In this document: positions 1 to 64,000 of the stretch, in pieces
Position numbering within the stretch: position 1 is the first letter of the stretch
How the letters are laid out: every line of letters starts with the position of its first letter
DNA from: Pelagovum sp. HNIBRBA483
Lineage (GTDB): Bacteria; Pseudomonadota; Alphaproteobacteria; Rhodobacterales; Rhodobacteraceae
DNA: 64,000 nt
Reading direction: 5' to 3'
NCBI RefSeq assembly: GCF_040931995.1
Contig: NZ_CP162412.1
Coordinates: 2,519,001 to 2,583,000 of the forward strand
Translations under genes and position numbers: made by a program
Notes under the pieces: generated by a model
Database searches by the model: none
What the model was told of the DNA's origin: nothing
The model's input: only the letters and a program-made list of their open reading frames with translations

Positions 1-58
1 GGGCCGCACCTTCCAAATGCAAATGCAGTTCGGCTTTTGGCATATCTCTGAACTTCAT
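1..58 (-). CDS. add: Adenosine deaminase, N-terminal fragment cut by the window edge
   Basis: Only the first 19 codons are present. They read MKFRDMPKAELHLHLEGAA; the AELHLHLEG segment carries the HxH that binds zinc at the start of the adenosine/AMP deaminase barrel. The family hydrolyses adenosine and deoxyadenosine to inosine and deoxyinosine in the cytoplasm. The ATG overlaps the TGA of deoB by four bases (ATGA), so it looks translationally coupled as the last visible gene of the nucleoside operon. Family assignment rests on the N-terminal motif plus context; an adenine deaminase-like member of the same family cannot be excluded. Confidence 0.8.
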   Translation of the reverse strand, partial: MKFRDMPKAELHLHLEGAA

Positions 59-1272
59 AGAAAACTCCTCCCTTGACCGCGACGTGGAATGTTCAAAAAC
101 GCGGCAACCGAAGCGGCAACGTCTGAGAAGGCTCTTCGTCCGATAGTTCCGGCTCCGGCGCCCAGCACCAATATCGGCACCTGCTCCCGCGTATGATCCG
201 TGCCAAACCAAGTCGGATCATTTCCGTGATCTGCGGTTACGATGAGCAGGTCATCGTCTCGCAACCTTTCATGCAGCTTGGCGAGAACGCTGTCGAACCA
301 TTCAAGATGTCCCGCATATCCGGCAACATCGCGTCGGTGGCCATACTCACTGTCAAATTCAACAAAATTCGCAAATACAAGGGCGCCGTCCTCGGCCCCC
401 TCCGCCAAGGACAGTAGATGATCGGCCAGCTCAGTATCCTTGCCTTGAAGCGCCTCTGAAATTCCCTGCATTGAAAAAATATCGCCTATTTTTCCAACTG
501 CGTAGACTTTCCGTCCCTGTCCAATCACCCAATCACAAAGCGTCGGAGATGGCGGCGCGATGGCAAAATCTTTACGGTTCGGTGTCCTCGAGAATGGCTC
601 GGTTACGCCGTCACCAACAAATGGCCTCGCGATAACGCGACCAATGCGCATCGGGTGCACGACTGATGCACAGGCGCGACAAACCTCATAGAGTCGCTCC
701 AACCCAAAATGGTCTTCGTGGACGGCAATTTGCAGGACGCTGTCGGCCGATGTGTAACAGATCGGCATTCCTGTCTCGATATGTTGCCTTCCGAAACGAT
801 CGATGACTTCCGTTCCGGACGCATGGCAGTTTGCCAAAATGCCCGAGGTGCCTGCTGCACGCGCAATTGCATCACTCACTTCAGACGGGAATGACGGCAC
901 CTCCTGCGGAAAGTAGCCCCATTCCCACGGCACCGGAACACCCGTCAATTCCCAGTGACCTGACGGTGTGTCCTTCCCTTTTGAACTTTCAATACCACTT
1001 CCCCAAAGTCCAACAGGGTCAGTCGCACCAACAGCGCCGGCGGGCATTCCACTCGCCAACTCCAGTGCATGATACAGTCCCATTCGCGCCAACATCGGGA
1101 GCGTTAATGGACCAGATCGACCGACTTCAGCCTCTCCGTTTGTGCATGCTTCATAGATGTGGCCAATCGTGTTCGCTCCGTTATCGGGCTTGCCGTCATT
1201 AAAGAACTGATCGGCGTCCGGTGCCCCCCCGATACCCACACTGTCCATTACAACCAGAAACGCGCGCCCCAT
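55..1272 (-). CDS. deoB: Phosphopentomutase
   Basis: Interconverts (deoxy)ribose 1-phosphate and 5-phosphate, linking nucleoside phosphorolysis to the pentose pool. The 405-residue protein has the alkaline-phosphatase-superfamily layout of DeoB: metal-binding Asp10 in VVMDSVGIGGAPDA, the phospho-acceptor Thr102 in KGKDTPSGHWE, and C-terminal metal ligands in ADHGNDPTWFGTDHT (about residues 347-361). Length matches the usual 390-410. The ATG follows the deoA TAG with no gap, and the end overlaps add by four bases, so it sits in a tight operon cdd-deoA-deoB-add. Confidence 0.97.
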   Translation of the reverse strand: MGRAFLVVMDSVGIGGAPDADQFFNDGKPDNGANTIGHIYEACTNGEAEVGRSGPLTLPMLARMGLYHALELASGMPAGAVGATDPVGLWGSGIESSKGKDTPSGHWELTGVPVPWEWGYFPQEVPSFPSEVSDAIARAAGTSGILANCHASGTEVIDRFGRQHIETGMPICYTSADSVLQIAVHEDHFGLERLYEVCRACASVVHPMRIGRVIARPFVGDGVTEPFSRTPNRKDFAIAPPSPTLCDWVIGQGRKVYAVGKIGDIFSMQGISEALQGKDTELADHLLSLAEGAEDGALVFANFVEFDSEYGHRRDVAGYAGHLEWFDSVLAKLHERLRDDDLLIVTADHGNDPTWFGTDHTREQVPILVLGAGAGTIGRRAFSDVAASVAAFLNIPRRGQGRSFL

Positions 1273-2574
1273 CTAAAGGTCCCATTCATATGTCAAAGGT
1301 GGAATTTCCGACCGTTCACCAATCTCGCACGCCTCCAAGATTGCCTTCGCGGCTGCCTGCGCCTCATCTTCCGTGCGCACATGTACACAGCAAAGCCGAT
1401 CACCAGACGAAAATGACCGACCAAGCGGTGCAAACGCAGAGATGCCAACGGAGTAATCTATCCGATCCGTTTCGACCTTGCGCCCAGCGCCAAGAGTGAC
1501 ATTCGCGCGCCCCAGTTCCTGCCCATCAATTGATTTCAGGTAACCGGGGTGAGGCACGATCACATCGCGCACCACCGGAGCGCCGGGGAGATAGTCGCGC
1601 CACCGCTCGCAAAAATCCATCGGCCCACCCAATGCCGCGATCATTGCTGCGAACCGCTCCATCGCCTTGCCGGAGTCAAGAGAGCGGCTAATCCGGCTTT
1701 CCGCCTCCTTCTCGGACATTTCGTCGCTCGCCAATGCACGACCTCCAAGCGTGACGACCAATTCCCGCAAACGGGGCGCGGCATCTCTTGCACCGTTTAA
1801 CACACGCATGCATTCAGCGATTTCCAACGAATTTCCCAATGACGGGGCAAGTGGTTGCGACATGTCAGAGATAATAGCCTCTGTCCGGCAGCCTGCATTG
1901 TTTCCAGTTGTGACAAGCGCCTCGGCCAGCGCCTTGGCCTCTTCGAAATTGGTCATGAAGGCGCCGGTTCCGCATTTGACGTCCAAGATCAACACATCCG
2001 GACTAACCGCCAATTTCTTTGACAAAATCGACGCGCAGATCAGATCGATGCTTGGAACAGTCGCGGTTACGTCTCGCACGGCGTAGAGACGCCGATCTGC
2101 TGGCGCGATGTCGTTCGAGGCACCCGCAATGATACACCCGCAGTCTGCCACGATAGACTTGAGACTTTCCGTCGAAACGGTCGTCGAAACGCCCGGTATT
2201 GCCTCAAGTTTATCGAGCGTCCCGCCTGTATGACCGAGACCGCGCCCCGAAATCATAGGAACGTAAGCGCCACATGCTGCCAAGGCGGGGGCGAGGACAA
2301 TCGATACACAATCGCCTACACCCCCAGTCGAATGCTTGTCGATGACCGGGCCAGGGAGGTTCCACTCAATTACTTGCCCCGAATCCCGCATCGCAATGGT
2401 CAAAATGGCACGATCTTCTTCTGACAGTCCTCGCAAAACGGTCGCCATCGCGAAAGCTCCGGCCTGAGCATCGCTGACAGCGCCGCTCGCAAGCCCTTTG
2501 GCAAACCATTGCAGCTCATCAATGGTCAAAGGCGCGCGATCCCTGACCCGCGCGAGGATCGACTGCGCATCCAT
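1273..2574 (-). CDS. deoA: Thymidine phosphorylase
   Basis: Splits thymidine (and deoxyuridine) with phosphate into base and deoxyribose 1-phosphate, feeding DeoB. 433 residues. Visible are the phosphate-site signature KHSTGGVGD (residues 80-88) and the family signature SGRGLGHTGGTLDKLE (about 109-124). An upstream in-frame ATG at 2631 exists but lies inside cdd; I choose the ATG at 2574 because it gives the expected N-terminus MDAQSILARVRD and has GGAG nearby upstream. It starts four bases after the cdd stop, consistent with one transcript. Confidence 0.96.
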   Translation of the reverse strand: MDAQSILARVRDRAPLTIDELQWFAKGLASGAVSDAQAGAFAMATVLRGLSEEDRAILTIAMRDSGQVIEWNLPGPVIDKHSTGGVGDCVSIVLAPALAACGAYVPMISGRGLGHTGGTLDKLEAIPGVSTTVSTESLKSIVADCGCIIAGASNDIAPADRRLYAVRDVTATVPSIDLICASILSKKLAVSPDVLILDVKCGTGAFMTNFEEAKALAEALVTTGNNAGCRTEAIISDMSQPLAPSLGNSLEIAECMRVLNGARDAAPRLRELVVTLGGRALASDEMSEKEAESRISRSLDSGKAMERFAAMIAALGGPMDFCERWRDYLPGAPVVRDVIVPHPGYLKSIDGQELGRANVTLGAGRKVETDRIDYSVGISAFAPLGRSFSSGDRLCCVHVRTEDEAQAAAKAILEACEIGERSEIPPLTYEWDL

Positions 2575-2578
2575 GGTA

Positions 2579-2971
2579 TCAGCTCCGCGCCATATGCTCC
2601 GTCGAGAATACACTTGGCAAAAGCTCTCCAATGGTTGTTTCGATCAGCAGACCGTCCGTCGTACCAAGAACGACTTTCGTATCAGCCTTACCGAATTCAG
2701 CCAGCTTTTGACGACAACCGCCGCATGGGCTGACAGGGGTCGGGCTATCCGCAATGACAGCAACTTCCTGAATGTCGAGGTCACCTGCGGCCACCATTGC
2801 CGCAATTGCCCCCGCCTCAGCGCAGGTTCCTTCGGGGTAGGCCACGTTCTCCACATTGCAACCAACATGGACTGTGCCGGAACTGGCACGCAGTGCCGCA
2901 CCCACCTTGAAGTTCGAATATGGCACATAAGCTCGCTCGCGCACCGCTCTTGCATCATCCATCAATGACAT
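2579..2971 (-). CDS. cdd: Cytidine deaminase
   Basis: Deaminates cytidine and deoxycytidine to uridine and deoxyuridine; first gene of the nucleoside operon. 130 residues, the size of the small homotetrameric class. The zinc site is complete: the TCAEAGAI motif (Cys ligand and catalytic Glu) and PCGGCRQ (two Cys ligands). The frame is open further upstream, but the start at 2971 gives the family N-terminus MSLMDDARAVRERAYVPYSN and has an AAAGG-like ribosome-binding site. Its promoter must lie between this start and the divergent maeB at 3158. Confidence 0.95.
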   Translation of the reverse strand: MSLMDDARAVRERAYVPYSNFKVGAALRASSGTVHVGCNVENVAYPEGTCAEAGAIAAMVAAGDLDIQEVAVIADSPTPVSPCGGCRQKLAEFGKADTKVVLGTTDGLLIETTIGELLPSVFSTEHMARS

Positions 2972-3157
2972 CGCCACACCTTTTGACCAATTACTCAAAT
3001 TTAATGAGATCGTGGCGCAACTCACCAATAATAACAACCCATAGAAAGGGTCGAGCGGCACGGCCAGACTCACCGATCTCCACACGCAAAAGCGAAAGCC
3101 CTTTTCCTCGGAGCTAGATTAGTTTAACATTAAACAATCCATCAATGGAGGCCAATT

Positions 3158-5437
3158 TTGACCGATCAAACGAGAGAAGCGCTCCGCCAGGCTGCGCTTG
3201 AGTACCACCGCTCGCCGAAACCCGGAAAATTGGAAATTCGCGCCACCAAACCGCTTGCGAATGGCCGCGATCTGGCACGCGCCTATAGCCCAGGGGTGGC
3301 CGAGGCATGTATCGAAATCAAAGCCAACGAAGACGCTGCACGAGATTATACCGCACGCGGAAATCTGGTGGCAGTCGTCTCGAACGGAACCGCTGTGCTT
3401 GGCCTCGGTAATATCGGCGCACTTGCCTCCAAGCCTGTGATGGAAGGCAAAGCGGTTCTTTTCAAAAAATTCGCCAATATCGATTGTTTCGATATCGAAG
3501 TGAACGAAACGGACCCTGAAAAACTTGCTGACATCGTTTGCGCGCTTGAGCCAACCTTCGGCGCGATCAATCTTGAGGACATCAAGGCGCCGGACTGCTT
3601 TATCGTAGAAAAAATCTGTCGCGAACGGATGAAAATTCCGGTCTTTCACGATGATCAACACGGCACGGCGATTGTTGTAGGAGCCGCTGTGCGAAACGCG
3701 GTCGAAATTGCAGGCAAACGATTTGAGGATATCAAGGTCGTCTCAACCGGAGGCGGCGCCGCAGGAATCGCGTGCCTAAACATGCTGCTCAAGCTGGGCG
3801 TGCGGCGCGAGAACGTATTCCTCTGCGATTTGGAAGGGCTTGTCTACGAGGGCCGTGTAAAGGACATGACACCGCAGAAAGCGGAATACGCACAAGGAAC
3901 GACGCCCGCAAAGCTGATCGATATCATCGACGGCGCAGATCTGTTTCTAGGCCTCTCTGGACCAGGGGTTTTGACGCAGGAAATGGTCAAGGAAATGGCC
4001 GGCAGGCCAATCATCTTCGCGCTCGCAAACCCAAACCCGGAAATCACCCCCGAACTGGCGCGAGAAGTCGCGCCGGACGCAATTATTGCGACAGGCAGGA
4101 GCGATTTTCCAAACCAAGTGAATAACGTCCTTTGCTTCCCGTTCATCTTCCGAGGTGCGCTTGATGTTGGCGCCACCGAGATAAACGACGAAATGAAGAT
4201 TGCTTGCATAGAAGGCATCGCAGCGCTCGCGCGCGCCACGACCAGCGCGGAAGCGGCCGCTGCATATAGTAGCGAACAGCTCACATTCGGACCGGAATAC
4301 CTGATCCCCAAGCCCTTTGATCCAAGGCTTATGGGCGTTGTTGCCACTGCGGTTGCGCAAGCGGCGATGCAGTCGGGCGTGGCGCTTAGACCGTTGCAAG
4401 ATATTGCCGCCTACAAAGCGCAATTGGACAGCTCTGTCTTTAAATCCGCGCTGCTGATGCGTCCGGTTTTTGATGCAGCACGTCAATCTGCCCGCCGGAT
4501 AGTATTCGCCGAAGGCGAGGATGAACGCGTGCTGCGAGCCGCTCAGGCAATCATGGAAGAAACAACCGACGCGCCGATCCTGATTGGACGACCAGAAGTG
4601 ATAGAAGCACGCTGTGAGCGCGCGGGCCTGAAAATAAGGCCAGGCATTGATGTACAGATCGTCAATCCAGAGAACGATGCCCGATACCGTGATTATTGGA
4701 GCACCTATCACCAGCTCATGGCGCGACAGGGCGTCACCCCAGATCTTGCAAAAGCGATCATGCGGACCAACACAACGGCCATCGCCGCTGTCATGGTACA
4801 CCGAGAAGAAGCAGATAGCATGATCTGCGGAACCTTCGGGCAATTTCTGTGGCACCTGAACTATGTTTCTCAGGTACTTGGCCGAGATGGCCGGCATCCA
4901 GTCGGCGCACTTAGTATGATGATCCTCGAGGATGGGCCGCTATTCATCGCTGACACGCAGGTACACCCCAACCCGACGCCTGAGCAAATTGCCGAAACCG
5001 TTACCGGCTGCGCACGGCATGTGCGGCGCTTTGGCCTGACACCACAAATCGCGCTCTGCTCCCATTCCCAGTTCGGCAATCTAGATTGTCAGACGGGACG
5101 CCAGATGCGCAAAGCGCTAGAGATTTTGGACTCGCAACCACGCGACTATCAGTACGAAGGTGAAATGCATGTCGATTCCGCACTTGATGTGGAATTGCGC
5201 GAACGCATTTTCCCTGGCGGTCGTTTGAGGGGGCCAGCGAATGTGCTTGTATTTGCAAATTCCGACGCCGCATCCGGCGTTAGAAACGTTCTCAAGATGA
5301 AAGGTGGCGGCCTCGAAGTCGGGCCGATCCTGATGGGCATGCAAAACAAGGCACATATCGTCACCCCATCGATCACAGCGAGGGGACTGCTCAACATGTC
5401 AGCACTGGCTGGCACGCCAGTTGCGCATTACGGCTAG
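3158..5437 (+). CDS. maeB: NADP-dependent malic enzyme, MaeB type with phosphotransacetylase-like C-terminus
   Basis: Oxidatively decarboxylates malate to pyruvate with NADP. 759 residues in two parts: a malic enzyme half (about 1-430) with SPGVAEAC (44-51), [13 protein letters not shown] (75-87), catalytic Lys region [12 protein letters not shown] (91-102), FHDDQHGTA (163-171) and dinucleotide-binding GGGAAG (198-203); then a PTA-like half (about 430-759) typical of the hybrid MaeB family, usually regulatory rather than catalytic. The start is TTG at 3158 with GGAGG six bases upstream; the nearby ATG at 3145 is out of frame. Divergent from cdd. Confidence 0.95.
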
Positions 5438-5468
5438 ATGGAATCAGACAACAGATAAGGGTCCGGCG

Positions 5469-5588
5469 TTTTGCAAAAGGGGTGACGGCATCGCACGGAA
5501 ATGCGAACGCAGTTACATTTTGCAAATATTTGCAATTATGACAGGCAAATAAGTGCAAACTTTTGTCGCAGTCGCGCGGGTTTGCAAT
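5469..5588 (+). promoter_or_regulatory. Cluster of TTTGCAAA boxes upstream of prpE (ScfR/RamB-type operator)
   Basis: Five copies of a TTTGCAAA-like box lie in 120 bases ahead of prpE: the palindrome TTTTGCAAAA at 5469-5478, TTTGCAAA at 5519-5526 followed after two bases by TTTGCAAT at 5529-5536, TGCAAA at 5554-5559, and TTTGCAAT at 5581-5588. Tandem TTTGCAAA is, as I recall, the recognition element of short-chain fatty acyl-CoA regulators (ScfR family, e.g. PccR of Rhodobacter and actinobacterial RamB), which control propionate and acetate genes. The position fits control of prpE. No regulator gene of this family is in the window. Confidence 0.7.
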
Positions 5589-5652
5589 TTGAAAACTTGC
5601 TCGCTCCCGCGCCTCTCCTTAACACCGTAGGGGAATAGAGGAGGACACGATC

Positions 5653-7548
5653 ATGGGCTTCAAAGACGTATACGCGTCATGGCAGCGGAATCCCGATGCC
5701 TTTTGGATGGAACAGGCACAAGCCATTTCGTGGGACAAACAGCCTACGAAAGCTCTTTTCGACGAAAACAAGCCTCTCTACGAGTGGTTCTCTGATGGCA
5801 TGGTCAACACCTGCTACAACGCAGTCGACCGGCATGTAGAAGCAGGGCGCGGCGATCAGTCCGCTATCATCTACGACAGCCCAATCACAGGCACCAAATC
5901 TAATATCAGCTACAGCGAACTACAGACCCGCGTGAGCACGCTTGCGGGTGCGCTGCGCGCCAAAGGTATCGAAAAGGGTGACCGCGTCATCATCTATATG
6001 CCGATGGTGCCGGAAGCTCTGATTTCAATGCTTGCAGTGACACGAATCGGCGCGATCCATTCGGTGGTATTTGGTGGGTTCGCGGCAAACGAGCTTGCCG
6101 TTCGCATCGACGACGCAACCCCAAAAGCAATTATTGCGGGTTCCTGCGGGATCGAGCCGGGAAGGATAGTGGCCTACAAGCCGCTGCTCGATGGCGCAAT
6201 TGAAATGGCGACGCACAAACCCGAGTTCTGCGTGATCCTGCAACGGGAGCAGGCAGCAGCGGACCTTATCGCCGGACGTGATTTCGAATGGGAAGCATTC
6301 CAGCAAGGCGTTGCACCCGCTGATTGCCTCCCGGTAGAGGGCAACCACCCTGCCTATATTCTTTATACATCCGGTACGACTGGCGCTCCCAAAGGGGTGG
6401 TTCGTCCGACCGGCGGCCATCTGGTTGCGCTCAACTGGACCATGAAGAACATCTATAATGTCGATCCCGGTGATGTTTTCTGGGCGGCATCGGATGTCGG
6501 TTGGGTCGTCGGGCACAGTTACATCTGTTACGCGCCGCTGATCCACGGCAATACAACGATTGTATTTGAGGGTAAGCCTGTTGGCACACCTGATGCGGGC
6601 ACCTTCTGGCGCGTGATATCAGAATATAACGTCAAAGCCTTCTTCACGGCACCGACGGCACTGCGCGCCATCAAACGCGACGACCCGCAAGGCGAAATGA
6701 TCAAAGGCTACGATATCTCGCAACTGAAAGCGCTTTATCTCGCCGGGGAGCGGGCGGACCCCGATACGATCGAGTGGGCGCAGCGTGTCATGGGCGTCCC
6801 CGTCTATGACCATTGGTGGCAAACCGAAACGGGCTACACCATTGCAGGCAATCCGGCAGGGATTGAGGCGCTGCCTGTTAAAATAGGATCGCCGACTGTC
6901 GCTATGCCCGGGTACGACGTTCAGATCCTCGACGAAGGTGGTAATCCCGTTTCCAATGGTGAGCTTGGCGCCATCGCAGTCAAACTCCCCCTGCCCCCGG
7001 GTACGTTGCCAACGCTATGGAATGCCGATGATCGCTTCCGCAAATCTTATTTGACCACTTTCCCAGGCTATTACGAAACCGGCGATGCCGGCATGATCGA
7101 TGAGGACGGCTACCTTTACATCATGGCCCGTACCGATGACGTTATCAACGTTGCCGGTCACAGGCTCTCGACCGGCGGCATGGAGGAAGTCCTCGCAAGC
7201 CACCCAGACGTGGCCGAATGCGCGGTGATTGGCGTTGCTGATCAGCTTAAGGGTCAGCTCCCAATGGGGTTTCTCTGCCTCAACAAAGGATGTGAAAAGG
7301 ATCACGCCGATATCATCGCTGAATGCGTGAAACTGGTCCGCGAAAAAATCGGACCTGTCGCGGCCTTTAAATTAGCTGTCGTCGTCGACCGACTACCCAA
7401 GACCCGCTCAGGAAAAATACTGCGGGGCACAATGGCGAAGATTGCAGATAACGAAGGCTTCAAGATGCCGGCCACCATCGACGATCCGGCGATCCTTGAT
7501 GAAATACGCGCGGCGGTACAGTCTTTGGGATACGCGCAAGGCAGCTGA
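5653..7548 (+). CDS. prpE: Propionate--CoA ligase (propionyl-CoA synthetase)
   Basis: Activates propionate with ATP and CoA to propionyl-CoA. 631 residues of the acyl-AMP-forming family. Seen are the AMP-binding signature YTSGTTGAPKGVVRPTGGH (238-256; the RPTGGH extension is typical of PrpE rather than Acs), WWQTETGY in the core, and the C-terminal PKTRSGKILR with Lys588, the residue acetylated in this family. AGGAGGACACGATC gives a strong ribosome-binding site. A TTTGCAAA box array precedes it, suggesting control by acyl-CoA. An acetyl-CoA synthetase is the main alternative. Confidence 0.93.
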   Translation: MGFKDVYASWQRNPDAFWMEQAQAISWDKQPTKALFDENKPLYEWFSDGMVNTCYNAVDRHVEAGRGDQSAIIYDSPITGTKSNISYSELQTRVSTLAGALRAKGIEKGDRVIIYMPMVPEALISMLAVTRIGAIHSVVFGGFAANELAVRIDDATPKAIIAGSCGIEPGRIVAYKPLLDGAIEMATHKPEFCVILQREQAAADLIAGRDFEWEAFQQGVAPADCLPVEGNHPAYILYTSGTTGAPKGVVRPTGGHLVALNWTMKNIYNVDPGDVFWAASDVGWVVGHSYICYAPLIHGNTTIVFEGKPVGTPDAGTFWRVISEYNVKAFFTAPTALRAIKRDDPQGEMIKGYDISQLKALYLAGERADPDTIEWAQRVMGVPVYDHWWQTETGYTIAGNPAGIEALPVKIGSPTVAMPGYDVQILDEGGNPVSNGELGAIAVKLPLPPGTLPTLWNADDRFRKSYLTTFPGYYETGDAGMIDEDGYLYIMARTDDVINVAGHRLSTGGMEEVLASHPDVAECAVIGVADQLKGQLPMGFLCLNKGCEKDHADIIAECVKLVREKIGPVAAFKLAVVVDRLPKTRSGKILRGTMAKIADNEGFKMPATIDDPAILDEIRAAVQSLGYAQGS

Positions 7549-7609
7549 ATCTCCTTTGAGCGGCGGCGTTTCCGTTGTTTACTCTGATTATGTTACGGAG
7601 GGGCAAACC

Positions 7610-8032
7610 ATGGAAACGCTTTTAATGACAATTCATTTCTTATCGCTAGCGGTAGGAATTGGCGGTGGCGTCGCAACTGCTATTGCGGGGGCACAGTCAG
7701 CAAACGAGGAACCAAGCAGCGCGATGGCGCTTGCAAAACTTCAATCCCGCGTTGGCAATGTAGGATATGTCGCGCTGATATTGCTCTGGGTTACCGGCAT
7801 CTGGATGGTATTTGCCAAATACGGTGGATTTGGCGAGCTTACCGCCAGCTTCAACTTGAAAATGCTCGGTGTTCTTGGCCTCACCGGGGCATTGACTGGC
7901 ATTCAGATTACCAAGCGCCGCGCGATCGCGGCTGGAAAAGCACCAGACCCAGCGCGGATGAAGATGATGGGTCAAATCGCTCTTTTGTCGGCTGTATTCA
8001 CCGTAATCATGGCAGTCGTCACATTTGGCTAG
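7610..8032 (+). CDS. Small four-helix membrane protein of unknown function
   Basis: 140 residues, mostly hydrophobic, with four probable membrane helices: METLLMTIHFLSLAVGIGGG at the N-terminus, about 40-62, about 75-95, and a C-terminal segment near 115-138. A His (HFLSLAVG) lies in helix 1 and a tryptophan-rich ILLWVTGIWMVF stretch follows. The ATG at 7610 is chosen over an in-frame upstream ATG inside prpE because GGAGGGG lies just before it and the protein then begins in a helix. It follows prpE by 61 bases and may share its transcript. I do not recognise a function. Confidence 0.8.
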   Translation: METLLMTIHFLSLAVGIGGGVATAIAGAQSANEEPSSAMALAKLQSRVGNVGYVALILLWVTGIWMVFAKYGGFGELTASFNLKMLGVLGLTGALTGIQITKRRAIAAGKAPDPARMKMMGQIALLSAVFTVIMAVVTFG

Positions 8033-8049
8033 TGAAAGACAGCCATGGC

Positions 8050-8808
8050 TCAGGCAAATTGTTCTTGAATGAGCCGTTCTTCCAACCCGTGGCCTGGATC
8101 GAAAAGAATTTGATGCCTGATTGTCGGCTCTGACCGGATTGTCACTGTAGCGACATTCCTAACGGAACGACTATCCGCATCTGCCATCACCGGGCGCTTT
8201 TGTGGATTGATCACCTCAAAACGCACCTCTGCGGACTTGGGAAGTAAGGCTCCGCGCCAACGCCGCGGCCGGAAAGCCGCCATCGCCGTCAATGCGAGGA
8301 CATCCGCGCCAATCGGTAAAATCGGGCCGTGAGCGGAGTAATTATAAGCGGTAGAGCCCGCAGGAGTAGCGATGAGGGCTCCGTCACAAACCAGTTCCTG
8401 CATGCGGAGCCGCCCATCAACATAGATCCGCAATTTTGCTGCCTGCGGCCCCTCACGCAGCAGCGAGACTTCGTTAATGGCTAGAGCCGCTGCTTGGCGT
8501 CCATCAACGCAAACTGCGTCCATGCGCAGAGGGTTTAGCACGGCGATTTCTGCGGCTTCCAGCCGGTAGAGAAGGTCGTCTTCATGGTATTCGTTCATCA
8601 AGAAACCGACCGTGCCACGGTTCATTCCATAGACAGGCACATCAAATTCTTGTGTGTCATGCAGCGTCTGGAGCATGAAGCCATCCCCGCCCAGAGCTAC
8701 GATTACTTGCGCCTCTTCAATGGGATAATTGCCATATCTCTCGATCAGAACGCTTTTGGCATCCTGCGCAATTGACGTATCTCCTGCGGTAAAGGCAATC
8801 TTCTTCAT
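8050..8808 (-). CDS. nadK: NAD kinase
   Basis: Phosphorylates NAD to NADP. 252 residues, normal for proteobacterial NadK. The family signature GGDGFML (about 40-46) is present, as are INEVSLLREG and CDGALIATPAGSTAYNYSA, which form the NAD- and phosphate-binding site. The start is the ATG giving MKKIAFTAGDTS, with GGAG a few bases upstream; the longer reading to 8856 adds an unconserved leader. Convergent with the membrane protein ending at 8032, and divergent from glyA. Confidence 0.94.
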   Translation of the reverse strand: MKKIAFTAGDTSIAQDAKSVLIERYGNYPIEEAQVIVALGGDGFMLQTLHDTQEFDVPVYGMNRGTVGFLMNEYHEDDLLYRLEAAEIAVLNPLRMDAVCVDGRQAAALAINEVSLLREGPQAAKLRIYVDGRLRMQELVCDGALIATPAGSTAYNYSAHGPILPIGADVLALTAMAAFRPRRWRGALLPKSAEVRFEVINPQKRPVMADADSRSVRNVATVTIRSEPTIRHQILFDPGHGLEERLIQEQFA

Positions 8809-8848
8809 CTTGCTCCATTCTGAGCGAAAATGTTTCTCGTACCATCTT

Positions 8849-8876
8849 GCTAACAAATCTCTCAGATTTTGCTAGC
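8849..8876. promoter_or_regulatory. Interrupted palindrome in the nadK-glyA divergent region
   Basis: The segment contains GCTA, then AAATCT-CTC-AGATTT, then TAGC, so an inner 6-base arm pair and outer 4-base arms are all mutually complementary. A second perfect palindrome, CAACAATTGTTG, lies at 8920-8931. Both lie in the 249-base divergent region and could be operators, or the first could be a transcript hairpin in the nadK leader. No regulator is assigned. Confidence 0.35.
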
Positions 8877-8989
8877 CACCTTTGCTCTGATCCACCTCAA
8901 ACACTGCGGTCACCATGATCAACAATTGTTGCCCTTCAGAAAGAGACGCGACAAATTGCTTCGCTTCTCAAGAAGAATATGACGTTTTC

Positions 8990-9050
8990 GAGGGTTCACC
9001 TCTCCCATCAATGCCCCTAATGATCCGTCAACGAAACCCCTCATGAGAGG
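8990..9050 (+). promoter_or_regulatory. Possible RNA switch around the glyA ribosome-binding site
   Basis: The ribosome-binding sequence GAGAGG at 9045-9050 can pair with CCTCTC at 8999-9004 across a 40-base loop, or locally with CCTC at 9039-9042 (loop ATGA). The same upstream CCTC (8999-9002) can instead pair with GAGG at 8990-8993. These mutually exclusive pairings are the sort of layout seen in translational riboswitches. The stems are short and could be chance; I do not recognise a known riboswitch class. Confidence 0.3.
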
Positions 9051-9057
9051 AACCGAC

Positions 9058-10353
9058 ATGAACGCCACGACCCGTGATTCCGGCTTCTTCACCGAAAGCC
9101 TTTCTTCCCGCGATCCAGAATTGTTTGGTGCAATCCGCTCCGAATTGGGCCGCCAGCGCGACGAAATCGAGCTGATCGCTTCTGAAAACATCGTCTCTGC
9201 CGCCGTCATGGAGGCACAAGGGTCGGTAATGACAAACAAATACGCCGAAGGGTATCCGGGGCGGCGTTACTACGGTGGCTGCGAATATGTGGACGTCGCA
9301 GAGAACCTGGCAATCGAACGTGGATGCGAACTGTTCAATTGCGCATTTGCCAACGTACAGCCAAACTCCGGCTCACAGGCAAACCAAGGCGTGTTCCAAG
9401 CGCTTCTTCAGCCCGGCGATACGATCCTGGGCATGAGCCTCGACGCAGGTGGCCACCTGACGCATGGCGCACGCCCGAACCAGTCGGGCAAGTGGTTCAA
9501 TGCTGTTCAATACGGTGTTCGCCAACAAGATAGCCTAATCGACTATGAACAGGTTCAGGCTCTCGCAACCGAACACCAGCCCAAGATGATCATTGCCGGT
9601 GGTTCTGCCATTCCGCGTATCATCGACTTCGCGAAGATGCGCGAAATCGCCGACAGCGTTGGCGCATATCTGCTGGTTGATATGGCACACTTCGCAGGCC
9701 TCGTTGCCGCTGGACTGTACCCATCTCCGTTCCCGCATGCGCATGTCGCCACGACGACCACCCACAAGACCCTGCGCGGCCCCAGGGGTGGCGCGATCTT
9801 CACAAACGATGAAGCAATTGCGAAAAAAGTGAACTCGGCGATTTTCCCTGGAATTCAGGGCGGTCCGCTGATGCATGTAATTGCAGCAAAGGCAGTTGCT
9901 TTTGGTGAAGCGTTGCGACCTGAATTCAAGCTCTATCAGGAGCAGGTCATCAAGAACGCTCAAGCCCTTGCAGATCAGTTGATGAAAGGCGGATTGGATA
10001 TCGTGACTGGCGGTACTGACAGCCACGTCATGCTGGTCGACCTGCGCCCCAAGGGCGTCAAGGGGAACGCCACTGAAAAGGCACTTGGTCGCGCGCATAT
10101 CACCTGCAACAAGAACGGCATTCCGTTCGACCCCGAAAAACCGACCGTCACATCGGGTATCCGCCTTGGATCGCCAGCTGGCACCACGCGCGGTTTTTCT
10201 GAAGCAGAGTTCCGCCAAATTGCTGACTGGATCGTCGAAGTGGTGGATGGGCTTGCAGCCAATGGCGAAGAGGGCAACGCAGAGGTGGAGGCGAAGGTAC
10301 GCAGCGAAGTGCAAGCACTGTGCGCTCAGTTCCCGCTCTACCCGTCACTTTGA
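9058..10353 (+). CDS. glyA: Serine hydroxymethyltransferase
   Basis: Interconverts serine and glycine with transfer of the one-carbon unit to tetrahydrofolate; the PLP enzyme that feeds the folate pool used by FolD and Fhs. 431 residues. PLP lysine is Lys237 in [14 protein letters not shown]; also seen are LIASENIVS (39-47), [14 protein letters not shown] (66-79) and VDMAHFAGL (207-215). The start MNATTRDSG is preceded by GAGAGGA; the in-frame ATG at 9043 overlaps that ribosome-binding site and is less likely. A strong terminator follows. Confidence 0.96.
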
Positions 10354-10375
10354 TCAGCTCGAGTCACTTGGTATA

Positions 10376-10399
10376 GGGGCGCTTCGGCGCCCCTTTTTT
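10376..10399 (+). terminator. Rho-independent terminator of glyA
   Basis: A perfect seven-base stem GGGGCGC / GCGCCCC closed by a TTCG tetraloop is followed at once by six T. It lies 22 bases after the glyA stop and separates glyA from the hydrolase gene. Confidence 0.93.
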
Positions 10400-10443
10400 C
10401 ATTAGACTGGAACATAATTGGCAAGCTGGATGAGTCTAGGCAC

Positions 10444-11196
10444 ATGCTGAACGTCGTACAACAAACTCAAAACGGTCGTCCGAAGCTGCTAGTCGTACAT
10501 GGGCTGTATGGCTCTGCGCGCAATTGGGGGATAATTTCAAAGCGTCTATCGGATATTCGCGATGTGAGTGCGGTCGACATGCGCAACCACGGATACAGCC
10601 CATGGTTCGATAGCCATACATATCATGACATGGGCGATGACCTCGCAGAGGTTGTGAGCAAGATGGGCGGCCCCGTCGATGTCATCGGGCATTCAATGGG
10701 GGGAAAGGCTGCTATGATGCTCGCGCTCACGCGGCCCGAAATGGTGAACAAACTCATTGTCGCAGACATCGCCCCAGTAGCTTACTCGCACAACCCAGTC
10801 GAAAATATTCTCGCCATGCGGAGGGTCGATCTTACAAAGATCGAACGACGTGCTGACGCTTTAGAGCAACTTACCGGGCTTGATCAGGGCTTGGCCGAAT
10901 TCTTTCTGCAAAGTCTGGACATGAAAGAGAAACGGTGGCGGCTTAATCTCGATATTCTCGAAAAACATATGTCTGATATTGTTGGCTGGCCGAACCCAGA
11001 CGGGACTTTTATGGGGGAAACCTTCTTCCTATCAGGGGCGCTTTCAAACTATGTCGAGCCAAACCATAAAATGATTATCAAAGACCTATTCCCAAAGGCG
11101 CGATTTGCGCGTTTGAACGGCGCAGGGCACTGGCTCCATGCCGAGAAACCCAGAGAATTCGAAGCGGCAGTCCGAGCGTTCCTTCAAATGAGCTGA
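10444..11196 (+). CDS. Alpha/beta-fold hydrolase (YbfF/ABHD11-like esterase)
   Basis: 250 residues of a single alpha/beta-hydrolase domain. The oxyanion loop VVHGLYGSARNW (17-28), nucleophile elbow GHSMGG with Ser84, and catalytic His229 in GAGHWLHAEKP are visible; the acid is probably the Asp in the region after strand 6. The HGLYGS motif with DMRNHGYSP (45-53) resembles the YbfF and ABHD11 esterases acting on acyl esters or thioesters. Substrate is not predictable from sequence. It stands alone between two terminator-bounded genes. Confidence 0.85.
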   Translation: MLNVVQQTQNGRPKLLVVHGLYGSARNWGIISKRLSDIRDVSAVDMRNHGYSPWFDSHTYHDMGDDLAEVVSKMGGPVDVIGHSMGGKAAMMLALTRPEMVNKLIVADIAPVAYSHNPVENILAMRRVDLTKIERRADALEQLTGLDQGLAEFFLQSLDMKEKRWRLNLDILEKHMSDIVGWPNPDGTFMGETFFLSGALSNYVEPNHKMIIKDLFPKARFARLNGAGHWLHAEKPREFEAAVRAFLQMS

Positions 11197-11278
11197 ACTT
11201 CCGTTCGCAATCCATTCTTATGATCCAACTGGTGTAATCTAACGTATACTTTGCATTCTATATTCAAAGGCGCTCTAA

Positions 11279-11854
11279 ATGAACAAATTGTCCTTTTCTG
11301 CTGCCGGCTTCTTGCTAAGCGCAATCACTTCCGCGCAGGCACACACGCCCATCATAGATGATGGCGCCAAAACATTGCGCGATCCGATGGTGATCGAAGA
11401 TCCAGAGCATTCGAAGGCGATCTTTTCCACATTGCAAGGTGACGCGCAGTACTATCGCTTCAGCGCGACGGACAGTTTTGATTTTTATGTCGGGATTACC
11501 GCGCCCAAACTGGATGCCTGCGACCTGCAACGGACTTTCTCTTTCGACATTTTGAACGACCGGCTCGAGGTCATTGACAGCCGAGACGGAGACGATTTCG
11601 ATTGGTGGCCGTGGTATGAAGAGTATGGCAAGACTTGGTATTGGGTTGGCCCAGAAATAGGCGAGGATTTTGGCTCCACGCAGCAATTGCCGGCAGGCAC
11701 ATATTATGTGCGCGTCTACAACGACACAAATCTTGGAGAATATGCGCTCGCAATAGGTGACGAAGAACGCATGGGAATCGGCACCATGTTACGCCTGCCC
11801 GGAACCCTTAGAACGATGCGCAATGTTTACTGGGACGACAGTGAATGTAACTAA
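11279..11854 (+). CDS. Secreted acidic protein of unknown function
   Basis: 191 residues. A signal peptide is clear (MNKLSFSAAGFLLSAITSAQA, probable cleavage after residue 21 or 22). The mature part is acidic and aromatic, with DGDDFDWWPWYEEYGKTWYW in the middle and a late LPAGTYYVRVYNDTNLGEYALAIG segment that looks like the closing strands of a beta-sandwich such as the PPC/jelly-roll domains. Two cysteines could form a disulfide. Probably periplasmic or exported. No enzyme motif is seen and I do not recognise the family by name. Confidence 0.8.
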   Translation: MNKLSFSAAGFLLSAITSAQAHTPIIDDGAKTLRDPMVIEDPEHSKAIFSTLQGDAQYYRFSATDSFDFYVGITAPKLDACDLQRTFSFDILNDRLEVIDSRDGDDFDWWPWYEEYGKTWYWVGPEIGEDFGSTQQLPAGTYYVRVYNDTNLGEYALAIGDEERMGIGTMLRLPGTLRTMRNVYWDDSECN

Positions 11855-11890
11855 AGCATAAGGCGGGAAGTGCTTCCCGCCTTATGCTTT
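11853..11890. terminator. Bidirectional terminator between the secreted protein gene and lepA
   Basis: A perfect 18-base inverted repeat (AAAGCATAAGGCGGGAAG and its complement) with a two-base loop. It begins within the stop codon of the plus-strand gene and ends six bases before the lepA stop on the other strand. The A/T tails on both sides give a U-run in either direction, so it should end both convergent transcripts. Confidence 0.93.
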
Positions 11891-11895
11891 TGAAG

Positions 11896-13695
11896 TTAGC
11901 TGTCCATTTTCAATGCACTAATGAATGCCTCTTGCGGAATATCGACCTTACCGAATTGCCGCATCTTTTTCTTCCCAGCCTTTTGCTTGTCCAACAGCTT
12001 GCGCTTGCGCGTGGCGTCACCACCATAGCATTTGGCTGTTACGTCCTTCCGCAACGCCGAAAGGGTTTCGCGTGCGATGACCTTGCCGCCGATTGCTGCC
12101 TGAATCGGAATCTTGAACATGTGGCGCGGGATCAGGTCTTTCAGCTTTTCACACATGGCGCGACCGCGCATCTCCGCACGATCCCTATGCACCATCATTG
12201 AAAGAGCGTCGACCGGCTCGTCATTGACCAAGACCTGCATCTTGACGAGATTATCCTGACGATACCCTGTGAGGTGATAATCGAAAGAGGCGTACCCTTT
12301 AGTGACCGACTTCAGCCGGTCATAGAAATCGAAAACCACCTCGTTAAGTGGCAGGTCATATACAACCATCGCGCGGCTACCCGCATAGGTTAGATCCTGC
12401 TGGATACCGCGACGGTCCTGGCATAATTTCAAAACATCGCCAAGATATTCGTCGGGAACCAAAATAGTTGCTTTGATACGCGGTTCCTCGACGTGGTCGA
12501 CATGCGTAAGATCGGGCATATCTGCTGGATTGTGAAGCTCCCGCTGAGTGCCGTCCTTCATGAAGATATGATAAACCACGGACGGTGCCGTTGTGATCAG
12601 CTCGATATCGTACTCACGCTCGATACGGTCTCGGATCACTTCCAGATGCAAAAGACCGAGGAACCCGCATCGGAAACCAAAACCGAGTGCGGCGGAGGTT
12701 TCCATTTCGAATGAGAAACTCGCATCGTTCAGCGCCAGTTTTTCGATCGCATCCCGCAAATCCTCGAATTCTGCGCTATCGACGGGGAAAAGCCCGCAGA
12801 ACACCACCGGCACCGAAGGTTTGAAGCCCGGCAGCGGGGTTTCCGCGCCCTTTTTCTCGTGGGTGATTGTATCGCCGACCTTGGTATCGCGAACCTGCTT
12901 GATCGAAGCAGTTAAGAAACCGATTTCCCCTGGACCGAGTTCATCCACGTTCTGCATCGCAGGTCGAAATACGCCGATTCGGTCAACGCCATATGATGCA
13001 CCTGTTTGCATCATCTTGATCTTGTCGCCCTTCTTCAGGACACCGTCCATGATGCGAACAAGAACGACCACCCCAAGATAGGCGTCATACCAGCTATCGA
13101 CCAGCATTGCCTTCAGCGGAGCATTCCTCTCCCCTTTCGGCGCAGGCAGTTTCTTGACAATAGCTTCGAGCGTTTCCTTGATACCGACACCAGTTTTCGC
13201 CGATACGCGGATCGCATCCATTGCTTCAATGCCGATCACATCCTCAATTTGCTCTGCAACGCGATCGCATTCCGAAGCCGGCAAATCGATCTTGTTCAGG
13301 ATCGGTACGATTTCGTGATCCGCATCAATTGCCTGATACACGTTAGCAAGTGTTTGCGCCTCGACCCCTTGGGTGGAATCAACCACCAGCAATGATCCCT
13401 CAACCGCGCGCATGGAACGGGAGACCTCGTAAGTGAAATCGACGTGTCCTGGCGTGTCGATCAAGTTGAGAACATACTTCTCGCCATCTTCAGCAACGTA
13501 GTCGATCCGTACTGTATTGGCTTTGATCGTGATGCCGCGCTCACGCTCGATGTCCATCGCATCAAGGAGCTGTTCCTTCATATCCCGATCTTGAACGGTG
13601 CCCGTCGACTGGATCAAACGGTCAGCGAGCGTCGACTTTCCATGATCGATGTGAGCGACAATCGAGAAGTTTCTGATATGAGCAAGATCGGTCAT
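11896..13695 (-). CDS. lepA: Elongation factor 4 (LepA), back-translocating GTPase
   Basis: 599 residues, the standard LepA length. GTPase motifs are present near the N-terminus: [14 protein letters not shown] (G1), RGITIKA (G2 area), DTPGHVDF (G3) and NKIDLPA (G4). The LepA-specific C-terminal region carries the end [22 protein letters not shown]. LepA acts on the ribosome during initiation and elongation under ionic stress. Neighbours upstream are the tyrosine phosphatase and copper chaperone genes, read in the same direction with a 99-base gap. Confidence 0.98.
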
Positions 13696-13794
13696 TTCAT
13701 TCCGGATGCTGGCAAAAGACTATCAGGCTGAATGCAGCGCATCGCGTGTTATTGCAAGGGGTTTAGAGCGAATAGGCGAAAGACAGTGCGGTAT

Positions 13795-14226
13795 TCAACG
13801 ATAGGCAGCAACCAGACCCGCTATGCACTTCTTGATCAATACAATGCAGCCTTCAAAATCCAACGTGTAGTAAGGGTCAGGGATTTCGCACTCATCGTCA
13901 GGGCTAAAATCGGTCAATAATCGAATTGGTGGTCGATCCGTCCCGGGCGCAAGTGCTTCGATCGCTGCGCGGTTCTTTTCGTCCATGGCGATAATGAGAT
14001 CAAAGCGCCCTAAATCGGCCTTTACCAGCTGGCGCCCGCGCAACTCATCCATATGAAGGCCGTGCTTTCGTGCGGCCTCCCTCATGGGGCCATACGGCGC
14101 TTCTCCCACATGCCAATCGGAGGTGCCCGCACTATCGATCGTCCAATTCGGTGCAACTTCGCGCGCCACAGCCTCAGCCGTTGGCGAGCGGCAGATATTC
14201 CCTAAACAGACAAAAAGAACGCGCAT
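13795..14226 (-). CDS. Low-molecular-weight protein-tyrosine phosphatase
   Basis: 143 residues. The N-terminal active-site loop VCLGNICRSPTAEA contains nucleophile Cys7 and Arg13, and the general acid is Asp117 in IPDPYY; these define the family. Such enzymes dephosphorylate tyrosine on proteins, often exopolysaccharide kinases or stress regulators, in the cytoplasm. A TTG three codons upstream (14235) is also in frame; I prefer the ATG at 14226, giving MRVLFVCLGN. The gene follows the copper chaperone by 11 bases and is likely co-transcribed. Confidence 0.92.
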   Translation of the reverse strand: MRVLFVCLGNICRSPTAEAVAREVAPNWTIDSAGTSDWHVGEAPYGPMREAARKHGLHMDELRGRQLVKADLGRFDLIIAMDEKNRAAIEALAPGTDRPPIRLLTDFSPDDECEIPDPYYTLDFEGCIVLIKKCIAGLVAAYR

Positions 14227-14237
14227 CGATACCAAAC

Positions 14238-14765
14238 TTAATGATCGTGAGCGCCTTGATGCTCACTGTGCCCGTCTTCACCGTGAGACATATGTTCCTC
14301 CATGGCACCATGCCCACCACCAGCGTTTGCAGCCATTACCTCGACCTGTACGAGAATCTCAGTTCCGTCGTCGAATACCAAAGTAAGCGGGAACTCGGTG
14401 CCAATTTCATATTCAGAGCCGACACCCATCAACATGATGTGGTCGGCACCACGAGCGAGTTCGGCCGTGCCACCAGCGACGACCGGAATTCCACCCTCGA
14501 TGCGCATCATTCTCATCACACCATTTTCATCTTCTATGTTGGTGTGCAATTCGACACGCGCGGCCACGTCGGAAGACACGGCAAGCAGTCTCCTATCTTC
14601 ATCTGAATTGTTGTGAATGACCATGAAAGCGGCCCCTGCCATCGCCATTGCACCACTTGAAACAGCATAAGGATGGTGCACGGTAAGCGTGTCGGCGGAT
14701 TGCGCATGAGCGGAAACCGAATAAACCGCCAGAGCGATGATAATGGATAGAGGCTTCTTAAACAT
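14238..14765 (-). CDS. Periplasmic copper chaperone PCuAC family protein
   Basis: 175 residues with a signal peptide (MFKKPLSIIIALAVYSVSAHA). The PCuAC copper site is present: His74, a Met cluster at 84-87 and HIM (His109, Met111), matching the HxnM-X21-HxM pattern. The family binds Cu(I) in the periplasm and delivers it to cytochrome c oxidase CuA or related sites. The C-terminus adds a His/Met-rich tail (152-175, with HGAMEEHMSHGEDGHSEH) that may bind further metal. GGAG precedes the ATG at 14765; the longer reading to 14876 is rejected. Confidence 0.9.
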   Translation of the reverse strand: MFKKPLSIIIALAVYSVSAHAQSADTLTVHHPYAVSSGAMAMAGAAFMVIHNNSDEDRRLLAVSSDVAARVELHTNIEDENGVMRMMRIEGGIPVVAGGTAELARGADHIMLMGVGSEYEIGTEFPLTLVFDDGTEILVQVEVMAANAGGGHGAMEEHMSHGEDGHSEHQGAHDH

Positions 14766-14840
14766 GAAAAACTCCTGATGTTTCCCGCATGCGTATGCCG
14801 ATCCCGGATCATAGGGACGATGACACATCGTCGCGCACAA

Positions 14841-14872
14841 AACAAAAGGCCCGGCGTTAAGAACGTCGGGCC
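14841..14872 (-). terminator. Rho-independent terminator of rpmB
   Basis: Read on the minus strand, a GGCCCG-A-CG stem pairs with CG-C-CGGGCC around a short loop and is followed by TTTTGTTTTG. It lies 24 bases beyond the rpmB stop and before the copper chaperone, so the latter probably has its own promoter. Confidence 0.8.
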
Positions 14873-14896
14873 CCAAAAAAACCTAACCAAAAATGG

Positions 14897-15184
14897 TTAT
14901 GCGCCGGCTTGTGCCTTGGCGATCTCTTTCTTGACTTTAAGAGCGGCCGCGGACAGTTCGTTATCTTTCGCTTTTGCAAGGAAAGCATCGAGGCCACCGC
15001 GGTGGTCCACGGTCCGCAGAGCAGCCGAGGATACACGGAAGCGGAAGGAGCGGCCGAGCAGATCAGACTGAAGGGTCACATCCTGAAGGTTGGGAAGAAA
15101 GCGACGCCGTGTTCTGTTCTTGGCGTGGCTGACATTGTTGCCAGTCATCGGGCCTTTGCCCGTCAATTCGCATTTGCGCGACAT
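14897..15184 (-). CDS. rpmB: Large ribosomal subunit protein bL28
   Basis: 95 residues, basic, beginning [29 protein letters not shown], the diagnostic L28 N-terminus. The C-terminal half ([16 protein letters not shown]-type helix) is that of the longer alphaproteobacterial form. The start at 15184 is fixed by this N-terminus; ten extra residues upstream in the frame are not conserved. Monocistronic by its own terminator. Confidence 0.97.
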
Positions 15185-15305
15185 AGGAAATTCCTTTTTG
15201 TTTTTTCCGGCCACCAGGGCTGGTTGGGTAAATGGGCAAACGCCCAGCGCTCAAAGAACTCAAGCACCTACAGGCGGCGTGAAATAGGGGCAAAGGGAGA
15301 TGCAG

Positions 15306-16295
15306 TCAAGCATTATTGGACTCAATGAACTGACGCACAATTTTCGCGGCTGCCTGCGCCGGCGCAGCCTCGCCCCGCGCTACCGCGCCCTCCTCCTGCG
15401 CCAAAACGGTCGCGAGGTTTGGATCTCGAACAAGTTCTTCAAGCAGTTGCGATCGCACTTCCTCAGAGAACCAATGCAATGCCTGCGCCTTGCGGGTCGT
15501 CTCCCATATTCCCTTTTCGCGCCGCCAATCGGCGAGAGCCTGAATTTCACCCCAGACCGCTTCCAGACCCTGCTCCTCGATAGCGGAAACGAGCAGCGCC
15601 TTGGGGAAGCCTTCAGGGTCTTGTGGTCGTTTCCTCAATAGTCGGAGCGCGCCAGAATAATCAGCGCACGTCCGTTGCGCCTGTGCGCGCAGATCCCCAT
15701 CCGCCTTATTGACCAAAATAAGATCTGCAATCTCCATTATGCCGCGCTTGACGCCCTGCAATTCGTCACCCCCAGCCGGAGCAAGCAAGAGCAGGAACAG
15801 GTCCGACATTTGGGCAACCATGGTTTCAGATTGGCCCACTCCGACTGTCTCGATCAAAATAACATCAAAGCCAGCCGCTTCACACAAATGCACCGCATCA
15901 CGCGTCCGCCGCGCGACGCCACCAAGCTGCGTTTGTGACGGAGAAGGGCGAATGAACGCATGTGGCTCACGCGAAAGCAGCGCCATGCGCGTTTTGTCTC
16001 CGAGGATCGAGCCGCCACTACGGCTGGATGAAGGATCGACGGCCAATACAGCGACCCGCAAACCCTGCCGGACAAGAAACAGACCGAAGCTCTCAATAAA
16101 TGTCGATTTCCCTACGCCGGGCGTGCCTGAGAGCCCGATCCTGAGTGCTTGGCGTCCTGTTCCACATGCTGCAAGCAAATCAAGGGCTTGCTGGCGATGA
16201 TCGGAACGCAAACTTTCAACGAGCGTAATCGCACGCGATAGCGCACGGCGGTCTCCGTTTCGGATTTTTTCAGCAATTGCGGCGAGTTCTTTCAT
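15306..16295 (-). CDS. meaB: Methylmalonyl-CoA mutase-associated GTPase MeaB (ArgK family)
   Basis: G3E-class GTPase that guards and reactivates adenosylcobalamin-dependent methylmalonyl-CoA mutase. 329 residues. Walker A GTPGVGKS (57-64), the switch region with ETVGVGQSE, and the base-recognition NKAD are visible; the C-terminal [14 protein letters not shown] helix and dimer arm fit MeaB. The start at 16295 ([15 protein letters not shown]) is the conserved N-terminus; the frame stays open to 16472 but that part overlaps the divergent helicase gene. No mutase gene is in the window. Works in the same propionate pathway as PrpE. Confidence 0.93.
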
Positions 16296-16379
16296 ACTTG
16301 CTTCATATCGTCTGTCCTGCGCATGTCCAGCCAAAGGGTTTAACTTGACGAGAACATCGAGCATATCAATTTGCAGTCC

Positions 16380-18779
16380 ATGACGCATTTTCCACATCAA
16401 ATAACCTCGTGGTTCACCGCGCAAGGTTGGGACGTACATCCCCACCAGCGCGCTGTCTTTGAAAATGCGCATGAGCGATCTGTCCTGCTAATCGCGCCCA
16501 CGGGTGGCGGAAAGACAATGGCGGGCTTCTTGCCGACTTTGGCAGAGTTACTGCACAATCAGCAAACCGGCCTTCACACAGTTTATGTCTCCCCCCTGAA
16601 AGCCCTCACAGCGGATATCCAAAGAAATCTGCTCAAACCTATCGAATTCCTTGGTCTTGATATCCGCGTCGAAGATCGGACGGGTGACACCTCGCAAACG
16701 ACCAAACGGCGCCAGCGGGTAGATCCCCCTCACATCTTGCTGACGACACCCGAAAGCCTCGCTCTCCTGTTATCCTACGAGGAAGCACCAAAAATATTCG
16801 CGACGGTGAGACGGGTTATCATCGACGAAGCCCACGCCCTCAGCGAAAGCAAACGCGGCGATCAACTGATGCTCGCACTCTCGCGGCTCCAGGCCATTTC
16901 GCCCCAGATGAGCCGGATCGCTCTGTCCGCCACCGTCGATCAACCAGAAGCGCTGGCGGCGGAGATTGCGCCGTCACCGGCCCAAACAAAAGTCATTTTC
17001 GCCGATCCCGGTCCCGCTCCCGACATTCGCATGCTGACCTCAGAGAACCGCGTGCCTTGGTCGGGCGGCGGGGGACGCCACGCGATTCCGGATATTCTCG
17101 ATGAAATCAGCCGACATCAGACGACACTGATTTTTCACAACACACGCGCACAGGCAGAAATCTTTTTCCACCATTTGTGGATGGCGAATGAAGATGATCT
17201 CCCAATCGGCATCCATCACGGAAGCCTGTCGAAATCCGCCAGGGCAAAGGTCGAACAGGCGATGGTCAACGGCCAAATGAGGGCCATCGTTTGCACGGGC
17301 TCGTTAGACCTCGGCATTGACTGGGGGAATGTAGATCTTGTCATTCAGGTGGGGGCACCCAAAAACATCAAGCGACTTGTTCAGCGGATTGGACGTGCAA
17401 ATCATCGCTACAACGCCCCTTCCAAAGCGATAATAGTACCCGCAAACCAGTTCGAAGTCGTGGAATGCATCGCTGCACTCGATGCCGTTAGGGACAGCGC
17501 GCTGGACGGAACAGCAAAAGCGGCGGGGCCATTGGATGTTCTCTGCCAACATATTCTGGTCCGCGCATGTTCGAGCCCTTTCGATGCGAATGACCTGTTC
17601 GAAGAGGTCACAACGGCCGGCGCGTATAAAGGTCTAGATCGAAAGGCATTTGACGATTGCCTAAACTTTTGCGCGACCGGCGGATATGCGCTCCGCGCTT
17701 ATGACAAGTGGAAGCGTCTGAGGCAGGATGATCACGGAAACTGGTCCCTCCGCGACCCGCGAACCGCCGCAATCATTCGCATGAATATCGGCACCATCCA
17801 AGACACTGACACCCTGAAGGTGAAGATGCGCGGTGGCGGACAGCCACTCGGTGAAGTCGAAGAGGCCTTTGCCGCGTCGCTCACACCTGGAGACACTTTC
17901 TTGATTGGCGGAAAGATTGTCCGCTATGACGCCTTGAAAGAACTCACAGTTCAGGTGAGTAGTTCAGCTTCGAAATCGCCAAAAGTAGCGGTATTCAACG
18001 GAACAAAGTTCGCTACATCTCTCCAGCTCTCAGAGGGAATATTGAAGATTCTCAATAATCCCGAGCGGGCTGATCTTCCGAAAAAAAGTAAAGAATGGCT
18101 AAAACTGCAGGCACAGTTTTCCAAAATCCCACAAGCAGCCGAATTACTCGTTGAGAGTTTCGAGCATGACGGCCGTCAGCACAACTGCCTCTACGGCTTC
18201 GCAGGTCGAAATGCCCAACAGACCCTCGGCCTGCTGTTGACACACCGGATGGAGCGAACGGGACTGGCCCCGCTTGGCTTCGTCGCGACTGACTATGCCA
18301 CTTTGATATGGGGTTTGGAGCGTGTTGAAGACTGGTCCAATCTGCTCTCCGATACTAACCTTCGTAGTGATCTGGAGGGCTGGTTGGCTGGTAATACGGT
18401 GATGAAACGCACCTTTCGTTCCGTCGCTACGATCTCCGGCCTGATCGAACGGAACAGTCCGCAGCAACGTAAGTCCGGGAAACAAGCCACATTCTCAAGC
18501 GATATCTTGTACGATACGTTGCGAAAATATGACCCTGAACATCTCTTGTTAAGGATGACCAGGTCCGAAGCTGTAGCTGGTCTTGTCGACTTTGGCAGGA
18601 TTGAAGAAATGCTGCACCGCACCAAAGGTGCCATAAGGCACATGCACCTCGAACGGGTCAGCCCACTTGCCGCACCGCTGCTGCTTGAAGCGGGGAAAAT
18701 TCCAATTCATGGTGAAGGGCGCGCACGCCTAGAAGAACGTGAAGCTGAAAAACTCCTTCGTGCGGCAGGACTCGGATGA
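16380..18779 (+). CDS. Ligase-associated DNA-damage-response DEXH-box helicase (Lhr-like)
   Basis: 799 residues. Superfamily 2 helicase motifs: Walker A APTGGGKT (about 39-46), DEAH box in [19 protein letters not shown] in [10 protein letters not shown], and motif VI in [11 protein letters not shown]. The C-terminal part (about 480-799) is the Lhr core-type extension. In proteobacteria this helicase is usually encoded with an ATP-dependent DNA ligase, a beta-CASP nuclease and the PdeM phosphoesterase; here only PdeM follows, overlapping or nearly so. Start: ATG 16380; a TTG at 16371 is in frame and neither has a good ribosome-binding site. Confidence 0.92.
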
Positions 18780-18816
18780 CGACAATGACCTTGACGAGCC
18801 AGTGCGCTCAAAAATC

Positions 18817-19464
18817 ATGACAGGCTATCGCTTTCAACTGAATGACACACTTCTCGAAGCCCAGAACAGTGGTGCGCTTTGGGTTGAGAGATTACAATTG
18901 CTTTGCGTTTCCGATCTGCACTTGGGCAAATCCGACAGGCTCGCCCGTAGTCGTGGCGTCCTGCTACCTCCGTATGAGACGATGGAAACGCTTAGTCGCC
19001 TAGCAGATGCCATAACGCTATTTGACCCCAAAATTGTGGTCTGTTTGGGCGATAGCTTCGATGATCCACTGGCCGAAAACAGCCTATCTGAAACAGAGCG
19101 CGATACCCTCGCAACTCTTCAGGCAGGGCGCGAATGGATTTGGATTGCCGGCAATCACGACCCCGCTCCTGTTTCAGTCGCAGGCCAAAGCAAAATTGCC
19201 TACTCGACGAGCGGGCTGACTTTCCGGCACGAAGCGACTGATAACGCTTTTGAAATTTCAGGGCATTTTCACCCCAAGCACAAAGTGCCTTCGGGGCGGC
19301 TCCGCCCGGCGTTCATTCATGACACCACCCGGCTCATAATGCCCGCTTTTGGTCTATATACTGGAGGACTGCCGGTGAAAGCCCCGGAACTACAAAAGTG
19401 GTTCCCGAGCGGTGGTATCGCCGTTCTATGCGGCGGCTCAAGGCCCCTTCCGGTCCCGTTCTGA
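18817..19464 (+). CDS. pdeM: Ligase-associated DNA damage response endonuclease PdeM
   Basis: 215 residues of the calcineurin-like metallophosphoesterase fold. Metal-site motifs in order: SDLHLGKS, CLGDSFDD, AGNHDP and SGHFHPKHK. This set is that of the PdeM partner in the helicase-ligase-nuclease DNA repair cluster. Starts at 18739 and 18802 (GTG) are in frame; I choose the ATG at 18817 because the protein then begins as the family does (short strand, then GALW, then SDLHLGK). Its end overlaps the convergent LytTR gene by 27 bases. Confidence 0.88.
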   Translation: MTGYRFQLNDTLLEAQNSGALWVERLQLLCVSDLHLGKSDRLARSRGVLLPPYETMETLSRLADAITLFDPKIVVCLGDSFDDPLAENSLSETERDTLATLQAGREWIWIAGNHDPAPVSVAGQSKIAYSTSGLTFRHEATDNAFEISGHFHPKHKVPSGRLRPAFIHDTTRLIMPAFGLYTGGLPVKAPELQKWFPSGGIAVLCGGSRPLPVPF

Positions 19465-20235
19465 GATACCAAAGTGCGCAACCAAGGCCGTGACAGTTTC
19501 GTGATATTTCTTGCCGACGGGTACGACGTCATTCGACGAAAGACGCACGATCCATTTCCCCTCGGATTTCTCAAAGTCTTTGATCGCGGAATTTGCAGCC
19601 CAATGCGAGCGATGCACCTGGGTACCTTCGACACCGTCCATCTCATCAATCGCATCAGACAGTCGCATTAACAAGCGATGGGTACTGCCATCATCGAGCC
19701 GAACAATCACATAGTGATCTTCGCTGCGGATATGGATGATGTTTGCCGTCGCGTCATCGGGCAACCTTTGTTTCAACCGGATAAGTTCGGGCCTGAACCC
19801 TGCAACGCTACCCGCAGATGACCCGTTCAAATCAAATAGAAGGATACGCCCAACTGTCAGAGCAACCCCAATGGCCAATACCAGAATGAACACTTTCTGG
19901 AAAAACGAAGGTGAAAGTGAAGCAACAGGAAGTACAACAGCACTGAAGCCAACGAATACAGGTGTACAGATGAGCGAAAACACAAGCAGCGTAAGCAGGT
20001 CACGCACCCAACGGGAGGACGACGAACCAAGAACTCCCTCTACAGATCGAGAAAGGATCAACGCGATCAGCGTACCCGCCGCACAAACTGCGCACCAGTA
20101 AGCGAGACGTACGGGCCAATCCAATGCCTGATAGGAGCCGAATGGCCCAGACACCCCAATAGCGGCGCCCGTGATCGTGGCGGCGGCCACAGCGCGCACA
20201 GGTCCTGCTTTTCGAAGAGACACTACTGATTGCAT
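19438..20235 (-). CDS. Membrane-anchored LytTR-domain transcriptional regulator
   Basis: About 265 residues. The N-terminal half carries about four membrane helices (near residues 12-32, 42-62, 75-105, 115-135); the C-terminal 110 residues form a LytTR DNA-binding domain, with IIHIRSEDHYVIVRLDDGSTHRLLMRLSDAIDEM and VHRSHWAANSAIKDFE as its core strands. The type couples a membrane sensor directly to DNA binding without a kinase. Start uncertain: ATG 20235 chosen, TTG 20268 possible. Downstream of folD by 88 bases on the same strand; 3' end overlaps pdeM. Confidence 0.85.
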   Translation of the reverse strand: MQSVVSLRKAGPVRAVAAATITGAAIGVSGPFGSYQALDWPVRLAYWCAVCAAGTLIALILSRSVEGVLGSSSSRWVRDLLTLLVFSLICTPVFVGFSAVVLPVASLSPSFFQKVFILVLAIGVALTVGRILLFDLNGSSAGSVAGFRPELIRLKQRLPDDATANIIHIRSEDHYVIVRLDDGSTHRLLMRLSDAIDEMDGVEGTQVHRSHWAANSAIKDFEKSEGKWIVRLSSNDVVPVGKKYHETVTALVAHFGISERDRKGP

Positions 20236-20323
20236 CAATTGTCTCAAGATGGTCCCCCGCCGCAACAAAATTTGCGTGTCCCCTACCCCATGAAGATAGG
20301 GGGCCCCGCAGAATTTTCTACCA

Positions 20324-21220
20324 CTATGCGGTTAGGCCCTCAGGTTCTGCCAGGTCGTTTGCGCGGCAGCAGGCGGTAAGTGTGTTAGCCAGAAGACAGG
20401 CAATGGTCATCGGCCCCACACCACCGGGAACGGGTGTTATGGCGCCGGCAACAGCGGCACAGCTTTCGTAGTGACAATCACCGACGAGACGCGCTTTGCC
20501 TTCGGCGCCTTCAATACGGTTAATACCAACGTCTATAACGGTCGCACCTGGCTTGATCCAATCTCCAGTAACCATTTCGGGGCGACCTACCGCGGCAACA
20601 ACAATATCAGCTTGGCGCACGACCTCAGGTAGATCCTTCGTGCGGCTATGTGCAATTGTCACTGTGCAGCTATCGCCGAGCAGCAATTGAGCCATAGGCT
20701 TGCCAACAATGTTCGAGCGGCCGACAACGACTGCACTAAGCCCCGACAGTGAACCGTGATGTTCACGCAGCATCATCAAGCACCCAAGCGGGGTACACGG
20801 GACCATGGATTTCTGTCCTGTACCGAGCAGACCGACATTGGAGATATGGAAGCCATCTACATCCTTGGCCGGATCGATGGAATTGATCACCAAATCACTG
20901 TCAAGGTGAGCAGGCAAAGGCAGTTGGACCAATATGCCATGCACATCTGGGTCATTATTCAGTTTCGCAATGAGCGCGAGGAGATCCGCCTCAGACGTAT
21001 CAGCGTCAAGCCTGTGCTCATATGAATTCATACCGACTTCAACAGTCTGTTTGCCTTTCGAGCGGACGTAAACTTGGCTCGCGGGATCTTCACCGACCAA
21101 TACAACGGCCAGACCGGGCGTGATCCCATTTTCGCTTTTCAGCTTAGTAACATGCGCCGCGACTTGCTCTCGCACACCTGCGGCAAATTTTTTGCCATCA
21201 ATAACCGTCGCACCCATCAT
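20324..21220 (-). CDS. folD: Bifunctional methylene-THF dehydrogenase / methenyl-THF cyclohydrolase (canonical FolD)
   Basis: Oxidises methylene-THF to methenyl-THF with NADP and hydrolyses that to formyl-THF. 298 residues. The three catalytic residues are intact: Tyr51 and Lys55 in YVRSK, Gln99 in VQLPLP and Asp122 in KDVDGFH; dinucleotide site [11 protein letters not shown] and the late [11 protein letters not shown] loop are present. GGAGG precedes a TGATGATG junction, so the start is one of two adjacent ATGs (21220 or 21217); the first overlaps the TGA of the upstream paralogue, implying coupling. Confidence 0.95.
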
Positions 21221-22101
21221 CAAACCTCCGTTTTAGCGTAAGCGTCGCTGTATGCTTCCATCTGAAGCCGCGTCGCATGAATTGCGTTGCGCATAAGAAC
21301 TGCAACAGTAACTGGCCCCACGCCTCCAGGCACCGGCGTCAACCATCCCGCTACCTCGGCACAAGACACGAAATCGGCGTCACCGACTGTCTTACCGTCG
21401 ACACGGTTGATGCCGATATCAATCAAAGCAGCACCAGGTTTGATCATGTCGCCAGTGACCAAACCGGGTTTACCAACAGCGACAAAAACCGCATCCGCCG
21501 CCCGCGAATGCATAGCCACGGATCGTGTCATGTGGTGGCAGACCGTGACCGTTGCCCCAAGCCCCATAAGCAGGAACGCGATCGGCTTACCGACAATCTC
21601 AGAATGACCGATGACCGTAACGTCCAGCCCTTCGATCTTCAGGGGCAATGTCTTGAGGAGCTCAACGGCCGCAACAGCGGTGCATGGTCCCAATTGCAGA
21701 TCGTTATAAACAATATTACCGATCGATGCGGGGTGCATCCCTTCCACGTCCTTTAAGGGATGGACGGCTTTTTGAAGGGTCTTGACTGGAATATGTGAAG
21801 GGAGTGGACGTTGAACGATAATCCCGTTCACACGCGGATCAGCGTTAAGGCCTTGCAACACACCAACGAGTTGCTCCATTGAAATGTCATTCGGGTAATT
21901 GCGTGCCTCGAATTGCACGCCTGCGCTTTCGGCGCTTCGCTGTTGGTTCCTGACATAAATTTCAGATGCCGCAGCATCGCCAACGGAGATCGACACCAAC
22001 CTCGGCTGCCAACCCTTCGCTGCGAGTTCCGAAGCCTCTTTGGCAATCTCCTGCCGCATTTCGGCGGCAATCGACTTACCGTCTATCAGTGCAGCGCGCA
22101 T
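21220..22101 (-). CDS. FolD paralogue with altered catalytic residues
   Basis: 293 residues, FolD fold throughout (dinucleotide site [12 protein letters not shown]-terminal [11 protein letters not shown]). At the active site Tyr49 is kept but the catalytic Lys is Gln53 (YVRNQ), and the folate-binding Asp is Glu120 (KDVEGMH); Gln97 is kept (VQRPLP). In the human enzyme Lys-to-Gln at this position is, as I recall, reported to abolish cyclohydrolase but spare dehydrogenase activity, so this copy may be a dehydrogenase only or have another role. It overlaps chorismate mutase (TAATG) and canonical folD. Confidence 0.9.
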
Positions 22102-22412
22102 TATTTCGCCCTCTTGTCAGATTCGCCCAAAACCCGCTCTTCGCGCGAAATGGACCACTCGATAAGTTGCCTCCAAAGTGTCTCCGCAAACTCGGGATCG
22201 AACCCCTTCGAATCTGCGTGTACCCGAACCAGTTCGACGACTTCTTCAACCCTTTCGGAAATACGGGCAGGCAACCCAGCGGCAGCTTTAATTTCAATCG
22301 CCCGGTCAATCATTTCGGCTCGTTTCGCCAGAAGCTCGATCAGGCCCAAATCAATTCGATCAATCTCAGCACGCAATTCCGCCATTGAGGCGATCTGTTC
22401 GGTGCTTTTCAT
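22101..22412 (-). CDS. Chorismate mutase, AroQ class (possibly PchB-like)
   Basis: 103 residues, all helical. Residues aligned with the AroQ active site are Arg14 (ELRAEID), Arg31 (LLAKRAE), Lys42 (EIKAAAG) and Arg54; but the position of the catalytic Glu next to that Arg is Val55 (ERVEEV), as I recall for the isochorismate pyruvate-lyase PchB rather than for classical mutases. Function could be chorismate mutase (tyrosine/phenylalanine synthesis) or a related lyase. It sits between fhs and the two folD genes, an unexpected place for an aromatic enzyme. Confidence 0.82.
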   Translation of the reverse strand: MKSTEQIASMAELRAEIDRIDLGLIELLAKRAEMIDRAIEIKAAAGLPARISERVEEVVELVRVHADSKGFDPEFAETLWRQLIEWSISREERVLGESDKRAK

Positions 22413-22430
22413 AATAACCTCCGAAAGGGT

Positions 22431-22456
22431 GCGGGCATGGAAGTGTCCATGCCCGC
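22431..22456 (-). other. Intercistronic hairpin between fhs and the chorismate mutase gene
   Basis: A perfect 11-base stem (GCGGGCATGGA with its complement) and a four-base loop lies in the 66-base gap between the end of chorismate mutase start region and the fhs stop. On the minus strand it follows fhs and is followed by ACCCTTTC, which is not a good U-run, so it is more likely a partial terminator, a processing site or a 3'-end stabiliser for fhs mRNA. Confidence 0.65.
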
Positions 22457-22478
22457 TTGGAGGACAGAGTTCAAGGGA

Positions 22479-24155
22479 TCAGAAGAGGCCTTCGATATCG
22501 CCATCAGCATTTAGCTTGATGTTTTCTGCGGAAGGAACCCGCGGCAGACCGGGCATGGTCATGATCTCACCGCAGATCACTACAACGAAGCCAGCACCAG
22601 CGGACAGGCGTACTTCTCTTACCGGTACAGTGTGCCCAGTCGGCGCACCACGCCAATTCGGGTCTGTCGAGAAGCTGTATTGGGTTTTTGCCATGCAGAT
22701 CGGGAGGTTCCCGTAGCCCTGATCTTCCCACTCACGCAACTGGTCGCGGATCTTTTTGTCAGCGATAACTTCATCGGCATGGTAGATCCGCTTTGCGATC
22801 GTATCGATCTTTTGGAACAACGGCATGTCGTCCGGATAGAGCGGCGCGAAGTTGCCCATGCCTGCATCAGCGATTTCTGCAACCCGCGTGGCAAGATCGA
22901 CCGTGCCTTCCGAACCTTTGGCCCAGTGCTGGCAGAGAATTGCCTCAGAACCCTGCTCGGCAACGTAGGCCTTTACCGCTTCAACTTCGGCGTCGGTGTC
23001 AGTCACGAAGTGGTTGATCGCAACGACAACCGGCACACCGAAGGATTTCACATTGGCGATATGGCGACCAAGGTTCGGGCAGCCTTTCTTGACCGCGTCC
23101 ACGTTTTCCGCGCCAAGGTCAGCCTTGGCGACGCCACCATTCATCTTCATGGCGCGAACGGTCGCGACGAGAACAACCGCATCAGGTGCCAAGCCAGCCT
23201 TGCGGCACTTGATGTTCATGAACTTTTCAGCCCCGAGGTCAGCACCGAAACCAGCCTCAGTCACCACATAATCTGCGATTTTGAGGGCAGTCGTCGTTGC
23301 CGTTACCGAGTTACAGCCGTGTGCGATGTTGGCAAACGGACCGCCGTGAACGAAGGCAGGGTTGTTTTCCAAGGTTTGCACGAGGTTCGGTTGCATCGCG
23401 TCTTTCAGCAGTACAGTCATCGCGCCATCCGCCTTGATGTCGCGGCAGTACACCGGCGTGCGATCACGGCGGTAGGCTACGATCATGTCGCCAAGGCGGC
23501 GCTGGAGATCTTCGAGGTCTTTGGCAAGACAGAGGATCGCCATAACTTCGGAAGCAACCGTAATGTCGAAGCCTGCCTCGCGCGGGAAGCCGTTTGCGAC
23601 GCCACCAAGCGACACGTTGATCTGACGGAGTGCCCGGTCATTCATATCGACCACGCGCCGCCAAGCCACGCGGCGAATATCAATCTCCAGCTCGTTGCCC
23701 CAGTAGATATGGTTGTCGATCATCGCGGACAGCAGGTTGTGTGCCGACGTGATCGCGTGGAAGTCGCCGGTGAAGTGAAGGTTCATGTCCTCCATCGGCA
23801 CAACTTGTGCATAGCCACCACCAGCGGCGCCGCCCTTCATACCAAAGTTCGGCCCGAGCGATGCCTCGCGAATACAGATCGCCGCTTTCTTGCCGATACG
23901 GTTCAGACCGTCGCCAAGGCCAACGGTCGTTGTCGTTTTGCCTTCCCCAGCAGGGGTTGGGTTGATCGCTGTGACGAGGATCAATTTGCCGTCTGGACGA
24001 TCCTGCACGCTATCGATGAACGCTTGGCTAAGCTTCGCTTTATCATGGCCGTAGGGAAGAAGATCGTCGCTACCGATCCCGAGTTTGGCGCCAATTTCTT
24101 GGATGGGTTTCTTATTCGCGGCGCGGGCAATTTCGATGTCGGTCTTGAAGCTCAT
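22479..24155 (-). CDS. fhs: Formate--tetrahydrofolate ligase
   Basis: ATP-dependent formation of 10-formyl-THF from formate, or in reverse ATP gain when oxidising one-carbon units. 558 residues, the usual length. The nucleotide loop [18 protein letters not shown] (67-84), the conserved [18 protein letters not shown] region and the C-terminal SAGAGFVV are seen. The start [11 protein letters not shown] at 24155 is preceded by AGGGA; an in-frame ATG at 24185 is less likely. First gene of the C1 operon fhs-CM-folD2-folD. Confidence 0.96.
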
Positions 24156-24316
24156 TTTGCTGGTCCCTGTAAAAAGTGAGCACACGGAAACTTTCGCGCA
24201 TGCGTTGGCACAGCTTTAGCGGTCGCGGAACGCGTCAGGCACCGCATTTCCGACATTTTCGCCACTGGAATCGTCGGCGACAAAGACTGTCGTTTCTGAA
24301 AGGAACGGTTTGTCGC

Positions 24317-24901
24317 CTATGGCTGCCAAGGGCGCTGATCAGGGGTGAATACCCGCAACGACTGACCCAGCCGTAAAGTTCCGGGGCATTCCACCCATGC
24401 AGTAACTCCTCGACGGTGCTTCGCTGCGTTTTTGAAGGCGCCACCTTTTCCTGTGAACACCGCTTCAATCGTACGACCGGGGAAGTGGCAGGGGCGGTTT
24501 TGCATATCGACCGTAAGGGTCGCACCATCCGGCGCCTGAAGGCGCGTCGATGGCGGCAAATGAGAGAAATCAGGTATACCTGCAACAACAATCGTGGCGC
24601 CCAGCCAAGCTGGATCTATCCGCTCTAGCCCCATTTCTTGTGCGATAAGAGCCAGCTCATCCTGACAAACGATTGATATTTGGCGGGTATTCGCAATCGT
24701 CGTGCCTTTCGTCGGATATAGACCGAGCACACGAGAACATGACGGGCGCTGCTCGCCACCATGCACGGAGCCCTCTATGCCCGCAAAATCGACAGCCAGT
24801 GAGGGGAAGGCCCGCGTCTCAATCTCTGGCGTAACACGTTCTGGAACAACTCCGAGCCAGGTGATGGTGCCTATGAAATCTGTGAGGACAAGAGCTGGCA
24901 T
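24317..24901 (-). CDS. MOSC domain-containing protein
   Basis: 194 residues. The MOSC (molybdenum cofactor sulfurase C-terminal) fold is indicated by HGGEQRPSCSR-type early loop, the LGATIVVAGIPDFSHLPPSTRLQ stretch, the conserved Cys in NRPCHFPG (about 134) and the closing GVTAWVECPGTLRLGQSLRVF strands. Such proteins bind molybdenum cofactor or mobilise sulfur. The ATG at 24901 gives MPALVLTDFIG. It is downstream of ftsH past a terminator, so probably independent. Confidence 0.85.
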   Translation of the reverse strand: MPALVLTDFIGTITWLGVVPERVTPEIETRAFPSLAVDFAGIEGSVHGGEQRPSCSRVLGLYPTKGTTIANTRQISIVCQDELALIAQEMGLERIDPAWLGATIVVAGIPDFSHLPPSTRLQAPDGATLTVDMQNRPCHFPGRTIEAVFTGKGGAFKNAAKHRRGVTAWVECPGTLRLGQSLRVFTPDQRPWQP

Positions 24902-24949
24902 ATTCGCAATTCCGAAAAACTCATCGCCGAGGCCCGCACACATGGGCGG

Positions 24950-24984
24950 GAAAAAAATCAAAGCCGGCGCGATAGCACCGGCTT
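24950..24984 (-). terminator. Rho-independent terminator of ftsH
   Basis: On the minus strand an AAGCCGG stem with complementary CCGGCTT, extended by partly pairing bases around a short loop, is followed by TGATTTTTTT. It lies 14 bases past the ftsH stop and closes the long ruv-tol-ftsH series. Confidence 0.88.
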
Positions 24985-24997
24985 TTAATGGCTCAGT

Positions 24998-26917
24998 TTA
25001 AGAAGATGGTTCAGGCTCTAGATCGCCCCCACCTGATTTTGGCTTTTTGGCCTTCGTTTTAGGAATAGAAACGACCGAAGTTGAACTTCCGCTGTCTGAC
25101 GGCTCTCCGTCTTCGGGCCCAGACTGCGGAGGGTCGCCCCTCATTACGCGCTCGATCTCTGCACCAGTAAGAGTTTCATATTCGAGCAAACCTTCGGCCA
25201 GCCGCTCCCACTCAACCTTTTTGTCACGCAGGATCCGAAGCGCATGTTGATAGCCTTCTTCGACGAAGCGTTTGACCTCTTCTTCAATCAACTCTTTCGT
25301 ATGGGCCGATACCGAGAAGCCTGGCGTCTGACCGGAGTAGCCCTCGTGAGCTTCTGAGTAGTCGATATTGCCAACCTTGTCAGACATTCCCCAGCGCAGC
25401 ACCATCGCACGCGCTAACTGACTGGCCTGTTGGATATCGCCGGCAGGACCGTTCGAAACCTCGTCTTCACCATATTTCAAGACTTCCGCGGCCTTGCCCG
25501 CCATCGTCATCGCGAGTTTCTCTTCGCATTCCGAACGATGCCAGTTCAACCTGTCAATCTCAGGGAGGCTCACAACCATGCCCAACGCACCACCGCGCGG
25601 AATAATCGTTGCCTTGTAGACAGGATCGCATTTCGGCAGTGACAGACCAACCACGGCGTGACCCGCCTCATGGTAGGCTGTCTTTTCCTTTTGCTCGGGT
25701 GTCAGGACCATAGAACGCCGTTCCGCGCCCATCATCACTTTGTCTTTCGCGTTTTCGAAATCCACCATCGTCACAAACCGGCGTCCGACACGGGCGGCCA
25801 TCAACGCCGCCTCGTTCACAAGGTTCGCTAGGTCCGCACCGGAAAAGCCGGGTGTACCACGGGCGATGATCCGCAGATCAACATTCGGTCCGAGGGGCGT
25901 CTTGCGGGCATGCACCGCAAGAATTTTCTCGCGGCCTTTGATGTCGGGATTCGGCACCGTCACCTGACGATCAAAGCGTCCCGGGCGTAGCAACGCCGGA
26001 TCGAGCACATCGCGACGGTTCGTGGCCGCGATAATAATGACGCCTTCATTGGCCTCAAAGCCGTCCATTTCCACCAAAAGCTGGTTAAGCGTCTGCTCGC
26101 GCTCGTCGTTGCCGCCACCAATGCCGACGCCACGCGCACGACCGACTGCGTCGATCTCGTCAATGAAAACGATACAAGGTGCGTTCTTTTTCGCCTGCTC
26201 AAACATATCGCGCACGCGGCTCGCACCTACACCCACGAACATCTCAACAAAATCGGAACCCGAAATCGTGAAAAACGGTACACCGGCCTCGCCCGCAATG
26301 GCGCGCGCCAGAAGGGTTTTACCCGTTCCGGGAGGGCCAACAAGCAGGGCACCCTTGGGAATTTTGCCGCCAAGACGGGAAAATTTTTGCGGGCTGCGGA
26401 GAAACTCGACAATCTCCTCAAGCTCTTCTTTGGCTTCATCGATACCTGCCACGTCGTCAAAGGTCACACGCCCTTGTTTCTCGGTCAGCAGCTTCGCCTT
26501 CGACTTGCCAAACCCCATAGCACCGCCACGGCCACCACCCTGCATACGGTTCATGAAGTAAATCCAAACCCCGATCAGAAGTAGGAAAGGAAGAAGCGAG
26601 AGGATGAAAGCTTGGAAAGTTGACGTCTCTTGGCTCTCGGCCCGAACCGGCACACCGCCATCGATAAGCTGCTGCGTCAGCTCGGCGTCTTCCGGTTTGA
26701 TCGTTACAAAAGAACGTCCGTTCTCGTCGCGGTATTCAACGCGCTCGCCATCCAACGTCACCTCGGCGACGTTGCCAGCCTCAAGAGCCGAAACAAACTG
26801 TGAGTAGGTGCGGGTACTGCTTTGCATATTGCTCTGCCCGCCGCTGAACACGTTGAATAGTGCCAGTACAAGCAAGAACAGAACGACCCAAAAAACGATA
26901 TTGCGCGCGTTGCCCAA
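24998..26917 (-). CDS. ftsH: ATP-dependent zinc metalloprotease FtsH
   Basis: Inner-membrane AAA protease degrading misfolded membrane proteins and short-lived regulators. 639 residues: membrane helix 1 (about 7-25), periplasmic domain, membrane helix 2 (about 102-121), Walker A GPPGTGKT (194-201), Walker [11 protein letters not shown] (251-260), SRH around 298-317, and the zinc site HEAGH (416-420). The C-terminal tail is acidic then Lys-rich. Follows tilS by 76 bases. Confidence 0.98.
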
Positions 26918-26993
26918 GGGGAACTCCTCATAATCGGTTTGCCCGCGTCAGAGTCGCAGGCACCCTCCTAAAATAGAGATCAAGTCCGGTTGT

Positions 26994-28253
26994 TCAATGC
27001 GCTTCCACAAAGGTGATGAAATCCGCGACAATCTGCGCGCTCCATCCCGCTGAAAAACCGGCAACCGGCGCCGAGATCATTGTTTCGCCGTCCCATATAG
27101 CGGGAGATGACAGAATAGACACCCATGGCAGCCCCTCAGAGCGCCAATCTGGGCAATTCTTTATGCCATCTTCGCCTAAAACTCGAATTTCAAGACCGTC
27201 CCGATGTGGGCCAGTGAATTTCCATCGGTTGTCCCACAGTTTATCGCTGGCGCAAACCGTCCCGCGAACCGAAGAAAACTCCCGCGCGATCCGAAGGGTC
27301 TTTTGATCGGCGGTTATCACACAACCACCCAGTGTAGATTTCCAATTATCTTCTTTGACGTTCAACAAGGCTGCAACCGAAGCATACCTCGGAGGATATT
27401 CAGCGTTCGATACATACCTTATTGCCATTGCTAACAGCCTACGACGCAGCTCAAACGGGGCCGACGCGAAAGGGACGCGCGAAAAAAGGACATCACCCCG
27501 GTCATCTGTAGCGCAAGACCGCGCAAGTCCGCTCGTTTCATTCCGGACGATGTCTCGACTGTCTGCCAATGCGAAAGCCGAATCCGAGACGACTTCCGCC
27601 GACAACCCGTAACCTTCGAGGATATCCAACAGTCCTCGCATTTTGACACGATCAAACCGGAGGTCATGATTGCTCGGATCTTCGATCCATCCTCGTCCAC
27701 ACGCCTTCAGGTACGAACGCAGAACCGACCGACTCTCCCGCAGGAGAGGGCGAGCGAACGTAACACCGTTTCGGACAAATCGGTCTGGCATTGCTGCAAG
27801 CCCGTCAATGCCAGCACTGCGGGACAGGTTCATTAAGAAAGTTTCAGCCACATCGTTTGAAGTATGCGCGAGAAGCACAATATCACGCGACATCTCAAGC
27901 GCCCAATCAGCAAGCAATCGATAGCGGGCCACGCGCGCTGCGTTCTGCAGGTTCCCGTTATTTTGAGTGCCGTCCCAATAAAGAACTTGGTGCGGGATCT
28001 CCATATTTTCGCAGACACTTGCCACAAATTCGACTTCAGAGGCGGCCTCTGTGCGCAGTCCGTGATTGACTGTTACCGCAGCAAGGTCCACGTCCCCGCC
28101 GCCCCACTCATGAAGCAAGTTCAATAGAGCCATTGAATCTCCGCCACCGGACACCGCAACTCCGATGCGAAGGCCTTTAAGCCCGCTCAGTTCTAAAGCA
28201 GCACGCGTTACAAAGCTGGAAGGAAACCCACCCTGTACTTTTTCCTGAGTCAC
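26994..28253 (-). CDS. tilS: tRNA(Ile)-lysidine synthase
   Basis: Converts the wobble cytidine of the CAU-anticodon tRNA-Ile into lysidine, using ATP. 419 residues. PP-loop SGGGDS at 35-40 (usual consensus SGGxDS), TVNHGLR, the LLAHTSNDVAET segment and the RPLLRESRS region match the N-terminal catalytic domain; the C-terminal part is poorly conserved as in the family. Its start overlaps the cpoB stop by four bases, so the two are coupled. Lies between cpoB and ftsH, a common alphaproteobacterial arrangement. Confidence 0.95.
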   Translation of the reverse strand: MTQEKVQGGFPSSFVTRAALELSGLKGLRIGVAVSGGGDSMALLNLLHEWGGGDVDLAAVTVNHGLRTEAASEVEFVASVCENMEIPHQVLYWDGTQNNGNLQNAARVARYRLLADWALEMSRDIVLLAHTSNDVAETFLMNLSRSAGIDGLAAMPDRFVRNGVTFARPLLRESRSVLRSYLKACGRGWIEDPSNHDLRFDRVKMRGLLDILEGYGLSAEVVSDSAFALADSRDIVRNETSGLARSCATDDRGDVLFSRVPFASAPFELRRRLLAMAIRYVSNAEYPPRYASVAALLNVKEDNWKSTLGGCVITADQKTLRIAREFSSVRGTVCASDKLWDNRWKFTGPHRDGLEIRVLGEDGIKNCPDWRSEGLPWVSILSSPAIWDGETMISAPVAGFSAGWSAQIVADFITFVEAH

Positions 28254-29074
28254 TGACAGCCAAGGACCTGCATGACAGATCGCGCGTCCACGACAGCAGG
28301 ATGGTTGGGAAAACGCACCTCGACTTCAGAGAGGGTCAAGCATGCATCTTGAGCCTGCCCAATCTCACCGAGCATAAAGCCCAACTTGAACAAAGCATCT
28401 GGCGCCACATCCCCGCCTGGATCTACCGAAAAGGAAGCGAGATAGGCTCGCGCCGCATCCGTAAGACGCCCCAGGGCCTCAAGCGCCTCCCCGCGAAAAT
28501 AATCTGCCTGCGCCGTTAGCGGTCCACCTGGATAGGCCTCCACAAAATCGGCGAAAGCCATTGCTGCGCCTTCAAGGTTGCCTTGCTCCAAAGCTGTGCG
28601 AGCCGCATCAAAATCAGCTTGTTCCCCAACCGCCAATGCGGGGCCGTTACTTTCCACCGTTGGCAGGGGCTGTGGCACTTCGGCGGCGCTGTCAACACCC
28701 CCTAACGACGGCGTTTCTCCAAGCGATGCGATATCGCAGTTTGGCTCAAGTTCACAAAGGCGAAACTCAAGGTCCCCGACACGGTTCGTACCATCCACGG
28801 TGATGCGGTTGATCCGCAACTCCAACGCCTCAGTTTTTGAGGTCAGCCGCTCTACTTCCGATTGGATCGAGTCGAGCCTTTCCAAGGGGGAACCGGTTCC
28901 CGACGTCGATGCCGCTCCGCCCGTTGTGGAAAGCTCCGTACGGAGGCGCTGAAGCTCCACATAAAGAATAGTCAATTGCTGGCGGATGTCCGCGAGTGTC
29001 TCATCCGTCGATTGCGCCGAAACCGGCAGGCCGACGCATAAAACAGCAGCAATAACTACGGATCGTAAAAACAT
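28250..29074 (-). CDS. cpoB: Tol-Pal system protein CpoB (YbgF)
   Basis: 274 residues. Signal peptide 1-20, then a coiled coil (about 25-95, LADIRQQLTILYVELQRLRTEL and LDSIQSEVERLTSKTEALELR) that mediates trimerisation, a Pro/Ser linker, and TPR repeats from about 155 (DFDAARTALEQGNLEGAAMAF, YFRGEALEALGRLTDAARAY). CpoB couples Tol-Pal constriction to peptidoglycan synthesis in the periplasm. It follows pal by nine bases and overlaps tilS. Confidence 0.94.
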   Translation of the reverse strand: MFLRSVVIAAVLCVGLPVSAQSTDETLADIRQQLTILYVELQRLRTELSTTGGAASTSGTGSPLERLDSIQSEVERLTSKTEALELRINRITVDGTNRVGDLEFRLCELEPNCDIASLGETPSLGGVDSAAEVPQPLPTVESNGPALAVGEQADFDAARTALEQGNLEGAAMAFADFVEAYPGGPLTAQADYFRGEALEALGRLTDAARAYLASFSVDPGGDVAPDALFKLGFMLGEIGQAQDACLTLSEVEVRFPNHPAVVDARSVMQVLGCQ

Positions 29075-29083
29075 AACTGTCCG

Positions 29084-29596
29084 CTATCCCAGTGCCGCGA
29101 TGGAAATAACCGTCACTGCGCGCCGGTTTTGAGCATAGCAGGCTTCCTCGGAGCAAACGGAAATCGGGCGTTCCTTCCCGTAGGAGACCGTTTGGATACG
29201 GGAAGCAGCAACTCCGCCAGTGATCAGATATTCACGCACCGCATTGGCGCGACGGGCACCGAGAGCAAGGTTGTATTCCCGCGTTCCCTGTTCGTCGGCA
29301 TGTCCTTCAATAACAGCGGCATAATCAGGGTTTTCCATCAGCCATGAAATCTGGCCATCGAGGACAATTTTCGCTTCCGCTGAAAGGGTGGACTCGTCAA
29401 CCGCGAACAATACGCGATCACCAATCCGCTCATTGAAGAAAGCGGGGCTGGTTGGATCATCGACAGAGCCGAGCGGCCCGAAGCCACCGGCACTTCCGTT
29501 GAGGTCAACTGAATCACCCCCAAAACGATTGGGGTTAGTACAAGCGGCCGTCGATAGGGCCAGTACGATGAGCGTGGCTTTGGTCAGGCTGTTCAT
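29084..29596 (-). CDS. pal: Peptidoglycan-associated lipoprotein Pal
   Basis: 170 residues. A lipoprotein signal ends at the lipobox STAAC with Cys19. The OmpA-like domain (about 60-170) has the peptidoglycan-binding signature IEGHADEQGTREYNLALGARRANAVREYL. Pal anchors the outer membrane to peptidoglycan and is released by TolB during division. In the order tolQRAB-pal-cpoB. Confidence 0.97.
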   Translation of the reverse strand: MNSLTKATLIVLALSTAACTNPNRFGGDSVDLNGSAGGFGPLGSVDDPTSPAFFNERIGDRVLFAVDESTLSAEAKIVLDGQISWLMENPDYAAVIEGHADEQGTREYNLALGARRANAVREYLITGGVAASRIQTVSYGKERPISVCSEEACYAQNRRAVTVISIAALG

Positions 29597-29674
29597 TGGC
29601 TTTGTCCTGTATGTTGTGATGCCTGTTTTCTTCAGATTAGCATCAAATGGAAACTTGTGGAATGCCGTTCAAAT

Positions 29675-30988
29675 TCAGTTCTGAAGCGGCCCCCATGAAG
29701 GATCGGAGGCGGCTGTAGCCGTCGGGACCTGCCTCAGGTTTCGACCACTCACATCCACCGAATAAAGTGCGGGAACCCCTTGAGCGCCACGGGTTTCACG
29801 GAAAAACATGATCACGCGGCCATTGGGTGACCATGTGGGCCCCTCATCGAGGAACGACGCCGTTAGCAATCTTTCTTCGCTTCCGTCGGTGCGCATGACA
29901 CCGATATGAAAACGCCCCGCGTTTTGCTTGGTGAAGGCAATCAGGTCACCGCGAGGCGACCAGACGGGTGTGCCATAGCGTCCCGCACCCGAAGATATCC
30001 TGCGCGCCTCACCACCATCCGCGCTCATGATATAAAGCTGAGGCGAGCCGGATCTATCGGACTCGAAGACGATACTGCTGCCATCCGGCGAAAAACTGGG
30101 AGCTGTTTCAATCGAGGGTGCAGCAGTCAATCGCGTATGCTGACCAGTCGCGAGATCAGTGCGCCAGATGTCGGTATTCCCGCCATTGGCAAGACTGTAG
30201 ATCACCTGGCGACCGTCGCGCGAGAAACGGGGCGAGAAAGCCATTTCACCTGTTTGAGTGGCCAGCTGGCGCGGCGCGACGTTGGATACCTCAAGCACGT
30301 TGATCCTCGGGAAGCCACTTTCGAAGCTCGTATACAAAACCCGATCACCCGTTGGCGAAAACCGTGGAGCAAGGACGAGGCCGGCATTCTCGGTCAGGTA
30401 CTGAACATTCGCTCCATCAAAATCCATGATTGCAAGCCGCTTTTGGCGATTGTCCTTTGGGCCAGACTCCGCGACATAGACCACGCGGCTATCAAAATAC
30501 CCTTCCTCGCCGGTTATCCGCGAATAGACTTGATCGGCCACGCGATGCGCCAAGCGACGCCAACCAGAGACTGAGGAGACAAGCTGCATACCGCTGCCCA
30601 TTTCCTGACCGAGGAACACGTCGTAGAGCCGGAATTTGACGACGACCTGATCACCATTCAGGGCAACGGCACCGATCACCAGCGCCTGTGCGTTGATTGC
30701 CCTCCAGTCTGGGAAGGCAACAGCGTTGGTGAACGCTTCGTGCTGACTGATAAAGGCCGATGATGGTATCTGGCGGAACAGTCCAGTTCCCACCAGATCG
30801 TCAGCTATGACACGGCTTATATTCTGCGCCATTTCAATCGAAGCGACACTCTCTGCTTGGAAGGACGGAAGCGCAAACGGTAAAGGCTCGATTACACCGT
30901 CCGTAATCGTCAGGCGAAGCGGTCCATTTTGCGACCATGCCGGCAAAGCCGCGCAAATCAGCATGAGGACGACCAAGATTTTCTTCAT
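29675..30988 (-). CDS. tolB: Tol-Pal system translocation protein TolB
   Basis: 437 residues. Signal peptide 1-20 ([20 protein letters not shown]), an N-terminal alpha/beta domain (to about 165), then a six-bladed WD40-like propeller with repeated [56 protein letters not shown] and [10 protein letters not shown] blades. Periplasmic partner of Pal and TolA. The ATG at 30988 with GGGAG upstream is chosen; the open frame to 31075 would bury the signal peptide. Confidence 0.97.
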
Positions 30989-31108
30989 TCTACCGCTCCC
31001 GTCTCTTTCGGCCTTCGCACACTCGTGCCGAAAACCTTTCTGATAGTCGATAACACGGCGCGATCTGCCATGCATAATTGAACTTTATTCGATGGTGTTG
31101 CGTTCTCA

Positions 31109-32188
31109 TCATCTCAACCTCATCGTAGAGGGGTCGAATGTGACCTCAACATCGCGCCACCGATCATACTTATCTGCTGGCAGATCATAGCCTGATGCGC
31201 CGCAACGTAGGATAGCGCGGCGGGCCGACTGGAACGCCGCTAGCGCTTGCTCATCGCTTCCGCCAGTTGCACCAACCAGACGAATATCTCCTTCAATCCT
31301 GCCTTCCTGACTGAGCGAGAAGCCAACAGTGACTGTTACGCGGGTCCATTCCGCACCAACATCAACGTTCCAGCACCGCGCAATTGACCTGCGAAATGCG
31401 TCTTCCTCGGCCCCCGTCATCGGTGGGCCCGATGGAACCGGTGCCGAAGCTGTCTCTTCGGCGACGGCATCCGCTACGGCCGAAGCGACATCGCTAGCGT
31501 TGGACGTTTCCGACTGATCTGTGGGTGGTGCAGGCCGTGTCGGGCGCGCACGAGGCAGAATTGTTGTCTCTGGCGCGCCGGACGGTGTCTCTGCCTCGGT
31601 GACAATTTCTGTCGTTGCTTCCTCTGGGGCAGTCGCTTCGACAGGCTCGGCATCCGCTTCAGCCTCTGCCGTTTCAGAGGGCTCGGCACTTTCCTGAACA
31701 GAGTCGTCAATCAAAGCATCCTCCGGTGGCGCAGAGATCGGCTCCGGCGCGATGCGCGGTGCTTCGCGTGGCGTTGGCGTGTCTGAGGGCGGCAAGTCAG
31801 GTGCCGAGGGTGGCTGGAAATCCGGAAGCTGCGGGATCGTATCGGCGACCGCGACGTCCTCGTCCAGAGGCGTCAAAGGTGCAGGAGGTGGTGCCTCCTC
31901 GGCAGGAACCTCTACAACCTCCGGCTCGGTAAGAGTAACATTTTCATCCGAAACTTCCGGCGCGACCGGCGGCACATCCTCAACGGCTGGATCGATGGCG
32001 AGGTTCGGCGTGTCGGTGACTGCATCGGGCGTCGTTGCCCTTACAATCGCCTCAAACTCTTCACCGGAAACCACGGAAATTTCTGTCACCTCAAACGGCA
32101 ATGGCTCGTGTTGCAGCCCCCAACCAACAATCAACCACAGCAGCAACGCTGCATGCATAAAGGATGAAATGTAGGCGCCTATGCTCAC
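31109..32188 (-). CDS. tolA: Cell envelope integrity protein TolA (divergent)
   Basis: 359 residues with the TolA/TonB layout: one membrane helix near the N-terminus (about 4-24), a long periplasmic linker (45-255) rich in Pro, Glu, Ala and Asp instead of the Lys/Ala helix of enterobacterial TolA, and a C-terminal domain (about 258-359) with two Cys (RCWNVDVG and LRCGASGYD). Transmits the proton-motive force from TolQR to TolB-Pal. Assignment depends mostly on position between tolR and tolB. Confidence 0.9.
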   Translation of the reverse strand: MSIGAYISSFMHAALLLWLIVGWGLQHEPLPFEVTEISVVSGEEFEAIVRATTPDAVTDTPNLAIDPAVEDVPPVAPEVSDENVTLTEPEVVEVPAEEAPPPAPLTPLDEDVAVADTIPQLPDFQPPSAPDLPPSDTPTPREAPRIAPEPISAPPEDALIDDSVQESAEPSETAEAEADAEPVEATAPEEATTEIVTEAETPSGAPETTILPRARPTRPAPPTDQSETSNASDVASAVADAVAEETASAPVPSGPPMTGAEEDAFRRSIARCWNVDVGAEWTRVTVTVGFSLSQEGRIEGDIRLVGATGGSDEQALAAFQSARRAILRCGASGYDLPADKYDRWRDVEVTFDPSTMRLR

Positions 32189-32197
32189 TTGGAGCCC

Positions 32198-32683
32198 CTA
32201 TTCCGCACCTGTCACCGGTTCGCCGTCCAGCGACGGACCGCCAACATCTGTCACAAGACCGATATTTCCGAAGCCGCCTGCGTTCAACGCGCCCATGATT
32301 TGTGCGACACGATCCCAAGCATTCTTTCCGTCCGCCCGCAAATAGATGCGATCACTCGAACGTTCGGCGGCTATGGCGCGCAACTTTCCAACCAGTTCTT
32401 CCTCAGGGGTTGGGGTGTTCTGGATCGACACAGAACCGTCATCCGCGATGGTCACGGTAAGAGGTTCTTCCTCATCAGTGGGCAACGCGGTCGCTTCGGT
32501 TTTCGGCAACTCCACAGGTATGCCGACCGTCATCAAAGGTGCCGCAACCATGAAGATGATTAGCAACACCAACATCACATCCACAAAGGGTGTTACGTTG
32601 ATTTCGGCCATCGGCTGGGCACGACTATGACGCCTGCGCCTGCTGCCTCCGCCACCATCTTTCTTCAGGACGCCGGCACCCAT
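32198..32683 (-). CDS. tolR: Tol-Pal system protein TolR
   Basis: 161 residues of the ExbD/TolR family. A basic Gly-rich N-terminus (DGGGGSRRRRHS) precedes MAEINVTPFVDVMLVLLIIF with the proton-path Asp35 and a single membrane helix (about 37-53); the periplasmic domain follows. The start is set by the ATG two bases after the tolQ stop (TGATATG); the frame stays open upstream inside tolQ but that part is not family-like. Confidence 0.96.
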   Translation of the reverse strand: MGAGVLKKDGGGGSRRRRHSRAQPMAEINVTPFVDVMLVLLIIFMVAAPLMTVGIPVELPKTEATALPTDEEEPLTVTIADDGSVSIQNTPTPEEELVGKLRAIAAERSSDRIYLRADGKNAWDRVAQIMGALNAGGFGNIGLVTDVGGPSLDGEPVTGAE

Positions 32684-32684
32684 A

Positions 32685-33359
32685 TCAGCTGTCCAACTGA
32701 CGGGAGAGAATGGTATGGAATTCGTCGGCAAATGCCTCGTAGCCTGCAATGATCCTGTCGCTGTCGGCGGAAAGCTTGTTGTAGAAGATGACAGCAGGGA
32801 TCGCGGCAAGCAATCCAAGACCAGTAGCCAGCAGCGCTTCGGCAATACCCGGGGCAACGACTGCAAGGTTCGTGCTCTGCGCCTCGGCGATCTCGATGAA
32901 CGCATTCATGATGCCCCAGACCGTGCCGAAAAGGCCAACGAAGGGCGCGGTAGAGCCAACTGTTGCCAAGATCGGTAAACCTTTTTGCAGACTCGCTGCC
33001 TCCTTCGCGATAGCCACATCCATCGATCGGTCAATCCGCGCTTGAGCACCCGCGATCAGCGCGCCGTCTTGCCGATGGCTGCGGCGCCACTCCAGCATAC
33101 CGGAAGCAAAAATTCTCTGTGATGGGCCTGAAGGAGACGGACCGACTTCGTCAAAAAGCTCGTCGAGCGGCTCACCAGACCAAAACGCCCGATCAAAAAT
33201 TGCAGCTTCAGCGCGGGCTTTTCGGAATTGCAAAAACTTATCTACGATCACCGCCCAGCACCAAACCGATGCAACGAGCAACATAATCATCACGAGTTTG
33301 ACAATGATCGTAGCGCGGGCAAACAAGGCCCACATCGTATAGTCGGTTGCGACGTCCAT
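32685..33359 (-). CDS. tolQ: Tol-Pal system protein TolQ
   Basis: 224 residues of the MotA/TolQ/ExbB proton-channel family. Three membrane helices: about 17-38, and the paired helices around LPILATVGSTAPFVGLFGTVWGIMNAF and VAPGIAEALLATGLGLLAAIPAVIFYN. With TolR it energises TolA. The ATG at 33359 (MDVATDYTMWALF) is used because an upstream in-frame start at 33446 adds a non-conserved charged leader. Confidence 0.96.
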   Translation of the reverse strand: MDVATDYTMWALFARATIIVKLVMIMLLVASVWCWAVIVDKFLQFRKARAEAAIFDRAFWSGEPLDELFDEVGPSPSGPSQRIFASGMLEWRRSHRQDGALIAGAQARIDRSMDVAIAKEAASLQKGLPILATVGSTAPFVGLFGTVWGIMNAFIEIAEAQSTNLAVVAPGIAEALLATGLGLLAAIPAVIFYNKLSADSDRIIAGYEAFADEFHTILSRQLDS

Positions 33360-33468
33360 TTTACTGCTCTTTGTTTTGGCGTATTCCCGCCTCTTAAAAA
33401 GGGGATACTCCAGCTTTATCCAGAAATCCAATGAAACGCACATCACATCGGCGTTTCAATGCGAAATC

Positions 33469-33858
33469 CTAGGCTAATTTTGAGCGGAGAACCGCCGGAA
33501 TGCGGCTCGGAGCCCCGTTCGCGGCAAGCGCTACGAGCGTCACCTGTGCAGAGAACAACATTTCGCTGCCACGGGTTACTTCCTGAGTGAGGACTATGCG
33601 CGCGCCTGTCGCCTTTTGCACCGTAGTTGCGACATCGAGCATATCGTCAAAAACGGCTGGCGCGATGAAATCCGCTTCGACACGCCGTACCGCAAACACG
33701 ATTCCGTCTTCGGCCCTCAACCTTTTTTGGTCAATTCCGTGGTGCCTTGCCCATTCTGTCCGAGCGCGCTCGATAAAACGGAGATAGTTCGCGTAGTAGA
33801 CGATACCCGCCATGTCGGTATCCTCATAGTATACACGACATCCAAAATGGTGGGTCAT
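33469..33858 (-). CDS. ybgC: Acyl-CoA thioesterase YbgC (hotdog fold)
   Basis: 129 residues, 4HBT family. The catalytic Asp sits in YYEDTDMAGIVYYANYLRFIERAR at about residue 16, the signature of Tol-Pal-associated thioesterases. Acts on short-chain or phospholipid-pathway acyl thioesters. Start overlaps the stop of the upstream hypothetical gene by four bases (ATGA), so translation is coupled. 109 bases separate it from tolQ, where a tolQ promoter may lie. Confidence 0.95.
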   Translation of the reverse strand: MTHHFGCRVYYEDTDMAGIVYYANYLRFIERARTEWARHHGIDQKRLRAEDGIVFAVRRVEADFIAPAVFDDMLDVATTVQKATGARIVLTQEVTRGSEMLFSAQVTLVALAANGAPSRIPAVLRSKLA

Positions 33859-34478
33859 CGTGACAACTCCGTTCTTGCAGACAGCCGATAGGCGTGGGCG
33901 TCGTCATTTGCTGAACAAGGCATCATCGGATCATAAGCTGCGCGGATTAGATCAGCCAGATCCGGTCGAAGCACCGCTGACCCCGATACTGTGACAAGCG
34001 GCGAACGCTCCTTAAAAGCGCGGTCAGACCAAAGAACGATCATCTGGACGGCTTCGTTCAAAGCGATTGTTTCGGCAGGCAACTTCGACAACTCCGCATC
34101 CATGCGGACAAATGCAAAACACGCCCGAATTGCCGCCTGATCGTCAAATCGAAAGGTGCGGTAGTGGTTGGCACGCATGTCATCAAGCCGCGCAACCAAT
34201 GCATCCAAGCCCGGCACCATTTCCTCAAGATTGGGAACGTCCAATAGTTCCTTCCAATCCCGAAGGAAAAAGATCATCAAATTCGCACCCAGCTCTGGAT
34301 CAGTCTCGGCCATTTTATGGTTCGCCAGTGTGACGACCGCCTCTACGGCTCCTTTGATGATTTCGAGAGTCTTTTCCTCAACTCCGAAAACCACTGGAAC
34401 GATCGGGCGCCCCCACCGCGCAAACAGATATTGCCCATCCGATTTCCGAAAATAGCTCTGGACGTCCTCCGGCGTCAT
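33855..34478 (-). CDS. Conserved hypothetical protein between ruvB and ybgC
   Basis: 207 residues, soluble, mainly helical by pattern, without signal peptide or membrane helix. It begins MTPEDVQSYFRKSDGQYLFARWGRPIVPVVFG; no catalytic motif is evident. It overlaps ybgC by four bases and lies 62 bases downstream of ruvB, in line with all flanking genes, so it is expressed with the envelope/repair block. I do not recognise the family by name; no function is assigned. Confidence 0.85.
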   Translation of the reverse strand: MTPEDVQSYFRKSDGQYLFARWGRPIVPVVFGVEEKTLEIIKGAVEAVVTLANHKMAETDPELGANLMIFFLRDWKELLDVPNLEEMVPGLDALVARLDDMRANHYRTFRFDDQAAIRACFAFVRMDAELSKLPAETIALNEAVQMIVLWSDRAFKERSPLVTVSGSAVLRPDLADLIRAAYDPMMPCSANDDAHAYRLSARTELSR

Positions 34479-34540
34479 GCATTCTCCCCTGCTCTGCGCA
34501 AGCGAACGGCGAGCCCGATCGCCCCAACGCTCTGAAACAA

Positions 34541-35563
34541 TTATCCGAACAAGTCCCTATCGTCAGTTCGGGGCGCTGTCAGCCCCAGATGCTGCCAAGC
34601 TTGCCGCGCCAGCATCCGCCCACGGGGCGTCCGTTGGATCAAACCCTGTTGGAGCAGGTAAGGCTCAATCACCTCTTCCAGCGCATCCCGGCTTTCCGAC
34701 AAAGCCGCCGACAGAGTTTCGATCCCGACAGGACCACCGCCATAGCTTTCCGCAATCAAACTCAGGTAGCGCCGATCCGCACCATCCAAACCCAGATGAT
34801 CGACACCCAATCGGTTCAGCGCTCGATCGGCGATTTCCCGCGTGACGCGGCCATCACCTTCGACAATCGCGAAATCTACGACGCGCCGCAGCAAACGCCC
34901 CGCGATGCGGGGCGTTCCTCTTGCGCGTCGAGCAATCTCCATTGCGCCGTCATCGTCCGCCGGACATCCGACAAGCCGCGCACCGCGGGTCACGATCTGA
35001 TGCAGTTCATGAACGGTATAGAATTGCAAACGCGTCGGAATGCCAAAACGGTCCCGTAATGGAGTCGTCAACAGCCCGAGCCGCGTGGTCGCACCAACGA
35101 GCGTAAACGGCTGCAATTCTATTCTGACCGTTCGCGCCGCCGGCCCCTCGCCAATTACCAAGTCCAACTCGAAGTCTTCGAGCGCTGGGTAAAGTACCTC
35201 TTCGACGGCAGGGTTGAGGCGGTGAATTTCGTCAATGAAAAGCACATCGCGCGCCTCGAGATTGGTCAAGATCGCGGCAAGGTCACCTGCCTTGGCAAGC
35301 ACCGGCCCAGAGGTCATGCGGAAATTGACGCCAAGCTCACGGGCAATGATCTGCGCGAGCGTCGTTTTCCCTAGCCCGGGTGGACCGTGAAAAAGTGTAT
35401 GATCCATCGCCTCTCCGCGACGGCGTGCGCTTTCGATAAACACCCGCAAATTCGCCCTGGCATCAGCCTGCCCGACGAATTCATCCAAGCTCTGAGGGCG
35501 CAGCGCGCGATCTGTGTCTTCAGGCTGGCGCTCTGGGCGCAGGGTTTGATCGGGGTCACTCAT
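34541..35563 (-). CDS. ruvB: Holliday junction branch migration helicase RuvB
   Basis: 340 residues. Walker [12 protein letters not shown] (60-70), Walker B in [14 protein letters not shown], sensor [19 protein letters not shown], and the C-terminal winged-helix with RTPRGRMLA are all present. The AAA+ motor drives branch migration with RuvA. Nine bases after the ruvA stop. Confidence 0.98.
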
Positions 35564-35572
35564 AGCCGCGCA

Positions 35573-36235
35573 TTATCCCTTTGGTGCCAGGAGGCGCAAG
35601 GCGATGCGGATCAGAGCGGCAGTATCCAAATCGCGGTCATTCGACAAAGCCTCCGCTACAGCGCCCGCCGCTTCTCCAGGTGCATAACCCAAGTTTTGTA
35701 ACGCCGATAGCGCTTCAGCCTGAGCCGGGCTTCCCGCTCCACCGGATCGCGGACTTTTCGAGGTGGGCGTCGTGGGTGCGGTTTCAACGACGGCATCTGC
35801 ATCCGCAACAACTTCCCCTCCCATCAACATGACGGACGGCGCCTTGTCTTTCAGTTCCATGATCACGCGCTGCGCAGTTTTGGGACCGACGCCTTTCGCC
35901 TTGGCAACTGAATTCCAGTCGCCCAGTGCAATTGCCCGCCCGACACCGTCTTCACCAAGTGCTCCCAAGATAGAAAGCGATGCTTTGGCGCCAATGCCCT
36001 GAACACTCGTCAAAAGCCTGTGCCACTCTTTTTCGATGAGCGTTTCGAACCCGAAAAGCTGCATCAAATCCTCACGAACGAGAAGCTCGGTATAAAGCGT
36101 GACGGCTTGCCCTTCTCGGGGAAGTGCTGCGCGTGTGCGTTCAGAGACATGTACGATGTAACCCACACCGCGCACATCAATCATGACGTGATCACTCGCA
36201 CGATAAGCCAGAGTTCCGGTCAAACGTCCGATCAT
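35573..36235 (-). CDS. ruvA: Holliday junction branch migration complex subunit RuvA
   Basis: 220 residues. The N-terminal OB domain begins [31 protein letters not shown]; two helix-hairpin-helix motifs follow ([14 protein letters not shown] and [19 protein letters not shown]), then the C-terminal RuvB-binding helices after a Pro/Ser linker. ATG 36235 overlaps the ruvC TGA by four bases; 21 upstream codons in frame are inside ruvC and not family-like. Confidence 0.97.
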
Positions 36236-36741
36236 ACCGCAGCCCTTTTCAACGCATTGTCCAAATGTCCGGCGGATTGACAATGATGCGCGTGGCAAAT
36301 TGCAATCGCCAAAGCATCGGCAGCATCAGCTCCATTGATTTCCACGCCAGGCAACTGAAGTCGCACCATGTGCTCGACCTGCTTTTTGTCGGCATGGCCC
36401 ACGCCAACGACCGCCTTCTTGACCGCATTAGGCAGGTATTCTCCCACACGAATAGAGAACTGCGAAGGAACGAGAAGCGCGATCCCGCGCGCCTGCCCCA
36501 ATTTCAGGGTTGCAACGGCGTCCTTGTTGACGAACGTTTGCTCGACAGCCGCAAGTTCGGGTCTGAATTCCTCGAAAACCTCGGTCAATGCGAGATGCAA
36601 AGACAACAAACGCTCCGCAAGATCGGCGCCCGCAGTGCTTGTTATCGTCCCGTTGGCGATATGCAAAAGGCGCGAACCACGCGATTCGATCACGCCCCAA
36701 CCCATTTTTCGCAGGCCGGGATCAATTCCGATGACACGCAT
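36232..36741 (-). CDS. ruvC: Holliday junction resolvase RuvC
   Basis: 169 residues. The catalytic acidic residues are visible: Asp7 in [16 protein letters not shown], Glu67 in AAVEQTF, Asp139 and Asp142 in [15 protein letters not shown]. Cuts four-way junctions moved by RuvAB. First gene of the ruvCAB-to-ftsH series; promoter must lie in the 308-base region shared with the divergent DUF1127 gene. Confidence 0.98.
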
Positions 36742-37049
36742 ACTCGCCTCTCAGTTCTTATTTTGGGAAACAATTAGCACAAAACGCGAACACCCACCAA
36801 GGTGTAATTTTACCCGTGACTGCCTAATGCGTCACCGAACAGGTCGGAATTCGCCTCTCCAGCACACAAAAGCGACGGTTTTGAGCCATCTGGAAGCCCT
36901 TATTTTTATGGCTTCGGCGAAAAATGTCGTCATGTTCAAATCGCATACGACCTATGCAAAAACGACACTGGTTTTTCACTCTCAAGCCCCCTACTTGCCC
37001 TGCCAGAACAAACATTGCTGCATTGCAGCGCGCAAGAAAGGACACGGCC
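36742..37049. other. Gene-free divergent region between ruvC and the DUF1127 gene
   Basis: 308 bases of relatively AT-rich sequence. It must hold the promoters of ruvC (minus) and of the DUF1127 gene (plus). I see no LexA-type repeated GAAC/GTTC pair, no strong palindrome, and no credible small gene; only short possible ORFs with poor ribosome-binding sites. A weak CACC/GGTG pair lies near 36793-36804. Confidence 0.6.
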
Positions 37050-37259
37050 ATGGTCGCCATCGATACCTCCCGCTCTCCGGCGCCGCACATCGCGGGCCGC
37101 TTTATCTCTTCCTTGTTTGAAATGGCTAATACTATTTCCACTTGGCGGAATGCGAAAATCACACGCGATGTACTCTCCAAGCTCAGCAACCGTGAGCTGG
37201 ACGACATCGGCCTCACCCGCGCCGATATCGATGCGATTGCGTACCGGATCGGCCGTTAA
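37050..37259 (+). CDS. DUF1127 small protein
   Basis: 69 residues. The C-terminal half (TWRNAKITRDVLSKLSNRELDDIGLTRADIDAI) is the DUF1127 motif, an Arg-rich helical segment that in other alphaproteobacteria is tied to RNA turnover and stress or phosphate regulation. The N-terminus is longer than the shortest members. AAGGA precedes the ATG at 37050. Monocistronic: a strong terminator follows the stop by 21 bases. Confidence 0.9.
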   Translation: MVAIDTSRSPAPHIAGRFISSLFEMANTISTWRNAKITRDVLSKLSNRELDDIGLTRADIDAIAYRIGR

Positions 37260-37280
37260 TTACGGCCTACAACAACAAAA

Positions 37281-37311
37281 GGCGGCGCTACTCAGTAGCG
37301 CCGCCTTTTTT
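37281..37311. terminator. Terminator downstream of the DUF1127 gene
   Basis: A perfect 11-base stem GGCGGCGCTAC / GTAGCGCCGCC with a three-base loop, followed by six T on the plus strand. The other side is TTTTGTTGTT when read on the minus strand, so it may also end the convergent gene stopping at 37326. Confidence 0.93.
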
Positions 37312-37325
37312 GTGCTTTGGATTAT

Positions 37326-37667
37326 CTAAAAGAGCGTTCTGAGTTCTTCCACCAGCATACCTGTCAGCGGATCGACCTGCATCACCCAAGCGCCGACTTT
37401 CTCAGCGGCGGTTCCATCCGCCAGCTTTCCGACGCGGTCTTGATAATTGCCCTCGCCCAGATAGCTGATTAAGAAGACCTTGAAGGCAAGCAAAGCTCCG
37501 AAAAGCACCAGTGTGCCGCGCAGAGGGAACACATAGCGCCGTCGAGAAACGGCCCCGACGATCAACCCGCGTTCATCAACGATCACAACGCGCGAACGAC
37601 CACTTTTATTAGGATCAGAGGTTATCGCCTGCAGCCGGCGATCAAAATCAACTTGTGATTGGGACAT
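37326..37667 (-). CDS. Single-helix membrane protein of unknown function
   Basis: 113 residues. An N-terminal cytoplasmic part (MSQSQVDFDRRLQAI, then SRVVIVDERGLIVGAVSRRRYVFP) is followed by one membrane helix (GTLVLFGALLAFKVFLISYLG, about 54-74) and a C-terminal periplasmic tail with QVDPLTGMLVEELRTLF. The ATG at 37667 is chosen over 37706. I do not recognise a function; the position between DUF1127 and prmA gives no clue. Confidence 0.75.
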   Translation of the reverse strand: MSQSQVDFDRRLQAITSDPNKSGRSRVVIVDERGLIVGAVSRRRYVFPLRGTLVLFGALLAFKVFLISYLGEGNYQDRVGKLADGTAAEKVGAWVMQVDPLTGMLVEELRTLF

Positions 37668-37753
37668 AACATTTCCCCGTACAGAGCCCCCACTCCGACA
37701 AGGCATTTCTGTCGCATAATTGTGGCAATATTATGGCAGCAGGTGAAAAATAC

Positions 37754-38629
37754 CTAACTTTGCCTTCTCAACGTCAAATTGCTCCATTCGCCGATCTCCT
37801 CACGATGGAGGAGCTCGAAGCCTCGCTCACCATAACAATCGATAATTTCGTCGGCCTGCTCATTTAAAAGCCCAGAAAGTATTGCGATGCCTTGCGGGGC
37901 GATGTGCCGCGCCATCTCAGGTGCCAGATGGATCAACGGCGGTTTGAGAATATTGGCAAATACCAAATCGAATTGCGATGCCGCCGCCAATTCCTCATGC
38001 TCGAAACCGGCCGCTTCGATGCAAGTGACCTTTCCTTCCATCTGATTGGCCGCAAGGTTTGCAACCGCGACCTCGATCGCAACCGGATCGATGTCAGAAG
38101 CCCAATGGCTGGCATCAGGCCACGTCTTTGCCGCCGCCATCGCAAGAACGGCAGTGCCGCAACCTATGTCCGCGGTCCTATTGGGGCTAAAGCCATTCTG
38201 GATCAGCCTATCCAAAGCGTTCAGACAACCCAGCGTCGTACCATGATGTCCGGTCCCGAAAGCCATCGAAGCATCAATCAGGAGCGGGACAACATCATCG
38301 GGAACATTCTCGGCGTCATGACTGCCATAGACGAAGAAACGCCCAGCGCTGACTGGCGAAAGTTCACGTTTCACCTTTGCGACCCAATCGGTTTCGGGAA
38401 TTTCAGAAATCACAAATTCACGCGCACCATGCAGACTGGACAGTAAGAAGAGGCCTGCAATATCCGGCGTTTCGGTAAAATAGGTCGTCACCTCATAGAG
38501 GCCAGAACCATCCTCGATCTCATATGTGCCGACCCCGATCGGCTCAGGGGCCAACGATTCACATGCCTCTGCCAGTTTTTGGGCCGACTCGAGACTGTCC
38601 GTGACAGCGATTGCCGAAAAAGTTGTCAT
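37754..38629 (-). CDS. prmA: Ribosomal protein L11 methyltransferase
   Basis: 291 residues. Substrate-binding N-terminal domain, then a SAM-dependent methyltransferase domain with MAFGTGHHGTTLGCL (about 120-134), motif I ADIGCGTAVLAMAA and the catalytic ANILKPPLI loop, all typical of PrmA, which trimethylates L11. Follows the MFS gene by nine bases on the same strand. Confidence 0.95.
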   Translation of the reverse strand: MTTFSAIAVTDSLESAQKLAEACESLAPEPIGVGTYEIEDGSGLYEVTTYFTETPDIAGLFLLSSLHGAREFVISEIPETDWVAKVKRELSPVSAGRFFVYGSHDAENVPDDVVPLLIDASMAFGTGHHGTTLGCLNALDRLIQNGFSPNRTADIGCGTAVLAMAAAKTWPDASHWASDIDPVAIEVAVANLAANQMEGKVTCIEAAGFEHEELAAASQFDLVFANILKPPLIHLAPEMARHIAPQGIAILSGLLNEQADEIIDCYGERGFELLHREEIGEWSNLTLRRQS

Positions 38630-38638
38630 TACGAACTC

Positions 38639-39868
38639 CTATTGTGCCGGCATGGGCAAAGGTCGGCTGAAGATGGTTTCCCGCCCTGGCACCGGGTGCC
38701 GCGGAACCAACAAGGCTAAAATCAGTGAAATGCAGGCCATGCATGCGGCCAAGACAAAGACGCTGGAAGGTGACGAAAGCCACAGATAACCCAAGAGTGC
38801 GGGAAGGAACACGGCGGCAATATGGTTGATCGTGAAGGCCACGGCAGCGGTTGGCGCAATGTCCTTGGGGTCAGCGATCTTTTGAAAGTAGGTCTTGAGC
38901 GCGAGCGACAGAGCAAAAAAGATATGATCAACAACGTAGAGTGCGGACGCGATCAACACCCCCCAACCGAACCAGTACAAGCCGCCGTAGGAAACGAAAA
39001 CCACGATCAGGCCGGCATATTCAAAAACCAAAGCCCGCCGCTCGCCAAACAGCGTCACGACGCGACCCATCATCGGCGCAAAAACCATGTTGGAGAGCAA
39101 GGTAATTAGGAACAGCGCAGTGATTTCGTGCACTTCTAGACCGAACCGCTCAACCATCATGAAGCCAGCGAAGACGACAAAAATTTGTCGCCGAGCGCCC
39201 GACATGAATTGTAGAGCGTAGTAGAGCCAATAACGCCGCCGCAGGACAATCCGTTTTATCTGCGGCTCCGGCGACTCGAATTGCGGGTAAAGAAGAAAAC
39301 ACGCCACAGCAAGTAACGCAGTGGCGCCACCTGAAACCCAGTAGACCAATTCAAAAGAGAGGTCGAAAGCACGCCAAGTGGAAACGATCAACACATAGGA
39401 AAGCAAGGTTGCGGCCGACCCTGCCGCCATAATCCAACCCAACATCTGTGGCGCACGACGTTTATCAATCCATTGAAGTTGAAGCGACTGATTAACCGTT
39501 TCGAAGAAGTGAAAACCGATAGAAGAGAGCATGGTGATCGTCAGGATACCGCCCAAACTGGGAAATTGCGCCGTCAAGGCCGTTGCGACGCCTAAAAGAA
39601 TGAGCGACACCAGCCCAAGTACCTGCTCCTTCATAAACAGCAACAGACCAATCACGCCGATAGCTAGGAAGCCGGGGATTTCGCGCACTGTGTGGAGCCA
39701 CCCGATATCCGAACCGTCGAAGGCAACCACTTCGATAACAAAATTGTTGAGCAGCGCCGACCATGTAGAAAATGCAATCGGCATGGCCGCAGCCATCAGG
39801 AAAAGGAGCGCAAGTGGACGCCGCCATGCTGTCAGGGTGGCCGCTTCTGGGAGAGTCATGGTTTTCAT
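38639..39868 (-). CDS. MFS transporter
   Basis: 409 residues with about twelve membrane helices and a central cytoplasmic loop around LYPQFESPEPQIKRIVLRRRYW. The start at 39868 (MKTMTLPEAATLTAWRRPLALLF) places a short cytoplasmic tail before helix 1; further upstream reading is inside the priA tail. Substrate cannot be read from the sequence. Operon with prmA downstream and priA upstream (41-base gap). Confidence 0.88.
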   Translation of the reverse strand: MKTMTLPEAATLTAWRRPLALLFLMAAAMPIAFSTWSALLNNFVIEVVAFDGSDIGWLHTVREIPGFLAIGVIGLLLFMKEQVLGLVSLILLGVATALTAQFPSLGGILTITMLSSIGFHFFETVNQSLQLQWIDKRRAPQMLGWIMAAGSAATLLSYVLIVSTWRAFDLSFELVYWVSGGATALLAVACFLLYPQFESPEPQIKRIVLRRRYWLYYALQFMSGARRQIFVVFAGFMMVERFGLEVHEITALFLITLLSNMVFAPMMGRVVTLFGERRALVFEYAGLIVVFVSYGGLYWFGWGVLIASALYVVDHIFFALSLALKTYFQKIADPKDIAPTAAVAFTINHIAAVFLPALLGYLWLSSPSSVFVLAACMACISLILALLVPRHPVPGRETIFSRPLPMPAQ

Positions 39869-39909
39869 GTGGCACCCATAAGCTTCAACCCGCGACGACA
39901 CCAGCAAAA

Positions 39910-42099
39910 CTAATGGAAGCTCTGCGGGTCTATATCTATGGTCATCCGGACAGAATTGGGAATGCGCACCTGCCCGACCCATTTCAAAATCGCTGTTTGC
40001 AGCGGCGTGCCTTTGTCAGCCTTGACGAGCATGCGCACTCGATGCCGCCCGCGGATGCGCGCAATGGGCGCCGGCGCGGGCCCAAAAAGCTGAGCGCCAA
40101 CAGCATGCAATGGTGCCTGATTGCGCGCAAGAAGACCTCCGAGATCAAAGACTTCCTGAATATCAGGTGACGACAAGATGATCCCGACCATGCGACCATA
40201 AGGCGGCACACCTGCTGTACGCCTTTGCGCGGCTTCGGCGCTCCAGAATCCATCTTCGTCGCCGGACAAGATCGCCCGCATAACCGGATGCTCTGGTTGA
40301 AAGGTCTGGAGGACAGCTTCACCCGGGATATCGGCGCGCCCTGCCCGACCTGCCACCTGTCGCATGAGTTGGAAGGTTCGTTCTGCTGCACGAAGGTCTG
40401 AGCCTTGTAGCCCAAGATCTGCATCGATTACACCGACCAATGTCAGCAGCGGAAAGTTGTGACCCTTGGCGACCAATTGCGTCCCGATGATCACGTCAGC
40501 CTCACCCGCCGCAATCGCCTGAATATGTTCTTTCAAGGCGCGCGCGGACGCGAAGCGATCCGATGACAGCAGTGCAATTCGCGCGTCGGGGAATGCTGCC
40601 GCAGCCTCCTCGGCGAGCCGCTCGACGCCAGGGCCGACCGGCGCAAGGCGGCCTTCGACTTCGCATGACGGACAGACATTTGGCAGCGGCTTTGTTTCTC
40701 CGCATTGATGGCACATCAACCGTTTCAGGAACCGGTGCTCAACCATGCGAGCATCGCAGTGATCGCAAGCGATCTGATGCCCACAAGCGCGACAGATCGT
40801 GACCGGCGCGTATCCCCGTCGGTTCAGGAACAGCAGCGCCTGCTCGCCCTTTGACAAACGGTCAGAGACCATCTGCCGGAGCGAAGGTGAAATCCATGTT
40901 CCGGTTGGAACGTCTTCGCCCCGCATATCAATTGCGGACATTTGGGGCATCACCGCAGGGCCATAGCGGTTGGCCAGCACCAGCTTGCCGTATTTCCCCG
41001 CCTCGACATTGGCCCAACTTTCCAGTGAGGGCGTGGCGGAAGCCAGCACGACCTCACCGCCGAGGATGGACGCCCTCAAAACAGCCATATCCCGCGCGTT
41101 ATAGAGAACGCCATCCTCTTGCTTGTAAGAGCTGTCATGCTCCTCATCGACAATGATCACGCCTAAATCCCGAAACGGCAGAAACAACGCCGAACGTGCA
41201 CCAACCACAATCTGCGCATCGCCGGTGGCGACCATCTTCCAGCAACGGCGACGCTCAGTCATGGTAACACCCGAATGCCACTCTGCCGGCAGTGCGCCAA
41301 AACGCGCCTCAATACGTTTGATGAACTCAGCCGACAGCGCAATCTCGGGCAGGAGGACAAGCGCCTGCCGACCCACGCGGAGCGCCTCAGCCACGGCTTC
41401 GAGATAAACCTCTGTCTTGCCCGAGCCTGTCACACCTTTTAGCAGCGTACCGTGGTAGTCATCCGATCGCACTTGAGCACACAAAACGTCTGCTGCTTCA
41501 CGCTGCTCAGAGCTCAGTTCCTTTTGAAAATAATCCGGATCAAGTAACGGAAATGGCTGGTCGCGCGGCGCTTCACGCTCTTCTAACGCACCAACTTTCG
41601 CCAGGCCTTTCACGACGCTTGCACCGACGCCCGCAAGATCGGCCAATTCGCCCAAAGTAAACGGCAGGCCACCATGTTCCTCCAAAACGTTCAACACACG
41701 CCTACGCGCGTCAGTCATTTTTTGAGGGCGGGTATGGCCCAGCGCATAGATTTTGCGTGCCGATGGTGTCTCGGTCAGCCCCGGTGCGCGGGTGGCCAGT
41801 CGCAACATCGCATGCAAGGGGGTAAGCGTGTAAGAAGCGGCACGCTCCAAAAAAATGCGCATTTCTTCGCGCAGCGGAGGCACATCCAAAACGGCGTTAA
41901 CTGCGCGTATCTTGGATGGATCGAAACCGCCCTGCCCCTTTCCCCAAACGACGCCGATCACCTTCCGCGGCCCTAGCGGCACCTCGACAAACGCACCGAT
42001 AGCGCAGCCTCCTTCTGGGGCGCGATAATCCAGCAATCTGTCTAACGGTTGCGTCGTTAGAACAGATACCAGTTCATCCTGTGAGAAAAAGTCAGACAC
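39910..42099 (-). CDS. priA: Primosomal replication restart helicase PriA
   Basis: 729 residues from the GTG at 42099. The N-terminal 3'-end-binding domain starts VLTTQPLDRLLDYRAPEGG; Walker A GVTGSGKTEVYLEAV, DEEHDSSYKQEDG (DEEH box), and four pairs of zinc cysteines in CRACGHQIACDHC and CHQCGETKPLPNVCPSC follow, then motif VI QVAGRAGR. The frame is open to an ATG at 42195, but the GTG gives a family-like N-terminus (MSDFFSQDELVSVL) with GGAAAG upstream and leaves the divergent promoter free. Reloads the replisome at stalled forks. Confidence 0.95.
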   Translation of the reverse strand: MSDFFSQDELVSVLTTQPLDRLLDYRAPEGGCAIGAFVEVPLGPRKVIGVVWGKGQGGFDPSKIRAVNAVLDVPPLREEMRIFLERAASYTLTPLHAMLRLATRAPGLTETPSARKIYALGHTRPQKMTDARRRVLNVLEEHGGLPFTLGELADLAGVGASVVKGLAKVGALEEREAPRDQPFPLLDPDYFQKELSSEQREAADVLCAQVRSDDYHGTLLKGVTGSGKTEVYLEAVAEALRVGRQALVLLPEIALSAEFIKRIEARFGALPAEWHSGVTMTERRRCWKMVATGDAQIVVGARSALFLPFRDLGVIIVDEEHDSSYKQEDGVLYNARDMAVLRASILGGEVVLASATPSLESWANVEAGKYGKLVLANRYGPAVMPQMSAIDMRGEDVPTGTWISPSLRQMVSDRLSKGEQALLFLNRRGYAPVTICRACGHQIACDHCDARMVEHRFLKRLMCHQCGETKPLPNVCPSCEVEGRLAPVGPGVERLAEEAAAAFPDARIALLSSDRFASARALKEHIQAIAAGEADVIIGTQLVAKGHNFPLLTLVGVIDADLGLQGSDLRAAERTFQLMRQVAGRAGRADIPGEAVLQTFQPEHPVMRAILSGDEDGFWSAEAAQRRTAGVPPYGRMVGIILSSPDIQEVFDLGGLLARNQAPLHAVGAQLFGPAPAPIARIRGRHRVRMLVKADKGTPLQTAILKWVGQVRIPNSVRMTIDIDPQSFH

Positions 42100-42246
42100 G
42101 TCTTTCCAAGCGCGAAGAACAAATTGTCCTGAATGACTATCCCGCAACAACTGCGCCGCCAACCCCGACTGAGTGTTGAAAAACCTTCCGGTCAAGGATT
42201 CCCTTCTGCTATAAGTGGCAAAACAAGGTCGCCAGAAGAGGCCCGC

Positions 42247-42954
42247 ATGACGAGCAGCACCGCAATCGAAGACGTTCTCAGAGAAAAGATCCTGAAGGAT
42301 CCGGAGACGTTGCTAGAAGACGCCGACATCATGAACGCGCTTGTCGCGGCCAATGAAAAGTCGCTCGGCGGAAACATCGTAGACCTGCGCGGCATAGCCA
42401 TGCAACGGCTCGAAGCGCGACTTGATCGCTTGGAGGATACGCACCGTTCGGTGATTGCGGCGGCTTATGAGAACCTCGCAGGGACCAACCAGATTCACCG
42501 CGCGGTTCTCAGGCTGCTTGAGGCGACGCGCTTCGACACTTTCCTGAGCGATCTTGGCGGTGATGTTGCAAATATTTTGCGCGTGGACTGCGTGCGCTTG
42601 GTGCTCGAAACCGAGTCCGACAGCGAAGACCCCGTTATCCAAAAAATGGGCGACGTCCTTTCTATGGCAGAAACCGGCTTTGTGAATGCCTATCTGCGCC
42701 GTGGGCGAAATGGACCTGTTCGGCAAGTGACCCTACGCCAGATCAAAGCCGAGGATGGTGGCGTTTATGGAGACAAGGGTGACTACATCCGCTCCGAAGC
42801 TTGCTTGCGGCTCGACCTCGGCGCGAAACGCCTCCCCGGAATGCTCCTCTTGGGGGCGGAAGACCCGCATCTTTTCACACCACAGCAGGGGACGGACCTT
42901 TTGACCTTCTTCGCAGGGGTTTTCGAGCGGTCCATGCGGCGCTGGCTTGGTTGA
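42247..42954 (+). CDS. DUF484 family protein
   Basis: 235 residues. Follows the DUF484 pattern: an N-terminal helix (DVLREKILKDPETLLEDADIMNALVAANEK), a coiled coil (QRLEARLDRLEDTHRSVIAAAYENL) and a GAF-like C-terminal domain (about 100-235). Genes of this family commonly precede xerC, as here, where they overlap by eight bases. Function not established. The ATG at 42247 has AGAGG upstream. Confidence 0.9.
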   Translation: MTSSTAIEDVLREKILKDPETLLEDADIMNALVAANEKSLGGNIVDLRGIAMQRLEARLDRLEDTHRSVIAAAYENLAGTNQIHRAVLRLLEATRFDTFLSDLGGDVANILRVDCVRLVLETESDSEDPVIQKMGDVLSMAETGFVNAYLRRGRNGPVRQVTLRQIKAEDGGVYGDKGDYIRSEACLRLDLGAKRLPGMLLLGAEDPHLFTPQQGTDLLTFFAGVFERSMRRWLG

Positions 42955-43873
42955 ACGCCACCTCCCTCCACAACTGACCGATACGCTTGCGGACTGGCTC
43001 CGGCATCAGGTCGCGCTGCGCGGTGTATCGGAAAATACGGTGCAAGCGTACCAGCGTGATCTGTTGGGTTTCTTCGGCTTCCTGACTGCCCATTTGGGCA
43101 CTGGCTTCGGGCTGCAAACGCTCAGAACGCTTTCCGCAACCGACATTCGCGCATGGATGGGGCACGAACGCCGCAGGGGCGTGCAGCCACGATCGATGGC
43201 GCGTAGCCTCTCTGCCGTGAAATCCTTTTATCGTTGGCTTTCGGAGCGCGATTCGTTTGATGCGACGGCGGTACTGTCGATTCGCGCACCGCGCTTCAAG
43301 AATGGCCTGCCGCGCCCGCTGGATGCCGATGCGGCGCGCGAGGTACTTGATCTTGTCGATCAACAATCTGATGAACCGTGGATTGCCGCGCGTGACACGG
43401 CAGTCATCACCATGCTCTATGGATGTGGATTACGAATATCCGAGGCTCTTTCGCTCACCGGAGCAGATACTCCGCTTGCTGATGTCTTGCGGATCATCGG
43501 AAAGGGAGGAAAGGAACGATTGGTTCCGGTCCTCCCTGTAGTGCAACAGGCCGTTGCCGAGTATGTGCGCTTGTGCCCTTATCAGCTGACGCCGCAAGAA
43601 CCCCTTTTCCGAGGTGTGCGCGGAAAGGCACTTTCGGCGCGTCAGATCCAGAAGGTTATGCAGCAGGTCCGAATGCAGTTAGGCCTCCCCCCAACCGCCA
43701 CGCCACACGCGCTGAGACACAGCTTTGCCACGCATCTTTTGGCCGCGGGCGGGGATCTGCGTTCGATCCAAGAGCTTCTTGGCCATGCCTCCCTTTCGAC
43801 AACACAAACCTATACGGCTGTCGATGTCGAACACCTGATGGACGTTTATCAAAAATCGCACCCAAAAGCGTGA
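42947..43873 (+). CDS. xerC: Tyrosine recombinase XerC
   Basis: 308 residues. Core-binding domain (about 10-105), then the catalytic domain with Arg163 (GCGLRISEAL), Lys187 (GKGGKER), His254 and Arg257 (PHALRHSF), His280 (LLGHASLSTTQ) and nucleophile Tyr289. Resolves chromosome dimers with XerD at dif. Start is TTG at 42947, overlapping the DUF484 stop. A general phage integrase is less likely given the close DUF484 neighbour. Confidence 0.93.
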   Translation: MVERHLPPQLTDTLADWLRHQVALRGVSENTVQAYQRDLLGFFGFLTAHLGTGFGLQTLRTLSATDIRAWMGHERRRGVQPRSMARSLSAVKSFYRWLSERDSFDATAVLSIRAPRFKNGLPRPLDADAAREVLDLVDQQSDEPWIAARDTAVITMLYGCGLRISEALSLTGADTPLADVLRIIGKGGKERLVPVLPVVQQAVAEYVRLCPYQLTPQEPLFRGVRGKALSARQIQKVMQQVRMQLGLPPTATPHALRHSFATHLLAAGGDLRSIQELLGHASLSTTQTYTAVDVEHLMDVYQKSHPKA

Positions 43874-43917
43874 AATTGCGGGTTTCATTTCGCGTGGTAA
43901 TCGGACATCACAGTTAG

Positions 43918-44613
43918 ATGAACATAAAAACCAAAGCGCTCGCGGTTCACCTGCTCACCGGCAGTGGGGCCGTTTTTTCGATGTTAGCAATGCTCGCTGC
44001 TGTGCAGGAAGCATGGAGCCTGATGTTTCTCTGGCTGGTGATCGCCTTTTTCGTTGATGGTATCGACGGCCCCCTTGCACGAAAATATCACGTCAAAACC
44101 AATGCGCCGATCTTTGACGGCGTGCTGCTCGACCTCATCATCGACTATCTGACCTATGTGTTCATCCCCGCATATGCCCTTTTTGCCTCCGGCTTATTGC
44201 CGGGATGGACGGGCTGGTTTGCGATCATTGTCATTACCTATGCGAGTGCTCTGTATTTTGCCGATACGCGCATGAAGACAAAGGATAATTCATTCTCCGG
44301 CTTCCCTGGATGCTGGAACATGGTCGTCTTGGTGCTGTTTGCGTTGCAGCCAAGTTTTTGGATCAGTCTGGCGTTGGTCACGGTCCTTGCTATCGCGATG
44401 TTCCTGCCAATCAAGTTCGTGCATCCAGTTCGGACGCAACGCTGGCGGATCGTGACGCTACCGATGGCCATTTTGTGGACTGCCCTTGCAGGCTGGGCGG
44501 CGTGGATCGACTTCCATCCGGAGAGCTGGGCCCATATCGGGTTGGTTATCTCGTCGCTCTATCTGGTCTTTGCAGGCGCGGCCCAACAGCTCATTCATGG
44601 CGTTGACGGCTAG
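43918..44613 (+). CDS. pcs: Phosphatidylcholine synthase
   Basis: 231 residues with about eight membrane helices, CDP-alcohol phosphotransferase family. The signature appears as DGIDGPLARKYHVKTNAPIF with Asp50, Gly51, Ala54, Arg55, and the following Gly68, Asp72, Asp76; the spacing is that of bacterial Pcs, which condenses choline with CDP-diacylglycerol in the inner membrane. Phosphatidylcholine synthesis supports an alphaproteobacterial host. Convergent with the EamA gene, four bases away. Confidence 0.93.
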   Translation: MNIKTKALAVHLLTGSGAVFSMLAMLAAVQEAWSLMFLWLVIAFFVDGIDGPLARKYHVKTNAPIFDGVLLDLIIDYLTYVFIPAYALFASGLLPGWTGWFAIIVITYASALYFADTRMKTKDNSFSGFPGCWNMVVLVLFALQPSFWISLALVTVLAIAMFLPIKFVHPVRTQRWRIVTLPMAILWTALAGWAAWIDFHPESWAHIGLVISSLYLVFAGAAQQLIHGVDG

Positions 44614-44616
44614 GCG

Positions 44617-45453
44617 CTAGACGCGCGTCAGGATCAATCCAGACACGACGAATAGCGCTGCGAAGACTTTGCGGCGGTTCATCTTCTCAGAAAAGAAGAA
44701 CCAGCCGAAAAGCACCGCGAAAAGGATCGAGGTTTCCCTCAGTGCAGCAACCAAGGCGATAGGCGCTTTGGTCATTGCCCAAACTGCAATGGCGTATGCA
44801 CCGTACGACGCCAGCCCAGCCAAACCGCCGACGAGCCAATCCCGACGTGGAGCGATGAAGACGCTTCTGCCTTTGATTGCCAGACATGTCAGCGAGAAAA
44901 AGATGACGTCGAGGACGAAGAGCCACGCGACATAGAGCAAGGGATCACCGGACGCTCGTGCGCCCATGCCATCGACAATTGAATAACCGGCGGTGGCCAT
45001 TGCTGACCCCAGCGCCAAGGGCACGAGCCGGATATTTTCGGCATCAGAGATAACCCCGCGCGACATCATCAAGATGCCAAAGCCGAGCAAGAGGATCGCG
45101 AATGCCTCCAACCCCGTCAGGACATCGGGCAAGAAGGCGAAGCTGACAACGGCCACCATCAACGGCGCGGCACCGCGTGCGATAGGATAGACGCGGCTGA
45201 GGTCGCCGTGATCGTAGGCGTAGGCGAGGAACAGTTTGTAGGCCGAATGGAACACGCCCGATGCGATGAGCCACGGCCAGGCAGCACTGACAGGAAGCGG
45301 GCTGGAGAGGATAAATGGCAATGAAGCCAACGATTGAGCGACGGTTAGGATGACCATGCCGGAGAGGCGTGAACCGCCCAATTTGATCAGCGCGTTCCAG
45401 CTTGCATGGAGGAACGCCGCGAACAGGACCGCGAAAAAGATCGTCAACGACAT
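44617..45453 (-). CDS. EamA/DMT-superfamily transporter
   Basis: 278 residues, about ten membrane helices in two repeats (1-140 and 142-278), short loops, with the second-repeat pattern AIAVWAMTKAPIALVAALRETSILFAVLFGWFFFSEKMNRRK that closes EamA proteins. Likely an exporter or importer of small metabolites; substrate unknown. Start MSLTIFFAVLFAAFLHASWNALIK is typical. Confidence 0.9.
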   Translation of the reverse strand: MSLTIFFAVLFAAFLHASWNALIKLGGSRLSGMVILTVAQSLASLPFILSSPLPVSAAWPWLIASGVFHSAYKLFLAYAYDHGDLSRVYPIARGAAPLMVAVVSFAFLPDVLTGLEAFAILLLGFGILMMSRGVISDAENIRLVPLALGSAMATAGYSIVDGMGARASGDPLLYVAWLFVLDVIFFSLTCLAIKGRSVFIAPRRDWLVGGLAGLASYGAYAIAVWAMTKAPIALVAALRETSILFAVLFGWFFFSEKMNRRKVFAALFVVSGLILTRV

Positions 45454-45559
45454 TGCCGCCCAACATCAGAAAAATGAAACCGATGCGCGCAGGATGGCAT
45501 GGATACAAATAGAAACGTTAGCGGAAAGTTATAGCTCAGATCGCAAACTGAAAAGTGTC

Positions 45560-45585
45560 TGCCGGAGGGCGCGAGCGCTCCGGCA
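45560..45585 (-). terminator. Probable terminator of ileS
   Basis: On the minus strand TGCCGGAG and CTCCGGCA form a perfect eight-base stem with extra pairing inside, beginning nine bases after the ileS stop. The following GACACTTTTC is only moderately U-rich, so efficiency is uncertain. Confidence 0.65.
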
Positions 45586-45593
45586 AGGATTTC

Positions 45594-48485
45594 TTAACCC
45601 AATGCAGCGTCACAACGCCCGCAGACACCCGTATGGGAATGGGTGCCGACCTCTGGAAGAATTTTCCAGCAGCGCTGGCATTTGTCACCATCGGCCTTTT
45701 CGAACACCACGCCGATGCCATCGACCTCCGGCAAGCGGAAAGCCTCGGCCGGAGCCGGATCGGTGGATACTGAAATGCCAGAGGTGATGCAGATGTCTTC
45801 GAACGTGACGGTCTTGAGCACCTCGGCGGTATCGGCATCGACATGCACGACAGGCGCGGCTTCAAGCGAGGCACCGATGACCTTCTCCGTGCGTTGAACT
45901 TCGAGCGCGCCAGTGACAACACGCCGTGCGCGGCGGACCTTACCCCATTTCGCAGCGAGGCTGGCGTCGAGCCAGTCGCGCGGTGTTTCGGGGAAATCGA
46001 CCAGATGCACCGAGCTGCCGTCACCCGGGAAACGCTCCAGCCAGACCTCTTCCATCGTGAATACGAGCACCGGCGCGAGCCATGTCGTCAGACGGTGGAA
46101 CAGGAGGTCCAGCACCGTGCGGGCGGCACGGCGGCGCGGCGTGTCGCCATCGCAATAGAGCGCATCCTTGCGGATGTCGAAGTAGAATGCCGAAAGATCG
46201 ACCGTCGCGAAGTTGAAGATTGCTTGGAACACGCCTTGGAAATCATAGGCGGCGTAGCCCTCGCGGACGACCTTGTCCAACTCGGCCAGACGGTGAAGCA
46301 CCCAGCGCTCCAGTTCCGGCATATCTGCTGCGGCTGTTCGGTCAGCTTCGGAGAAATCAGCGAGGCTGCCGAGCATGAAGCGCAGCGTGTTGCGCAGACG
46401 GCGATAGCTGTCGGCGGTGCCTTTGAGGATTTCCGGTCCGATCCGCTGGTCAGCCGTATAATCGGCCTGAGCCACCCAGAGACGCAAAATATCCGCGCCA
46501 TATTGCTTGATCACCTGCTCTGGCACGATCGTATTGCCAAGCGACTTGGACATTTTCATGCCCTTTTCATCGAGCGTGAAGCCGTGGGTCACAACATTGC
46601 GGTACGGGGCGCGGCCGGTGGTGCCAACCGATTGCAGAAGCGAGGAATGGAACCAGCCGCGATGCTGGTCGGTGCCTTCCATATATACATCCGCGATGCC
46701 GTCTTCGGAGCCGTCTTCACGATCCCGCAAAACGAACGAGTGCGTGGAGCCGGAATCGAACCACACATCAAGGATGTCGAAGACCTGATCATAGTCATCA
46801 GGGTTGACGATACCGCTGAGGAACCTCTCCTTGGCCCCATCGACGTACCAGCAGTCTGCGCCTTCGGCCTCGAAGGCCGCTGCGATGCGGGCATTCACCT
46901 CCGTATTGCGCAGAAGGAAATCCGCGTCGGTGGGCAGTGCGCCTTTCTTGGTGAAACAGGTGAGCGGGACACCCCATGCACGCTGGCGCGAGAGAACCCA
47001 GTCAGGCCGTGCCTCGATCATCGAATAGAGACGGTTGCGGCCGGATTGCGGGGTCCACTTGACGTTGTCGATCTCGGTCAGTGCCCGCTCGCGAATGGTT
47101 TTGCCGTGCATATCCTGACCGTCGCCCACGGGCTTGTCGATCGCGGCGAACCATTGCGGCGTGTTGCGGAAGATGACGGGCGCCTTTGACCGCCACGAAT
47201 GCGGGTAGGAGTGCGTCACGCGGCCACGGGCGATGATGCCGCCTGCCTCGACCAGCTTTTCGATCACGGCAGCGTTGGCTTTGCCTTCCTTGCCTTTGCG
47301 GTCAAACACCTGAAGCCCTGCAAAGAACGGCACATGGGGGAGGAATTCACTTTCCTCGCCCACGTTATGGGTCATGCGGTCCATCCAGTTGCGCTTGACG
47401 AAGGCTTCGTAGTCGTCCGCGCCGTGGCTCGGCGCGGTGTGGACAAAGCCAGTGCCTGCGTCGTCGGTGACGTGATCACCGTCGATCATCGGAACATCGT
47501 AATCCCAGAAGCCATCCGCGCCGTCGATACCGTTGAACGGGTGAGCGAGGATCATGCCTTCGAATTCGCTCGCGGCCACTTCGCGCACGCGGGTGAATTC
47601 GGTTACGCGGGATTTGCGCAGCGCATCTTCGGCCAAGGCATCGGCAAAGAGATACAGCTCGCCCGGCTTGGTCCAGCTTTCGTCCTGCGTGGCGTCGACG
47701 CGGTAGAGGCCGTAGGAGATCGCCGCGTTATAGGCGACCGCCTTGTTGGACGGGATCGTCCAAGGCGTGGTAGTCCAGATCACGACGCGGGCGTTAGTCA
47801 AATCACCCGAGCCATTGCGCGGGGCGAACGGCACCCAGATCGTGTGGCTCTTGTGATCGTGGTATTCAATCTCGGCTTCGGCTAGTGCGGTCTTTTCGAC
47901 CGGCGACCACATGACGGGCTTGGAGCCTTGATAGAGCGTGCCGTTCATAAGGAACTTCATGAATTCCTCGGCGATGACACGCTCGGCGTGGAAATTCATT
48001 GTCAGGTAAGGATCGGACCAGTTGCCAGTGATGCCGAGGCGCTTGAATTCTTCACGCTGGATATCGACCCAGCCTTCGGCGAACTTGCGGCATTCCTGAC
48101 GGAAATCGACGACGTTCACCTCGTCCTTGTTCTTGCCCTTCTGGCGGTATTGCTCCTCGATCTTCCATTCGATGGGAAGACCGTGGCAATCCCAGCCTGG
48201 GATGTAGCGGGCATCGAAACCCATCATTTGGTGCGAGCGGACGATCATATCCTTGATCGTCTTGTTCAGCGCGTGGCCGATATGCAGGTGGCCGTTGGCG
48301 TAGGGAGGGCCATCATGGAGCGTAAAGCTCTTGCGGCCGGTCTTTTCGCGCAGGCGGTCGTAGACGCCGATCTCATCCCAACGGGCAAGCCATTCCGGCT
48401 CGCGCTTGGGCAATCCGGCCCGCATCGGGAAGTCGGTCTTGGGGAGGTTCAGCGTTTCTTTATAGTCGGGAGTGTCGGCGCACAT
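45594..48485 (-). CDS. ileS: Isoleucine--tRNA ligase
   Basis: 963 residues. Class I synthetase: HIGH motif in PPYANGHLHIGHALN (about 60-74), the editing domain insert, KMSKS in KGMKMSKSLGN (about 600), and a C-terminal zinc site CQRCW with CGRCD. This is the bacterial-type IleRS with the C-terminal zinc finger. Upstream leader carries a stable hairpin (48553-48581). From here on the sequence is visibly richer in GC than to its left. Confidence 0.98.
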   Translation of the reverse strand: MCADTPDYKETLNLPKTDFPMRAGLPKREPEWLARWDEIGVYDRLREKTGRKSFTLHDGPPYANGHLHIGHALNKTIKDMIVRSHQMMGFDARYIPGWDCHGLPIEWKIEEQYRQKGKNKDEVNVVDFRQECRKFAEGWVDIQREEFKRLGITGNWSDPYLTMNFHAERVIAEEFMKFLMNGTLYQGSKPVMWSPVEKTALAEAEIEYHDHKSHTIWVPFAPRNGSGDLTNARVVIWTTTPWTIPSNKAVAYNAAISYGLYRVDATQDESWTKPGELYLFADALAEDALRKSRVTEFTRVREVAASEFEGMILAHPFNGIDGADGFWDYDVPMIDGDHVTDDAGTGFVHTAPSHGADDYEAFVKRNWMDRMTHNVGEESEFLPHVPFFAGLQVFDRKGKEGKANAAVIEKLVEAGGIIARGRVTHSYPHSWRSKAPVIFRNTPQWFAAIDKPVGDGQDMHGKTIRERALTEIDNVKWTPQSGRNRLYSMIEARPDWVLSRQRAWGVPLTCFTKKGALPTDADFLLRNTEVNARIAAAFEAEGADCWYVDGAKERFLSGIVNPDDYDQVFDILDVWFDSGSTHSFVLRDREDGSEDGIADVYMEGTDQHRGWFHSSLLQSVGTTGRAPYRNVVTHGFTLDEKGMKMSKSLGNTIVPEQVIKQYGADILRLWVAQADYTADQRIGPEILKGTADSYRRLRNTLRFMLGSLADFSEADRTAAADMPELERWVLHRLAELDKVVREGYAAYDFQGVFQAIFNFATVDLSAFYFDIRKDALYCDGDTPRRRAARTVLDLLFHRLTTWLAPVLVFTMEEVWLERFPGDGSSVHLVDFPETPRDWLDASLAAKWGKVRRARRVVTGALEVQRTEKVIGASLEAAPVVHVDADTAEVLKTVTFEDICITSGISVSTDPAPAEAFRLPEVDGIGVVFEKADGDKCQRCWKILPEVGTHSHTGVCGRCDAALG

Positions 48486-48552
48486 TTTTGGCGTCCTTTT
48501 ACATCTCGTGAATCTGTGAGCGAATGGCGGTGCGAAGCGTCATACACCTTTG

Positions 48553-48598
48553 CCCGGCGTCCCTTGTATCAAGGCGCCGGGTTAATAATTCGAATTAT
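48553..48598 (-). promoter_or_regulatory. Hairpin and AT palindrome upstream of ileS
   Basis: CCCGGCG at 48553-48559 pairs with CGCCGGG at 48575-48581, and inside it CCTT pairs with AAGG with a two-base bulge, giving an 11-base stem. Next to it (48585-48598) is the perfect palindrome ATAATTCGAATTAT. The hairpin would lie in the ileS leader about 70 bases before its ATG; the palindrome could be an operator for ileS or the divergent globin gene. Neither is assigned to a known regulator. Confidence 0.45.
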
Positions 48599-48735
48599 GA
48601 ACGTGCCGATCAGGTCCATAGGCGCCTTATAGGGCGGGGCATCCGAAGGGTAAAGTGCTCTCCCGCCGGGGTTGATTTTCAATTGCACTCGACACGAAAA
48701 ACCTGTGAAATAGGGGGCGCTGAAGAAGGTAAGGT

Positions 48736-49203
48736 ATGAAGTCGAAACCCCGCTTTCCCATTTCGCAGGAAGAGGTCGGCATTTTTGTCGAGAGGCTTTA
48801 TATGCGCATTTCGGAAGATCCGGTGCTTGCCCCGATCTACAACAGGCATATCGAAAGCTGGCCGAAGCATATCGAACGGCTGACCGCGTTTTGGGAAAAT
48901 GTCATTTTTGGCAACGGATCGGACAGCGCGAGCCCGCTGATCAAGCACCTGAGAACAGGGGAAATCCGGCCGGAGCATTTCGAACGGTGGCTGGGTATGT
49001 TCCGCAAGGCGGCCGAAGACTCGCTCTCACCAATCGCTGCATCCGCGTGGGAGTTGCTCGCCGAGCGCTTGAGCACCGCCTATGAGCGCAGCGCCCAGCA
49101 TAACATGAGCGCAATGGCATTCGGTCATCGTGAGGACTTGGAAAACAGTCCCGACACCGAGCGCCCGACAACACCCGAAACCGACGGGCGCGACCCGACC
49201 TGA
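48736..49203 (+). CDS. Group III truncated haemoglobin
   Basis: 155 residues. The globin part (about 8-130) has LYMRISEDPVLAPIYNRHIESWPKHIERLTAFWENVIFG and proximal His81 in GEIRPEHFERWLGMF, the pattern of the trHbIII family; Tyr at B10 and Trp in helix E region are also present. Likely binds O2, CO or NO. The C-terminal 30 residues are disordered-looking (Thr/Glu/Pro) and overlap the convergent DUF697 gene by 79 bases. Confidence 0.87.
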   Translation: MKSKPRFPISQEEVGIFVERLYMRISEDPVLAPIYNRHIESWPKHIERLTAFWENVIFGNGSDSASPLIKHLRTGEIRPEHFERWLGMFRKAAEDSLSPIAASAWELLAERLSTAYERSAQHNMSAMAFGHREDLENSPDTERPTTPETDGRDPT

Positions 49204-50132
49204 AACGGCATAGGTCGACAGACCTCCATTGCCGCGATGCCGACACGCGCAGTCAGCGCGCCATTGATCACGCCCTCACCAAAGCGGCGCGATACCTTCG
49301 TCAACAATCCACCGCCAGCGACCGAACCGATCAAATCGTCCCCGATCGCGATTGCCCCGGTCGCGACGAGATGGGAAAATACCGCGCGATAGAGCCGCCA
49401 ACTGCCAACGACACCGCTACGGCCGCCGTAGATTTCGGCAATGCGGCGGATCATCGACAGGTTCGTCAGGAGCGCCACAGCCACATCAGCAAGCGCCAAG
49501 GGGATAAGGGCAGTGGCAGCGGCGACCTTACGGCTGGCAGTTTCGATCTCCTGCCGAGCAAGGGTGTCGAGGGGCATCAAAAAGCCCCGCTCGACTGCCG
49601 CCAAGACCGCATCGGCATCAACCGCGTCTGTGAGGGCGCGGGTCGTATCGGCATGCTGCCACGCCAGTTCGGGACGGCCCCGATAAAGATGCATGACCCT
49701 TTCCGCGCTGTTCCGCGCGGCGGGAACATCGGACAGCGATAGCGCCTCGTCTACCGCATGGCGAAGATCATCGATCTTTCGCAAGCGCCCAAGTGCCACC
49801 ATCTCGCGCAGTAGCACGAACAAGGCCAACACCACGATCACCGCGATCAGGCCGCCGACCACTGCACCAAGGGCCGGTGAACGGGCGATGGATGCCATCA
49901 GAAAATCCCATGCCCAGAGGCTGACAGCGAGGCTGACCAAAATGCCAATAGCCGCCGTGAGAAAACCCATGACGCGGCCGCGCGGTGGGCGCGCAGGCAT
50001 GGCTTGCCTTGGCACCCCTTCCGCAACCTCATGACCGAGATCAGAAATCGGATCAGCAGTAGAAGGATCGAGTTGGGCAGTCGGATCAAGATCCTGAAGC
50101 AGCGGGCCGCGCGCTTGTTTTTCTTGGGTCAT
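49125..50132 (-). CDS. DUF697 / TIGR01620-type membrane protein (YcjF family)
   Basis: 335 residues. An acidic N-terminal tail (PLLQDLDPTAQLDPSTADP) precedes two membrane helices (about 57-77 and 88-110) and a cytoplasmic domain containing the DUF697 helices (about 215-330, VAAATALIPLALADVAVALLTNLSMIRRIAEIYGG). Paired with YcjX, its usual partner, 40 bases upstream. GAGG precedes the ATG at 50132; a start at 50213 is in frame but would overlap ycjX. Function unknown, stress-related in enterobacteria. Confidence 0.85.
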   Translation of the reverse strand: MTQEKQARGPLLQDLDPTAQLDPSTADPISDLGHEVAEGVPRQAMPARPPRGRVMGFLTAAIGILVSLAVSLWAWDFLMASIARSPALGAVVGGLIAVIVVLALFVLLREMVALGRLRKIDDLRHAVDEALSLSDVPAARNSAERVMHLYRGRPELAWQHADTTRALTDAVDADAVLAAVERGFLMPLDTLARQEIETASRKVAAATALIPLALADVAVALLTNLSMIRRIAEIYGGRSGVVGSWRLYRAVFSHLVATGAIAIGDDLIGSVAGGGLLTKVSRRFGEGVINGALTARVGIAAMEVCRPMPFQVGSRPSVSGVVGRSVSGLFSKSSR

Positions 50133-50172
50133 GTGCAGTCCTCGGTCACAAAAGCGTTGGCGCGGGTGCGTG

Positions 50173-51594
50173 TCATAGGCGATCCCCCAAAAGAAATTCG
50201 CATGCTTTATCAAGCCGGATATGAGGCGGGCCGCCGGTGGTGCTTTGGGTCAGCGGAGCGGGAGCGAAGGAGACGTTGGAAAAGGAACGATCCTTCCACG
50301 ACGCGCTACGCCGCGCGGCCTCGGCCAACAGCGTTTGCGGGTTTTCGGGCAAGTCACCGGCGTGGAAGGCAACCTGCTTGCCGCCATCCACGATGCGACC
50401 TTTGACTACGGCGATATTCGCGCCGCTTGCGTCGGCAACTTCGTCTTCCACCGTGGTACGAAGCGCGGCAATCGACATCGCGGCGGTATCGGCACCAGCA
50501 AAGCGGGCGCGGGCACGGGCGTCTTGCAATAAGGCCTCACCCAATGCCGTGAGCGCAGGATGGTGGCTATGGTGCAGGTGGTCTGCCTTGGTGACGGCGA
50601 AGAGAATCTTCTCGACGCGGGAAAGTCCGATCAACCTTCCAAGCCGACCAGTGCGCCCGGGCTTGAAGGCTTCGAGCACCTTGCCCATCGTCTTGCGCAG
50701 ATCGTCGAGCGCGGCGGGGCCTTGTGCGAGGGCACCCAGCGCATCGACCAGAACGATCTGCCGATCTATGCGGGAAAAATGATCGCGGAAGAAGGGCTGA
50801 ACGACCTTCTTTTTATAGCCTTCGAAGCGGCGTTCGAATTCGCGGTAAAGGGAGCCGCGCTGCCCATTCGCGGGCGCTGGCAGGGGCGCGAAGCTGAGCA
50901 TGGGCGAGCCTTCGAGATCACCCGGGAGCAGGAGCCGCCCCGGACCACAATCGGCAAAACCTGCCGCTTGCAGGGCGCGTAAATGGGCGCGGAAGGCTTC
51001 AGAAATTTCGGTCAGGCGGTCCTCTGAAGGTGGTGGCGCGTCGGGAGAAAGGGTTTGAAGGAGTTCCTGCACTTTGCCACCCTCTGGGGTGCGGGACAGG
51101 CCGGCGATGACCTCTTCGGACCACTGGGCGTAACTCGTTGACAAGAGCGCCAGATCAAGCAGCCATTCGCCCGGATAGTCGATGATATCAATGTGCAAGG
51201 TGCGCGGCGCGGAGAGGCCCGACAAAAGCCCGCGCGGCTGGATCTTTAGCGACAGGCGCAATTCGCTGATACGGCGGGTGCCTTGGGGCCAGTCGGGTGC
51301 ATCGCCGGTAAGCGTGGCGAGGTGTTCCTCGTAACGGAAGCGCGGGACGGACACCGCGGGCCGTGGCTCCAGATAGGCGGCGAGCACCCTGCCCTCGGCG
51401 GCGGAAATCAGCTGCGGCATGCGGCCGGTATTGAGCAGATTAGCGACCAAAGAGGTAATAAAAACAGTCTTTCCAGAGCGCGAAAGCCCCGTTACGCCAA
51501 GGCGGATCGTATTGCTTGAGACACGCTCAACAGTGCTTTCCGCGAGGTGCTCTGCGCGGCGCAGGATGCCATCGGCCAAATCAGTTATGTTCAC
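50173..51594 (-). CDS. YcjX family P-loop nucleotide-binding protein
   Basis: 473 residues from the GTG at 51594. Walker A-like GVTGLSRSGKTVFITSLVANL (about 32-52), DIIDYPGEWLLDL (Walker B/G3-like) and ILFAVTKADHLHH (NKxD-like) are seen. The YcjX family binds GTP/GDP and is induced by envelope and heat stress in enterobacteria. The frame is open much further upstream, across truA in antisense, but AGGAG six bases before the GTG and the homology-like N-terminus fix the start. Operon with the DUF697 gene. Confidence 0.9.
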   Translation of the reverse strand: MNITDLADGILRRAEHLAESTVERVSSNTIRLGVTGLSRSGKTVFITSLVANLLNTGRMPQLISAAEGRVLAAYLEPRPAVSVPRFRYEEHLATLTGDAPDWPQGTRRISELRLSLKIQPRGLLSGLSAPRTLHIDIIDYPGEWLLDLALLSTSYAQWSEEVIAGLSRTPEGGKVQELLQTLSPDAPPPSEDRLTEISEAFRAHLRALQAAGFADCGPGRLLLPGDLEGSPMLSFAPLPAPANGQRGSLYREFERRFEGYKKKVVQPFFRDHFSRIDRQIVLVDALGALAQGPAALDDLRKTMGKVLEAFKPGRTGRLGRLIGLSRVEKILFAVTKADHLHHSHHPALTALGEALLQDARARARFAGADTAAMSIAALRTTVEDEVADASGANIAVVKGRIVDGGKQVAFHAGDLPENPQTLLAEAARRSASWKDRSFSNVSFAPAPLTQSTTGGPPHIRLDKACEFLLGDRL

Positions 51595-51693
51595 GCGCGT
51601 CTCCTTTGTCGCCCTCCCAAGATAGGGGTTCGCGACGGCAGTTTGTAGGCTTGTGATCTTGATGAGTTTGCCGGAGTGGGATACCGGCTGAAT

Positions 51694-52464
51694 ATGCCAA
51701 GATATGCTTTGAAAATCGAATACCACGGTACCCCTTTCGCGGGATGGCAGCGGCAGGCGGATCAGCCTTCGGTGCAAGGCGCGATTGAAGCGGCCTTGGC
51801 GAAGCTGGAGCCGCGCGCTCATACCATCGCGGCGGCGGGGCGGACGGATGCCGGTGTGCATGCCACGGGGCAGGTTGCGCAGTGCGATATGGAAAAGGAA
51901 TGGGACCCGTTCCGGCTGTCGGAGGCGCTGAATTTCCACCTCAAACCGGAGCCTGTGGCGATCCTTGATTGTGCGCGGGTGACGGATGATTGGCATGCGC
52001 GGTTCAGCGCGGTGGAGCGGCGCTATATGTTCCGCCTGATCAGCCGCCGTGCGCCGCTGACACATGACCGCAACCTCGCGTGGCGGGTCAATCATATGCT
52101 CGATGCTCAGGCCATGCAGGAAGGCGCTAACCATCTGATCGGGAAGCATGATTTCACCACCTTCCGCTCCTCGATCTGCCAAGCAGACAGCCCCGTCAAG
52201 ACGCTCGACGCGCTAGAGGTGGAAACGCGGCAGGAGGCGGGGCAGACGGAGTTCCGGTTTCATGTGCGGGCGCGGTCTTTCCTGCATAATCAGGTGCGTA
52301 GTTTTGTGGGCACCTTGGAGCGGGTCGGCGCGGGAGCTTGGGCGCCGGAGGATGTACGCTTGGCGCTAGAGGCGCGTGACCGTGCAGCCTGTGGGCCAGT
52401 GAGCCCGCCAGACGGATTGTACCTTGTTGGCGTCGGTTATCCGGACGACCCGTTCACCCAATAA
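51694..52464 (+). CDS. truA: tRNA pseudouridine(38-40) synthase
   Basis: 256 residues. The catalytic Asp52 lies in [15 protein letters not shown]-terminal [21 protein letters not shown] and late [17 protein letters not shown] complete the TruA pattern. Modifies uridines 38-40 in the anticodon arm. A start six codons earlier (51676) is possible. Divergent from ycjX. Confidence 0.97.
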
Positions 52465-52466
52465 AA

Positions 52467-52483
52467 TTAACCCCTTTTTAACC
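52467..52483 (+). promoter_or_regulatory. CtrA-type binding site
   Basis: TTAA at 52467-52470, seven bases, then TTAACC at 52478-52483: an exact match to the CtrA consensus TTAA-N7-TTAAC known from Caulobacter and used by Rhodobacteraceae CtrA. It starts three bases after the truA stop and is 327 bases upstream of tamA. No other exact copy was noticed in intergenic parts of the window. Confidence 0.55.
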
Positions 52484-52746
52484 ACGAAAACGGCGTCGAT
52501 ACAGATGATTTGCGTTGTGGTGCCGTTTTGCCGTGTGACCAGACCATTGTAACAGAGCGATCATAATAAATTGTTTCGGGAGCGGTGTGCAGGGCGCGGG
52601 GCGTGGCGGATCATCCTTTCAACTTTAAATTCACGAACTTAGTCCGTTTCCAAGGAAGGGTGCGGACCGTTTCGGCAAATCAACGCCGATGGCGTTTCAG
52701 GCATTCAAGCGGGCATGGAAACAGGCTAGATTAAGGGGGCACAACC

Positions 52747-52766
52747 GATGCACAAGTGATGCACAA
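52747..52766 (+). repeat. Direct repeat GATGCACAA upstream of tamA
   Basis: GATGCACAA occurs at 52747-52755 and again at 52758-52766, eleven bases apart start to start (about one helical turn), and the palindrome ATGCAT follows at 52770-52775. The pair ends 43 bases before the tamA start. It could bind an activator or repressor; no family is assigned. Confidence 0.4.
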
Positions 52767-52809
52767 TCCATGCATATCGCAGGTGCAGAAACTTTAACGG
52801 GATCTAAAC

Positions 52810-54660
52810 GTGACCACCCGCAAACGCCTTCGCCCCGCCGCCCGTATCGCCGCCCTGACACGCGGCGCTGTGCTGGCTGTGGCAATCGGCGCGACGACCG
52901 CCACAACAGCACAAGCAACGGCGCTCGAATTCCGGCTCGACACGGGGAGTGACGCCACACTCGAAGCGGCGCTGGAACAAGGCTCGCTGCTCGCGAGCAC
53001 GATGGCGGATGCGCAGGCGGCGGCATCGGCGCAAGACCTGATCGCGGCCGCGCAAGCGGATTACCAACGGCTGATCGCGGTGCTCTACGAGGCGGGCTAT
53101 TTCGGTGCTGAACTGTCGATCAGCATCGACGGGCAGGAGGCGGTGACGCTTTCGCCACTGGACCAGACGCAGCGCATCGACGAGATCACCATAACGGTTG
53201 ATACCGGCCCCGCGTACCGCTTTGCCGAAGCCACCATCGGCCCGCTGCCGGAAACGGGCGGTTCCCCTGCTCTGCCGGACGGGTTTGCCAGCGGCGCGGT
53301 GGCGGGAACGGGCGTGATCCGCGCCGCAGCAAAGGCGGGAGTCGCCGCATGGCGGGCGGCGGGGCATCCGCTGGCGCGGATTGCGGCGCAAGACATCACC
53401 GCCCAGCATCAGGACCGCACCCTCTCCGCCCGATTGACGCTGGAGGCGGGACCGGCCGCCGAGATCGCGCAGCCGGTGATCGGGGGCAATATGGCCACGC
53501 GCAGCACCCGCATTGCCCAGATCGCGGGCCTGCGGCAGGGGAACAGGTACGACCCGAAGGCAATCGACCAAGCTGCCGCGCGGCTCAGGGACAGTGGCAC
53601 CTTCCGCAGCGTGGTGATCAGCGAAGGCGAGGCGCTGGATGCCAACGGACAACTGCCGATAGACATTCAAGTGAGCGAGCAACTGCCCCGCCGCTACGGG
53701 CTGGGCGCGGAAGTATCGACTGCCGAAGGGCTGACGCTGAGCGGCTTCTGGATGCATCGCAACCTTTTGGGCGGGGCCGAAAACCTGCGGATCGACGCCG
53801 AGATCGCGGGGCTGGCGGGCGAAACTGGCGGTATTGATACCTCTATCGACGCGACGCTGCGGCGACCGGCGACATTCACCTCGAAGATCGACATGGTGGC
53901 GAGCGCAGAAGTTATGCGGCTTGACGAGCCGGACTTCCGGCTGGACCAAATGCGCGCCGGCGTCAGCTTTGAACGGGATGTGACCGCGACGCTGACCCTT
54001 TCGGCGGGCGTCAGCGCGGCAACAGCGCGGGCCACCGAAGGGGCAACAAACCGCAGTTACAGCTTTGCGGCGCTGCCGATTAAAGGCCTGTGGGAACAGC
54101 GCGACGACCGCAATACGCCGCGTGAAGGGCTATTTGGCACGTTGGAGATCACGCCTTTTGCCGGTGTGGGTGATCTGGACAGCGGCCTGCGGCTGTTTAG
54201 CGAGGGGCGGTATTACCTGCCGTTGGGAGATGCGGCGCGGCCACAAGTGATGGCGCTGCGGGCACAAGCGGGTGCGGTGATGGGCGCGGACGCGACGCGC
54301 GCACCGACGGATTACCTCTTTCACAGCGGGGGCAGCGACACGGTGCGCGGCCAGCCCTATCAGGCGCTGGGTGCTGATCTGGCGGGTGACGGCGCCAGCG
54401 GTGCGGGCGCGTTTGCCGCGCTCAGCGCGGAATGGCGGCAGCCGCTCAACGGTGCGTTTGGCATGGTTGGCTTTGCCGATATTGGCTGGGTGGCGGCTGA
54501 CGTGACCGGCAGCAACAGCGATTGGCATGCCGGTGCGGGGCTTGGCCTGCGTTACGATACGGGCATCGGGCCGATCCGGCTGGACGTGGCAACCCCGCTG
54601 GGCAAGGGCGAGACGGGCAAGGGCGTGAGCCTTTACGTTGGCATCGGGCAGGCCTTTTGA
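52810..54660 (+). CDS. tamA: Translocation and assembly module protein TamA (Omp85 family)
   Basis: 616 residues. Signal peptide about 1-37 (ending TTAQATA), then POTRA-type repeats (about 40-275, e.g. IDEITITVDTGPAYRFAEATIG and IAGLRQGNRYDPKAIDQAAARLRDSGTFRSVVIS) and a 16-strand beta-barrel from about 285 with the closing GIGPIRLDVATPLGKG and terminal Phe. Inserts autotransporter and other outer-membrane proteins with TamB. GTG start at 52810. The stop overlaps the tamB start by one base (TGATG). Confidence 0.94.
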   Translation: MTTRKRLRPAARIAALTRGAVLAVAIGATTATTAQATALEFRLDTGSDATLEAALEQGSLLASTMADAQAAASAQDLIAAAQADYQRLIAVLYEAGYFGAELSISIDGQEAVTLSPLDQTQRIDEITITVDTGPAYRFAEATIGPLPETGGSPALPDGFASGAVAGTGVIRAAAKAGVAAWRAAGHPLARIAAQDITAQHQDRTLSARLTLEAGPAAEIAQPVIGGNMATRSTRIAQIAGLRQGNRYDPKAIDQAAARLRDSGTFRSVVISEGEALDANGQLPIDIQVSEQLPRRYGLGAEVSTAEGLTLSGFWMHRNLLGGAENLRIDAEIAGLAGETGGIDTSIDATLRRPATFTSKIDMVASAEVMRLDEPDFRLDQMRAGVSFERDVTATLTLSAGVSAATARATEGATNRSYSFAALPIKGLWEQRDDRNTPREGLFGTLEITPFAGVGDLDSGLRLFSEGRYYLPLGDAARPQVMALRAQAGAVMGADATRAPTDYLFHSGGSDTVRGQPYQALGADLAGDGASGAGAFAALSAEWRQPLNGAFGMVGFADIGWVAADVTGSNSDWHAGAGLGLRYDTGIGPIRLDVATPLGKGETGKGVSLYVGIGQAF

Positions 54661-57600
54661 TGCGCGGTGCGATGCGCTTTTTGTTGATGCTCTGGTTGCT
54701 GGCGCTGCCGCTCGCCACGCTGGCCCAAGAGAGCGACGACAAGGGTTTTCTGACGCGGTTGATCGAGGACAGCCTTTCGGGTGAGGGGCGGCGGGTCGAT
54801 ATCACGGGTTTCAAAGGTGCGCTCTCTGCGCGGGCGACGATCGAGCGGCTGACCATCGCCGATCAGGACGGCATCTGGCTGGATATGCGCGAGCTGGTGC
54901 TCGACTGGGAGCGCAGTGCGCTGCTGTCGCGGGCGCTGCGGGTGCGCGAGCTTTCGGCGGGGCGGATTGACCTGATCCGGCGCCCCCTGCCCGCCCCTGA
55001 TGCGCTGCCCTCGGCGGAAGCGCGGGCGTGGCGCTTGCCGGAACTGCCGGTGAGCGTGGAGATCGGACAGCTGGCGGCTGAAGAGATCACCCTTGGCGCA
55101 ACCGTGTTGGGCGAAGCTATGGCGCTGCGGCTGGACGGGCGCGGCAGCTTGGCCGCTGGTGTGCTGGACGTGGCGTTGGAAGCGGAGCGGCGCGACGGGG
55201 CGTTGGGGCGGTTTGACCTGACGCTGCTGCGCGACGAAGCGAACGATGATCTGGCGGTGAACCTTGTGCTGAGCGAGGGCGCGGGCGGGATCGCGGCGCG
55301 GGCGCTGGACCTGCCCGGACTGCCGCCGGTCGCGTTGACGGTGGCGGGCACGGGGCCGGTGGCAGATTTCAACGCCGATATCGCCTTGGAAACCGATGGC
55401 ACGGCGCGACTGACCGGCGCGGTGGGCGCACGGCGCATGGCAAGCGGCGCAACGCGGCTGCGGCTAGCGCTGGCGGGCGACGTGCGGGCGCTGGTCGATG
55501 CGGAGTATCATCCGTTCTTTGGCGACGAGAGCGGGCTGGACGCCTTGGTCACGCGGCATGTGGACGGGGCGACGGATATCGAGCGGATCGCGCTGCAAAC
55601 CGGGGCGCTGCAATTGAGCGGCGCGGCGGCGCTGGACGCCGATGGCTGGCCGCGCCGGATGGTGATGAGCGCCGCGCTGGATGGCGCAGCGGCGGACGGG
55701 CCGTTGCGCCTGCCCTTTGCGGCGGCGGATACGTCGGTTGAGGGCGGCACGGTGGCGCTGGCCTTTGACGCGGCGCGGGGCGAGCGCTGGACGCTGAACG
55801 CGGCGCTGGAAGGGCTGGAAAGCGACGAATGGCGGCTGCCGGTCCTATCAATGACCGGCGGCGGGCGGATCGCGGGGCTGGAGAGCGCCGACGCGGCCGA
55901 TCATCTGTTCACCGCCGATCTGGAATTGACGGCAGAGGAGATGCAGTTCGCCGATGCGGCACTTGGCGCGGCGCTTGGAAAGGCGCTGGCGGGGCGGCTG
56001 GTGATGGAGCGGCAGGGCGACGGGCCGTTGAGCCTGCCGGTGATCGCGCTCAACGGACCGGATCTGGCGCTCGACGGAAGCGCGGCGCTGGATTTCGCGC
56101 CGCTGGTGCTGACGGCAACGCTGCAAGCGAGCAGCGCGGATTTTGGCCGGTTCAGCGGGCTGGCGGGGCGGCAACTGGGCGGTGGCGGCGATCTGGCGGT
56201 GAACGCCCGCTATGAACCGAGCGAGGGTGCGCTGGCGGTTGATGTTTCGGGCCGGACGCGAAATCTGTCGCTCGATCAACCTGAGATCGACGCCCTGTTG
56301 CGCGGGGCGGGAACGCTTGATCTGGCGTTGGAGCGGGATACCGAGGGCACACGGCTGACGGCCCTCGAGATACGCACGGGCAATGGCGCCGTGACCGGAA
56401 GCGGCGGCCTGTCGGAAGCCGCAAGCGCGGCGGAGATCAGTGCGCAGTTGGTGGACATCGGGCTTTTGGTGCCGGAACTCAGCGGGCCTGCGTCCTTTGG
56501 TGTGCAAGCGATACGCGACGGAGCAAGCGACCCTTGGGCAATCAGCGCGGGCGGTGAAGGGCCGGGCGGAATCACGATCGCGGCCGAAGGCACATTAGCC
56601 ACCGATATGAGCCGCGCGACAGGCACTTTACGCGGGCGAGCGCCGCTGGGGCTGGCGAACCCGTTCATCGCGCCGCGCCGTGTGGGCGGCATGACCCGCT
56701 ATGACCTGCGCATCGACGGGCCGGCGACGCTCGCATCATTGGCGGGCGACATCACGGTTGAGGGCGGGCGGCTGACCGCGCCGACATTTGGGCAGGCGCT
56801 GGAGGACATTAGCGGTACCATTCGCCTGCAAAACGGGAATGCGGACATTGACCTTTCGAGCACGCTTGCGCCGCAATCCGGCAATGTGCTCCTTTCCGGC
56901 CGGATCGGGCTGGCACCGCCCTTTGCGGCTGACCTGAACGCGCTGCTGGACCGCCTGATCGTCCGCAATCCGGCGCTTTATGAAGCGGTTGTCGATGGTA
57001 GTTTGCAGCTGCGCGGCCCGCTCAACCGGAGCCGCCTGAGCGGCGATATCCGTGTGCCACAGGCAGAGCTGCGCGTGCCATCATCGCCCATCGGCGCGGT
57101 GGGTGCGCTGCCGCAGGTTCGCCATCAGGGTGCGGATGCGGGCATTCGCCAGACGCTCGAACGCGCGGGCCTCACGCTGGACGGGACGGAAGCCATGAGT
57201 GACAGCGGCCCCCGCACCGGCGGCGGGGTGACGATAGACCTGAGCATCGACGCGCCGCAGCGCCTTTTCGTGCGCGGGCGCGGGCTTGATGCGGAGCTGG
57301 GTGGCAGGCTGACCCTGACCGGCAATGGCAATCAGGTGATCCCGCAGGGGCAGTTTAACCTCATTCGCGGGCGGCTGGATATCCTGCAACAGCGCTTCAC
57401 CCTCACCGAAGGGGCGGCGCGGGTGGAGGGCAATTTCCTGCCCGTGTTGCGGCTCGTGGCGAGCACCACCACCCGCACGGGGCTGGAGGTGAATATCATC
57501 GTTGAAGGCCCGGCCGACGCGCCGGATATCCGCCTGACCTCGGTGCCGAACCTGCCGCAGGATGAAATACTTGCGCAGCTCATTTTCGGGCGGGACTTCT

Positions 57601-57920
57601 CGGAGATCACGCCGCTACAGGCGGTTCAGCTTGCCAGCGCCGCCAGCACATTGGCGGGACGAAGCGGCGGACTGTTGGATCAAATCCGCAGCGGAATCGG
57701 GCTTGATGATCTGGATGTGATCACCAGCAGCAATGGCGCGGCGGCGGTGCGGCTGGGACAATATCTGGGGGAAAACCTCTATACCGGCGTGGAGATCGGC
57801 AGCGATGGGCGCAGCGCGATCACGCTGAACCTCGACATCGCCCCCGGCGTGACAGCGCGGGGCAGCACAGCAAATGATGGTAAAAGCAGCCTCGGGATCT
57901 TCTTCGAGAAGGATTACTAG
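54660..57920 (+). CDS. tamB: Translocation and assembly module inner-membrane protein TamB
   Basis: 1086 residues. N-terminal membrane anchor or signal (about 5-21, FLLMLWLLALPLATLAQ), a very long periplasmic beta-taco region of repeated short strands, and the conserved C-terminal TamB (DUF490) domain, about 740-1086, with VPNLPQDEILAQLIFGRDFSEITPLQAVQLA and closing GKSSLGIFFEKDY. Spans the periplasm to TamA and has a role in lipid and protein traffic to the outer membrane. Very GC-rich (about 70 % by eye). Confidence 0.94.
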   Translation: MRGAMRFLLMLWLLALPLATLAQESDDKGFLTRLIEDSLSGEGRRVDITGFKGALSARATIERLTIADQDGIWLDMRELVLDWERSALLSRALRVRELSAGRIDLIRRPLPAPDALPSAEARAWRLPELPVSVEIGQLAAEEITLGATVLGEAMALRLDGRGSLAAGVLDVALEAERRDGALGRFDLTLLRDEANDDLAVNLVLSEGAGGIAARALDLPGLPPVALTVAGTGPVADFNADIALETDGTARLTGAVGARRMASGATRLRLALAGDVRALVDAEYHPFFGDESGLDALVTRHVDGATDIERIALQTGALQLSGAAALDADGWPRRMVMSAALDGAAADGPLRLPFAAADTSVEGGTVALAFDAARGERWTLNAALEGLESDEWRLPVLSMTGGGRIAGLESADAADHLFTADLELTAEEMQFADAALGAALGKALAGRLVMERQGDGPLSLPVIALNGPDLALDGSAALDFAPLVLTATLQASSADFGRFSGLAGRQLGGGGDLAVNARYEPSEGALAVDVSGRTRNLSLDQPEIDALLRGAGTLDLALERDTEGTRLTALEIRTGNGAVTGSGGLSEAASAAEISAQLVDIGLLVPELSGPASFGVQAIRDGASDPWAISAGGEGPGGITIAAEGTLATDMSRATGTLRGRAPLGLANPFIAPRRVGGMTRYDLRIDGPATLASLAGDITVEGGRLTAPTFGQALEDISGTIRLQNGNADIDLSSTLAPQSGNVLLSGRIGLAPPFAADLNALLDRLIVRNPALYEAVVDGSLQLRGPLNRSRLSGDIRVPQAELRVPSSPIGAVGALPQVRHQGADAGIRQTLERAGLTLDGTEAMSDSGPRTGGGVTIDLSIDAPQRLFVRGRGLDAELGGRLTLTGNGNQVIPQGQFNLIRGRLDILQQRFTLTEGAARVEGNFLPVLRLVASTTTRTGLEVNIIVEGPADAPDIRLTSVPNLPQDEILAQLIFGRDFSEITPLQAVQLASAASTLAGRSGGLLDQIRSGIGLDDLDVITSSNGAAAVRLGQYLGENLYTGVEIGSDGRSAITLNLDIAPGVTARGSTANDGKSSLGIFFEKDY

Positions 57921-57966
57921 GCGCACCGCTGTTGGCGCGCGGCACGAAATCGGCCTATGCTGGGCC

Positions 57967-58452
57967 ATGCAGAACCTCCGCACCGCCCTCCCCGATGACG
58001 CCGACCGCTGCTTTGCCATCGAGCAAGCGGCCTATGAGGGGGACGAGGCGGCGACGCTTGCCAAAATTGCCAAACGGATCGCGGACTACCCTGAGGGGTT
58101 TCTCGTGCTGGAGGATGGCGAGGAGATCGCCGGATTTATCAATTGCGGCTGCGCGCGTGTGGTCGATATGGCTGATGAGGCCTTCAAGGAGCTGCGCGGG
58201 CATGACCCTGATGCGCCGAATGTGGTGATCCTGTCGGTCGTGGTGGACCCGTCGCGACAGGGGCACGGCCTCGCGCGGGTGCTGATGGAGGCGTTCGTCG
58301 CGCGGATGCGGGAGATGGGAAAAGGCCGCATTTACCTGATGTGCAAGGACCAGCATGTGCCGCTTTATGAGAAGCTCGGCTATGGCTACCTGCGCCCGTC
58401 GGCCTCTGACCACGGCGGGATGCGCTGGCATGAGATGGCGATGGCGCTGTAG
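57967..58452 (+). CDS. GNAT family N-acetyltransferase
   Basis: 161 residues. Acetyl-CoA-binding motif A in VVDPSRQGHGLARVLMEAFVARMREMG (about 98-124) and the late KDQHVPLYEKLGYGYL typical of GNAT folds. An early ALPDDADRCFAIEQAAYEGDEAA segment resembles arylalkylamine/polyamine-type members. The ATG at 57967 is chosen over an upstream in-frame start that overlaps tamB. Substrate unknown. Confidence 0.87.
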   Translation: MQNLRTALPDDADRCFAIEQAAYEGDEAATLAKIAKRIADYPEGFLVLEDGEEIAGFINCGCARVVDMADEAFKELRGHDPDAPNVVILSVVVDPSRQGHGLARVLMEAFVARMREMGKGRIYLMCKDQHVPLYEKLGYGYLRPSASDHGGMRWHEMAMAL

Positions 58453-58461
58453 TGGCGGGCG

Positions 58462-58854
58462 TTAGGCTTTGGCTGCAATGATGTCGTGGTCCCAAGGCTG
58501 CGCCGATCCGGTGAAGATCGACCGCGACGGGGTATAGGCGGTCGGATCATCGAGCGAAGCGGCGTGGACGAACACCTTGCCGGAAAGCGTATCGAAGCGG
58601 CGCGTGAGTTGTGACCCGCAGTCGGGGCAGAAGCCGCTCAAGCTGCGCCCGCCGGTATCGCCGGTCATTTCAAAGACCTTGCAGGCGTCGGTGATCTGAA
58701 ACGTTGCCTCGTCCAAGGGCATCATGTCGGCGTGTCCGGTGCCGGTGAGTTGCTGGCAGTCACGGCAATGGCAGCGGATCATCGGAAATGCGGCCAAGGT
58801 GCCACTGTAGCGGACCAAGCCGCATTTGCAGCCGCCGGTTAAATGCTGTGTCAT
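58462..58854 (-). CDS. GFA family zinc protein
   Basis: 130 residues. Three Cys motifs of the glutathione-dependent formaldehyde-activating (GFA/CENP-V) fold are present: GGCKCGLVRY (about 8-17), CHCRDCQQ and FCPDCGSQL, which bind zinc. The family includes enzymes that process S-hydroxymethylglutathione but many members are uncharacterised. GGAG lies near the ATG at 58854. Convergent with the GNAT gene. Confidence 0.9.
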   Translation of the reverse strand: MTQHLTGGCKCGLVRYSGTLAAFPMIRCHCRDCQQLTGTGHADMMPLDEATFQITDACKVFEMTGDTGGRSLSGFCPDCGSQLTRRFDTLSGKVFVHAASLDDPTAYTPSRSIFTGSAQPWDHDIIAAKA

Positions 58855-58960
58855 GATAGGCTCCTTCTCCCCCACGGATGGGCCACCAATCGCCCAGTTC
58901 AGCCTGACGCTTTTGCGATGATCGGTCAACTTTCAGGCGTATACGGAAGGGAGCGGGCCT

Positions 58961-59155
58961 TCAGGAATCGTCTTGGAAAATCTCCTCAACGGGGCGGTCA
59001 AACAAGCGGGCGATTTTGAGTGCGAGGGATAGCGAAGGGTCGAACTTGCCCTTTTCGATGGCGATGATCGACTGGCGGGACACCTCCAGACGCGCTGCCA
59101 GATCTGCTTGCGTCATGCCCTGCGCACGGCGCAGATCGACGAGGTTGTTCTTCAT
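58961..59155 (-). CDS. XRE-family helix-turn-helix regulator
   Basis: 64 residues, a single Cro/C1-type DNA-binding domain: LRRAQGMTQADLAARLEVSRQSIIAIEKGKFDPSLSLALKIARLF, ending VEEIFQDDS. Its ATG overlaps the stop of the upstream membrane-protein gene by four bases, so the pair is co-translated. It is the obvious candidate to bind the two palindromes upstream of that gene (59588-59613, 59628-59647) and so autoregulate the operon. Confidence 0.93.
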   Translation of the reverse strand: MKNNLVDLRRAQGMTQADLAARLEVSRQSIIAIEKGKFDPSLSLALKIARLFDRPVEEIFQDDS

Positions 59156-59577
59156 GTGAGGCGCAGCCGACCGACGATCAAGCCGCCCATGTAAGTGAGC
59201 GCCATGAGCGCAACCAAGGCGGCGGCGTTGATCGGGGGGATGACGTTATACTGGCCCAGAACGCTGGCGATGGAGAAGGCCACGATGGTCACGCCCACGG
59301 AGAGGGCGAGCGCTTCAAGCTGGATTTTCCGCTCCATTTCGTCGAGCAGGCGCAGGAAGCGGCGATAGGAAAGGATCAGGCAAAGGCCACAGAGCACATG
59401 CAGCGCCAACAGCGCGAGAGCCACCAAGGAGAGTCCTTGCTTTTCGCCAATACCAAGGAGCGACAGCGCGAGGAGGCTCAGCATCCAGCCAAAGGCCCAA
59501 AGATTGACCCGATTGGCGTTGCGCTTGTCTTTTTCCGGCAAGCCCCTGACGAGGATCGCATCCAGAAAGCGGTTCAT
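59152..59577 (-). CDS. Four-helix membrane protein paired with an XRE regulator
   Basis: 141 residues. Four probable membrane helices (about 26-44, 50-68, 90-110, 116-136), with a charged loop RRFLRLLDEMERKIQLEAL between helices 2 and 3. The DExER-I-LEALAL pattern recalls the small membrane proteins (DUF2178-like) that are commonly encoded next to YozG/Cro-type regulators. The start is put at ATG 59577, seven bases after GGAG; an ATG at 59583 is too close to it. Function unknown. Confidence 0.85.
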   Translation of the reverse strand: MNRFLDAILVRGLPEKDKRNANRVNLWAFGWMLSLLALSLLGIGEKQGLSLVALALLALHVLCGLCLILSYRRFLRLLDEMERKIQLEALALSVGVTIVAFSIASVLGQYNVIPPINAAALVALMALTYMGGLIVGRLRLT

Positions 59578-59587
59578 GATCATGCTC

Positions 59588-59613
59588 CATATGTAAACTA
59601 AACTTTACATATG
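59588..59613. promoter_or_regulatory. Operator 1: 26-base inverted repeat
   Basis: Perfect inverted repeat of ten-base arms CATATGTAAA and TTTACATATG around six bases. It lies 10 to 36 bases upstream of the membrane-protein ATG and so would cover its promoter or ribosome-binding area. It shares the core TGTAAA-N6-TTTACA with operator 2, whose centre is 37 bases away. Confidence 0.8.
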
Positions 59614-59627
59614 AATGCGGGCCACGA

Positions 59628-59647
59628 ATGTAAAGTTTTATTTACAT
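59628..59647. promoter_or_regulatory. Operator 2: ATGTAAA-N6-TTTACAT
   Basis: Perfect inverted repeat with seven-base arms and a six-base spacer, the same core TGTAAA-N6-TTTACA as operator 1 with an unrelated spacer. Two copies of a spaced palindrome ahead of a regulator operon are typical of binding by a dimeric XRE autorepressor. The site also lies 23 bases from the end of oppF on the other side. Confidence 0.8.
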
Positions 59648-59669
59648 CACGGTTTGATATGCGCGCGGC

Positions 59670-60683
59670 CTATGCCTCGACCGCGAGCACCTCTTCGACC
59701 TCGTGGAAGGGGCAGGCAACGGTGTGGGCATTGCCGAGATCGAGCATTTCGGGGAGGGCGGCCGCGCAGAAGGCTTGCGCCTTTGGGCAGCGGGTGCGGA
59801 ACACGCAGCCGGAGGGCGGGTTCAGCGGTGAGGGCAGTTCGCCTTCGATCACCATGCGGGGGCGGGCCTTTTCCAACACCGGATCGGGAACCGGCACGGA
59901 GGAGATCAGCGCTTGCGTATAGGGGTGCTGCGGGCGGGTGGTGAGGGTGCGGGCATCGGCCTGTTCCATCACGCGGCCAAGATACATCACCACGATCTGA
60001 TCGGAGATATGCTTCACCACCGAAAGGTCATGCGCGATGAAGATCATCGACAGGCCCATGTCGCGCTGCAACTCCATCAAGAGGTTCACGACCTGCGCCT
60101 GTACGGAGACATCGAGCGCGGAAACCGGCTCGTCGCAGATCAGGAGCTTGGGTTTGAGGATCAGGGCGCGGGCGATGCCGATGCGCTGGCACTGGCCGCC
60201 GGAGAACTCATGCGGATAGCGGTTGATCAGGTTGGGAAGGAAGCCCACGCGCTCCATCAACTCGGCCACGCGGCGCTTCACTTCCTTGCGCGGGGTCTTT
60301 GGTTCATGGGTGATCAGCGGCTCGGCGATGATCTCGCCCACGGTCATGCGCGGGTTGAGCGCGGCGAGCGGATCCTGAAAGATCATCTGAACGTTGCGGC
60401 GGTGACGGCGGCGGGCTTTAGGGGACATTGTGGCGAGGTCTTGGCCCTCGAACAAAGCAGAGCCGCCGGACATCGGCACGGTGCCGACGATGGCGCGGGC
60501 CAGCGTGGATTTGCCAGAGCCGCTTTCACCGACGATGCCGACACACTGCCCTGCGGGCAGATCGAAGCTGATGCCGCCAACGGCGTGGAGCTTCATCGGC
60601 GGGGTCCACGGCCATGCGCCCTGACGGCGGATATCGAACGTCACCTGAAGATCGCGGACGGAGAGGATCGGATCGGTGGCCAT
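59670..60683 (-). CDS. oppF: Oligopeptide ABC transporter ATP-binding protein OppF
   Basis: 337 residues. Walker A GESGSGKST (about 51-59), Q-loop region, signature SGGQCQRIGIARAL, Walker B LLICDEPVSALDVS, and the C-terminal oligopeptide/dipeptide extension with Cys motif (CVFRTRCPKAQAFC). Second ATPase of the peptide importer. Its ATG overlaps the oppD stop by one base (TAATG). Confidence 0.93.
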   Translation of the reverse strand: MATDPILSVRDLQVTFDIRRQGAWPWTPPMKLHAVGGISFDLPAGQCVGIVGESGSGKSTLARAIVGTVPMSGGSALFEGQDLATMSPKARRRHRRNVQMIFQDPLAALNPRMTVGEIIAEPLITHEPKTPRKEVKRRVAELMERVGFLPNLINRYPHEFSGGQCQRIGIARALILKPKLLICDEPVSALDVSVQAQVVNLLMELQRDMGLSMIFIAHDLSVVKHISDQIVVMYLGRVMEQADARTLTTRPQHPYTQALISSVPVPDPVLEKARPRMVIEGELPSPLNPPSGCVFRTRCPKAQAFCAAALPEMLDLGNAHTVACPFHEVEEVLAVEA

Positions 60684-61651
60684 TACGCGACCTCCTTGAC
60701 GTTCAGGTGGCAGGCGCGGCGGCGGTTGCCGTCAAAGCCCTCAAGCGCGGGGCGGTTAACGGGGCATGTCTCCATGGCCTGATCGCAGCGCGGCGAGAAA
60801 GGACAGCCGGCGGGCAGGCGCGACATATCCGGCGGCTCGCCTGCGATGGTTTGCAGGCTGTCTTCGTCGCGGTCGAGGCGCGGAACGGCCTTCAGCAGGC
60901 CGCGTGTATAAGGGTGCGAAGGCGCGGCAAAGACATCGTTCGTCGGGCCTTCTTCCATGATCTGGCCGCCATACATCACGAGCGTGCGGTCACAGAAGCC
61001 CGCGACGATGCCAAGGTCATGCGTGATGAGGATCACGGCGGTGCCGAACTCGGTGCGGATGTCGCCCAAAAGCTCCATGATCTGCGCCTGAACGGTCACA
61101 TCCAGCGCGGTTGTCGGCTCGTCCGCTATCAGGAGGCGCGGGCGGCAGAGGAGCGCCATCGCGATCATGATGCGCTGGCGCATACCGCCGGAGAACTCGT
61201 GCGGGAAGTTGGTGATGCGGTTGCGGGCATCGGGGATGCGCACCGCGTCGAGCATACGGACCGCCTCGGCAGTGGCCTCCTTGCGGGACATGCCTTTGTG
61301 CAGTTGGAGCACCTCTGTCATCTGGTCGCTGACGCGCAGATACGGGTTCAGCGAGGTCATCGGATCCTGAAAGATCATCGCGATTTCTTGCGCGCGGACG
61401 CGGTTCAGCTCGCGGTTGGAGAGCTTCAGCAACTCTTGCCCATCGAAACGGACGGTGCCGGTGGCGGCGCCGTTCTTTGCCAGCAGACCCATAGCGGCGA
61501 AGGCTGTCTGGCTTTTGCCGGAGCCGCTTTCGCCCACCACGGCGAGGGTTTCGCCCGCGTCGATGCCCAAAGACACGCCGTTGACCGCGTTGACGGGGCC
61601 ATCGCCGGTTTGGAAGGTCACTGTGAGGTTTTCAATCTCGAGCAGGCTCAT
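60683..61651 (-). CDS. oppD: Oligopeptide ABC transporter ATP-binding protein OppD
   Basis: 322 residues. Walker A GESGSGKSQ (about 39-47; Gln replaces the usual final Thr/Ser, as in many OppD), signature SGGMRQRIMIAMAL, Walker B LLIADEPTTALDVT and the C-terminal GCPFSPRCDQAMETC cluster of the peptide-transporter family. The ATG at 61651 is one base after the oppC stop; upstream in-frame start at 61711 lies inside oppC. Confidence 0.93.
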   Translation of the reverse strand: MSLLEIENLTVTFQTGDGPVNAVNGVSLGIDAGETLAVVGESGSGKSQTAFAAMGLLAKNGAATGTVRFDGQELLKLSNRELNRVRAQEIAMIFQDPMTSLNPYLRVSDQMTEVLQLHKGMSRKEATAEAVRMLDAVRIPDARNRITNFPHEFSGGMRQRIMIAMALLCRPRLLIADEPTTALDVTVQAQIMELLGDIRTEFGTAVILITHDLGIVAGFCDRTLVMYGGQIMEEGPTNDVFAAPSHPYTRGLLKAVPRLDRDEDSLQTIAGEPPDMSRLPAGCPFSPRCDQAMETCPVNRPALEGFDGNRRRACHLNVKEVA

Positions 61652-61652
61652 G

Positions 61653-62579
61653 TCAGCGGTCCTTCGGGTCGAGTGCGTCGCGCAGGCCATCGCCGACGAA
61701 GAAGAAGGCAAAAAGCGTGACGAGGAAGAAAAAGAGCGGGAAGTAGAGCTGCCAGATCACACCGTATTGCATCTGGCCTGCGCCGGCGGAGATCAGTGCG
61801 CCGAGCGAGGTGTTCGGCTCCTGCACGCCGAGGCCGAGGAAGCTGATGAAGCTTTCGGTCAGGATCAGGCCGGGGATCAGGAGCGTGGCGTAAACCACGA
61901 CGATGCCCAAGAGGTTTGGCACGATGTGGCGCAGGATGATCGTGAAGGGACGGACGCCTGTGGCGACGGCAGCTTCGACGAATTCCTTATTCTTGATGGT
62001 CAGGGTCTGACCACGGGCGATGCGGGCCATATCGAGCCATGAGATCAGGCCGATGCCGACAAACAGCATGAAGATCGAGCGCCCGAAGATCACCAGCATC
62101 AGGATCAGCACGAACATGAAGGGGATCGCCATCAGGATATCGACGATCCGCATCATGATATTGTCGATCCGGCCACCGAAATAGCCCGCCACCGCGCCGT
62201 AGAGCGTGCCGACCACAACGGCGATCACGGAACCGACAACGCCAACCATGATCGAGATACGGGTGCCTTGCACGGTGCGGGAGTAGAGGTCGCGGCCCAG
62301 TTCATCGGCCCCGAAATAGTGACCGTTGGCGATGGAGGGCGCGCCCTTTTGCGCGATCTGGCCCATGATGCCCCAGTCGATCTCTTCGTTGTTCCATACG
62401 GCAATCAGGTCGCCAAACAGGGCGAAGATGCCGATCAGGATGAGGGTGATCAGAGCGCCAACGGCGGCTTTGTTCTTGAGGAAACGGTCAGCGGCATCGC
62501 GCCAGAGGGAGCGGCCACGGACCTCGGCCACTTGCGCAGCTTCGAGGAGGTTATCGGCGGTTTGCTTATTGGGAAACAT
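61653..62579 (-). CDS. oppC: Oligopeptide ABC transporter permease OppC
   Basis: 308 residues. N-terminal cytoplasmic stretch RGRSLWRDAADRFLKNKAAV, helix 1, the periplasmic loop ending YFGADELGRDLYSRTVQGTR, then five further helices with the EAA-type loop FVEAAVATGVRPFTIILRHIVPN contacting the ATPases. The LGRDLYSR motif is typical of DppC/OppC. GGAGGG lies just upstream. Confidence 0.94.
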   Translation of the reverse strand: MFPNKQTADNLLEAAQVAEVRGRSLWRDAADRFLKNKAAVGALITLILIGIFALFGDLIAVWNNEEIDWGIMGQIAQKGAPSIANGHYFGADELGRDLYSRTVQGTRISIMVGVVGSVIAVVVGTLYGAVAGYFGGRIDNIMMRIVDILMAIPFMFVLILMLVIFGRSIFMLFVGIGLISWLDMARIARGQTLTIKNKEFVEAAVATGVRPFTIILRHIVPNLLGIVVVYATLLIPGLILTESFISFLGLGVQEPNTSLGALISAGAGQMQYGVIWQLYFPLFFFLVTLFAFFFVGDGLRDALDPKDR

Positions 62580-62594
62580 TTGCGCGCCCTCCCC

Positions 62595-63518
<924 letters not shown>

Positions 63519-63548
63519 GGGGCAAGGTTCCGCACATCGGATGCAAGT

Positions 63549-63581
63549 TGCCGCGCCCCCCGCAAAACAGGGAGCGCGGCA
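63549..63581 (-). other. Intercistronic hairpin between oppA and oppB
   Basis: On the minus strand TGCCGCGC-TCCC pairs with GGGG-GCGCGGCA (one G.U pair) around a loop containing TGTTTTG. It lies 17 bases past the oppA stop and is not followed by a U-run, so it probably protects the 3' end of oppA mRNA and lowers read-through into oppBCDF, raising the amount of binding protein over membrane parts. Confidence 0.7.
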
Positions 63582-63597
63582 TATTTCTCAGGCCGCT

Positions 63598-64000
63598 TTA
63601 GTTAGCGACTTTGTAGAGGTTCTTCGAGTACCAGTTCTGCTCGACGTTGTTGACCGGCCAGTTGGCCACGTCATCGTCCAGCATGTAGACGCCGGTGTAG
63701 TGGTAGATCGGGATGATCGGCACTTCCTCTGCGGCGATCTGCTCGACGCGGGTGTAGATCTCTGCACGCTCTGCGTCAGAACCGGCCGTTTTCGCAGCGG
63801 CGAGGATCTCGTCCACCTCGGCGTTGGCATAGCCAGCGTCGTTGTAGCCGGAACCGGAGTCCAGAAGATCGAGGAAGGTCGAGGCTTCGTTATAGTCACC
63901 ACACCAGCCGGCGCGGGAGATTTCGAAGTCGCCGTTTCCGCGGGCTTCGAGGAAGGTCTGCCATTCCATGTTGGCAATGGTAACTTCCATGCCGAGCGTC
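63598..64000 (-). CDS. oppA: Oligopeptide ABC transporter substrate-binding protein OppA, C-terminal part (cut by window edge)
   Basis: About the last 133 residues. The segment EWQTFLEARGNGDFEISRAGWCGDYNEASTFLD matches the OppA family closely (RAGWCxDYNExxxFL), as do AEEVPIIPIYHYTGVYML and the final YSKNLYKVAN. The frame stays open to the right edge, so the N-terminal two thirds, signal peptide and promoter are outside. Periplasmic peptide capture for OppBCDF. Confidence 0.93.
   Translation of the reverse strand, partial: TLGMEVTIANMEWQTFLEARGNGDFEISRAGWCGDYNEASTFLDLLDSGSGYNDAGYANAEVDEILAAAKTAGSDAERAEIYTRVEQIAAEEVPIIPIYHYTGVYMLDDDVANWPVNNVEQNWYSKNLYKVAN

Follow-up and report, generated by a model that had tools for sequence, protein, structure and literature searches.

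The folD2 operon

We analyzed a window of 64,000 nucleotides from Pelagovum sp. HNIBRBA483 (contig NZ_CP162412.1). Four genes follow one another on its minus strand, in the order fhs, a chorismate-mutase-like gene, folD2 and a canonical folD:

22479..24155, minus strand: fhs, formate--tetrahydrofolate ligase (ATG at 24155-24153; PF01268, 901.6 bits; NF010030, 940.1 bits vs a cut-off of 652)
22101..22412, minus strand: AroQ-class chorismate-mutase-like (CM) protein, 103 aa (PF01817, 75.1 bits; TIGR01803, 74.0 vs a cut-off of 73.35)
21220..22101, minus strand: folD2, variant FolD with Gln53, Arg98, Glu120, His166 and His190 (open reading frame, Pfam domains and alignments)
20324..21220, minus strand: canonical folD, bifunctional methylene-THF dehydrogenase/cyclohydrolase (PF00763, 147.3 bits; PF02882, 219.7 bits; NF010785, 509.2 bits vs a cut-off of 396)

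The folD2 open reading frame starts with ATG, encodes 293 residues and has no internal stops. It shares one base with the gene on either side: in TAATG at 22101, base 22101 is common to the TAA of the chorismate-mutase-like gene and the ATG of folD2, and in TGATG at 21220, base 21220 is common to the folD2 TGA and a folD ATG. A first-pass annotation of this DNA had described two complete, overlapping FolD genes in one operon, and both open reading frames and the shared stop/start bases are indeed present. Across the window genome (G000, 3.0 Mb) PF02882 matches folD2 and folD, plus one weak partial match (20.2 bits, below the cut-off); no third full FolD carrying PF02882 was found there.

Of the 80 named loci described below, 51 have the chorismate-mutase-like gene on one side of folD2 or the other, and the remaining loci have no match to it. 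In an alignment of 52 rows its Arg14, Arg31, Lys42 and Arg54 are kept wherever a row covers them, and its median dN/dS of 0.296 (302 pairs) is about twice that of its operon neighbors. A second CM_2 gene is found elsewhere in the window genome. Directly downstream of folD (19438-20268, minus strand), a gene encodes a protein whose C-terminal domain is of the LytTR DNA-binding type and whose long N-terminal portion, on visual inspection, looks embedded in the membrane; further along, at 15306-16472 (minus strand), is a MeaB-type GTPase (methylmalonyl-CoA mutase chaperone; 449 bits vs a cut-off of 329).

FolD2 is an altered member of the FolD superfamily

FolD2 belongs to the FolD superfamily (PF00763/PF02882): both domains score above their cut-offs (118.9 bits vs 32.8 for PF00763; 185.1 bits vs 27 for PF02882) and the predicted model has the FolD/MTHFD fold. 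Among the matches listed (25 of 30 models), it falls below every curated NCBIfam FolD cut-off, the best being 300.7 vs 421; the neighboring canonical FolD passes NF010785.

The first-pass annotation had noted that FolD2 keeps Tyr49 and Gln97 and has Gln53 where the catalytic Lys would be and Glu120 at the place of the folate-binding Asp, and all four residues were read directly in the translation. Tested against the marks of a bifunctional FolD, FolD2 thus has the active-site Tyr and Gln and lacks the Lys of YxxxK and the Asp of DVDG. For the canonical FolD the residues named earlier are right; the numbers given were one higher than ours and fit the upstream ATG at 21220 rather than the inner ATG at 21217, from which we count Tyr50, Lys54, Gln98 and Asp121. 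Four further fixed differences (Arg98, Met122, His166 and His190) had been missed. The five codons whose residues are invariant are as follows:

21943..21945, minus strand: Gln53 codon, replacing the catalytic Lys (YxxxK reads YVRNQ); invariant, 141/141
21808..21810, minus strand: Arg98 codon, replacing Leu (VQRPLP vs VQLPLP); invariant, 141/141
21742..21744, minus strand: Glu120 codon, replacing the folate-binding Asp (KDVEG vs KDVDG); invariant, 141/141
21604..21606, minus strand: His166 codon, replacing Arg of GRS (2'-phosphate position); invariant, 141/141
21532..21534, minus strand: His190 codon, replacing Ser of HS (2'-phosphate position); invariant, 141/141

The key substrate and catalysis residues of human MTHFD1 are Tyr52, Lys56, Gln100, Leu101, Asp125, Gly273 and Gly276, and an Arg/His/Ser set binds the NADP 2'-phosphate (PMC3368264). 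Among the seven, Lys56, Leu101 and Asp125 are changed in FolD2 and Tyr52 and Gln100 are kept; in the 2'-phosphate set, Arg and Ser have both become His. Because catalytic and 2'-phosphate positions are both substituted, the catalytic pocket and the cofactor site have moved together, a wider change than the first-pass annotation saw. Ala and Arg occupy the two 2'-phosphate positions in the aligned sequence of E. coli FolD, whose cofactor is NADP+ (PMC6443876), so the FolD2 His changes are no proof of NAD use.

FolD2 forms a fixed clade in Alphaproteobacteria

Gln53, Arg98, Glu120, His166 and His190 are kept in all 141 distinct FolD2 orthologues, as are Tyr49 and Gln97; Met122 is Leu in three of the 141. 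The canonical proteins have Lys and Asp in 117 of 117 cases, and at the His166 position they have Arg in 113 of 117 and Ala or Thr in the other four. Rows were assigned to FolD2 or to canonical FolD by the better match to the two window proteins. The 141 comprise 143 sequences minus L138 and L191 (the same gene seen twice), and the set leaves out L134, whose folD2 is split, rows shorter than 230 aa and identical sequences. Fixation of the Gln and Glu in an orthologous clade, which had been proposed as a check, is therefore seen throughout, and an orthologue with Lys and Asp restored, proposed as a refutation, was seen in none of the 141.

In a search of 395 genomes of the family, 48 had a FolD2-type match at 57-100% identity, and the others reached at most 46% among the matches listed. 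The best 80 named loci include Marivivens, Pararhodobacter, Pelagimonas, Shimia, Nioella, Aliiroseovarius, Gemmobacter, Tabrizicola and Rhodobacter. Profile scores across 337 genomes of Alphaproteobacteria fell into two sharply separated peaks, with 22 matches in 21 genomes at 453-549 bits and the next match at 284 bits. In a sample of 299 Pseudomonadota genomes, 15 had FolD2 (465-549 bits), all of them Alphaproteobacteria; FolD2 was not found outside that class in this sample, the best non-alphaproteobacterial matches reaching no more than 298 bits. Taking the class and phylum samples together, FolD2 ranges over Rhodobacteraceae and 11 other alphaproteobacterial family groups. The link to marine compounds drawn earlier is probably too narrow, as the clade also occurs in Gemmobacter, Tabrizicola and Rhodobacter, whose habitats we take to count against a solely marine clade, and in genomes of 6-7 Mb outside Rhodobacteraceae.

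A tree was built from 98 rows, three of which repeat a gene of the same genome as a second view or a copy. In it the 63 FolD2 rows make up one side of a branch that has an SH-aLRT of 100 and a long stem (1.01 + 1.52 changes per column, midpoint root). On this sequence evidence FolD2 is a distinct, fixed clade and not a decayed copy. A one-genome oddity is ruled out by the 141 orthologues.

Two loci, L105 and L108, come from metagenome-assembled genomes titled Exiguobacterium and Hyphomicrobiales; both loci look like Rhodobacteraceae and are possibly mislabelled or misbinned, and L108 was also included in the tree. In L134 (G170) folD2 is broken into two frames near residue 90 by a frameshift or a sequencing error.

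FolD2 is under purifying selection and its predicted fold is intact

Median dN/dS (Nei-Gojobori) is 0.147 for FolD2 and 0.157 for FolD over 696 non-independent pairs with FolD2 dS below 0.9, and 0.151 for Fhs (648 pairs). FolD2 is under purifying selection like FolD; the relaxed selection (dN/dS near 1) that had been named as a counter-sign is absent. A pseudogene, or a gene under relaxed selection, is ruled out, as FolD2 dN/dS is like that of its operon neighbors.

The AlphaFold2 model of FolD2 (pLDDT 92.2, pTM 0.89) suggests an intact fold. It matches known structures with Z scores of 38.9 to 6ape and 38.6 to 9ise, with human MTHFD1 and bacterial FolD at ~38, and of 30.1 to yeast 1edz. Tyr49, Gln97 and the PGGVGP loop are invariant in a 36-row alignment.

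That FolD2 is a redundant or decaying duplicate with no special role is scarcely credible: the split L134 orthologue would speak for it, but dN/dS is as low as that of the neighbors, the substitutions are invariant, and the clade is deep, spans 12 family groups and is kept in a genome of 1.2 Mb.

The folD2 neighborhood includes C1 genes at part of the loci

Among the 80 named loci, the order is fhs-CM-folD2-folD in 45, fhs-folD2-folD in 28 and fhs-folD2-CM-folD in four; the rest are CM-folD2-folD with no fhs match in two (one of these contigs, L096, starts inside the cluster) and fhs-folD2 in one. The arrangement fhs-folD2-folD, with or without the chorismate-mutase-like gene, is thus present in 77 of 80, and an fhs match in 78 of 80. 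A different order, fhs-folD-folD2, is found in another Rhodobacteraceae FolD2 lineage and in one genome outside the family. The tree sets the lineages with this order far from the first, so folD2 may have joined an fhs-folD locus more than once. For many FolD2 genomes outside Rhodobacteraceae, the surroundings of folD2 yielded no folD. One genome (G243) carries the fhs-CM-folD2-folD cluster twice (L135 and L136), ~290 kb apart and with matching gene positions; between the two stretches the base-by-base register is lost.

Several loci place folD2 beside genes of methyl-group metabolism. Besides Ponticoccus, eight genomes have a TMAO demethylase gene (tdm) near folD2, and its product is 76-97% identical to the protein annotated in Ponticoccus. 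In L187 (a 1.2 Mb genome) folD2 is near sarcosine-oxidase alpha- and beta-type genes and two small open reading frames of soxD/soxG size. L169 and L128 have a set of glutamine amidotransferase, glutamate-synthase-like and glutamine-synthetase-like genes that, by sequence, looks like mgsABC-gmaS. L185 and L186 have a formate-dehydrogenase-alpha-type molybdoenzyme, 62% identical to the annotated Ponticoccus fdhF, and in Paracoccus aminovorans a BCCT transporter and a GlxA regulator are close by. A Ponticoccus alexandrii plasmid carries formate dehydrogenase, fhs, folD, folD2 and tdm genes and, further on, genes for CoA ester lyase, malate-CoA ligase and PEP carboxylase together with glyA. A C1 marker lies near folD2 in 24 of 40 non-core loci (none in the other 16), or in 21 of 40 after dropping L137, L175 and L182, where the tally rests on the loci's own markers or on weak hits; the marker proteins were drawn from the same loci as were tested, L131 and L138 are one plasmid stretch, and the tally left out the flanks of eight f150 loci (L192-L199).

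FolD2 genomes nearly always have a second FolD match and are rich in GCV_T proteins

Counted at the level of search matches, a second hit to the FolD2 query occurs in 47 of the 48 family-sample genomes with FolD2 and in all 21 from the class sample; the exception is G138, whose contig starts at folD2. With a second FolD-family match in nearly all genomes, FolD2 is an addition and not a replacement.

Comparisons with genomes lacking FolD2 used 70 genomes that were hand-picked roughly in listing order, neither random nor matched by kinship, and some genomes were skipped, among them most small ones outside Rhodobacteraceae. The fhs gene is present in 73 of 75 FolD2 genomes, three of which (G127, G371 and G855) have it only in incomplete or fragmentary form. 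Of the genomes without FolD2, 53 of 70 have it. The two FolD2 genomes with no fhs match, G138 and G170, have contigs broken at the operon. Inside Rhodobacteraceae the difference is weak (46/48 with FolD2 vs 36/40 without), and outside it fhs is found in 27 of 27 genomes with FolD2 vs 17 of 30 without (Fisher p 6e-5; 8 of these 27 FolD2 genomes belong to one genus), mostly on another contig or far from folD2.

GCV_T (folate-binding aminomethyltransferase) proteins were counted at E <=1e-30, a count that includes glycine cleavage T proteins. Outside Rhodobacteraceae the median is 14 in the 27 genomes with FolD2 vs 2 in the 30 without (p 1.5e-9; p 1.3e-5 with one value per FolD2 family), and inside it 12.5 in 48 genomes vs 8 in 40 (p 1.6e-4). 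Single genomes depart from this pattern: G445 (1.2 Mb) has FolD2 and only three GCV_T proteins, and as many as 20 occur in some genomes that lack FolD2. The window genome has 16 strong GCV_T proteins, and ten of the twelve best lie in open frames longer than 800 aa, which suggests an extensive repertoire of folate-dependent demethylases.

A proposed role for FolD2

Published mutants bear on the catalytic substitutions. E. coli FolD K54N keeps ~19% of its dehydrogenase activity with undetectable cyclohydrolase activity, and its authors state that methenyl-THF hydrolysis can be spontaneous (PMC5688156); the lost cyclohydrolase and the spontaneous hydrolysis together fit FolD2 leaving the second step to FolD. 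Bombyx mori K53A keeps both activities (cyclohydrolase kcat/Km 0.097 vs 0.13; PMC6443876), so loss of the Lys alone is no proof of cyclohydrolase loss. At the Asp position, no kcat/Km for methylene-THF could be measured in Bombyx mori D120A, and E. coli FolD mutated at Asp121 is stated to retain 0.17% of this value (PMC6443876). The human Lys-to-Gln result mentioned in the first-pass annotation, reportedly leaving dehydrogenase activity, was not found under K56Q in the open-licence literature.

In our assessment the chances are evenly balanced that FolD2 is an alphaproteobacterial FolD subfamily that serves dissimilatory C1 metabolism as a dedicated dehydrogenase of 5,10-methylene-THF. Folate-dependent demethylases (for sarcosine, dimethylglycine, TMAO, N-methylglutamate and similar compounds) would load methylene groups onto THF, and FolD2, with a cyclohydrolase activity that would be weak or absent, would oxidize methylene-THF to methenyl-THF, possibly using NAD+ in place of NADP+. 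The next product, 10-formyl-THF, would come from canonical FolD or from spontaneous hydrolysis, Fhs running in reverse would yield formate and ATP, and formate dehydrogenase would finish the route. The C1 oxidation route with fhs proposed earlier agrees with the genome context, in which the loci, fhs and the GCV_T proteins point to methyl-group oxidation. Dehydrogenase-only activity, the cofactor and the direction are what we infer for FolD2. The earlier interpretation, a pair splitting the two FolD steps, gains from the fixed residues, the unrelaxed selection, the methyl-oxidation context and E. coli K54N, but Bombyx K53A goes against a simple Lys rule.

More specifically, FolD2 might be a dehydrogenase-only, NAD+-linked bacterial methylene-THF dehydrogenase subfamily, with the FolD reaction split between two paralogues and NADH drawn without disturbing the NADP-linked FolD. 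We advance this only tentatively, with the chances somewhat against it, and an NAD+ preference would be a guess from the residues. If FolD2 does split the reaction, alphaproteobacteria with many folate-dependent demethylases would draw NADH from methyl groups, and an altered FolD in 12 family groups would mean that the methylene step is divided or uses another cofactor, changing the NADH/NADPH balance of the pathway. THF-linked methyl oxidation (of glycine betaine, TMAO and methylamines) feeds the energy metabolism of marine and other bacteria. FolD2 would also offer naturally occurring, coordinated changes in the active site (Lys/Gln, Leu/Arg, Asp/Glu) with which dehydrogenase chemistry could be separated from cyclohydrolase chemistry; the enzyme family is under study as a drug target.

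It is unlikely that FolD2 is still bifunctional, with Arg98 making up for the positive charge of the missing Lys53 and the substitutions tuning only kinetics or cofactor use. Arg98 is as invariant as Gln53 (141/141) and sits at one of the seven key positions, human Leu101 (PMC3368264), and Bombyx K53A shows that cyclohydrolase can survive loss of the Lys (PMC6443876). E. coli K54N, however, has no detectable cyclohydrolase (PMC5688156), and a full duplicate would not require the second FolD-family match that is kept in 47/48 and 21/21 genomes.

We think it decidedly unlikely that FolD2 works on another substrate form or reaction, such as some other folate adduct or methylene-THF bound within a demethylase complex. 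The joint change of Gln53, Arg98, Glu120 and Met122 would suit such a role, the exchange of Asp for Glu where the pterin binds could change the folate pocket, and FolD2 genomes have more GCV_T proteins; but Tyr49, Gln97 and the PGGVGP loop do not vary across the 36-row alignment, and those neighbors that are C1 genes depend on the methylene-to-formyl step.

A mainly regulatory or structural FolD2, forming a hetero-oligomer with FolD as also raised in the first-pass annotation, seems improbable. Such a partnership would fit two genes that overlap in one operon and the second FolD-family match in nearly all FolD2 genomes, but not the many genomes outside Rhodobacteraceae with no folD found near folD2, nor the retention of Tyr49 and Gln97 in 141 of 141 proteins, as expected for an enzyme.

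Comparison with known systems

The dedicated dehydrogenase proposed here has a precedent in yeast Mtd1, a methylene-THF dehydrogenase that is without cyclohydrolase and is NAD+ specific. The yeast structure (1edz) has the same fold as the FolD2 model (Z 30.1) but is more distant than bacterial FolD (phmmer E 3e-12 vs 1e-72 for a bacterial FolD) and is the weakest of 27 PDB sequence matches to FolD2, so that FolD2 is no closer kin to Mtd1 than to bacterial FolD. The FolD2 residues would be compatible with an NAD+-specific dehydrogenase of the Mtd1 kind. With canonical FolD/MTHFD, FolD2 shares the two domains, a similar length, the fold (Z ~38), Tyr49, Gln97 and the PGGVGP loop, and it differs in Lys to Gln53, Leu to Arg98, Asp to Glu120, Arg to His166 and Ser to His190.

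Extra FolD copies have been described before. Paracoccus aminophilus has three folD-purU loci in methylotrophy clusters, with extra FolD tied to methylene-THF oxidation (PMC4543880); unlike FolD2, with which we compare them by description, these paralogues are presented as ordinary FolD coupled to PurU. Arthrobacter 31Y has a second FolD of 32% identity (PMC5023230). In Ruegeria pomeroyi, oxidation of glycine betaine methyl groups via THF needs Fhs, and FolD is treated there as a single bifunctional step (PMC4744692); the central step of THF-linked methyl oxidation is likewise given as one bifunctional FolD (PMC4744692, PMC3160333). The evolution of the FolD family has been surveyed across life (PMC11064299). 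No description of the FolD2 clade or its residues was found in the open-licence literature, including the accessible portions of PMC11064299, PMC4543880, PMC5023230 and PMC4744692. Set beside the accessible text of these sources, FolD2 is an undescribed variant of the known FolD family, in which extra FolD copies and Fhs-linked methyl oxidation are already known.
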